Shown here: in pieces, positions 1-36,714 of the stretch | Layout: the number at the start of each line of letters is the position of its first letter | Numbering within the stretch: position 1 is the first letter of the stretch | Assembly (NCBI GenBank): GCA_937976095.1 | Contig: CALJSV010000128.1 | Location: 1 to 36,714 of the forward strand | DNA: 36,714 nucleotides | Reading direction: 5' to 3' | Source of the DNA: an uncultured Clostridia bacterium | Lineage (GTDB): Bacteria > Bacillota > Clostridia > Lutisporales > Lutisporaceae | Notes under the pieces: generated by a model | What the model was told of the DNA's origin: nothing | What the model saw: only the letters and a program-made list of their open reading frames with translations | Database searches by the model: none | Made by a program: the position numbers and the translations under genes

Positions 1-30
1 CCTTGATTCAGCCGATCGGCTGAATCAAGG
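1..30. repeat. 30-bp perfect palindrome, probable REP-like element cut by window edge
   Basis: Positions 1-15 and 16-30 are exact reverse complements with no loop. The adjoining bases 31-46 (aacctgtccccatgtg) have no left-hand partner because the window starts at base 1, so the full inverted repeat may be longer. GC-rich palindromes next to a ggggacaggtt-type sequence occur as scattered extragenic repeats in clostridia, often with Y1/IS200-like transposases; that link comes from memory, not from this window. It lies just downstream of the DUF2179 gene and could also end its transcript, but no T-tract is visible. Confidence 0.6.
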
Positions 31-53
31 AACCTGTCCCCATGTGTCAAAAC

Positions 54-572
54 TTACATTTTCTTGGGTTGGAAATAGCCTCCCAGGGAGGATCTTATGT
101 CCATGGTGGTTACGAAGGCGCTGCTTTCGTTTTTATCTAGCAGTGTATAGAGGGCTTTTATCTTCTTTCTTTCAAGTATTACGTTCAGCATGTAGCGTTT
201 GCCATCTCTGCCTTCGCCTTCGAATACTGTTACTCCGTAGCCTGAGTCTCTTAGCTTTTCTACTATGCCATTGGAGATGTCTTTTATTATTATTTGAGCT
301 ATAAGCCTGCCTATTGATAGCCTTTCTTCTATTTTACTGCCTACAAAGTTGCCGCTGGCATAGCCTGCGCAGTATGCGACTATATATATCGGGTTATTGA
401 GGCTGCCCACCACCTTACCAAGTATGATTATGTATATCATGACTTCAAAAAAACCAATGCAGGCAGCAATGCGCCTGTAGCCCTTGACCAATAGGATCAT
501 TCTCAAGGTTCCCATTGATACATCCACTATGCGGGCAAAAAAGATAAACAGTGTCTGAAATAAAACGTCCAT
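54..572 (-). CDS. DUF2179/DUF5698 (UPF0316) family membrane protein
   Basis: 172 residues, the usual length for UPF0316 proteins. The N-terminal half has three hydrophobic segments (roughly residues 5-28, 36-58 and 60-78), with the family-typical stretch FFARIVDVSMGTLRMI near the start and GYASGNFVGSKIEE after the third segment. The C-terminal half (about 95-170) is a soluble DUF2179 domain with GYGVTVFEGEGRDGKR followed by hydrophobic strands, a fold suspected of binding small ligands. The exact function is unknown. A GGGGG run about 8 nt upstream of the ATG serves as ribosome binding site. It is divergent from trmB and appears monocistronic. Confidence 0.85.
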   Translation of the reverse strand: MDVLFQTLFIFFARIVDVSMGTLRMILLVKGYRRIAACIGFFEVMIYIIILGKVVGSLNNPIYIVAYCAGYASGNFVGSKIEERLSIGRLIAQIIIKDISNGIVEKLRDSGYGVTVFEGEGRDGKRYMLNVILERKKIKALYTLLDKNESSAFVTTMDIRSSLGGYFQPKKM

Positions 573-667
573 ATAGCTAACCCCCTAGGAATTTTCTTTA
601 TTTATTATTATAGCATTTTTTGCCGGACTATTACATTCTAAGAATTTTCAACTTTATGGCTAAACCG

Positions 668-696
668 TTGACAATATCGCAATAATATCTAATAAT
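668..696 (+). promoter_or_regulatory. sigma-A-type promoter of trmB
   Basis: A perfect -35 (TTGACA, 668-673), a 17-nt spacer and a -10 of AATAAT (691-696, five of six matches) precede trmB. The predicted start near 703 gives a leader of about 40 nt with AGGAGG at 733-738. Confidence 0.65.
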
Positions 697-743
697 ATTA
701 GAGTACGTGTTATCCCACAGAACATCTAAATCAGGAGGAAGCT

Positions 744-1385
744 ATGCGAATTCGACACAAGCCTAATGCCGTGCCAGAAATGCAAAAACACGGAGATATA
801 GTTTTATTTAATCCGGAAAAAAACAAAGGGAAATGGAAAGAGGTTTTTGGCCGCTCCAATCCTATACATTTGGAGCTGGGAATGGGAAGAGGAAAATTTC
901 TAACCGCACATGCCGAAAACAATCCTGACATTAATTATATAGGCATGGAGAAAAAGAACGAGGTAATAATAGTAGCTCTTCGAAAGGTCCTTGAAAAGGA
1001 GCTTAAAAACATTAGGCTGGTTTCCTTTAATGCTGTTTATATAGATAGTGTTTTTGAAGAAGGGGAGATAAACACCCTATACCTTAACTTCTCTGATCCA
1101 TGGCCAAAGGACAGACATGCCAAGAGAAGACTGACTCATAAGGGCTTCCTCGAAAAGTACAAGCTGCTGCTCACGAAGGATGGGCACATTGAGTTTAAAA
1201 CTGACAACCGCCCGCTCTTTGATTTCTCAGTGGAAGAATTCAAGTCCGCAGGCCTTGAGCTTGAAGCTGTTACTTATGATCTCCACAGCCTTCAGGATCC
1301 TCATAATATAACCACAGAATATGAAGAGAAGTTCTCTCAAATGGGAATAAGTATAAACAGGCTTATTGCACGAGTGAATAAATAA
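744..1385 (+). CDS. trmB: tRNA (guanine-N7-)-methyltransferase
   Basis: 213 residues, full length for bacterial TrmB, which makes m7G46 in the tRNA variable loop using S-adenosylmethionine. The SAM-binding motif LELGMGRGKF is at residues 43-52, the acidic partner GMEKK at 67-71, and the diagnostic NFSDPWPKDRHAKRRL at 115-130 carries the substrate-binding DPWPK. The C-terminal TEYEEKF motif, also typical, is present. AGGAGG lies 5 nt before the ATG. The gene has its own promoter and a terminator shared with the converging GGDEF/HD-GYP gene, so it is probably monocistronic. Confidence 0.96.
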   Translation: MRIRHKPNAVPEMQKHGDIVLFNPEKNKGKWKEVFGRSNPIHLELGMGRGKFLTAHAENNPDINYIGMEKKNEVIIVALRKVLEKELKNIRLVSFNAVYIDSVFEEGEINTLYLNFSDPWPKDRHAKRRLTHKGFLEKYKLLLTKDGHIEFKTDNRPLFDFSVEEFKSAGLELEAVTYDLHSLQDPHNITTEYEEKFSQMGISINRLIARVNK

Positions 1386-1386
1386 C

Positions 1387-1425
1387 AAAGCAGGGTGCGC
1401 CTTAATTGAAGTGCATCCTGCTTTT
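1387..1425. terminator. Bidirectional intrinsic terminator
   Basis: A 14-bp stem (1387-1400 with 1411-1424, two G-U wobbles) encloses a 10-nt loop. It has T-rich flanks on both strands and sits between the converging trmB and GGDEF/HD-GYP genes, whose stops are 1385 and 1430. Confidence 0.8.
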
Positions 1426-1429
1426 AGCT

Positions 1430-3616
1430 TTAGTCCAGGAGTAGGAAGTTGAAGCCGTTTTTATCTATATACTCTATAAAGGCTTTAACTATATCAGGGT
1501 CAAACTGAGTCCCTGAGTTTTTCTTTATTTCCTCAAGGGCTTGCTCATAGCTCATATGGGTTGTTCTATAGGCTCTTGTCGTCGTCATAGCATCAAAGCT
1601 GTCCGCTATTGCTATGACACGTGCCCCCATAGGAATATCGCCGCCGCTTAGCCCGTATGGATAGCCTTTTCCGTCATATCTTTCATGATGGTGCTTTACC
1701 ATATCAATTATTCCATCAAAAATTTGAAGTGGCTTAAGCATATTAACTGCAAATATTGGGTGCTGCTTTATAAATTCAATATCCTCACTAGTCAGCTTTT
1801 CCTTTTTGTTCAATATATCTCTGCCTAGCTCCAGCTTTCCTATGTCGTGCAGCAGTGCAGCAACTCTTATGTTCTCCTTTTCTGTGTCATCTATCCCCAG
1901 TTGGTCCGCAATTATGCTTGAGTATTTTACTACTCCCTCAGTATGAGTATAGGTATACTCATCCATAGCATCTATAACCGACAAGAAGGCTTTGCTCATA
2001 TAGGTAATGGCCTTTCCGCCTTCATCTATGTCGTTTTTCAAGGTGTTAAAGATTGTATAAAAATAGCCTACCTTGCCTTTGTTATGGTATTTTGTCCTTA
2101 TCAGGCGATCCTGAGCAGCATCCATAAGCTGCTCCATATCCACAGCATCCTTTGGATAATTGGCCATTCCGCAGGATACAGTAATACGTCCTCCGGGCAT
2201 TCTTTCCATGTGCAGAAAGCTATGCTCGTTTATCTCTTTAGTAATTTCATTTATTGTATCTAGCGCTTGTTTATAATCTACTCTGTTTAAAATTATTCTA
2301 AATTCATCTGTGCCGTCAAAGCATACCCTACCGTTATCAGCTACCACTTCATCGACTATCCTGCTGATTATATCAGATATCACTCTTAGAGTGTTATCAA
2401 GCTGCTGTCTTCCAGCCACCTCTCCATAATGTCTGAAGTGATCAATATCTATAAGTATTACTGATACTGTGCTGCTGTCCATTTTAGCTTCGTAAAAGGC
2501 ATACTTTAGGTAGGTTCTAAAATACCTCTTGTTATAGCATCCTGTTATATCATCCCTATAAACCAGATACTCTAGCTCTTCGTTTTTTGCTTCTATATCC
2601 CGAGCATGCTTTTGGAGCTCATTACTCATTATTTCAAATTCCTCTGTTAGCGTGGTAAGCTCATCGGTGGTTTTATTAACCTGTACCGCTTCATTACCTC
2701 TTAGCTGCTTCACCTTATCTCTGAGTACCTTTATGGGCTTCATTATATTGCTTCTGATAAAATATAGCAAAAGCATGCCAAGCACATACGTTATACATAT
2801 GGCAGTTATCAGTCCCTTTTGAAAACTAGCTCGCGTATCTTCGATAAAGCTTCCGTTCTCTTTGATGTATAGATAGGCAACAGAAGAATTTGTATAGTCG
2901 CTTATTTGGTCTATGTGTACACGCTCATAAACATCTTTTTTATGTGAAAATACACTGACACTTCCTTTGGCTTTAGATATAGTAGTATTTTCATCAACAA
3001 TTCCTTTGCCATTATAAATAAAATCACTGCTAAAATTATAAGACGAAGGGAACTTTTCCAGTATTTCCTTATCTAGTTTTCGCCCCATTATAAGTATACC
3101 ATTGCTTTTTTCCGTAAAGCCGTGATCTACGATTTGGGCAAGGCTTATTATGAATAGTTCGTTTCCAATGTCTGCAAGCGTGGCAAACTCTCTGCCTGTT
3201 CGGGCAATGTTGATAAACTTTTTAGCATCTCTATAAAATCCATCTACATCCTCATTTACAAATACAATATTGCCTTGCTTGTCCAAAATATAAATAAGCT
3301 CAACCTTCTTGTGTGAGGACTGAATTGTAAAAACATCTTTCAGCCAAGCATAATCGCGAGTCTCTACCCCGTCGTACATATCAGACCAATGTGAGTAGTC
3401 TATATTATCAATATGAAGGTTTTGCATCTCATTATCCAGTGCTAGTAGTATATTTCTTCTTATGCTGGCAACTCTCTCCTCCTGGAGCTTCTCAAGCTGA
3501 CCAGTAACCAGGCTGTTACTTACGTTATATAAAATAAGAATGGGTATGGTAATACTAATTATTGAGTAAACTATAAGCTTTACTTCAATATTCATCCTGA
3601 AGAATCTGCTCTTCAT
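1430..3616 (-). CDS. Membrane sensor with CHASE4, HAMP, degenerate GGDEF and HD-GYP domains
   Basis: 728 residues. A transmembrane segment (12-32) is followed by an extracellular CHASE4-like sensor (about 35-265, with DYSHWSDMYD at 73-82), a second transmembrane segment (268-287), a HAMP/coiled linker, a GGDEF domain (350-515) and an HD-GYP domain (540-725). The GGDEF signature reads D-G-T-D-E-F at 434-439, with Thr replacing the second Gly, so cyclase activity is doubtful and a GTP-binding regulatory role is possible. The HD-GYP domain looks intact: HD at 590-591, HHERYDGKGYP at 643-653 and DSFDAMTT further on. The likely output is hydrolysis of cyclic di-GMP controlled by an external signal. 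GGAGGT lies 6 nt before the ATG. Confidence 0.92.
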   Translation of the reverse strand: MKSRFFRMNIEVKLIVYSIISITIPILILYNVSNSLVTGQLEKLQEERVASIRRNILLALDNEMQNLHIDNIDYSHWSDMYDGVETRDYAWLKDVFTIQSSHKKVELIYILDKQGNIVFVNEDVDGFYRDAKKFINIARTGREFATLADIGNELFIISLAQIVDHGFTEKSNGILIMGRKLDKEILEKFPSSYNFSSDFIYNGKGIVDENTTISKAKGSVSVFSHKKDVYERVHIDQISDYTNSSVAYLYIKENGSFIEDTRASFQKGLITAICITYVLGMLLLYFIRSNIMKPIKVLRDKVKQLRGNEAVQVNKTTDELTTLTEEFEIMSNELQKHARDIEAKNEELEYLVYRDDITGCYNKRYFRTYLKYAFYEAKMDSSTVSVILIDIDHFRHYGEVAGRQQLDNTLRVISDIISRIVDEVVADNGRVCFDGTDEFRIILNRVDYKQALDTINEITKEINEHSFLHMERMPGGRITVSCGMANYPKDAVDMEQLMDAAQDRLIRTKYHNKGKVGYFYTIFNTLKNDIDEGGKAITYMSKAFLSVIDAMDEYTYTHTEGVVKYSSIIADQLGIDDTEKENIRVAALLHDIGKLELGRDILNKKEKLTSEDIEFIKQHPIFAVNMLKPLQIFDGIIDMVKHHHERYDGKGYPYGLSGGDIPMGARVIAIADSFDAMTTTRAYRTTHMSYEQALEEIKKNSGTQFDPDIVKAFIEYIDKNGFNFLLLD

Positions 3617-3702
3617 ATTACCACCTCCATTCTATACATGTCCATGTCACTATTTTATAACATTCGCCAACTAAATACAAGAATTTACAAATATAGCTAG
3701 CA

Positions 3703-4383
3703 CTATTCATACCACTGCTTAATCTTATCCATATTAGTTATAACTATAGTACTCTTGCCGACATGTATTGATTTTTCCTTTTTGAAGGCAGCCAGTACCC
3801 TGATAACGGTTTCTCTTGTCGTTCCTACCATATTTGCAAGCTCCTGCCTTGAAATGTTAAGATCCAGCTCTATTCCGTCGGTCGTCTTTCTTCCATAATC
3901 CTCTGCAAGCTTTAGAAGGGACTGAGCTGTTCTGGCATAGGTGTCATACAGCGCAAGGTTCCTTACCTTTGTCTGAGCCTCTATAAGCCTTTTGTTGAGG
4001 TACTTGATAAGGCACAGTGACAGCTTTGGATTTTCTTCGATTAGCTTTTCAAGCTCAGCATTTTTTATCATCCCAACTTCTGCATCCTCTAGCACCTCTG
4101 CTGTTGCAGGGTAAGGAGTTTTACTAAAAAGGGTGACCTCTGCAAACACATGACCTTCGTTTAGTATATGAAGTATATGCTCTCGACCATCAGCTGAGAG
4201 CTTGGAAATCTTGATAAGCCCGGACTTTATGTAGAAAAATGCTTCTCCCGGCTCACCCTCCATAAACAGTATCCTCCCCTTAGCATAGCTTCGGATTATT
4301 GATATACTGTTTATCTTTTCCATATACTCTTCGTCAAGCTCATTAAAAATACTTATCTGTCTTAAATAATCATATTTACTCAT
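3703..4383 (-). CDS. Crp/Fnr family transcriptional regulator
   Basis: 226 residues from the preferred ATG at 4383, which has AGGAG 6-8 nt upstream. An in-frame ATG five codons earlier overlaps that site and is less likely. The N-terminal cyclic-nucleotide-binding-type beta barrel (about 15-125) contains GEPGEAFFYIKSGLIKI and LNEGHVFAEVTLF. A long dimer helix and a C-terminal winged helix follow, with the recognition helix in ISRQELANMVGTTRETVIRVL. There is no N-terminal Cys cluster like that of Fnr, so oxygen sensing by an iron-sulphur cluster is unlikely. The effector is unknown. Its own promoter lies upstream. Confidence 0.9.
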   Translation of the reverse strand: MSKYDYLRQISIFNELDEEYMEKINSISIIRSYAKGRILFMEGEPGEAFFYIKSGLIKISKLSADGREHILHILNEGHVFAEVTLFSKTPYPATAEVLEDAEVGMIKNAELEKLIEENPKLSLCLIKYLNKRLIEAQTKVRNLALYDTYARTAQSLLKLAEDYGRKTTDGIELDLNISRQELANMVGTTRETVIRVLAAFKKEKSIHVGKSTIVITNMDKIKQWYE

Positions 4384-4413
4384 ACACATCTCCTGCAATA
4401 AAAATATATCTTA

Positions 4414-4442
4414 ATTATACAATATGTACGCCGCTACCTCAA
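4414..4442 (-). promoter_or_regulatory. sigma-A-type promoter of the Crp/Fnr gene
   Basis: On the minus strand TTGAGG (4442-4437), exactly 17 nt, then a perfect TATAAT (4419-4414). The leader to the ATG at 4383 is about 25 nt. Confidence 0.65.
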
Positions 4443-4454
4443 TTAAACAAATAA

Positions 4455-4489
4455 AAAGTCGGCTTCAGAAAATATCTAAAACCGACTTT
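4455..4489 (-). terminator. Intrinsic terminator of the Na/Pi-cotransporter gene
   Basis: On the minus strand AAAGTCGG starts a stem of about 14 bp (with G-U wobbles) that closes with CCGACTTT and runs into TTATTTG. It begins 10 nt after the stop codon at 4500 and separates that gene from the Crp/Fnr gene. Confidence 0.8.
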
Positions 4490-4499
4490 ATAGCTATTA

Positions 4500-6164
4500 T
4501 TACGTGTTCATATCTGAAGCAGCTTCATGCTTTCTGTCAGCTTGCTCATACTGTCTGCCGCCAGGTCTTACTACGTCAACTATATTGATGCAGTGGTCAC
4601 TTATTCTCTCCAGGTTTGTAAGGGCATCTAAGAATATTACGCCTGCATTAATGTTGCACTCGCTTCTGTTAAGTCTTGCAATATGAGTATTCTTAAATCT
4701 TTCCCTCAGCTCGTCAACCTTGCTTTCATATAGCTCAACATTATCTATATAGGCAACATTTTCTGTCTTGAGAGCTTCCAGCGCATTGGATATAGCCAGA
4801 TCAACGTTTTCCTGTATGCTCTTAAGCTCTTCTATAGCCATATTCGAGAAATTAATGTTGTTTTCTATACTGTACTCTGCTATCTCAGCAAGATTCTCAG
4901 CGTGGTCACCCATTCTTTCTACGTCATGGATTGTATTAAACATTGCTGTCATCTTATATCTTTGCTCATCGCTCAAAGCAGTATTTGAAACTAATACGAG
5001 GTATTCTGAAATTTGCTTTTCAAGCTCATTTAAAATCTTTTCATTTTCGTAAAGCTCTTTAATTACCTTTTCATCCTTGGTAATCATAGCATTTACGCCT
5101 CTTGCCACGTTCTCTCTGGCAATTTCACCCATTCTTACTATTTCCCTTACTATTTGACCAGCCGCAACTGATGGAGTTTCAAGTATTCTCTTATCAAGAT
5201 ACTTAAGCTCAAATTGGTCTTGCTTATCTTCACCCGGTACTACCTTAGTGACAAATCTGATAAGCAGTGCCGCAAAGTGGATTTGTACTGCAGTATTTAC
5301 TACATTGAATATCGTATGTGCATTTGCTATCTGACTTACTACATCACCAGTTAACCTTTGTACTATGTAGTATAGTGGATTCAGCAGTATCAGGAAAATA
5401 AGTGTACCAATGAGGTTAAAGGTTAAGTGTATTACTGCCGCTCTTCTAGCTGTAACTGTGGCTCCTATACTTGCAAGTAAAGCAGTTACACAGGTACCGA
5501 TATTATCACCAAATAGTATCGGCAGTGCTGCAGTAAGAGGTATCAAGCCTTGGAAGGCTAACGCCTGAAGTATACCTATTGTTGCGCTACTGCTTTGCAC
5601 CAACACTGTTAAGCCTATACCTACCAACACTCCAAGGAATGGATGATGCGAAAGATTTACCATAAGGTCATTAAACCACACAGCTTCCTTAAGAGGCTTC
5701 ATTGCATCGCCCATCATTTCCATACCCATAAAAAGAATACCAAAGCCTATCAAGAATTCACCAAAGTGCTTTATGGATTTCTTTTTAGCAAGCATCAAGA
5801 TAATTATGCCAAGTATTATGGTATACGGAATCATCTGCTTGAATTTAAAAAGCGCTATCAGTTGTGCTGTAGCCGTTGTACCTATGTTGGCACCCATTAT
5901 GACCCCAACTGCCTGAGTAAGGTTCATAATGCCTGAGTTAACAAGACCTACTACCATAACCGTAGTAGCACTACTGCTTTGTACAACCGCAGTAATTACT
6001 GTTCCAAACAGAACTCCCAAATATTTATTGTTTGTCAAAACCTCCAGAAGCTTCTTTAGTCTCGCCCCCGCTGACTTTTGCAGTGCGTCTGACATTACTC
6101 TCATGCCGTACAGGAAGATACCTAAGCCGGCAAGCAATGCAATGACCATTTGATAAGTTTTCAA
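4500..6164 (-). CDS. Na/Pi-cotransporter family protein with C-terminal PhoU-like domain
   Basis: 554 residues. Two inverted Na/Pi-cotransporter repeats carry the hallmark motif QSSSAT at 62-67 and again at 189-194, within about eight or nine membrane segments (residues 1-310). A soluble helical PhoU-like region (about 340-540) follows. NptA-type proteins move phosphate, or possibly other anions, with sodium; the PhoU tail probably couples transport to phosphate status. The start is TTG with GGGGGTG about 6 nt upstream; an ATG six codons in is an alternative. Its own terminator follows, so it is probably monocistronic. Confidence 0.92.
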   Translation of the reverse strand: MKTYQMVIALLAGLGIFLYGMRVMSDALQKSAGARLKKLLEVLTNNKYLGVLFGTVITAVVQSSSATTVMVVGLVNSGIMNLTQAVGVIMGANIGTTATAQLIALFKFKQMIPYTIILGIIILMLAKKKSIKHFGEFLIGFGILFMGMEMMGDAMKPLKEAVWFNDLMVNLSHHPFLGVLVGIGLTVLVQSSSATIGILQALAFQGLIPLTAALPILFGDNIGTCVTALLASIGATVTARRAAVIHLTFNLIGTLIFLILLNPLYYIVQRLTGDVVSQIANAHTIFNVVNTAVQIHFAALLIRFVTKVVPGEDKQDQFELKYLDKRILETPSVAAGQIVREIVRMGEIARENVARGVNAMITKDEKVIKELYENEKILNELEKQISEYLVLVSNTALSDEQRYKMTAMFNTIHDVERMGDHAENLAEIAEYSIENNINFSNMAIEELKSIQENVDLAISNALEALKTENVAYIDNVELYESKVDELRERFKNTHIARLNRSECNINAGVIFLDALTNLERISDHCINIVDVVRPGGRQYEQADRKHEAASDMNT

Positions 6165-6305
6165 GAGTACACCCCCATAATCAATATTATACCAATATAT
6201 AGTATAAGACCTGTCCTACTAAGGTTCAATCGGTTAAAGCTCATTTAACCTAAATTTCAACAAGATTTTACACAAACTTAACATTAGTCGTAAAGTAATT
6301 TTCTT

Positions 6306-7205
6306 CTATGTAGACTTCTCCTTACTAGAGCCAAACAGTGCTTTTATATCAACTTCATTTACAAATATTGCAGCAAAAATCATAAAACAGCCTATAACCA
6401 TTTTAAAAGTCATGGACTCATGCCAGAACAGTACTGATGCTATTGCTCCAAATACCGACTCCAAGCATAGTATTATTGCTGCATGTGTAGATGGTGTGTT
6501 TTTCTGCGCAAGGTTTTGTATCAAAAAAGCTGCTAGTGTACTTAATATAGCAGAGTAGATTATTCCACTCCAAACGCCTATATTAAGTGCTGCAGGTGCA
6601 GGCTCAAAAACAAGTGCTAAAATCGTACAGCATACCCCTGTAAAAAGTATCTGGATGGATGCAAGCACGTATGTATCCAGCTTGTTGGCATAGTAGCCTA
6701 TGGATACTATGTGGCAAGCGAAGAAGAAAGCACAGAACAAGGTCAGCGTGTCTCCTAAGCCAAAGCTTAATGCCTCATTAAGGGATAACAGTGACATGCC
6801 GAGGAAGGCAATAGCCGCTGTAACAAAGGCTTTTTTCCCTGGAAACTTCTTTGTAACTGCTATAAGTACAAAGGGCACCAGTACTACGTTTATTCCTGTA
6901 ATAAAGCTGGATTTTGCCGGTGTAGTATAGTTCGCCCCTATAGTCTGGGTAATAAAGCCCAAAGCAAGGAACACACCTACTATACAGCTGTTTCTAATAT
7001 CTCCTATAGATGCCTTTTTTATTCTTGGGAAAAAAACAATCAGCATAATAAGTCCTGCTATCATAAATCTAACAGCCAAAAAATACAGTGGCGTAATTGC
7101 AGCCAGAGCATTCTTTGTAACTACAAAGCCCCCACCCCAAACCATTGCGACCAGCAGCAGGCTCAAGTCCCACATCAATGTCTTTGAAAATGCATTTTTG
7201 TTCAC
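6306..7205 (-). CDS. DMT-superfamily (EamA) transporter
   Basis: 299 residues with about ten hydrophobic segments forming two EamA repeats (about 13-143 and 155-290), the standard architecture of drug/metabolite exporters. MVWGGGFVVTKNAL near residue 18 and FLIQNLAQKNTPSTHAAIILCLESVFGAI in the second repeat are typical. The substrate cannot be told from sequence. The start is GTG with GGGGGAG upstream. It is divergent from the zinc-ribbon gene at 7397. Confidence 0.88.
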   Translation of the reverse strand: MNKNAFSKTLMWDLSLLLVAMVWGGGFVVTKNALAAITPLYFLAVRFMIAGLIMLIVFFPRIKKASIGDIRNSCIVGVFLALGFITQTIGANYTTPAKSSFITGINVVLVPFVLIAVTKKFPGKKAFVTAAIAFLGMSLLSLNEALSFGLGDTLTLFCAFFFACHIVSIGYYANKLDTYVLASIQILFTGVCCTILALVFEPAPAALNIGVWSGIIYSAILSTLAAFLIQNLAQKNTPSTHAAIILCLESVFGAIASVLFWHESMTFKMVIGCFMIFAAIFVNEVDIKALFGSSKEKST

Positions 7206-7319
7206 ACAATCTCCCCCAAAGCATAATAATTTAAATGACTATAATAACAATTATATATAAATAGCGATAATAAATATAGTCTTATTATTCTCATCATAAA
7301 TTTTACCGCATAATTATTT

Positions 7320-7348
7320 TTGAAGTTATATACAATATATAGTATAAT
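7320..7348 (+). promoter_or_regulatory. sigma-A-type promoter of the 7397 zinc-ribbon gene
   Basis: TTGAAG (7320-7325), a 17-nt spacer and a perfect TATAAT (7343-7348). The leader is about 42 nt with AGGAGGG before the ATG. The surrounding 190-nt divergent gap is very AT-rich. Confidence 0.65.
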
Positions 7349-7396
7349 ACTTATTAATAGCTATATTAGCTAAGCTTTATAACAGGAGGGATACCA

Positions 7397-7771
7397 ATGG
7401 ATTTTTTGAGTGATATCGGCAAGAAAATTACTGAAACTGCTAAGACAGTGACTAAGAAGTCAGAAAGCCTTGTAGAAATAACAAAGCTCAACCTGGCTAT
7501 CGGAAATGAAGAAGACAAGATTAAGAAGGCTTTTTTAGAAATAGGCAGCGAGCTTTATAAGAACTTCCAAAACGGCGAATCCTACGGTGATTACTTCGAT
7601 ACTAAATGCACAGAGATAAAGGAAATGGAAGAAAATATCGCTAAGCTTCGCGAAAGAGTTCTATCTCTTAAGGGTACAAAGACATGCACAGGCTGCAATG
7701 AGGTAATTGACGAGGATGTAAAATACTGCCCTAACTGTGGTGTAAAAACACCTGTCGAAAACGTTGAATAG
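7397..7771 (+). CDS. Small zinc-ribbon protein with helical N-terminal region
   Basis: 124 residues. An amphipathic, probably coiled-coil N-terminal part (about 1-93) precedes a single C-terminal zinc ribbon, CTGC followed by CPNCG (about 97-115). Such proteins are common and uncharacterised in clostridia; the ribbon may bind zinc structurally. AGGAGG lies about 7 nt upstream of the ATG. It has its own promoter and a strong terminator shared with rodA. No specific function can be assigned. Confidence 0.85.
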   Translation: MDFLSDIGKKITETAKTVTKKSESLVEITKLNLAIGNEEDKIKKAFLEIGSELYKNFQNGESYGDYFDTKCTEIKEMEENIAKLRERVLSLKGTKTCTGCNEVIDEDVKYCPNCGVKTPVENVE

Positions 7772-7793
7772 ACTGCCTGACTTAGGCAAAATT

Positions 7794-7820
7794 ATAGTCA
7801 CAAGCTGAGCTTGTGACTAT
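7794..7820. terminator. Bidirectional intrinsic terminator
   Basis: A perfect 12-bp stem (7794-7805 with 7809-7820) and a 3-nt loop are followed by a T-rich tract on the plus strand. It lies between the convergent zinc-ribbon gene and rodA, whose stop is 9 nt away. Confidence 0.85.
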
Positions 7821-7828
7821 TTATTATT

Positions 7829-8947
7829 TTAGAACCTTATAACCTGTCGCCGCATACCTACGTTGACCACTAGCCCAATAGCTATCATATTGGTCAAAAG
7901 AGCACTTCCGCCATAGCTTATAAACGGTAGTGGTATGCCGGTTACGGGCATTACTCCGATAGTCATGCCTATGTTTTCAAAAACATGGAACAGATACATC
8001 GCCATTACACCTATACAGATAAGCATACCATAGTCATCCTTAGCAACTTTAGCAAGATGAATGCATCTTAGAAGCAGGAGCAAAAACAGCAGAATGACTA
8101 CAACTCCCCCTATCAAACCAACTTCTTCACCAATTACAGAGAAAATAAAGTCGTTGTGTCTTTCCGGTATAAACCCAAGGTTGTTCATGGTTCCGTTGAA
8201 AAGACCTTTTCCAAGGAACTGTCCAGAGCCTATCGCCGTCTTAGACTGCATAACCTGATAGCCTTTTCCCATTGGATCAGCCGCAGGGTTAAGGTATGCA
8301 AGGAATCTGTTTTTCTGATGATCTTTAAGTACAAAAAACCAAAGTATTGGTGCACTCGCAACCAATGTACCTATGGACACCACTATATATTTGTAGTGAA
8401 GTCCTGCAGCATACATCATAAAGGCTGAAATAAATACAAATACGAGCACAGTTCCTGTATCAGGCTGAAGCTGAATCAGAATGACCGGTACTGAAATATA
8501 AAGTAGTGCCGGAAGCACGTCTATTATCCTCGTCAGACTATCCTTTCTCTTTTCAAGAAACTTTGCAAAGCAGAGTATAAAGCCTATTTTTACGACCTCT
8601 GCAGGTTGAAAGTTCAGCGGTCCAAAATCAATCCAACTTCTAGCTCCTTTGATCTTTGAACCAAATACAAATACAGAAAGCAGCAGTATTATATTTATTA
8701 TATATATTGCCTTTTGATGGTCTCCAAAGCTGTTGTAGTCTATCAGTAGTATCAGAAATATAGCTACTAACCCCAACACAAATGCTATTGATTGTACCTT
8801 TACATGTTTAATTGAGCCTCCAAAGGCAACATGTGTAGCACTTGCTATTGCCACTATGCCAATAATTATCAGCAGTGCCATAGTTATAAGTATAGCAATA
8901 TCAATATTTCTTAAAAGCTTCCTATCGACTATATCATTTAATCTCAC
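7829..8947 (-). CDS. rodA: Peptidoglycan polymerase of the FtsW/RodA/SpoVE (SEDS) family, probably RodA
   Basis: 372 residues with about ten membrane segments. Family landmarks are present: GARSWIDFGPLNFQPAEVVK, LQPDTGT, GFIPERHNDFIFSVIGEEVG and the C-terminal PLPFISYGGSALLTNM. SEDS proteins polymerise lipid II glycan strands together with a class B PBP. RodA is favoured over FtsW/SpoVE because of the short termini and overall sequence feel, but no partner PBP is nearby to settle it. The start is GTG with AAAGGG upstream. A 20-bp AT palindrome at 8976-8995 lies in the 94-nt gap upstream. Confidence 0.88.
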   Translation of the reverse strand: MRLNDIVDRKLLRNIDIAILITMALLIIIGIVAIASATHVAFGGSIKHVKVQSIAFVLGLVAIFLILLIDYNSFGDHQKAIYIINIILLLSVFVFGSKIKGARSWIDFGPLNFQPAEVVKIGFILCFAKFLEKRKDSLTRIIDVLPALLYISVPVILIQLQPDTGTVLVFVFISAFMMYAAGLHYKYIVVSIGTLVASAPILWFFVLKDHQKNRFLAYLNPAADPMGKGYQVMQSKTAIGSGQFLGKGLFNGTMNNLGFIPERHNDFIFSVIGEEVGLIGGVVVILLFLLLLLRCIHLAKVAKDDYGMLICIGVMAMYLFHVFENIGMTIGVMPVTGIPLPFISYGGSALLTNMIAIGLVVNVGMRRQVIRF

Positions 8948-9041
8948 AAAATCAACCCTTTTCTTCCGTACTGCGATATTTATATATATAAATATTTTAT
9001 CATATTTTTCAGTATTTTTTTAAGGTAAATTAATCAAAGGC

Positions 9042-10439
9042 TTACATTTTTACCTGTCCTGTTCTTATATCAACGCACATTATCCAGTAGCCATAGCCTC
9101 TTGATTTATGAGGTCTAAAATATGCATAGCCTCTCATTCTATAGTACATTTCTTCTCTCTTATTATAAACTCCGGGAATTCCATAGAACACATATTTTAT
9201 AGCCTTCTTATCGTCCCTTCTTGTTATCTTATCATATTTTATGCCTATTATATAGTCCTTCTTGCCTATCATAAGCGCGCACTCTTCCATCATAAATGGA
9301 TATCCCAGAGGCATCATGCTTCCCATGAAAGGTATTGCAGCAGTATTAAGCAGCTGTATGTTGTCTTCCACCTTAAACCAGCTGTAGCCTCTTTCTTTTT
9401 CATCGAAGGGCTCATACTTCCTCAGCTTGTCAAATACCCTTTCCAATCTTTTATACATTGGACTGTCATAGTAGCCAAGCTTTTCTTCAGGCTTTAAGTT
9501 TTCGTTTGCCTTTGCATGGTGCGGATTATCCTCATGCTCACATTTGTCACAGCGCATATGGGTTCTAAACTGCTCTTCAGGCTCTTCCTCATAATAATAG
9601 TAATCATAATCAATGCCTTCTACTTCCCTCTTATTATCTGAGTTTATCTTAAGCTCTGCTTCTGCTTCTATATTAGCTCCTGCTTTCATTTCAAAATCCC
9701 CGATTTTTAACTCTACATCGGTCTTTAAGCCTGCATCTGCCTTAAACTCAAACTTTGGCTGTGTAGGCATATTGGGCATAAATTCGAGCTCAGGAAGCTT
9801 CATCATATCCTGCAGTTCAGACATTTCCTTTGGCATGATATTCTCTATTGGCTTAATGTTTTCTACTTGTGGAAGCAGCTCTTCTACTATTATAGGTATT
9901 GACTGCACTACTTCAGGCACTTCAAACAATTCCTTTTGAAGAGGCTGTATGTTCTCTGGCTTCATAGTTATTGGCGCAGCCACCTCAGCCAGCTTTTCCT
10001 TCACCTTATCGATTCTTGCCGGTCTGTTTATTATTTCATAGTCACTCTTCCACTGTAGCTTATCTCTTCCCATATAACCTGAGAGAGGGATTGCATTGCT
10101 GCTTGCAACTGCTGCAACTGCAAATTGAGACATATCAAGATTGCTCTTTAAAACATTGTCCGATTCAAGTTCATAGGAAAGCTCACCACGACCACTGCTG
10201 TCAATCATTATCTTACCTACATCTACAGCTACCTTCTTAGCAGGTGCTACAAGCAAAAACCTTAGCTCAGCCATGTCGTTGGTTTTTATATTTTGTACAA
10301 AAACCGTTGCCTTAGCTTTCCCATTTTTTATTTCAATTTTGACATAGCCTGTAGGTATTTTGCCCGATGATATCTCAAAGCCCTTGTCATCTTCCTGAAG
10401 GATGATGAAATATCTTTTATATTCATTATTCACGGACAC
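9042..10439 (-). CDS. Clostridial protein of unknown function, three-part architecture
   Basis: 465 residues; I do not recognise a named function. Residues about 1-125 form a beta-rich domain (starting KRYFIILQEDDKGFEISSGKIP) that resembles domains found in clostridial spore or envelope proteins. A long acidic, low-complexity linker (about 150-290) contains short degenerate repeats such as KADAGLKTDVELK and EAEAELKIN, then an EEEPEEQ patch and a possible metal site CDKCEHEDNPHH. The C-terminal part (about 320-465) is aromatic-rich, with YYRMRGYAYFRPHKSRGYGYW. There are no membrane segments or signal peptide. The start is GTG with GGGGG about 7 nt upstream. It lies 62 nt downstream of ksgA and may be transcribed with it. 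Confidence 0.75.
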   Translation of the reverse strand: MSVNNEYKRYFIILQEDDKGFEISSGKIPTGYVKIEIKNGKAKATVFVQNIKTNDMAELRFLLVAPAKKVAVDVGKIMIDSSGRGELSYELESDNVLKSNLDMSQFAVAAVASSNAIPLSGYMGRDKLQWKSDYEIINRPARIDKVKEKLAEVAAPITMKPENIQPLQKELFEVPEVVQSIPIIVEELLPQVENIKPIENIMPKEMSELQDMMKLPELEFMPNMPTQPKFEFKADAGLKTDVELKIGDFEMKAGANIEAEAELKINSDNKREVEGIDYDYYYYEEEPEEQFRTHMRCDKCEHEDNPHHAKANENLKPEEKLGYYDSPMYKRLERVFDKLRKYEPFDEKERGYSWFKVEDNIQLLNTAAIPFMGSMMPLGYPFMMEECALMIGKKDYIIGIKYDKITRRDDKKAIKYVFYGIPGVYNKREEMYYRMRGYAYFRPHKSRGYGYWIMCVDIRTGQVKM

Positions 10440-10501
10440 ATAATAACCCCCTTTTATACATACTTGTTACTATAATATGTATGCAGGAGGCTTTTATGAA
10501 C

Positions 10502-11371
10502 CTATTTATTCAAATTTTGTTTGATTCGGTTTGCAATATCAGCAAACTCCTGTAAGGAAAGGGTTTCGCCTCTTCTCTTTTCATCTATTCCCAGACTATC
10601 TAAGAGCTGCTTTATACCTTCCTTTGAGAGCCCAAAATCTCCTGAGCTCAGCGCATTAAGAAGTGTCTTTCTTCTCTGTCCAAAGGAAGCTTTAACTACT
10701 CTAAAAAACATTTTTTCGTCTTCCAATTCTACAGGCGGCTTATCAAGGATATCCAGCTTAATAACTACCGAGTCTACCTCCGGCCGAGGTATGAAGGAAT
10801 CAGGTGGAACAAAGGCAATTTGAGTAGGCTTGCTGTAGTACTGTACTGCCACCGAAAGTGCACCGTAATCCTTACCTCCCGGCGCTGCCTTTAGTCTGTC
10901 CCCTACCTCTTTCTGAACCATAATTGTTATGCTTCTGAGATTTAGCTTATCCTCCAATAGCTTCATGATTATTGGAGTTGTAATGTAGTAAGGAAGATTC
11001 GCTACAACCTTTGCCGGCTTGTCACCGAAATTTTCTTGCAGCACTTCCTTAAGATTTATTTTTAGTATATCATCATTTATCAGCTTGAAATTATCAAAGC
11101 CAAATAGTGTAACGTTCAGTATAGGTATAAGTCTCTTATCAAGCTCAACTGCAAGCACCTTTCCTGAGCTTTCGCACAGCTTCTGTGTCAGAGCTCCCAT
11201 ACCTGGGCCTATCTCCAGCACGCCGTCCTCCTTAGTAAGCTCAGATCCGCTAATTATTTCATCCAGTATGCCTTCGTTAATCAAGAAGTTCTGCCCAAGG
11301 CTTTTGCTCATTTTGAAATTATATTGCTTTAATAAGTCCTTTGTGGTTCCCGGTGTTATTACTGTTTTCAT
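10502..11371 (-). CDS. rsmA: 16S rRNA (adenine1518/1519-N6)-dimethyltransferase
   Basis: 289 residues (KsgA/RsmA). It dimethylates the two adjacent adenines in the 3'-terminal hairpin of 16S rRNA during late small-subunit assembly. Visible motifs are SLGQNFL (24-30), the SAM-binding LEIGPGMGA (52-60) and the catalytic NLPYY (125-129), plus RPEVDSVV and the C-terminal GQRRKTLLNAL. The start overlaps the stop of rnmV by 4 nt, so the two genes are translationally coupled; this pair is conserved across Firmicutes. Confidence 0.97.
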   Translation of the reverse strand: MKTVITPGTTKDLLKQYNFKMSKSLGQNFLINEGILDEIISGSELTKEDGVLEIGPGMGALTQKLCESSGKVLAVELDKRLIPILNVTLFGFDNFKLINDDILKINLKEVLQENFGDKPAKVVANLPYYITTPIIMKLLEDKLNLRSITIMVQKEVGDRLKAAPGGKDYGALSVAVQYYSKPTQIAFVPPDSFIPRPEVDSVVIKLDILDKPPVELEDEKMFFRVVKASFGQRRKTLLNALSSGDFGLSKEGIKQLLDSLGIDEKRRGETLSLQEFADIANRIKQNLNK

Positions 11372-11916
11372 CTTATCTCATCCTTTGTAATTTTCTCACA
11401 TGCAGCTTCAAATTCCTGCCTGCTTATTCCATACTTATTGAGTCTTGTAATAAACTGCTTCGAATTTCCATAACCAATGCCAAGCTCTGCTCCTACTCTG
11501 CTTCTACTTTCAAAAGAGCCTTCATCTCCAACTAATCCATACTTCATAAGATCTGAGATGTTAAATGTAGCAATAACCTCTTCTAGCTCAGCCTTAGCCA
11601 TTTGCAGCGCTCTTCTTATGGTATCCGGAGAAGCATTCTCTATACCTATATCATCTTCAGCCCGAGCATCAGCCTTTGCCACAAAGGCGTGCTTGACACC
11701 CTTAACCTTAGACGCAATGATGGTTCTTATCTTTTCTCCCATGAAATCCGGATCAGTAAGTACTATTACTCCATGTCTTTCTTGGGCTGTCCTTATAAGC
11801 TGGAGAGTTTTTTTCGTAAGACCGAAGCCGCTGGTTATTATTATATCAGCTTCAACTGCGCGCCTCACAGCGGCCGCATCGTTTTTTCCTTCTACTACTA
11901 TGGTTTCCTTTATCAT
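11368..11916 (-). CDS. rnmV: Ribonuclease M5, 5S rRNA maturase
   Basis: 182 residues from the ATG at 11916, chosen because GAGG lies 5 nt upstream. A longer reading starting with TTG at 11937 would run into the palindrome and lacks a ribosome binding site. The N-terminal Toprim domain has the catalytic Glu in VVEGKNDAAA (Glu9) and the metal-binding DPD at 55-57. The remainder matches the family C-terminal domain. RNase M5 trims 5S rRNA precursors with ribosomal protein L18. It overlaps ksgA by 4 nt. Only 16 nt separate its start from the 44-bp palindrome, leaving little room for a promoter of its own. Confidence 0.95.
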   Translation of the reverse strand: MIKETIVVEGKNDAAAVRRAVEADIIITSGFGLTKKTLQLIRTAQERHGVIVLTDPDFMGEKIRTIIASKVKGVKHAFVAKADARAEDDIGIENASPDTIRRALQMAKAELEEVIATFNISDLMKYGLVGDEGSFESRSRVGAELGIGYGNSKQFITRLNKYGISRQEFEAACEKITKDEIR

Positions 11917-11932
11917 ATGAACCTCACACATA

Positions 11933-11976
11933 TACAATAATATTCCACAGGATATATCCTGTGGAATATTATTGTA
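11933..11976. repeat. 44-bp perfect palindrome between yabE and rnmV
   Basis: Bases 11933-11954 and 11955-11976 are exact reverse complements. In RNA this could form a long AT-rich hairpin 12 nt past the yabE stop. It could end yabE transcription, but on the minus strand the 3' arm is followed by TATGTGTGAGG rather than a T-tract. Confidence 0.85.
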
Positions 11977-11987
11977 CTATGAAAAAT

Positions 11988-13022
11988 TTATTTGAATTTG
12001 TATTTTGGTTTATCCAGTACGTAAACCTTTAGCTTTTTTCTTCCGAAGTTTTTTACATCTTTGGAAGACTCATAAAACAAATCTATCTTGTTGCCCTTTA
12101 TAGCACCCCCGGTGTCAGCTGCGAGAGCTTCTCCGTAGCCTTCAACATATAGCCAGGTTCCTAGTGGTATAACCTTTGGATCTACTGCAACAATTCCTGG
12201 TTTAGCCTTAATTCCTGAAGCAGTTATACCATAATAGGGGTCTCCCTCGTTCTTCTTACAGCTTTCATAGCTAAGATCATAAGCTGTAGCAGACATAACT
12301 AGAGATTTTACAAATGTAAAGGACTGACCTCTGGAGGTAACCAGAGTAGTTCTTGCACCTTCTTCTGTAATTTTGTTTACAGCCTGTTTAAGTATTTTTT
12401 CACCTATAACCTGACGGTCAACTTCCTTGCCGTCTTCATATCTTACCTTTGTGGAAACCTGCTTTAAGCCCTTTTGGCCTTTTTGAACCAAACGACTTTC
12501 GCCTTTATCCATTTTGTCGCTTCTTACGACCTGTTCAATAAAACTAAGCTCTACTGTATCATCAACAACCTCCTCAGTGACTCTTACTATGCTTATAGTA
12601 GTGTCGCTGGCGATTGCTGTATCAAGAGATGGCTCCACTATATCAAGCTCACCAATATAGACTTCTGCTTCCTCTAGAGCTGATTTTATATCTCTTGCAT
12701 TAGTAAAGAAAAACTTACTGAACTCGTTTGTCTTAACTTCCACTTTGTTTGCTCTTGCAATACAAAGCACTGTGCCGTCTTTAAGCTTTGCATCCATTGC
12801 TGCGTCAATGCGGTCAAATGGTGCTAATTGGATATTTTGTTCTTGCAGCACATCTGCGACATTGGTCTTAAATGTGCTGATCTTCTTCTGTCCATCAATA
12901 TCTGAAATTGTAATATCCTTTTTCATAGCACTGTAGACAAACGAAGTAGTCAGTACCAAGCATAGTACCAACGTGGCGCTTAGCTTGATTAAACTGCTGT
13001 GCTGTCTCAAGTATGCTTTCAT
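11988..13022 (-). CDS. yabE: YabE-like cell-wall protein with DUF348, G5 and 3D domains
   Basis: 344 residues from the ATG at 13022, which has AGGAGG about 7 nt upstream; a 21-codon in-frame extension is rejected. A signal anchor (about 12-32) precedes DUF348 repeats (about 35-145), a G5 domain (about 150-232) and a C-terminal 3D domain (about 240-340). The three aspartates that name the 3D domain are visible: VDP (281), AADTGG (303) and KIDLF (314). 3D domains share the fold of lytic transglycosylases such as Rpf/MltA, so a secreted peptidoglycan-cleaving role is likely. The yabE-rnmV-ksgA order is the classical Firmicute one. Its promoter and a structured leader lie upstream. Confidence 0.9.
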   Translation of the reverse strand: MKAYLRQHSSLIKLSATLVLCLVLTTSFVYSAMKKDITISDIDGQKKISTFKTNVADVLQEQNIQLAPFDRIDAAMDAKLKDGTVLCIARANKVEVKTNEFSKFFFTNARDIKSALEEAEVYIGELDIVEPSLDTAIASDTTISIVRVTEEVVDDTVELSFIEQVVRSDKMDKGESRLVQKGQKGLKQVSTKVRYEDGKEVDRQVIGEKILKQAVNKITEEGARTTLVTSRGQSFTFVKSLVMSATAYDLSYESCKKNEGDPYYGITASGIKAKPGIVAVDPKVIPLGTWLYVEGYGEALAADTGGAIKGNKIDLFYESSKDVKNFGRKKLKVYVLDKPKYKFK

Positions 13023-13049
13023 TAAGTATCCTCCTTTGATATTGCTGTA

Positions 13050-13258
13050 GAGAACACGCGCAGTGTTCTCTTTAATATAAGTCACCTTACATTCAAATGC
13101 AAATTAATTAGTGTGACTTATATAACAAAGTGCTGTAAACTGACTCTAGCATAATACACTTTGCCGGCAAACACTCACTCTAGTATGTGTCATTATAAAA
13201 GTGTTTGCCTAATAACGCATTTTAATTACTGGAAAATATTTACTTTATAATGCGTTAT
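13050..13258 (-). promoter_or_regulatory. Five-hairpin structured leader of yabE
   Basis: The 430-nt gap between yabE and the DUF4349 gene holds five successive inverted repeats: 13212-13221/13249-13258, 13166-13175/13200-13209, 13126-13132/13157-13163, 13075-13085/13113-13123 and 13050-13058/13064-13072. Stems are 10, 10, 7, 11 and 9 bp, all perfect; the first four loops are 24-27 nt. All lie downstream of the predicted promoter at 13271-13299, so they would be transcribed ahead of the ribosome binding site (13030-13036). No T-tract follows any stem, so this does not look like a simple attenuator. It matches no riboswitch class I know. Confidence 0.6.
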
Positions 13259-13270
13259 CATAATAGCATA

Positions 13271-13299
13271 ATTTTATCTTGATTCTTAAATGTTGTCAA
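13271..13299 (-). promoter_or_regulatory. sigma-A-type promoter of yabE
   Basis: On the minus strand a perfect TTGACA (13299-13294), a 17-nt spacer and TAAAAT (13276-13271, five of six). Transcription would start near 13264, giving a leader of about 240 nt. Bases 13300-13412 upstream show nothing else I can name. Confidence 0.65.
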
Positions 13300-13412
13300 T
13301 TTTTTTGGATATTATTCCCATATAGTCTATTATATGTGAAACACTTTTTTGTATGCTTGAGCTTGTCAGCTTATTTATATTTTTACCACTTTTAGCAGCT
13401 TTATTCAGTTTA

Positions 13413-13440
13413 AGAAAAAAAAGAAGCCCTTACGGGCTCC
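13413..13440 (-). terminator. Intrinsic terminator of the DUF4349 gene
   Basis: On the minus strand GAGCCC-GTAA-GGGCTT runs straight into eight T residues. It lies 12 nt past the stop codon at 13453. Confidence 0.9.
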
Positions 13441-13452
13441 TTAGCTTTAACG

Positions 13453-14298
13453 CTATTGCTGATTCTTTTTAGTTCTTCGTGCGATAGGCTTTATTACAAA
13501 CCTTACTAAAATATATATCACAATTGCTACCGGCAATAAGGGCACTAAGAAAACAACGATGCTTACTGCTATGGTTATTAGCCTCATAAGGGCTTCTATA
13601 CCATAATTAAAGGCAACCTTTATCTGATAAATAAAGGAGTCTCTGTCATCCAGCTCTACCCTTGTCTGCTCTGCAGCAAATTCTATATCCAGTTGGCTGA
13701 ACTCAACTCGTCGGTCAAGGCCTGTTAGCTGGCCCTTAAGAAGCTCAAGCTCATCAGTAAGTCTTCTTATTTCTCTTTCAATTTCTAGCAGCTCACTAAC
13801 CTTCCAGCCCTCTCTTCTAAGAAGCCCCCTTAGGGTTTCCAGCTCAGCCTCAAGGTTTTTGATGCGGATTTCTGTATCAAAATAAAGCTCTGTAACATCC
13901 TGTGTTCCTTTTTCCTTATGGAGTACCTTCCCGTATGCATCCAGCTTTCCTAAAAAAGCATCAAAGTCCCCCGCGGGAATCATAAGGGTAACCCTTCCAT
14001 GGTATTCATTTACAAAGGAATTTCTTACATAGCCGCCGATATCCAGTGCATTTTTTTCAGCAGCTACAACTGCCTCCTGTATATCCTTTACTCGGATAGT
14101 AGCATTTGCATTAAAAATCAGCTTTCTGCTGCTCTGCGCCGGCGCTCCGCCTGCTGCCTTGTTTTCCATGGTAGCCATATCACTAGCCATTTCCGGACTA
14201 GTCGCCATTGGAGTTTCTGCCTTTTTTGCGCAGGCTGCCATAGTAGCAATCAGCAGCATTGACATTATCAGGCATATTATGCTTCTCTTTCTTAACAT
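13453..14298 (-). CDS. DUF4349 domain lipoprotein
   Basis: 281 residues. The signal peptide ends in a lipobox-like TMAAC with Cys23, so the mature protein is probably lipid-anchored outside the membrane. The DUF4349 domain (about 55-265) contains SRKLIFNANATIRVKDI, a helical coiled-coil section rich in Glu/Leu/Arg (about 145-195) and a membrane segment near the C-terminus (about 233-270), followed by a basic tail. The function is unknown; the arrangement suggests a protein spanning or bracing the membrane. It is monocistronic with a strong terminator. It sits between yabE and the ABC operon, inside an otherwise conserved housekeeping cluster. Confidence 0.88.
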   Translation of the reverse strand: MLRKRSIICLIMSMLLIATMAACAKKAETPMATSPEMASDMATMENKAAGGAPAQSSRKLIFNANATIRVKDIQEAVVAAEKNALDIGGYVRNSFVNEYHGRVTLMIPAGDFDAFLGKLDAYGKVLHKEKGTQDVTELYFDTEIRIKNLEAELETLRGLLRREGWKVSELLEIEREIRRLTDELELLKGQLTGLDRRVEFSQLDIEFAAEQTRVELDDRDSFIYQIKVAFNYGIEALMRLITIAVSIVVFLVPLLPVAIVIYILVRFVIKPIARRTKKNQQ

Positions 14299-14401
14299 AT
14301 TTCTCCCTCCCCTTTATATATTAGACTTCTTTATCCCTCATGGCATTAGACTGATATACTGCTTCATAAGTTCCAATTAGCCCAATATATTCCAAAGCAA
14401 G

Positions 14402-15193
14402 CTAAAATAGATCAAGAGCGGCTTTTTTGCGGGATAAGCCTTCCATCAGCTGCAGCAAAAAATATCCCAGTAGAGTGTAAGCCGTTCCTAGTGCTATCTC
14501 CAAGAGCATCAGCTCCAGCGCTCTTGACGCGTTTGCCCCTTGGAGCAGCAGGCCTGCTGCTTGGATGCTTCTGGTTAGAGGCAGACAGTAGGCCAGCTTT
14601 TGGAGCAGCAGTGGCAGCTTTTCTATTGGGAAATTTGCACCTGTTAGTGCTAATAAAGCTGTAGATGCAGTGTTTAGCATAAGATTTGTATCCTTTACTA
14701 CAAGCCCAAGGCTGCCGATGGTCAACCCAAGTCCTGATGCCGATATAACTGCAGCTAATATATTAAATGCGAATAAGGTCATATTAATGCCGGATAGATC
14801 AATTCTAAAGAGGATTATTCCCGTAAACAGACTTAAAGCTACATTAAATATCCCGTCCAGCACATGCATCAACGATCTTCCCAAAAACGTCAGAAATTTG
14901 CTGTAAGGGGCAGCCACTACCAGCTTCAGCGTTCCTGCTGCTCTTTCATTTGTCATTATTGTTCCTATACCGAAAAAAGCATTGAGATAGCAAAAAACCA
15001 GCGAATTTCCCACCACCCATCTAGCTATATTTTCACTGCCATAGCTATATCTCGTAAGTAGGCAAAAAAACAACAGCTGAAATATGGGACCTACTATTTT
15101 ACTTGTAATATATGCTTTAGGACTTATCCATCCAAACAATGCCTTGTAGGAAAATATGCTCTGACGGATAAATCTACCTATAGCTTCTGTCAT
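14402..15193 (-). CDS. ABC-2 type transporter permease (second subunit)
   Basis: 263 residues with about six membrane segments, an ABC-2 permease. GTIMTNERAAGTLKLVVAAPYSKFLTFLGR matches the conserved cytoplasmic segment in which such permeases contact the ATPase. The start codon follows directly on the stop of the preceding permease (TAA then ATG), with GGGGGTG inside the upstream gene as ribosome site, so the two are translationally coupled. With the adjoining ATPase it forms a complete exporter of unknown substrate. Confidence 0.9.
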   Translation of the reverse strand: MTEAIGRFIRQSIFSYKALFGWISPKAYITSKIVGPIFQLLFFCLLTRYSYGSENIARWVVGNSLVFCYLNAFFGIGTIMTNERAAGTLKLVVAAPYSKFLTFLGRSLMHVLDGIFNVALSLFTGIILFRIDLSGINMTLFAFNILAAVISASGLGLTIGSLGLVVKDTNLMLNTASTALLALTGANFPIEKLPLLLQKLAYCLPLTRSIQAAGLLLQGANASRALELMLLEIALGTAYTLLGYFLLQLMEGLSRKKAALDLF

Positions 15194-15967
15194 TTAATAC
15201 ACCCCCAATGTTGCTTTTACACGAACTCTTTTTTCCATTACCCCTGCCAAGATTATAAACAATACTATATATGCAGCCGATAGCGCCAGAAGGATTCCTG
15301 ACTCCATATAAAAGCTGCTGTAGTCCTTGATCCCATACACAGCTTCTCTTAGTAGTTTTACTGCCCATGTAGGAGACAGTATATAGGAAAATACCCTACT
15401 CCATTCCGGCAATATAGTTATTGGAAAATAAAAGCCGCAAAGTATCATGACAGGATAGGATATACAGTTCATCAGTCCCCTTGAATTTCTAGATAGTGTA
15501 AAAATAGCAGCCATTATGAGTGAAATAGCTATAAACGAGACAACAGAAAGCAGCATAGCCATTACAAAAAACATCGGGCTTGCTATTTTCATATTTACGC
15601 CAAAGAATATGTTCAAAAAGACTACTACTACCAGCATGGATAAAAGTCCAAGAAGTGTATTTCCTATAATTTTTCCCAGTATAATATTTCTAAAGCCTCC
15701 AGGCGCTGTAAAAATCATCTCCAAGGTACCCATGTATCTCTCTCTATCAATATCACCGGCAGAGGAAAATACAATGTTGTTAAAAAGACTGGATAAGCCC
15801 GTCCCCAGAATAACATAGGCTATAAAGTTCTCCACGCTTGAATCCTTATATATCATATAAGTTATTAGGGCAAAAAAGATAGGATCAACCAGCAGGCAAT
15901 ATCTAAACATAGATCTGGAAAAGGATAGCTGCATTTGAAGAAAGCAGCTGGATAGTATCAGCTTCAT
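15194..15967 (-). CDS. ABC-2 type transporter permease (first subunit)
   Basis: 257 residues with about six membrane segments. The motif DIDRERYMGTLEMIFTAPGGFRNIILGKI is the permease signature region; it parallels the matching segment in the neighbouring permease, so the two are divergent copies likely to form a heterodimer. The start is ATG, 8 nt after the ATPase stop, with AAGGAG upstream. It is the middle gene of the three-gene exporter operon. Confidence 0.9.
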   Translation of the reverse strand: MKLILSSCFLQMQLSFSRSMFRYCLLVDPIFFALITYMIYKDSSVENFIAYVILGTGLSSLFNNIVFSSAGDIDRERYMGTLEMIFTAPGGFRNIILGKIIGNTLLGLLSMLVVVVFLNIFFGVNMKIASPMFFVMAMLLSVVSFIAISLIMAAIFTLSRNSRGLMNCISYPVMILCGFYFPITILPEWSRVFSYILSPTWAVKLLREAVYGIKDYSSFYMESGILLALSAAYIVLFIILAGVMEKRVRVKATLGVY

Positions 15968-15975
15968 TTACATCA

Positions 15976-16950
15976 TCACTCCTTACCTTCTACAAGCTTT
16001 ACATATGCATCTTCCAAGGTAGCTTCTCTTATACACATGTCAATAACCTTAAACTGGCTGAGTACCCCTAATACTCCTTGAACAACCATGGAGGGGCTTT
16101 CGCAGTGGATTTGAAGCTGCTGCTGTTGATCCATATCCTGTACATTTACCAGCTGTACCCCATTTACCAATTTTAATTCTTCTATCGCTTGCCCTGAAAT
16201 TCCTATAGTTGTCACTTCTATTACGGACATATTGGCATTCAGCTTTTTTAGCTTATCAGGGGTATCCAAAGCTTTTATTTCACCTTTATCTATAATTGCT
16301 ATACGGTCACATAGTTCATCTGCTTCGAGCATGTAGTGTGTTGTCAGAAGAATTGTCTTATCCAGGCTTTTAAGCTCTTTTATTATACCCTTAAGCTCTC
16401 TTGCCCCAATAGGATCTAAGCCCAAGGTTGGTTCATCCAGAAAAACAACCTTGGGATCATTGATAAGTCCCCTTGCTATCTGAAGCCTTTGCTTCATCCC
16501 CTTCGAATATCGCTCAACCTTCTCATCTGCCCTATCTGCAAGGCCAACCATCTCCAAAAGCTCCGGTACTCTCTTAGTCCTCGTTTTCCTATCCAGTCGA
16601 TAGAGATCAGAAAAATACATCAGGTTGTCTCTTGCTGATAATCTCCAGTATAGTCCCCTCTCTCCACCAAAAATAAAGTTTATATGATTTCTTAATTCCT
16701 TTTCATGCCTGTTGACATCATAGCCTAGTACTCTTGCTTCACCTGAGGTTGATGTAAGCATGGTTGTAAGAATTTTTATGGTGGTTGTTTTCCCAGCCCC
16801 ATTTGGTCCAAGCAAGCCAAAGATTTCTCCTTTATTTACTTCAAAGCTTATTCCCTTTAGAGCCTGTAAGACAGATTTTCCTCCTTTTTCTCTGCTTTTA
16901 GCTACATCATACTCTCTTACCAAGTCTTTCACATAAATAGCATTCTCCAC
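15976..16950 (-). CDS. ABC exporter ATP-binding protein (DrrA/CcmA-like)
   Basis: 324 residues. Walker A GPNGAGKT is at 48-55, an ABC signature YSKGMKQ at about 148-154 (SKGMK in place of SGGQ, usual in this subfamily), Walker B VVFLDEP at 168-174, and the switch His in TTHYM. A C-terminal extension (about 225-324) is typical of DrrA-type exporters of drugs or lipids. The start is GTG with AGGAGG 8 nt upstream. It is the first gene of the operon with two ABC-2 permeases; a promoter with a candidate operator lies upstream, and the ArsR-type gene just before it is the likely regulator. Confidence 0.93.
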   Translation of the reverse strand: MENAIYVKDLVREYDVAKSREKGGKSVLQALKGISFEVNKGEIFGLLGPNGAGKTTTIKILTTMLTSTSGEARVLGYDVNRHEKELRNHINFIFGGERGLYWRLSARDNLMYFSDLYRLDRKTRTKRVPELLEMVGLADRADEKVERYSKGMKQRLQIARGLINDPKVVFLDEPTLGLDPIGARELKGIIKELKSLDKTILLTTHYMLEADELCDRIAIIDKGEIKALDTPDKLKKLNANMSVIEVTTIGISGQAIEELKLVNGVQLVNVQDMDQQQQLQIHCESPSMVVQGVLGVLSQFKVIDMCIREATLEDAYVKLVEGKE

Positions 16951-16979
16951 AGCACAATCCTCCTTTTACGATTTACATC

Positions 16980-17013
16980 TAATATATATATCACACTCAT
17001 ACAATATATATTA
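16980..17013 (-). promoter_or_regulatory. Candidate operator in the ABC-exporter promoter
   Basis: Nine-base inverted arms (16980-16988 and 17005-17013) separated by 16 nt overlap the -10 box and the start region of the predicted promoter. ArsR-family repressors bind inverted repeats in such places. The AT-rich arms make chance a real possibility. Confidence 0.35.
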
Positions 17014-17036
17014 AATGCCTATGCAATAATTGTCAA
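17008..17036 (-). promoter_or_regulatory. sigma-A-type promoter of the ABC exporter operon
   Basis: On the minus strand a perfect TTGACA (17036-17031), a 17-nt spacer and TAATAT (17013-17008). It lies downstream of the ArsR gene's terminator, so the operon has a separate transcript. Confidence 0.65.
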
Positions 17037-17063
17037 TATTAAGCAGGTCTGCATTGAGCAAAA

Positions 17064-17100
17064 TAAAAAACACGGCTGCTATAGTTCCCTATAGTGCCGC
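17064..17100 (-). terminator. Intrinsic terminator of the ArsR-type gene
   Basis: On the minus strand CGGCACTATAG-GGAA-CTATAG, a small CA bulge, then GCCG, followed by a run of six T. It lies just past the stop at 17108. Confidence 0.85.
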
Positions 17101-17107
17101 GCCTGCA

Positions 17108-18130
17108 TCACTGCCTTATGTATTTTTCAATGCTCCTAAACCATCTACTGATCCTTGTATTGTTGGTTTTATAGAATTTTACCTGCGCTTCTTTTTCTTC
17201 TATCAGTATTCCCGCATCCTTCATCAGGTTCAGGTGATGTGATACAGTAGCATTGTTAAGCTTTAATATATCAGCAAGCTCCTTTCCGTATAGCTTGTTT
17301 TTCGAAAGAAGCTTCAATATACTTAGCCTGTTTTTATCCCCGATAGTTTTAAGAAAATCCAGCATATCTGCTTCACTTGTAAAGCCGTCAAAGGTATTTT
17401 GCACATTAATAATCATAATCAGTGTCTCGGAATTAAAGAATCGTGTATGATAGCGCCCTATGTAGCTTGAGGGTACGAAGTAGTACTTATTATATATTGA
17501 AACCCTTGCAAAGGTTTTGTTCATCAGCTTCTGACAAAGCTCCAGAGGTTTTGAATCCTTTAGCTGCTGCCTGATATCCTCCGCAATAGCGTTATGCTTT
17601 AAAAAAACAGCATCAAGCCGTGCTTCAAAGCCCACCTGCCTTATAAGCTCAATGGCATTAAAAAACTCCTCCAGAAATACGGGTGTATCTGTGACAATTA
17701 ACCTTGCCACATCCACATCATAAACATGCCCTTTCAGGCCGTTTTCCCAGTAAAATCGAAGTCTTTCATGGTCTTCCCTTATACTTTGAATCTGCTGTCT
17801 ATTGATTTCTTCACCGAAAAAATAATAAAGAAAATCAACTTCATCCAAGGCTTTGATCTTTCTTAGAAGCTCATCTATATCATCAAGTATACGAAAAAGC
17901 ATAACGAATTCCAGAAACTCCACACCGTTGTTTCTTAGAGCTTTAAGACAGTCTACAAAACTGCCCTTCAGCTTTATTTTATGCTGCATATCTCTGTACA
18001 GCTCATCATCAATATCCTCTCCAAGCTCTTTATCCACAAGCAGCCTTAAGATAGAAAACAGCTCTATTGTCGCAGAGTTGGAAACAACCACTTTAGGCTC
18101 TTTACTTTTTTCCCTGGTTTCCATTGGCAT
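17108..18130 (-). CDS. ArsR-type winged-helix regulator with large N-terminal domain
   Basis: 340 residues from the ATG at 18130, which has AGGAGG 7 nt upstream; a GTG two codons earlier is almost touching that site. The N-terminal helical domain (about 1-245) is not one I can name and is probably a ligand or protein sensor. The C-terminal winged helix (about 250-335) is ArsR-like: IGDKNRLSILKLLSKNKLYG and ELADILKLNNATVSHHLNLM, with the recognition helix in the latter. There is no ArsR-type metal Cys pair in the helix. It precedes the ABC exporter operon on the same strand and is the natural candidate for its regulator, though the two are separated by a terminator. Confidence 0.85.
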   Translation of the reverse strand: MPMETREKSKEPKVVVSNSATIELFSILRLLVDKELGEDIDDELYRDMQHKIKLKGSFVDCLKALRNNGVEFLEFVMLFRILDDIDELLRKIKALDEVDFLYYFFGEEINRQQIQSIREDHERLRFYWENGLKGHVYDVDVARLIVTDTPVFLEEFFNAIELIRQVGFEARLDAVFLKHNAIAEDIRQQLKDSKPLELCQKLMNKTFARVSIYNKYYFVPSSYIGRYHTRFFNSETLIMIINVQNTFDGFTSEADMLDFLKTIGDKNRLSILKLLSKNKLYGKELADILKLNNATVSHHLNLMKDAGILIEEKEAQVKFYKTNNTRISRWFRSIEKYIRQ

Positions 18131-18160
18131 ACCCACACCTCCTGTAAAGTGTTCCTACCC

Positions 18161-18934
18161 TTATAGTATACCAAATAATCTTTTACCGTTTTCAAGAGTT
18201 TTTTGTGCGACCTCTTCCACCGTTATTCCCTTTAGCTCTGCTATCTTTTCTGCTACATATCTAACATAGCCCGGATAGTTCCTTTTGCCCCTATAGGGCA
18301 CAGGAGTAAGATATGGACTGTCAGTTTCTATTAGCAGCATATCCAAGGGAACCTCCTTTACTACCTCTACTGTTTTTACAGCATTTTTAAATGTAACTGG
18401 GCCGCTTATGGATATATACAATCCCATTTTTAGGCATTCTCTTGCCATTTCTACGCTTCCTGAGAAGCTGTGCAGTACTCCGCCGACTTCATTTATCCTT
18501 GTCTTTTTGAAAATATCCATTACATCTCCATGGGAGTCTCTGTCATGGACTATAACCGGAAGCTTAAGCTGTCTTGCAAGGTCGATCTGCTCTATAAATC
18601 TTTTCTTCTGTATATCCCTTGGCGAAAAATCATAATAGTAGTCCAAGCCTATTTCGCCTATTGCCTTTACCTTCGGGTTGGAGGTCAGCTCCCCTATAAT
18701 ATCTATGGAAGTATCATCCATAGTAGCCGCATCATGAGGGTGCACTCCAACAGATGCATATATAAGCTCATACTCCTTCGCCAGGCTTACTGACTTTAGA
18801 GAGGTTTCAATATTGCTGCCGGCATTGAGGATAAGGCTTACCCCATCCTCAATGCACTGGCTTATCATACTGTCTCTATCTTCATCAAACCTGCCATCAT
18901 CCAGATGAGCATGTGTATCAAATAATTTCATCAT
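18161..18934 (-). CDS. tatD: TatD family metal-dependent DNase/hydrolase
   Basis: 257 residues, full length. Metal ligands are visible in order: FDTHAHLD near the N-terminus, GEIGLDYYYD, VHDRDSHGD, GVLHSFSGS and ETDSPYLTP. TatD proteins act as 3'-5' exonucleases in DNA repair or decay; some may have other hydrolase substrates. In Firmicutes this gene usually follows metG directly, as here, and is usually followed by yabE; here the ABC/ArsR/DUF4349 block intervenes. The ATG has only a weak ribosome site (AAAAAAGGATTG). Confidence 0.93.
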   Translation of the reverse strand: MMKLFDTHAHLDDGRFDEDRDSMISQCIEDGVSLILNAGSNIETSLKSVSLAKEYELIYASVGVHPHDAATMDDTSIDIIGELTSNPKVKAIGEIGLDYYYDFSPRDIQKKRFIEQIDLARQLKLPVIVHDRDSHGDVMDIFKKTRINEVGGVLHSFSGSVEMARECLKMGLYISISGPVTFKNAVKTVEVVKEVPLDMLLIETDSPYLTPVPYRGKRNYPGYVRYVAEKIAELKGITVEEVAQKTLENGKRLFGIL

Positions 18935-18949
18935 ATCAATCCTTTTTTG

Positions 18950-19018
18950 AGCTGCCAGCTATCAGCTTCGAAGCCTTTACCCAAACCCCAGCAGCCAGAA
19001 GCTAGTAGCCAGCAGCCA
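18950..19018. repeat. Low-complexity agc/cag-type repeat between tatD and metG
   Basis: The 88-nt gap is unusually GC-rich for this genome. It holds two copies of ccagcagcca (18988-18997 and 19009-19018), a perfect 10-bp palindrome gcttcgaagc (18965-18974) and related agctgccagct/agctagtagcc blocks. This looks like a small repetitive extragenic element, not a gene. No T-tract terminator for metG stands out. Confidence 0.55.
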
Positions 19019-19022
19019 ATAT

Positions 19023-21014
19023 TTAACTTACTGTAGAGCCCGACTTTATTTCTGTCATTGGAGTTACGAGAGTCAGCTCATCTCCATTTGAAGCTGCCAA
19101 AATCATGCCGTTGGACTCTATGCCTCTTAGCTTAACCGGCTTTAGATTTGCAACCAGCACCACGTGCTTTCCTATGAGGTCTTCCGGCTTGTAGGTCTTA
19201 GCTATTCCTGATACTACCTGCCTTTTTTCTTCTCCAACCTCAAGCTGGAGCTTTAGAAGCTTATCTGAGCCTTCTACCTTTTCGGCCTCAAGAACCTTAG
19301 CAATCTTTAGCTCAACCTTAGCGAAGTCATCTATAGTTATAAATTCAGGCTTTGTCTCTACTTTCTCAGCCTTTTTCTCTTCCTTTTTAGCTTCCTTCTT
19401 TTCCTGCTTTTCTTCCTTTATCGGCTCAGCTGCAGATGCTTCCTCTTTGTCTTCACTTATCTCAGCCAGCTTCTTCTCTTCGTCTATTCTTGCAAAGAGC
19501 GGCTTTGCTTCATTTACTGTTAAGCCTACTACTGTACCATCAAAGGACTTGAGGCTTTCCCACTCTGTATTTTGAGCGTTAAGCTGCTTTTGTATCTCTA
19601 GTGCTGTATCTGGGATAAATGGAGCCAGCAGTATTGAAGCTATTCTAATGCACTCCAGTAAGTTGTATAGAACAGTTGCAAGTCTTTCCTTGCCAGCTTC
19701 GTCCTTAGCCAATATCCATGGAGTAGTTTCATCTATATATTTATTGCTTCTTCTTAGTAATATAAATATCTCATCCAGTGCTTCGGCTATTTTGTACTCC
19801 TCCATTTTAGCCTCTACCTTGCCGGAAGTCTCTAATGCGAGGGCTATTAGCTCATCATCCAATGCATCCTTAACATTTGGAGCAGGTATAACTCCATCAA
19901 AGTATTTCTTCACCATTGTAATTGTTCTGTTTACAAGGTTCCCTAGGTTGTTTGCCAGGTCACTGTTTATTTTTCCTATCATATGCTCATAGGTAAGGTT
20001 TCCATCCTGTGCAAAAGGCATTTCGTTTAGTAGGTAGTATCTTACAGGATCAAGTCCAAAATACCTCACAAGATCCTCAGCATATATCACATTGCCCTTT
20101 GATTTGGACATTTTATCCTTGCCAGTCAGGAGCCATGGATGACCGTATACCTGCTTTGGAAGCTCTACATCTAGAGCCATCAGTATTATTGGCCAGTAAA
20201 TAGTATGGAATCTTACTATATCCTTTCCTATTACATGTACATCAGCCGGCCAGTAGCGCTTAAATAGCTCTCCACTTTCTCCATCAGGATTGTAGCCCAG
20301 TGCTGTAATATAGTTGGAAAGGGCATCTATCCATACGTATACTACGTGTCTTTCATCAAAGCTTACAGGCACCCCCCAGTTGAAGGAGGTTCTTGATACA
20401 CAAAGATCCTGCAGACCCGGCTTTATAAAGTTATTGACCATCTCGTTCTTTCTGGATTCAGGCCAGAAGAAGTCTGGGTTTTCCTCGACAAATTTCATTA
20501 GTCTATCAGCGTATTTAGAAAGCTTGAAGAAATAAGCTTCCTCGCTAGCCTTCTTTACCTCGCGTCCACAGTCAGGACACTTGTCATCCACAAGCTGGGA
20601 CTCTGTGTAGAAGGATTCGCAAGGTGTGCAGTACAGGCCTTCATAGGAGCTCTTATAAATATCTCCCTGCTCATAAAGCTTCTTAAAGATCTTTTGTACT
20701 GTTTCCTTGTGCTCCTTGTCTGTTGTCCTTATGAACTTGTCATAGCTTATGTTCATAAAGTCCCATATCCTTCTTATTTCCTTTGCTATGATGTCCACGT
20801 GTTCCTGTGGCTTCAGGCCATCGCTTTCTGCCTGCTCCTGTATCTTTTGCCCATGCTCGTCTGTGCCTGTAAGAAAGAACACATCATAGCCCTTCATCCT
20901 CTTGTACCTTGCAATAGCATCGGATAGTACCGCCTCATAGGTATTCCCTATATGTGGAACCTTCGATGTATATGCAATAGCAGTTGTAATGTAAAACTTT
21001 TTCTTATCCATCAT
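19023..21014 (-). CDS. metG: Methionyl-tRNA synthetase with C-terminal tRNA-binding domain
   Basis: 663 residues. The class I catalytic core has HIGN (21-24) and KMSKS (301-305), with a zinc knuckle CTPC (129-132) and CPDC (146-149) in the connective domain. An anticodon-binding helical domain follows, then a Lys/Glu-rich flexible linker (about 515-560), then an EMAP-II/Trbp111-like tRNA-binding domain (about 562-663) that aids dimerisation and tRNA capture. Two adjacent ATG codons are possible starts, both close to AAGGAGG. Expression is under a T-box leader that reads tRNA-Met charging. Confidence 0.97.
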   Translation of the reverse strand: MMDKKKFYITTAIAYTSKVPHIGNTYEAVLSDAIARYKRMKGYDVFFLTGTDEHGQKIQEQAESDGLKPQEHVDIIAKEIRRIWDFMNISYDKFIRTTDKEHKETVQKIFKKLYEQGDIYKSSYEGLYCTPCESFYTESQLVDDKCPDCGREVKKASEEAYFFKLSKYADRLMKFVEENPDFFWPESRKNEMVNNFIKPGLQDLCVSRTSFNWGVPVSFDERHVVYVWIDALSNYITALGYNPDGESGELFKRYWPADVHVIGKDIVRFHTIYWPIILMALDVELPKQVYGHPWLLTGKDKMSKSKGNVIYAEDLVRYFGLDPVRYYLLNEMPFAQDGNLTYEHMIGKINSDLANNLGNLVNRTITMVKKYFDGVIPAPNVKDALDDELIALALETSGKVEAKMEEYKIAEALDEIFILLRRSNKYIDETTPWILAKDEAGKERLATVLYNLLECIRIASILLAPFIPDTALEIQKQLNAQNTEWESLKSFDGTVVGLTVNEAKPLFARIDEEKKLAEISEDKEEASAAEPIKEEKQEKKEAKKEEKKAEKVETKPEFITIDDFAKVELKIAKVLEAEKVEGSDKLLKLQLEVGEEKRQVVSGIAKTYKPEDLIGKHVVLVANLKPVKLRGIESNGMILAASNGDELTLVTPMTEIKSGSTVS

Positions 21015-21035
21015 TTTCCCTCCTTAAATATTCAA

Positions 21036-21312
21036 AAATAAAGACCCTCATCCCATAAAGGGACGAGAGCCGCTCGTGTTACCACCCTAGTTTATCTCTG
21101 CCTCACGACAGAAAACTCCATAAGTACCATCTAGTACTGTGCCTTTTAACGGTAGCCTTCCGGTAAATGCTTGGCGCAAATGAAACGCTTCGCACATACA
21201 GTTCAGGAGCCATGTTCAGCATCTTCAGTGCCCCGGCTTTCACCACAGATCATACGATCCACGCCGTCTCTCTTTGCCACATCCGCCGCTTACTCTTTCC
21301 CTCATCACTTTT
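21036..21312 (-). ncRNA. T-box leader of metG (tRNA-Met responsive)
   Basis: The leader fills the gap between argH and metG. The antiterminator T-box element AGGGTGGTAACACG is at 21088-21075 on the minus strand (the consensus has GGTACCGCG in its second half). The terminator follows: a 10-bp stem (21045-21054 with 21060-21069) and TCTTTATTTTT. Stem I carries GTGAAAGCCGG and two ATG triplets (21222-21220 and 21213-21211) at the expected specifier position, consistent with methionine. Uncharged tRNA-Met should stabilise the antiterminator. The 5' boundary is approximate. Confidence 0.9.
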
Positions 21313-21315
21313 TTA

Positions 21316-21341
21316 TATTTTTCACCTATATGTGAAAAATA
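21316..21341. repeat. AT-rich inverted repeat between argH and the metG leader
   Basis: Eleven-base arms (ATATTTTTCAC and its complement) with a 6-nt loop lie about 12 nt past the argH stop. It may end the argGH transcript. On that strand the stem is followed by A rather than T residues, so termination would be weak. Confidence 0.5.
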
Positions 21342-21352
21342 TACAATAAAGT

Positions 21353-22729
21353 TTAGAGTGTGTCAATATAAGCTTTTGCTTTTTTTATAGCTTCTGCAAC
21401 TATTTTTTGCGAGGGACCTCCCACTATGCTTTTTCTTTTAACACAGCTGCTTAACTCTATATAGTCATAAATGTCTGCTTCTATACCTCCGAAAAAAATA
21501 TGAAATTCCTCTATGCTTAAGTCCTCTAGAGCCTTACGCTGCTTTATGCAGTAGCCCACCATGCTTCCTACCGCTGCATGAGCATCCCTAAAGGCGACGC
21601 CTTTATTTACAAGATAGTCTGCAATATCTGTGGCATTGAGAAAACCATCCTTCAAGGATTTTTTGATGCCTTCATCCTTAAAACGCATTGTAGAAAGCAT
21701 CGGTGCAAATACCTTAAGGCATGCAATTACGGTATCAGCAGCATCAAATACTGCCTCCTTGTCCTCCTGCATATCCTTGTTGTATGCCAGGGGCAATGCC
21801 TTCATAATAGTAAGGAGTGTAATAAGATCTCCATATACTCTTCCGGTCTTTCCTCGTATAAGCTCTGCTACATCAGGGTTTTTCTTTTGGGGCATGATGC
21901 TGCTGCCTGTGCTATAGGCATCATCCATTTCTATAAAGCCGAATTCACTGCTGTTCCATATAATTATTTCCTCACAAAACCTGCTGAGATGCATCATAAG
22001 TATAGAGCAGCAGCTTGCAAATTCTATTGCAAAGTCGCGATCTGATACAGCGTCTATAGAGTTTGCAGCTATGTCTGCAAAGCCAAGCTCGTCTGCAACC
22101 ATGTATCTGTCGAGAGGATATGAGGTTCCAGCCAATGCGCAGCTTCCTAAGGGCATAATGTCTACTCTTTTTAGGCAGTCCTTAAACCTTTCCATATCCC
22201 TTTTGAACATTTCAAAGTATGCCATAAAATGATGTGAAAGGGTTATAGGCTGCGCCTTCTGCAAATGTGTATAGCCTGGAAATATTGTGGATATGTTTTC
22301 TTCTGCTTTGTTGATTATGGTTTTTTCAAGGTCAATTAGCAAGGTAATTACCTGCTGTATAGTATCCTTTGTATACATCCTGAAATCCAGCGCTACCTGG
22401 TCATTTCTGCTTCTTGCAGTATGCAGCTTCTTACCTATGTCTCCTATTTTTGCTATCAGCAGCCTCTCGATATTCATGTGGATATCTTCATCTTCTATTG
22501 TGAATTCCACCTTGCCTGCTTCTATATCATTCAGTATTTCCAAAAGTCCGGCTATGATTATTTCTGCCTCTCCCATATCTACGATACCGCATTTTCCAAG
22601 CATTTTTGCATGTGCTATACTGCCATTTATATCCTGCTTATACATGCGGCTGTCTATAGATATGGATGCATTAAATTCCTCAACTATACGATCTGTACCT
22701 TTTTCAAAGCGGCCTCCCCATAGCTTCAT
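21353..22729 (-). CDS. argH: Argininosuccinate lyase
   Basis: 458 residues, full length. It splits argininosuccinate into arginine and fumarate, the last step of arginine synthesis. Visible motifs are [11 protein letters not shown] at the N-terminus, [10 protein letters not shown] (103-112), [10 protein letters not shown] with the active-site His (152-161) and the fumarase/aspartase signature [12 protein letters not shown] (275-286). The start overlaps the argG stop by 4 nt (ATGA), so the two are translationally coupled. Confidence 0.97.
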
Positions 22730-23970
22730 ATAGCCTTTTTCGCTCCCTTTATGAGCTTCACCTTGTTTTTTCTATCTACCATGGCCTTTACCTTGGTTGG
22801 CAGTCCAAAAAGGTTTATAAAGCCTTCTGCGTCCTTTTGATTATATACATCATCCTCCTCAAAGGTTGATAGCTTTTGGTCGTATAGTGAATATGGAGAT
22901 TTCATTGAGGCTATGCTGCAGCTTCCTTTATAAAGCTTCAGCTTCACTGTGCCGGTTACGCTCTGCTGTGTGGTCTCAACAAAGGCGTCAAGGGCTTCCT
23001 TAAGGGCTGTGAACCAGAGCCCATCGTATACCATTTGTGCATACTTTTCTGCAACCATCTGCTTAAAGTGCATGGTCTGTCTGTCTAGGGTCAGGTACTC
23101 CAGCTCCTTGTGTGCAGTATAAAGTATGGTTCCTCCGGGGCACTCGTATACTCCTCTGGACTTCATGCCTACAAGACGGTTTTCTACCATATCTATAACG
23201 CCTATTCCATTTTCCCCGCCAAGCTTATTTAGCTTCTCTAAAAGCTCAAGGGGCTTATATTCAACTCCGTTAAGCTTCTTAGGCACACCATTTTCAAAGT
23301 ACAGCTCCACATAGGTTGGCTTATCAGGAGCTTTCTCCGGTGGTGTAGTCAGCATGTATATACTGGTTGAATGCTCATTCCAAGGGTCTTCCAGATCCCC
23401 ACCCTCGTGGCTGAGATGCCATACGTTTCGATCCATGCTGTAGGGCTTTTCCTTTGTAACGGGTACAGGTATACCCCTTTCAGCAGCATAGTTTATTGCA
23501 TCCTCTCTAGACTTTATATTCCACTCCCTCCACGGAGCTATTATCTTTAGCTCAGGATTTAAGGCCTTTATAGAGACCTCAAATCTTACCTGGTCATTGC
23601 CTTTGCCTGTGCAGCCATGGATTATATATTCTGCACCTTCCTTTTCAGCAATTTCTACCAGCTTTTTGGCTATCAGAGGTCTTGCAAAGGAAGTCCCCAA
23701 TAGGTATTTTCCTTCGTATACTGCTCCAGCCTTCATGGTTGGGATTATATAGTCCTCTACGAATTCTCTCCGTACATCCTCTATATATACTCTCGCTGCG
23801 CCTGTTCTAAGTGCCTTTTCCCTCACATCAACAAGCTCTTCTCCCTGCCCTACATCTACACAGCAAGCAATTACATCAAAATCGTAGTTTTCCTTCAGCC
23901 AAGCAATTATGACCGAAGTGTCCAGTCCGCCCGAATAAGCTAGAACTGCTTTCTTTTTCTGGATAGCCAT
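22726..23970 (-). CDS. argG: Argininosuccinate synthase
   Basis: 414 residues from the ATG at 23970, which has AAGGAG about 9 nt upstream. A 45-codon in-frame upstream extension runs back over the promoter and is rejected. It joins citrulline and aspartate using ATP. The N-type ATP pyrophosphatase loop AYSGGLDTS is at 11-19, followed by the family motifs [17 protein letters not shown] and the [12 protein letters not shown] region. It is the first gene of the argGH operon, with an ArgR-type box over the promoter. Confidence 0.97.
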
Positions 23971-24004
23971 TGTTTTCAACTCCTTCATTTTGGTATATTT
24001 CATT

Positions 24005-24034
24005 ATTATACTTATGTATGTATATTTATGCAAG
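24005..24034 (-). promoter_or_regulatory. argGH promoter overlapped by an ARG box
   Basis: On the minus strand TTGCAT (24033-24028), exactly 17 nt and a perfect TATAAT (24010-24005). Positions 24017-24034 contain TGTATATTTATGCA, which fits the ARG-box core TGNATWWWWATNCA at every fixed base. An ArgR repressor bound here would cover the -35 box and spacer. Confidence 0.75.
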
Positions 24035-24109
24035 TACTTTTTTAAAATATTTTTGTATGCTTGTTTGTTTTTTGTAATTCGACGTGTATGAAATATGTTC
24101 ATCACTGCA

Positions 24110-24130
24110 TTTTCAAGTTTTTATTCATAT
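24110..24130. promoter_or_regulatory. Possible auxiliary ARG half-box
   Basis: The right half TTTTATTCATA fits the ARG consensus perfectly; the left half has three mismatches. A second near-match (24208-24225, core TGCATTTTTATACT) lies further upstream in the same 304-nt gap. Paired distant boxes are known in ArgR control. The rest of the gap is AT-rich with no gene. Confidence 0.35.
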
Positions 24131-24233
24131 GTTTGATTGCGATTGAATATTCTTACTATTCAGTGGTTTTAGTTATAATTTGTTATTATGCATAATAATT
24201 TGTTTCTTCTGCATTTTTATACTATATGCGCAT

Positions 24234-24262
24234 AAAAAAGCCGCTTAGAAAACCTAAGCGAC
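24234..24262 (-). terminator. Intrinsic terminator of spmAB
   Basis: On the minus strand a 9-bp stem GTCGCTTAG/CTAAGCGGC (one wobble) with a 5-nt loop runs into six T residues, 12 nt past the spmB stop. Confidence 0.9.
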
Positions 24263-24274
24263 ATTCGATAACAA

Positions 24275-24787
24275 TCAAACCTTAAAAATCATTTTGCAAA
24301 TAATAACCGCCGCAACCACCCCGGCAATTTCTGCTATAAGCGCTGCAGCTAAAGTGTGTCTTATATTTTTTATTCCTATTGAACCAAAGTACACTGTAAT
24401 AGTGTAGAAAATAGTCTCTGTACTGCTCATTATGGTGCAGGCAATTATGCCGGTAAGGCTATCGGGCCCTACTCTCTTGAGTATATCCGCAAGTACTCCA
24501 AGAGCACCGCTCCCGGATAGGGGCTTCATAATGACAAGAGGCATTACCTCCTGCGGTATTCCGACAGCATTGGAGATTGGACTTAAAAGCATCAGGAGAA
24601 AATCAAGCCCCCCTGATCGTCTCAACATCCCAACCGCTATAAGCATGGCAGCTATGTATGGAAATATCCTATATGTAATTATTAGTCCTTCTTTAGCCCC
24701 CTCTATAAAGGCTTCATAAACCTTTACACCCTTCATATGTCCGTATGTAAGGATAACTACAATTATAACTGGTATTATGTAGCTCAT
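24275..24787 (-). CDS. spmB: Spore maturation protein B
   Basis: 170 residues from the ATG at 24787, which overlaps the spmA stop by 4 nt. A longer in-frame reading into spmA (to 24976) is rejected because the family begins at MSYIIPVIIV. It is a membrane protein with a nucleoside-recognition (gate) domain and the stretch PLVIMKPLSGSGALG, plus SSTETIFYT. SpmA and SpmB are needed in Bacillus and Clostridium for spore-core dehydration and heat resistance. The pair shows that this organism forms, or recently formed, endospores. Confidence 0.95.
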   Translation of the reverse strand: MSYIIPVIIVVILTYGHMKGVKVYEAFIEGAKEGLIITYRIFPYIAAMLIAVGMLRRSGGLDFLLMLLSPISNAVGIPQEVMPLVIMKPLSGSGALGVLADILKRVGPDSLTGIIACTIMSSTETIFYTITVYFGSIGIKNIRHTLAAALIAEIAGVVAAVIICKMIFKV

Positions 24788-25371
24788 CTGCCACCTCCCG
24801 AGGTTTTCTCCAACAGCTTGCAGGCTATTACACCTGTGGTCAGAGCTATGGAGGAGGTTAGTATGGCAGGGAGTATGATGATCCCCGGGTTGGTAGAGCC
24901 CATAGATGAGCGCAGGGACATTACTGTGGCAGGTATAAACTGTATGGGCGCTGCGTTTACAACTAAAAACATACACATGGCATTAGTCGCCATTTCCTTT
25001 TTATGGTTAAGAGTCTGCAGCTCCTGCATAGCCTTGAGTCCCATAGGGGTTGCTGCATTGCCAAGCCCCAGCATGTTGGAGGTTATATTCATAACCATTG
25101 CACCCATAGCATTTCCTCTGGACGGTACATCTCTAAATATCAGCTTCATTACTGGTCTTATAAGCCTTGATATATTATCTACCAGCCCTGATTTTTCAGC
25201 TACTTTAAGTATCCCGCACCACAGCACCATGCCGCCTATAAGGCCTATGGCAAGGTCGACAGATGTGCTGAGGGATGAGAATATTTCTTCGGAGAGCAGC
25301 TCCAATTTACCTGCCGTTATGGCGAAGATTACAGCTATAAGTATCATAAAGAACCATATTTTGTTTATCAT
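24784..25371 (-). CDS. spmA: Spore maturation protein A
   Basis: 195 residues from the ATG at 25371 (MINKIWFFM), matching where family members begin; a TTG five codons earlier lies inside a hairpin. About five membrane segments with a nucleoside-recognition domain: GGMVLWCGILKVAEKSGL, RGNAMGAMVMNITSNMLGLGNAATPMGLKAM. It works with SpmB in spore-core dehydration. The only ribosome-site-like sequence, GGGGG, is in the 3' arm of a terminator-like hairpin that ends immediately before the ATG. Confidence 0.95.
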   Translation of the reverse strand: MINKIWFFMILIAVIFAITAGKLELLSEEIFSSLSTSVDLAIGLIGGMVLWCGILKVAEKSGLVDNISRLIRPVMKLIFRDVPSRGNAMGAMVMNITSNMLGLGNAATPMGLKAMQELQTLNHKKEMATNAMCMFLVVNAAPIQFIPATVMSLRSSMGSTNPGIIILPAILTSSIALTTGVIACKLLEKTSGGGR

Positions 25372-25417
25372 AAAAAGAACCCCCAAAATTGTAGTGGTAA
25401 TACAATTTATGGGGGTT
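25372..25417 (-). terminator. Terminator-like hairpin ending at the spmA start codon
   Basis: On the minus strand a 16-bp stem with a single bulged base (25401-25417 with 25378-25393) and a 7-nt loop is followed by CTTTTT and then directly by the spmA ATG. It lies 58 nt past the stop of the small gene upstream, so it probably terminates that transcript. It also buries the GGGGG that would serve spmA as a ribosome site. Confidence 0.8.
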
Positions 25418-25475
25418 GCTGTAGATTTATAACGCTAAATATGATTATTTTCAATGCGTTATGGTTTTCACTCAA

Positions 25476-25835
25476 CTATGCAGCTGAATCATCCCAGTAT
25501 GCTAAATTCAAAAATAGATTTATAAGCTTAGCTACTTCCTTAAGCTCTTCATCCTTTGTAATCCCGAAGTGTTTTCCAACTATCCCTCTTGATTCAAGTG
25601 TCCATAGAAAAGCTTTAGACTTAGGATATTCACTTTCATTTATAGATAGATAAAACAATGTATCTGAGAGTTTTTGATATAGTAGTGAACATTCTTTTTT
25701 CTGTTCTTCGTATAGCCCTATATCGGTAATAAGCCTTATTGGTTCAGAAATAATATATCTGAAATCTCCTGTTTCATTTACTTTGTCAAATTTGCTAATA
25801 TAATTTTTATAGCTCTCATAAAAAATCCTATACAT
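25476..25835 (-). CDS. Small helical protein, candidate HEPN-like partner of a nucleotidyltransferase
   Basis: 119 residues from the ATG at 25835, which has AAGGAG 7 nt upstream; a 22-codon in-frame extension into the previous gene is rejected. The start overlaps the stop of the nucleotidyltransferase gene by 8 nt, so the two are translationally coupled. I do not recognise a named family. The predicted structure is all-helical, and R83-GIVGK-H89 fits the R-x(4-6)-H pattern of HEPN RNases. Together with its partner this suggests a toxin-antitoxin or defence pair, but the Gly after Arg is unusual for HEPN, so the call is tentative. Confidence 0.6.
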   Translation of the reverse strand: MYRIFYESYKNYISKFDKVNETGDFRYIISEPIRLITDIGLYEEQKKECSLLYQKLSDTLFYLSINESEYPKSKAFLWTLESRGIVGKHFGITKDEELKEVAKLINLFLNLAYWDDSAA

Positions 25836-26337
25836 TATACTTCTCCTTAAATGCAGAAAGATTTCTTCTAAATGCATCTTTCTTACTTTCAAAAAGATCA
25901 TCTCTATTTAGCACTTCATCAATTATCTGAAGGATAAGCTGCTTATCAGAGATTTCAATAAGCTTATCTATATCTTCTATATCTTTTCCTGCCATTCTTA
26001 TTATCTTGCTTACAATAATGTCTTCTCTTGAGAGAACATATATTTGCAGATAACTAAACTCTTCAAGCTTCAAAGCTCTTTCTTTGTACTTAGGTGATAC
26101 CGCTGCGCTTTGGTATTCCAGTATATCATAATCACGCAAGTGAACAAATACCTTGCCCAGCTTGGCTGAATAATCTAAATCAATAAAATCAAAGTCCTTT
26201 GTAGCTCTATCCGTGTATTTGCCAAGCAGGCATGCAGAGCCTCCTAAAAAATACATCGGAAATGGTTCGACTCCAAATAGCTTTGCCACCTGTTCCATTT
26301 CATAGATAATTTCTGCCATTTCTTGATACAAAGACAT
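25828..26337 (-). CDS. Nucleotidyltransferase-fold protein (DUF6036-like)
   Basis: 169 residues from the ATG at 26337, preceded by GGAG about 8 nt upstream; a GTG three codons earlier is possible. The fold signature is clear: GGSACLLG (about 32-39) followed by ATKDFDFID, whose D-x-D would bind metal. A helical C-terminal part follows. Related minimal nucleotidyltransferases act as antitoxins that modify a HEPN toxin (MNT/HEPN), or as AbiEii-type toxins. Here it is the first gene of a two-gene unit downstream of a Wadjet operon, with its own extended -10 promoter. Confidence 0.8.
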   Translation of the reverse strand: MSLYQEMAEIIYEMEQVAKLFGVEPFPMYFLGGSACLLGKYTDRATKDFDFIDLDYSAKLGKVFVHLRDYDILEYQSAAVSPKYKERALKLEEFSYLQIYVLSREDIIVSKIIRMAGKDIEDIDKLIEISDKQLILQIIDEVLNRDDLFESKKDAFRRNLSAFKEKYNV

Positions 26338-26343
26338 GTGCTT

Positions 26344-26402
26344 CACTCCAAAACATTCTAATTATATTTATTATAGCACAATGTATGTTTGTCTATTAAT
26401 AC
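26344..26402 (-). repeat. Duplicated promoter segment, copy A (nucleotidyltransferase promoter)
   Basis: 59 bp matching copy B (26882-26940) at 47 of 59 positions without gaps, offset 538. It carries a perfect TATAAT on the minus strand (26375-26370) with an upstream TGTGC that makes an extended -10, and the shared GTATTAATAG near the -35 position. It drives the nucleotidyltransferase gene. Confidence 0.75.
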
Positions 26403-26438
26403 TTTGAACAAAGACTTTCTCGGAGCTTCCCCTGATAC

Positions 26439-26750
26439 TTATCCTAATTTCGCAGTCTTTATTACTCTGATTTCGACGTCTTGCTTCTCTACCTTAGCTG
26501 CTATATCATCAACTTTATCTTCAAGTATATTAAGCTTCTCATACACTGCTTTATAGCCATCAAGAGCAGCTTCTACCTTTGGCTTTATGTCATTTTCTAA
26601 ATTTATCACTTGCTTAGATAGAGTATCTATTTTCCCATTTACTTCAGTAAATTTTCCGTTTACTTCTGCAAACTTTCCGTTTACTTCTGCAAAACCTTGC
26701 TTCACCTCAGAATACAATTTTTCAATTAATTCAAACATTTTATCTTCCAT
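26439..26750 (-). CDS. Small coiled-coil protein with seven-residue tandem repeats
   Basis: 103 residues, almost wholly predicted coiled coil. Three tandem seven-residue units (FAEVNGK, FAEVNGK, FTEVNGK, then IDTLSKQ) at about 20-45 are encoded by nearly identical 21-bp DNA repeats (about 26625-26695). There is no signal peptide or membrane segment. Similar short proteins of unknown role are frequent in clostridia and some phages. It lies between the Wadjet operon and the nucleotidyltransferase pair, with a TATAAT of its own about 50 nt upstream. No function is assigned. Confidence 0.75.
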   Translation of the reverse strand: MEDKMFELIEKLYSEVKQGFAEVNGKFAEVNGKFTEVNGKIDTLSKQVINLENDIKPKVEAALDGYKAVYEKLNILEDKVDDIAAKVEKQDVEIRVIKTAKLG

Positions 26751-26881
26751 TGTATTGATACCTCATTATCTTTTTTAGTTCTTGCTGACCTATTATAAGA
26801 TATTCAAGTATTATTCAGCTAAAGTGGATATTTCTTACCACTCATTATATCACAATACTGCACTGGAAAGAACATATCTCC

Positions 26882-26940
26882 CACTACAAAACATTAGAAT
26901 TATATTTATTATAGCATAACCCCTATCTCGCTATTAATAC
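26882..26940 (-). repeat. Duplicated promoter segment, copy B
   Basis: Second copy of the 59-bp segment, with TATAAT at 26913-26908 on the minus strand. Downstream is only an 18-codon open frame (26875-26819) rather than a full gene, so the copy may be a relic of a lost gene or a spare promoter for the coiled-coil gene. The rest of the 248-nt gap is AT-rich. Confidence 0.7.
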
Positions 26941-26998
26941 CTCATCCAATTTAGCTTAGCTCCGTTTATATAACATCAAACCAATCAGGCTTATGCCT

Positions 26999-28288
26999 TC
27001 ACTTAGCAATTTCACTAATATCCTCAATCAACTTATCAATAAGCAGCTCCTGATAGCCTGCATACCGCGTGTCTTTTATGGTAATTGCCAGCTCCTTCAG
27101 CATTTCGTCATTGACTTTGTCAAGCTTGCTTAGCCTTAGTTCACTCAGTCTTTTATCTGACTTGGCCTTAAGATAGCTCTGGTCGTCATAGCCCCACAGC
27201 GTCAGCTTTTCTTTGTATCTTTCCTTCAGCTTGTTGGCTATTGTCATTCCCTCGGGATCAAAGTCTCCCGAGTAGTATATCTGGCACCCATCCTTATAAA
27301 GCATATCCAGAAGCATTAGAGATGCTACCTTTATTTGTCCATAGGTGCATACCAACGCAGGCCTTAGCTCCTTTGTCCTTTCCGATATCTCTGCAAAAAC
27401 TGCCGGGTTTTCAAAAACAAAGACCTTGCCTGTCGGACTTGAGGTTTTGTCTATTTCACTAAGATTCAGCAGACTAAGCATAAGAACCTCTCCTGACTCA
27501 TAGAAGCCTAGCCATCCCTTATGGACAATCCCATTTTTATATCCATTTATACCACAGCACACTGTAAAGTTAGATATCTCATCCTTAATAATTCCCGCGG
27601 CATAAAGAAGCTCAAGCCTTTCTTCGGCATTCTGAGGGTACGGTCTTTGAAGCACATAGCATATTGCATGTATTAGAAGCTTGCCGCACTCAGTACCATC
27701 ATCAAAGGTATGAGGGTTTTTGCTGACCTCTGAGGAAAACACTGCAAGACGTGAAGTCTTACCCTCCCATGCAGGCAGGGAGTTTATGGCATTACAGACA
27801 TAATATAAGCTGCCTCTCAAGTCCTCCCTTGAGCTTTCATACCTCATCATAATTGTTCTATATGCATTGTCCTTAGTATCGAGGGTATTACCAAGCCAAG
27901 CTCCAGCCCGGCTATCCTTATAGTCGTTTATTATCTCAGCAAAAAAACTCTCTCTCAAAGAATCGGCATGCTCCTGCTGTGCCTTCTTGGAAATCATTTT
28001 TTCTCCAAAATAGCCCTCAAGTATATCCACAAATTCAAGCTCTGCAAACCTGGTATGCTCCAGGGCAGCAATAACGCTTTTGATACTTATGGTGACAGAG
28101 TCACTGTAGCAGTTTCTCCTGAGAAAGCCAGTCAGAGCTTCCTTTTCAAGCTCAGACAGCTCGTTCAGCTTTATGCTTCCTCCAAGCTTTCCCAAGGACA
28201 AGTACTTTTCTCTGATTTTTTCAAAGGCTCTATTAAAGCCTCTGTTTCCCTTAAAGTACTTTATACATTCCAGCAGCAGCTTATCCAT
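26999..28288 (-). CDS. jetD: Wadjet type II JetD nuclease subunit (TIGR02679, Toprim)
   Basis: 429 residues from the ATG at 28288, which overlaps the jetC stop by 8 nt; an ATG five codons earlier lacks a ribosome site. The N-terminal and middle regions match the TIGR02679/DUF3323 type. The C-terminal third is Toprim-like (DUF2399): the acidic pair in VFENPAVFAE and the metal-binding D-F-D in SGDFDPEG at about 342-344. In studied Wadjet systems JetD is the topoisomerase VI-like nuclease that cuts circular plasmid DNA after loop extrusion by JetABC. It is the last gene of the operon, with no clear terminator after it. Confidence 0.92.
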   Translation of the reverse strand: MDKLLLECIKYFKGNRGFNRAFEKIREKYLSLGKLGGSIKLNELSELEKEALTGFLRRNCYSDSVTISIKSVIAALEHTRFAELEFVDILEGYFGEKMISKKAQQEHADSLRESFFAEIINDYKDSRAGAWLGNTLDTKDNAYRTIMMRYESSREDLRGSLYYVCNAINSLPAWEGKTSRLAVFSSEVSKNPHTFDDGTECGKLLIHAICYVLQRPYPQNAEERLELLYAAGIIKDEISNFTVCCGINGYKNGIVHKGWLGFYESGEVLMLSLLNLSEIDKTSSPTGKVFVFENPAVFAEISERTKELRPALVCTYGQIKVASLMLLDMLYKDGCQIYYSGDFDPEGMTIANKLKERYKEKLTLWGYDDQSYLKAKSDKRLSELRLSKLDKVNDEMLKELAITIKDTRYAGYQELLIDKLIEDISEIAK

Positions 28289-31200
28289 ACTGCATTTCCC
28301 CATTCGTAATTAACTGTTTTACTTTTCCGTTCCATCTATATCTTATGACTGTAACAAAATTCGCATTGTTCGGTCTTACCAACTCACAGATAGATAGAGA
28401 CGGAACAGTGTCATAGTCTCCCCACAGCACCTGAGAATTGATTACATAGTTCAGCTTAAGCTCGTTTAGTAGCCTGAACATATCCTTTATATTGTTTTCA
28501 TCAACTCCGGCAAAGGCTTCATCCAATGATATCACTCTAGGACAGTCCTGCCTTCCACCTTCATATCTTGCATATACAGCAGCAAAAAGCGGCACATACA
28601 TAGCCATTGCCTTTTCACCGCCACTGAATCTGTCAAAGGCATTGTTTGTAAGCTCTTTTTTTGTTTCTCCTGTTTTTTTGAAAAACAGCTTGAATTCAAA
28701 CCACTTTCTGTAGTCCAGTATTTCCTTCATAAAGGTATGAAAGCTTTGTACCTTTCCACTTTCCTCGGCAAGCCTCTTGGCTTCTGCAATTTTTGAGCGG
28801 AAATGCTCTGACAATCTGTTGAGATCCTCTTCTTTCAAAAGACTTCCATCATGCTTCAATAGCTGCACCAGCTCCTGTGTATCAAGCTGACCTTCGCTTT
28901 CCGCCTTCTTGCTTTTCCAGTTAAGGCTGAAGGATAGCCCGCTGGAGGTATCCATTGACTCCATAAGTGAATTCATTTTGTCTACCCATAGCTCACTATG
29001 AGATATTCTTGACCTTATTTTTCTGCTTATATTCTTTGCCAGCACATCCTCAAAAAGCTGTCTGTCGTTTTCCCTTAAGAGCCTTTCATTGTCGCTTATT
29101 GCTTCTTCTATCATTTCCATAAGCTTATAAAAATTTACCTGCTTGCCTCTTATACGCCCTGTGATTTCAAGACGCTTCTGGGCTACCATGGCATTTATTG
29201 CTTCTTCACCTTCTGTGTTAATTTTATTTTCAAAAATATAATCAAGCTTCAGATTGTATTCTGTCATGTAATGCTTGTTTTCATTATATTTTTCAAAGAT
29301 ATATCGGGTAAGATCCTCTCTGTTTTTTGTAAGATAGTCATTTCCGGTTTCCTTCAAAATATCCTTTGCCTGCTTATACCTATCAATCAACTCAACAGCC
29401 CCATAGACATATCCAAGATTGAATTCCGCTTCAAAGCCATATCTGTATATTTCAAGCAAAGCATCCTTTTTTAGTTTAAGCTCCACCAGGCTGTACAGCT
29501 CCGTCTTCATCCTCTCGTATTTTTCCTTGCCTGCTGCTCCTTTTCTTCCTTCCTCAAGTATTTTATCCGGAAGCACTCTTAATAGCTCTAGGCATTCATT
29601 GATCTCTCTTTTTATTTCCTCATAATCCGAAAGCTTAAGCTGTTGGTTGAGATTGTCAAGACTGAGCTTGGCTTCTCTTTGTCTTCTTTCGATGGCATTA
29701 AGATCGTATAGTGCTTCCTCCAGATATTCTTCCAGCTTTTCTGCATTTTCCTTAAGCATATTTATATATTGTGCAGTATGCAGAAGCTTTCCATGAAGAG
29801 ACTCCAGCTCATAAAGGTGCTTCCTGTAGGCTTCAAGGGTCGCTATGGCTTCGTTGTATACATCTATCTGCGGAGACAGCTCTATTCCTCTGGTTGACTC
29901 ATAGGCTCTTTCCCTTGCAGCTCTGAGCTCTGAGTAGGCTTTCCTTTCTGCGGACTCCTTTTTGGTTACATCTTCCTCACCCTTTTTTGCATCAAGGTGA
30001 GCCTCCTGCAAGCATTTAAGAGTAGCCTCAATATCGGTTTTATCCGGGAAGCCTTCGATCTCTTGCTTCAGCACCAAGAATCTGCTATTGACTTTCTCTA
30101 TTTCCTTTTCTACTCCAGAAATTCTATCCCCAAGCTCAGCCCAATCCCTATTAAGATTCTCTATCATTTCCTGTTTATAGCGTTTGCGTGCTGCACCACC
30201 AATGAACTTCGGCAAATAGCTCTGTGTAGCCTTTCCTCTTAATATTCCAAAGCCATATTCACCTTCGGGCTTTATAAATATTGCGCCGTCATCCTCATTA
30301 AGCATTATGCTTCTTAACACATCCTCAACATACTCCAAGGCTATCTGATGCAGCTCGGTTTTATCTACTCTTAGGATAGCCGACAGGTCATGACTTAAAA
30401 GTCTTGGAGATGGGAACAAATACTTATCAGCCATAGAGCTGTCCATTTCCAGCACCTGCTGCTTATACTTTTCCGGCACAATCAATGCATCCAGAATGCC
30501 TATATCCAGCAATGCTTCTTCTATCCTTCCCTTTTCGCCTTCAGTAAGCTCCTTGCTAAAGTCTAAAGCCATATATAAAGGAACATAGGGAATTCCTTCT
30601 TTTGCAAGCCTTTCTCTATTTAGTATTACCTTTGGATCTCTCTGTGGCTCTGGATCTTTTTTGCCTTCCCACTCTTTTATCTGAGCTTTTAGCAGCTGTT
30701 GCTGATCCTTAAGCTGCTTTTTTTCGTGCTCCAAGGTGATATTTTGTTTGTTAAGTATACTCTCATAAAAGTTGTATTTAGCACGCAGCACCCTGTCTAT
30801 ATCATAGAGGCTGGTGCTTTCCCCATAGCTGTTTATCTGTCTTGTGACGCTTACCATATCCTCATCCTGCATCAGCAGCTCTGTATTATTTCTATTCCAG
30901 CTGTGTACCTTTTCTATTAGCTCTTCCTTTATTTCCATAAGGAAAACCCTTGCTTCATCATGCTTTTTCTGCTTTGCCGTCAGGTCATGCTTTGCTCCTT
31001 CAAGCTCAGCAAGTACTCGATCGTATTCTTTGTTTTTATATTGTTCCTCATTCAAAGCCTTTTGAGCCTTGGACAGCTTTTCTCCATAGGTATTCAGCCC
31101 GTTTTTTACATAGCCAAAGCTGTATTCTTTATTAATGTCCCTTAGAAGCTCTTCTCTCACAAAGCTTTGCTCATGAAATTTGAATTCTTCTGCAGCCTCA

Positions 31201-32387
31201 TCCATGTCGTACAGCTGCCTCTGGACTTTGTCCTTCTGGAGCAGCTCTTCATCCGCAGCCTTTTTAAGCTCAACTTGAAGCCTGCGTTCCTCTGCTTTCT
31301 TTTTGTCTATCGCTTCTTCCTTGTGTTTTTTCTGCTCTGTAAGCTCTTTTTGAGCTTCTTCTATTTCGTTGATTTTTTCCTTTATCTGCACGCTGTCGTG
31401 CTTTTCTAGCTCCTTGCGTTTTTCCTCCATAGCTTTTCTTTGAAGGGTCAACTCCTGTACATTTTCCTCCGCCCCTTCAAACTCTGCTTTGCACAGCTCT
31501 ATATCCTTATTAAGGTTCTGCTTTTGCAGCTTTAGCCTTTCCACCTCATCCTGGTGCTTTACAAAGTCCTTTGCTTTTTCGTATAGCATAAACCGATTGT
31601 ATTGGTCATAGCTGTTTCTCAGCTTTAACCCTGCCTTTTTGCTCTCTATCAGCACGTCTAATCTACTTTTAATGCCATCCATATGCTCAATGGCTTCTGA
31701 CATTGGCCTCAAGTCATCATCAGACAGCGGCTGCAAGGAGTTGTTCATTATCTCATATACCACAGTAGGCTTAAATTCCTTTGAAAGCTTGGGTGTCCTA
31801 AGCTGCACCAGAAGCTTGATAAGCTCATCGTACTCGTCAATGTCAGGAAAACCAAAGAGCAGATCATTAACCAGCTTCATATATTCCTTCTGACCGTTTG
31901 CAACCGTTCCTCCGCTGCCTATTCTGTTTCTTAGCTCCTTCTGAGTCAATGGTACCTTTTCGCCAATATCCTTATAAAGTAGAAAGTCCCTACCTATTCT
32001 TCTGCCGTCTGTAATGCAAAAGCCCCAAGAGTCAAGGCTCTTGCCTCTTGCTGCCTTTAAGCCCATTCCTATGGTTATGAAATTTTCTGTCTTTTCCTTC
32101 ATAAACTCCATAAACAGGTAGCCTATGCTTTCATCCTTTCCGTTTTCATCCTCACCCAGAAGATAATTTTCCATCTTTCTTGCCTTTGAGCCAAAGGGGT
32201 CTAGTCTCTCAGGGCTTTTGTTGCCATCCAGCAGCAGTGGTATGAAGCTTTGCATGGTTACTGATTTACCTGAGCCGTTGGTGCCTCTTAAAAGCATCCT
32301 TCCCTCTGAGAATTGAAATTCTTCTTCATCGTAGTACCAAAAGTTAACAAGCCCTGCTCTATTTATTACCCATTTGTTATCCTTCAT
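28281..32387 (-). CDS. jetC: Wadjet type II JetC, SMC-like (MukB-type) ATPase (TIGR02680)
   Basis: 1368 residues from the ATG at 32387, with AGGAG 9 nt upstream; a TTG one codon earlier is possible. Head halves lie at both ends: Walker A GTNGSGKS at 35-42, and near the C-terminus the signature FSGGEKAMAM (about 1254) and Walker B VISLDEAFAGVD (about 1285). Between them run two long coiled-coil arms around a central hinge region (about 540-720), rich in Glu/Lys/Leu. The protein is expected to dimerise and extrude DNA loops using ATP. It overlaps jetB by 11 nt and jetD by 8 nt. Confidence 0.95.
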   Translation of the reverse strand: MKDNKWVINRAGLVNFWYYDEEEFQFSEGRMLLRGTNGSGKSVTMQSFIPLLLDGNKSPERLDPFGSKARKMENYLLGEDENGKDESIGYLFMEFMKEKTENFITIGMGLKAARGKSLDSWGFCITDGRRIGRDFLLYKDIGEKVPLTQKELRNRIGSGGTVANGQKEYMKLVNDLLFGFPDIDEYDELIKLLVQLRTPKLSKEFKPTVVYEIMNNSLQPLSDDDLRPMSEAIEHMDGIKSRLDVLIESKKAGLKLRNSYDQYNRFMLYEKAKDFVKHQDEVERLKLQKQNLNKDIELCKAEFEGAEENVQELTLQRKAMEEKRKELEKHDSVQIKEKINEIEEAQKELTEQKKHKEEAIDKKKAEERRLQVELKKAADEELLQKDKVQRQLYDMDEAAEEFKFHEQSFVREELLRDINKEYSFGYVKNGLNTYGEKLSKAQKALNEEQYKNKEYDRVLAELEGAKHDLTAKQKKHDEARVFLMEIKEELIEKVHSWNRNNTELLMQDEDMVSVTRQINSYGESTSLYDIDRVLRAKYNFYESILNKQNITLEHEKKQLKDQQQLLKAQIKEWEGKKDPEPQRDPKVILNRERLAKEGIPYVPLYMALDFSKELTEGEKGRIEEALLDIGILDALIVPEKYKQQVLEMDSSMADKYLFPSPRLLSHDLSAILRVDKTELHQIALEYVEDVLRSIMLNEDDGAIFIKPEGEYGFGILRGKATQSYLPKFIGGAARKRYKQEMIENLNRDWAELGDRISGVEKEIEKVNSRFLVLKQEIEGFPDKTDIEATLKCLQEAHLDAKKGEEDVTKKESAERKAYSELRAARERAYESTRGIELSPQIDVYNEAIATLEAYRKHLYELESLHGKLLHTAQYINMLKENAEKLEEYLEEALYDLNAIERRQREAKLSLDNLNQQLKLSDYEEIKREINECLELLRVLPDKILEEGRKGAAGKEKYERMKTELYSLVELKLKKDALLEIYRYGFEAEFNLGYVYGAVELIDRYKQAKDILKETGNDYLTKNREDLTRYIFEKYNENKHYMTEYNLKLDYIFENKINTEGEEAINAMVAQKRLEITGRIRGKQVNFYKLMEMIEEAISDNERLLRENDRQLFEDVLAKNISRKIRSRISHSELWVDKMNSLMESMDTSSGLSFSLNWKSKKAESEGQLDTQELVQLLKHDGSLLKEEDLNRLSEHFRSKIAEAKRLAEESGKVQSFHTFMKEILDYRKWFEFKLFFKKTGETKKELTNNAFDRFSGGEKAMAMYVPLFAAVYARYEGGRQDCPRVISLDEAFAGVDENNIKDMFRLLNELKLNYVINSQVLWGDYDTVPSLSICELVRPNNANFVTVIRYRWNGKVKQLITNGEMQYG

Positions 32388-33543
32388 CAATCATCACTCC
32401 TGTTTCTGAGGGCGTAAAGTCCTCCGGATAGCTTCCTATTACTTTTCCAGCAAGTGGCATTATGTTGACCTCTTCTCCATCCTCCGTCAGAGCAAGCATC
32501 AAGAAGTCCTCCATGTATTTTATGATTTCTTCTTGTACACCCTCAGGACTCATTTCTCTGTATTCCTTGCTCCACCCTCTGATATTGGCATTTCTCACCT
32601 CTCTAAGAATGCTTTCAAATTGAGCCAAGGAAAGAGTGACAACATCATTTTCCTGCCTTATCAGCAGACCTTTATTAATCGCCTCTACTATTGCAGCATT
32701 GGTCTGCAATACTATTTCGCTTATTGCTTTGGTTTCAGGAAATGTGCTTTTATAGTTTTTATCACTGCCCAGCACCATAAAGGCTCCATTTTTGTGAACA
32801 TGGAGGCTGCAGCCCAAGTACTTCTCAATATCTGATTGCAGCATATTCCTATAATTCTTTATATACAGGTAGTCTCCATCCTCGTCATCACCCTCACGAT
32901 ATACCGCCGGAGACATTATTAGGCGTCTGTAAACTCTGTTTCTTCTTATTATTCCCTTGTCCTTTTCTATATCAAGCCACTCTTCGTTTTCAATATCCTT
33001 ATAGCTGCTATAGTTCATGATATTGCCGGTGAAGCTTCTTACAAAATATCTCGATATCCCGCTGTTCTCGTACAATATTTCTGCATCATGGGCAGCTGCA
33101 AAGCTTTGCTCGTCCCCGTCATTTATGTTTATAAGTCCCAGCTCCTGAGCAACCCGTAGCACCTTTATCAGGTATCTTCTGTGTCTGTATAGTGTCCAGT
33201 CGACCTTCTCGTCTCCCGGACAGCTTCCCTGTATAAACTCAGTTATCTCTGACAATACAAATTGCTCTCCTCTGTCTCTGTCCTCCAGAAACATCAAAAG
33301 CAAGCAAAAAAATATATACTCCAGCTTATTGGAGAAGTCTCTGATGCCCATCCATGACTCTGCCTTCCCTGGAACCTTTTCCAGCTTTATAAGATATGGA
33401 TTAACAAGCACCTGGTAGCCCAGCTTCTCTGTTATAAAGCTTCTATAGCCGGAAATCGAGTCCTTGATGCTATAATAAAGCTCTTTGTCATCATCTTTAA
33501 TTATCCAATAGCTTTCAAGCAGCTGCTCAAGCTCCTTCATCAT
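32377..33543 (-). CDS. jetB: Wadjet type II JetB, MukE-like subunit (TIGR02678)
   Basis: 388 residues, in line with TIGR02678. It is mostly winged-helix/helical, with no catalytic motif. In Wadjet complexes the B subunit plays the MukE role, binding the kleisin JetA and DNA. Features include EDRDRGEQFVLSEITEFIQ (about 105-123), WTLYRHRRYLIKVLRVAQELGLI (about 136-158) and MSPAVYREGDDEDGDYLYIKNYR (about 210-232). The ATG is 8 nt after the jetA stop, with GGGGAG before it; the end overlaps jetC. Confidence 0.92.
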   Translation of the reverse strand: MMKELEQLLESYWIIKDDDKELYYSIKDSISGYRSFITEKLGYQVLVNPYLIKLEKVPGKAESWMGIRDFSNKLEYIFFCLLLMFLEDRDRGEQFVLSEITEFIQGSCPGDEKVDWTLYRHRRYLIKVLRVAQELGLININDGDEQSFAAAHDAEILYENSGISRYFVRSFTGNIMNYSSYKDIENEEWLDIEKDKGIIRRNRVYRRLIMSPAVYREGDDEDGDYLYIKNYRNMLQSDIEKYLGCSLHVHKNGAFMVLGSDKNYKSTFPETKAISEIVLQTNAAIVEAINKGLLIRQENDVVTLSLAQFESILREVRNANIRGWSKEYREMSPEGVQEEIIKYMEDFLMLALTEDGEEVNIMPLAGKVIGSYPEDFTPSETGVMIDEG

Positions 33544-33551
33544 TTTCTCCC

Positions 33552-35027
33552 CTATTCAAACACTATTATATAGTGAGGCATTTCAAAGCTTCCATCTGTG
33601 CACTCCAGCACACAGCGCCCACTATCCTCTGCCTCAATAATGTGATATACTCTTCCATCCTCTGTCTTGGCTTTTTTGTCTGCATTAATGAGGCCTTTAC
33701 CTAACCATCTCAGAAAAGCAGCCCTTACATGGGCGTCTATAATCGGAAGGCTTGCAAAGTCTATTTTGCCGTCCTTTATATAGCTCTCAATAATGCTCTG
33801 CTCCTCCTGTCTCTTTTCTATCAGGCTTTGGAGCAGCCTTTCCTTTTCTTCCTTTCGGCTCACTATTACTGACCTTTGACTTTTCTCTCTGTAGTTCCTT
33901 ATTCTTGGCTTTATGGTTATCACGCAAGGCTCTTCATCATATACTCCGCTGTTTATGCTTTCTGTTTTTCTCTCGAAGTCATACTTTATATGCCTGGTGT
34001 TAAATATGCCAAAAACCGTAGCCGAAAGCTTGTGTGCCTCCTTAATATCCTTGCAGTTTAAAAACATCTGGCAAAGCTTTTTATACTCTTCCTTTCTGTT
34101 TGCAGCTGCATTCATTGTCTCCGATATCTGAAAAGCAAAGCGGGTTATCTTTCTTATTATTTCGTTGGTTATGTCAAAAAGCTTTGCTGACTCCGATTGT
34201 CTTCCTTCATCTCCCAAAAACCAGTACTTGAGGTTCTTCCATCTTCCATTTATACTTTCTCTTACGGCTTCTAGAGATATATTAAAATCTAGCCTAGGAA
34301 TGGACTTTTCGTACTCAAACACCTTATCCATAACAATTTTTTCAGTAGTTTTATCAATGGAGCGTATTATCTCTTCTATGGCATAGGAGTTGTTTTGTAG
34401 AGTCTTTACAAAGTCTCTGAGATAATCTATGAACTTATCCTTAAAAACTAAAAATTCATTTGTCCGCATAAGCTCATCAGCCTTCGCTCCATAAAGCTCT
34501 CTTATATAGTCCTGATAATTTTGATTTAGCCGCCTAAAGTCGCTGTTCAGAGAGCTCCACCACATACCGACCTCCCGCTCATCCTTATCTGCCATACTGT
34601 TGAATTTTCTTAGCTCCTGCTTTATTCGCTCCAGAAGAGATGGTTCAAGGGACGCGCTTTCTATGTGGAGGTTTTCAAGGCGGATTGCCATTCTCTCTAT
34701 TTCAACCGAATACTCAGAAAGCTGATATCTGAACTGCTTGTTTTTAAACTCTTCAACTGTAGCAGCCTTAGAGGTATCCTGAACAGGTATGAGGTTTTTC
34801 CATGAGACAAGCACATCAAGATCCTGCTTACAGTTATCCATGGTATACTGCGAAAATTCAGGATGTTTTTTGAGCTCTTCAAATACATCCTCCTTGTACA
34901 TATAGTAGCTCATTTTCTCATACTCAAGATAGAAATATCTTAAAATTACTCTGTAACGCCAAGCGTTATCAGCTGTAAGATACCTGGCTTCGTCGATTTG
35001 CTTGGTAAGACTTATATTTATTTCCAT
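33552..35027 (-). CDS. jetA: Wadjet type II JetA, MukF-like kleisin subunit (TIGR02677)
   Basis: 491 residues, typical for TIGR02677. The N-terminal part has a winged-helix look (YRVILRYFYLEYEKMSYYMYKEDVFEEL at about 25-52) as in MukF, a helical middle section (about 115-330) and a C-terminal region (about 400-491) that would contact the SMC heads. Kleisins close the SMC ring and recruit JetB. It is the first gene of the operon; AAGGTGA lies about 6 nt before the ATG. No convincing sigma-A promoter was found in the 173-nt divergent gap upstream. Confidence 0.92.
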   Translation of the reverse strand: MEINISLTKQIDEARYLTADNAWRYRVILRYFYLEYEKMSYYMYKEDVFEELKKHPEFSQYTMDNCKQDLDVLVSWKNLIPVQDTSKAATVEEFKNKQFRYQLSEYSVEIERMAIRLENLHIESASLEPSLLERIKQELRKFNSMADKDEREVGMWWSSLNSDFRRLNQNYQDYIRELYGAKADELMRTNEFLVFKDKFIDYLRDFVKTLQNNSYAIEEIIRSIDKTTEKIVMDKVFEYEKSIPRLDFNISLEAVRESINGRWKNLKYWFLGDEGRQSESAKLFDITNEIIRKITRFAFQISETMNAAANRKEEYKKLCQMFLNCKDIKEAHKLSATVFGIFNTRHIKYDFERKTESINSGVYDEEPCVITIKPRIRNYREKSQRSVIVSRKEEKERLLQSLIEKRQEEQSIIESYIKDGKIDFASLPIIDAHVRAAFLRWLGKGLINADKKAKTEDGRVYHIIEAEDSGRCVLECTDGSFEMPHYIIVFE

Positions 35028-35104
35028 TTAATTCACCTTACACTACTAAATTCGTATTATTTAATGTATTTCGACATATAATTATGCTTTCCTTCATAGC
35101 AGTA

Positions 35105-35136
35105 AAACCCTGCATTTTCATATGAATGAAGGGTTT
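35105..35136. repeat. Inverted repeat in the jetA/zinc-ribbon divergent gap
   Basis: Seven-base arms (35105-35111 and 35130-35136, AAACCCT/AGGGTTT) flank an inner perfect palindrome TTCATATGAA (35118-35127). It lies 77 nt upstream of jetA and 65 nt upstream of the divergent zinc-ribbon gene. It could be an operator for either; no regulator can be named. Confidence 0.5.
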
Positions 35137-35200
35137 ATGAAAAATATGTAGAATTATGTAGTTTGATCCAGTAATAACAAATTTTAAAGGGGGTTTTTTT

Positions 35201-35581
35201 ATGTCGAGTATAAACACAAAAGCACTGGAAGAACTAAAGGATAGTAAGGTGAAGCTTTTAATTGAGCTTGGCCTGATATCACATTATCAAATGCGCACCA
35301 GCTGCATAGGTAGCTTTACAGATGAAATGAGAAGCATCAGTGAACAGCTAAGAATTATTGATTCGAAGCTTTATGAGGCCTCAGGCGCAAGTATACCTGA
35401 TAAAAGCAGTGGAAAATGCCCACATTGTGGAAGCTCATCGGAGGGAAAGTTTTGCTCCTCGTGCGGTTCTGACATAGAGACCTTCTACAGCAAAGGTGTA
35501 GAGCAGTGCTCTGTTTGCAATCACAATGTTTCAGCTGGCGGACAATATTGTATCGCCTGTGGATCAAAATTTAATAGATAG
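35201..35581 (+). CDS. Double zinc-ribbon protein
   Basis: 126 residues. A helical N-terminal part (about 1-65) precedes two zinc ribbons: CPHCGSS with FCSSCGSD (about 72-91) and CSVCNHN with YCIACGSK (about 104-123). There is no membrane segment. The architecture parallels the gene at 7397 and the next gene downstream, so these belong to a clostridial group of unknown role, possibly scaffolding or RNA/protein binding. AAAGGGGG lies about 8 nt before the ATG. The following gene starts 11 nt after its stop, so the two form an operon. Confidence 0.85.
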   Translation: MSSINTKALEELKDSKVKLLIELGLISHYQMRTSCIGSFTDEMRSISEQLRIIDSKLYEASGASIPDKSSGKCPHCGSSSEGKFCSSCGSDIETFYSKGVEQCSVCNHNVSAGGQYCIACGSKFNR

Positions 35582-35592
35582 GAGTGGTATCT

Positions 35593-36714
35593 TTGTATTG
35601 CAGCCAATGTGGAAATAAAAATTCTGAATACAGCCAGTATTGCGCTAGTTGTGGTAAGTCTTTAAGTCAGCTGCACGCTACAGGCTTTATCGTCAAACAG
35701 TCCAGCTCTTTTTGTTCCCAGTGTGGAGATTCGTTACAAGTAAATAACACGTATTGTTCTAATTGCGGCGCTTCAGCAGTCAACTATGCTTTTGAGAAAA
35801 AAAGCTCATTCCCACGAATAGATATGATTGAAAATATGCCCTTACTAACAAATGTAAAAAATGTGTTTCTTGCCCATTTAAACGACTATAAATCAAAGAA
35901 CCTATGGATTTCAGCAGCAATCTTTTCTTTTATAACATTTATTATAAATATGCTTTTTGCAGCTGCGCTAGTTGCAATTGCTATTGCTAAAATAAAGAGT
36001 GCCATAGGCTCAATTACAGCTTCCTTTGGTTATATACCTTTGGACGGCTTTTTAAATAAAAGTCCGATCCCGTTATACTTATTCAGTTACCTTCCGAGAA
36101 CTTTAGTAAAAGCATCCAGTGATATATTAGGTATGAATTTTTCCGCCAGTGTTAAGCTTACCTTTGGGTTATTAGTAATAACTTTATTACCTCTTTTTTC
36201 AATCCTGGCAGCAAAACTTATAGAAAAAAAACTGATAGCATCGAAATTTAACTGTGATAAAGATAAATATGCTTCTACCATTATTAGCCGCTCCCTCATA
36301 ATTTCGCTGATTAATACAGTTATTTCATTAGCAGCCTACAAATCAATTACTGCAGAAGTATTCTATACACAAGTTACATTAAGCATGAGCTACTCAATAT
36401 TTAGAGCATTTTTCTTCAGCTTTATTATTTCCACTATACTCCAGTTGTTAGTTGACCTTGCAGTTAAAGAAAAAAAACTAGAGCTAAAGAGGAGTCGCTC
36501 AGCCCTATTAGATGGAATTACTATAGCCTTGCAGGCTTATATAAGAATTTCTATTATAGCAGCCTCAACTACTCTGCTTTTGGTGCTTTTTATAATTATA
36601 AAGTCTGGAAGCAATGCAGCAGAAATATTGGGTTTCATGGTAATTCTAATTCCCAACCTATTCGTATACATATTTAACCTCACTGTAGGAGTTCCCTTAA
36701 CCCTAAGTTTTTCC
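35593..36714 (+). CDS. Zinc-ribbon membrane protein, runs off the window
   Basis: An open frame of 374 codons with no stop before the window end. The start is TTG at 35593, with AGGAG about 9 nt upstream and no in-frame ATG until well inside. It begins with two zinc ribbons, YCSQCGN...YCASCGK and FCSQCGD...YCSNCGA (about 2-62). At least five or six hydrophobic segments follow (for example about 115-137, 192-210, 233-252, 275-292, 318-335 and 345-365). A zinc-ribbon head on a polytopic membrane domain is common in clostridia; function unknown. It is co-directional with the preceding gene. Confidence 0.8.
   Translation, partial: MYCSQCGNKNSEYSQYCASCGKSLSQLHATGFIVKQSSSFCSQCGDSLQVNNTYCSNCGASAVNYAFEKKSSFPRIDMIENMPLLTNVKNVFLAHLNDYKSKNLWISAAIFSFITFIINMLFAAALVAIAIAKIKSAIGSITASFGYIPLDGFLNKSPIPLYLFSYLPRTLVKASSDILGMNFSASVKLTFGLLVITLLPLFSILAAKLIEKKLIASKFNCDKDKYASTIISRSLIISLINTVISLAAYKSITAEVFYTQVTLSMSYSIFRAFFFSFIISTILQLLVDLAVKEKKLELKRSRSALLDGITIALQAYIRISIIAASTTLLLVLFIIIKSGSNAAEILGFMVILIPNLFVYIFNLTVGVPLTLSFS

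Follow-up and report, generated by a model that had tools for sequence, protein, structure and literature searches.

We analyzed a window of 36,714 nucleotides that is the whole of contig C128 in a draft genome (2.78 Mb, 272 contigs, 80% completeness) of an uncultured clostridial bacterium. Four adjacent genes, jetA-jetB-jetC-jetD, lie on its minus strand, from position 35027 down to 26999 (Table 1). All four reading frames are open: no stop or frameshift interrupts the coding sequence, which exceeds 8 kb. These genes had been predicted to be contiguous and overlapping; they are contiguous, and neighbors overlap at two of the three junctions (11 bp between jetB and jetC, 23 bp between jetC and jetD), whereas jetA and jetB are separated by a gap of 8 bp. 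The likely start of jetC is an ATG at 32387, giving a protein of 1368 aa; an alternative TTG upstream, at 32390, would give 1369 aa.

Table 1. Coordinates of the Wadjet genes and of genes near them. Positions refer to the window (contig C128) unless another contig is named.
Feature	Location	Strand	Length and matches
jetA (type II, DUF2397; kleisin subunit)	33552..35027	-	491 aa; TIGR02677 3.2e-106, PF09660 1.9e-152, PADLOC JetA2 3.5e-211, PDB 9qe0 JetA 5.6e-88
jetB (type II, DUF2398; KITE subunit)	32377..33543	-	388 aa; TIGR02678 7e-56, PF09661 5.6e-102, PADLOC JetB2 9.8e-152, PDB 9qe0 JetB 5e-84
jetC (type II SMC ATPase)	28281..32387	-	1368 aa; TIGR02680 1.9e-257, PADLOC JetC2 E=0, PDB 9qe0 JetC 1.3e-252 end to end
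jetD (type II, DUF3323 + DUF2399 Toprim nuclease)	26999..28303	-	434 aa; TIGR02679 1e-65, PF11796, PF09664, PADLOC JetD2 7.8e-158
Coiled-coil protein gene	26439-26750	-	103 aa; weak coiled-coil matches only
DUF6036 nucleotidyltransferase gene	25828-26346	-	
ORF of no known family	25476-25901	-	141 aa
Two zinc-ribbon genes	35201-36714	+	
Type III jetD	contig C97, 10663-11682	-	PADLOC JetD3
Type III jetA	contig C97, 9031-10659	-	PADLOC JetA3
Type III jetB	contig C97, 8280-9017	-	245 aa; PADLOC JetB3
Type III jetC	contig C97, 3899-8287	-	1462 aa; PADLOC JetC3
Fic-domain gene	contig C97, 3131-3859		
Type I jet operon, same-genus genome	contig C59, 8724-15113	-	PADLOC JetA1-JetD1

Family assignment and conserved motifs

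The original prediction had placed the four proteins in families that, together with the gene order, define type II Wadjet. In HMM searches against TIGR02677-TIGR02680, all four exceeded the curated NCBIfam cut-offs: 356 bits for JetA with TIGR02677 (cut-off 166), 190 bits for JetB with TIGR02678 (cut-off 125), 858 bits for JetC with TIGR02680 (cut-off 463), and 222 bits for JetD with TIGR02679 (cut-off 196). These scores are far beyond chance. The PADLOC type-2 models JetA2, JetB2, JetC2, and JetD2 matched over nearly the full length of the proteins, while the type-1 and type-3 models were far weaker, and Pfam recovered DUF2397, DUF2398, the SbcC/Rad50 Walker B region, and DUF3323 with DUF2399. 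The assignment to type II is thus borne out. Neither a MukBEF/MksB match lacking a Toprim JetD nor a frameshift, the two signs that would have spoken against it, was found. A MukBEF- or MksBEF-type condensin without a nuclease does not fit, since JetD is present and the JetC2 and TIGR02680 models score best.

The catalytic motifs are also retained, as had been claimed. JetC carries the Walker A motif GTNGSGKS at residue 35, the signature RFSGGEKA at residue 1253, and the Walker B motif VISLDEAF at residue 1285. In JetD, the Toprim acidic residues E298, D347, D349, and E351 are invariant in an alignment of 16 homologues. When JetD was modeled with AlphaFold2 (mean pLDDT 92.5), the best solved structures in Foldseek were subunit A of topoisomerase VI (1d3y, E 3e-7), the Corynebacterium glutamicum nuclease MksG (8b7f), and Pseudomonas aeruginosa JetD (7til), the latter two belonging to type I Wadjet, with which the JetD fold is shared. 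The TM-scores were modest (0.2-0.45 by query length), as we would expect of two domains joined by a movable linker. Together, gene content, gene order, integrity, motifs, and the predicted JetD fold support type II Wadjet, and the observation of an ordinary, intact operon of this type is confirmed.

Comparison with characterized Wadjet systems and proposed function

JetA, JetB, and JetC align almost end to end with chains of PDB entries 9qe0/9qe1, the alignment with 9qe0 running through the middle of JetC. Their subunit names and lengths lead us to regard these entries as the Neobacillus vireti complex of type II (nvJET). Subunit sizes are the same in the two systems (nvJET JetC has 1371 aa and the protein here 1368 aa); no JetD2 chain was found in a PDB sequence search. 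A paper that cites this complex (PMC12647877, its reference 30) describes, for nvJET, cleavage of naked circular DNA in vitro and a hinge without a channel, unlike the type I hinge, which has one. It also writes the assembly as (JetC2JetB1JetA1)2, i.e., A2B2C4, so that the A2B4C4-like complex foreseen in the original prediction corresponds to the type I arrangement rather than to the one reported there for type II. The accompanying view that type II is much less studied than type I is likewise out of date, as type II now has both a structure (9qe0/9qe1) and circular-DNA cleavage biochemistry.

With type I Wadjet (Bacillus cereus Q1, Escherichia coli GF4-3, P. aeruginosa PA14, and C. glutamicum MksBEFG), the system shares an SMC-kleisin-KITE motor and a Toprim nuclease, but the type-1 models score far lower on these proteins, and type I JetC is shorter, at ~1,100 aa. 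Among clostridia, a jetABCD operon has been deleted in Clostridium cellulovorans to test conjugation, in a paper whose title credits the system with blocking the transfer of plasmids (PMC12287153). Passages of that paper compare the Jet proteins with those of B. cereus Q1 and do not give the Wadjet type.

We are highly confident that the operon is a complete and probably functional type II Wadjet. In the proposed mechanism, the kleisin JetA, the KITE protein JetB, and the SMC ATPase JetC would assemble into a dimeric, DNA-extruding motor. If the DNA is a small circle, extrusion would go to completion and activate the JetD Toprim nuclease dimer, which would then cut the DNA, with the outcome that plasmids would be lost and the chromosome spared. 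In the general Wadjet model, too, a loop is extruded in full before JetD is activated (PMC10586767). From nvJET, as the type II precedent, and from type I Wadjet, we infer that DNA extrusion, size sensing, cleavage, and plasmid defense would also take place in this host.

An intact operon might instead have another main role, such as chromosome organization in the manner of MksBEF-type condensins or defense against phages with circular genomes, leaving plasmid restriction secondary. JetABC are condensin-type proteins, and the MksBEF complex of P. aeruginosa contributes to chromosome organization, according to a review (PMC10586767). However, another main role sits poorly with a complete JetD whose catalytic acids are conserved. 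It also sits poorly with a sporadic distribution, unlike that of a housekeeping condensin: a clear JetD2 is present in 15 of the 391 genomes sampled from the class, and the single genome of the same genus is without one. We consider such a main role very unlikely.

Relatives of the type II JetD also occur on plasmids, where all seven records in this collection (H1-H7) are replicons of at least 149 kb. This pattern fits size sensing, yet it is uninformative, because there are only seven records and large plasmids hold more genes.

Genomic setting and possible origin of the operon

The operon lies beyond spmA/spmB-like genes, which are common to relatives in the family. The relatives examined have other genes on that side, and in none of them did we find, next to spmA, the window's nucleotidyltransferase, coiled-coil, Wadjet, or zinc-ribbon genes. 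The closest operon found was that of Alkaliphilus serpentinus (identities of 59% for JetA, 59% for JetB, 49% for JetC, and 47% for JetD), which has the same four-gene order, although the genes flanking the operon in the window were not found there. The order is also the same in a further genome (G042). An operon in a genome of the same family (G002) is more distant, with identities of 47% for JetB, 38% for JetC, and 40% for JetD. Since the operon is absent from close relatives at the spmA site and A. serpentinus is closer than this same-family genome, these comparisons suggest that it may have been acquired horizontally.

An operon that is decaying or silent, for example unexpressed after transfer, would be in keeping with a stretch that has no counterparts beside spmA in family relatives, a nearest found relative in another genus, and the failure to recognize a strong promoter, with only a weak, 9-of-12-base match upstream of jetA, of a kind frequent by chance in this DNA. 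Against decay or silence, the intact frames extend over more than 8 kb and all tested motifs are kept, which argues for recent purifying selection. We thus hold a decaying or silent operon to be extremely improbable and retain the reading of a probably functional type II Wadjet.

The host had been called a sporulating clostridium. It may sporulate, as it carries spmA/spmB-like genes, but its 80%-complete draft yielded no spo0A, a gene that 18 of the 22 family genomes have.

Several other genes lie close to the operon. Directly downstream of jetD is the gene for the small coiled-coil protein, and the two zinc-ribbon genes are divergent from jetA and upstream of it; a search of 21 other family genomes gave no match to the larger of these. 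The DUF6036 nucleotidyltransferase gene overlaps the ORF of no known family, and the two might form a toxin-antitoxin-like module. As candidates for extra Wadjet parts, the nucleotidyltransferase, coiled-coil, and zinc-ribbon neighbors were rejected, none of them having turned up at any other Wadjet locus that we examined.

Other Wadjet types in the genome and genus

A complete type III Wadjet is present in the same draft genome, on the minus strand of contig C97 (3899-11682), with all four genes intact and matched by the PADLOC type-3 models over nearly their full length. It belongs to the same class of machine as the type II system but differs from it in gene order (jetD-jetA-jetB-jetC) and in the lengths of JetC and JetB (Table 1). 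The two contigs differ in GC content (35.1% vs. 39.7%). Binning contamination is nonetheless unlikely as the source of contig C97, because a methyltransferase beside the operon shares 87% identity with a counterpart in a genome of the same genus (G001), and another flanking gene shares 71-83% identity with genes from further genomes of the family. That same-genus genome carries a complete type I Wadjet, so that two genomes of one genus jointly hold all three types; a search of the window's genome gave no full-length JetD of type I.

Type II and type III have previously been reported in one genome, that of Weizmannia coagulans XZL9 (PMC8954581). Among the 391 class genomes, JetD2 was detected in 15 and JetD3 in 22, the latter by one JetD3 model only, so that type III may be undercounted. 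With this one model, co-occurrence of the two types beyond chance was rejected (overlap of 1 genome vs. 0.84 expected, P = 0.59). We think it rather doubtful that both systems run here and divide the work, e.g., by the size of the circles or by obstacles on them.

The result is mostly a clean annotation: an intact type II Wadjet, plus a type III system in the same draft, in a little-studied clostridial family. Should the bacterium be cultured and take up plasmids poorly, the two operons would be the natural place to look first; having both would also permit a comparison of the two types within one cell. On contig C97, the type III operon is followed by a Fic-domain gene.
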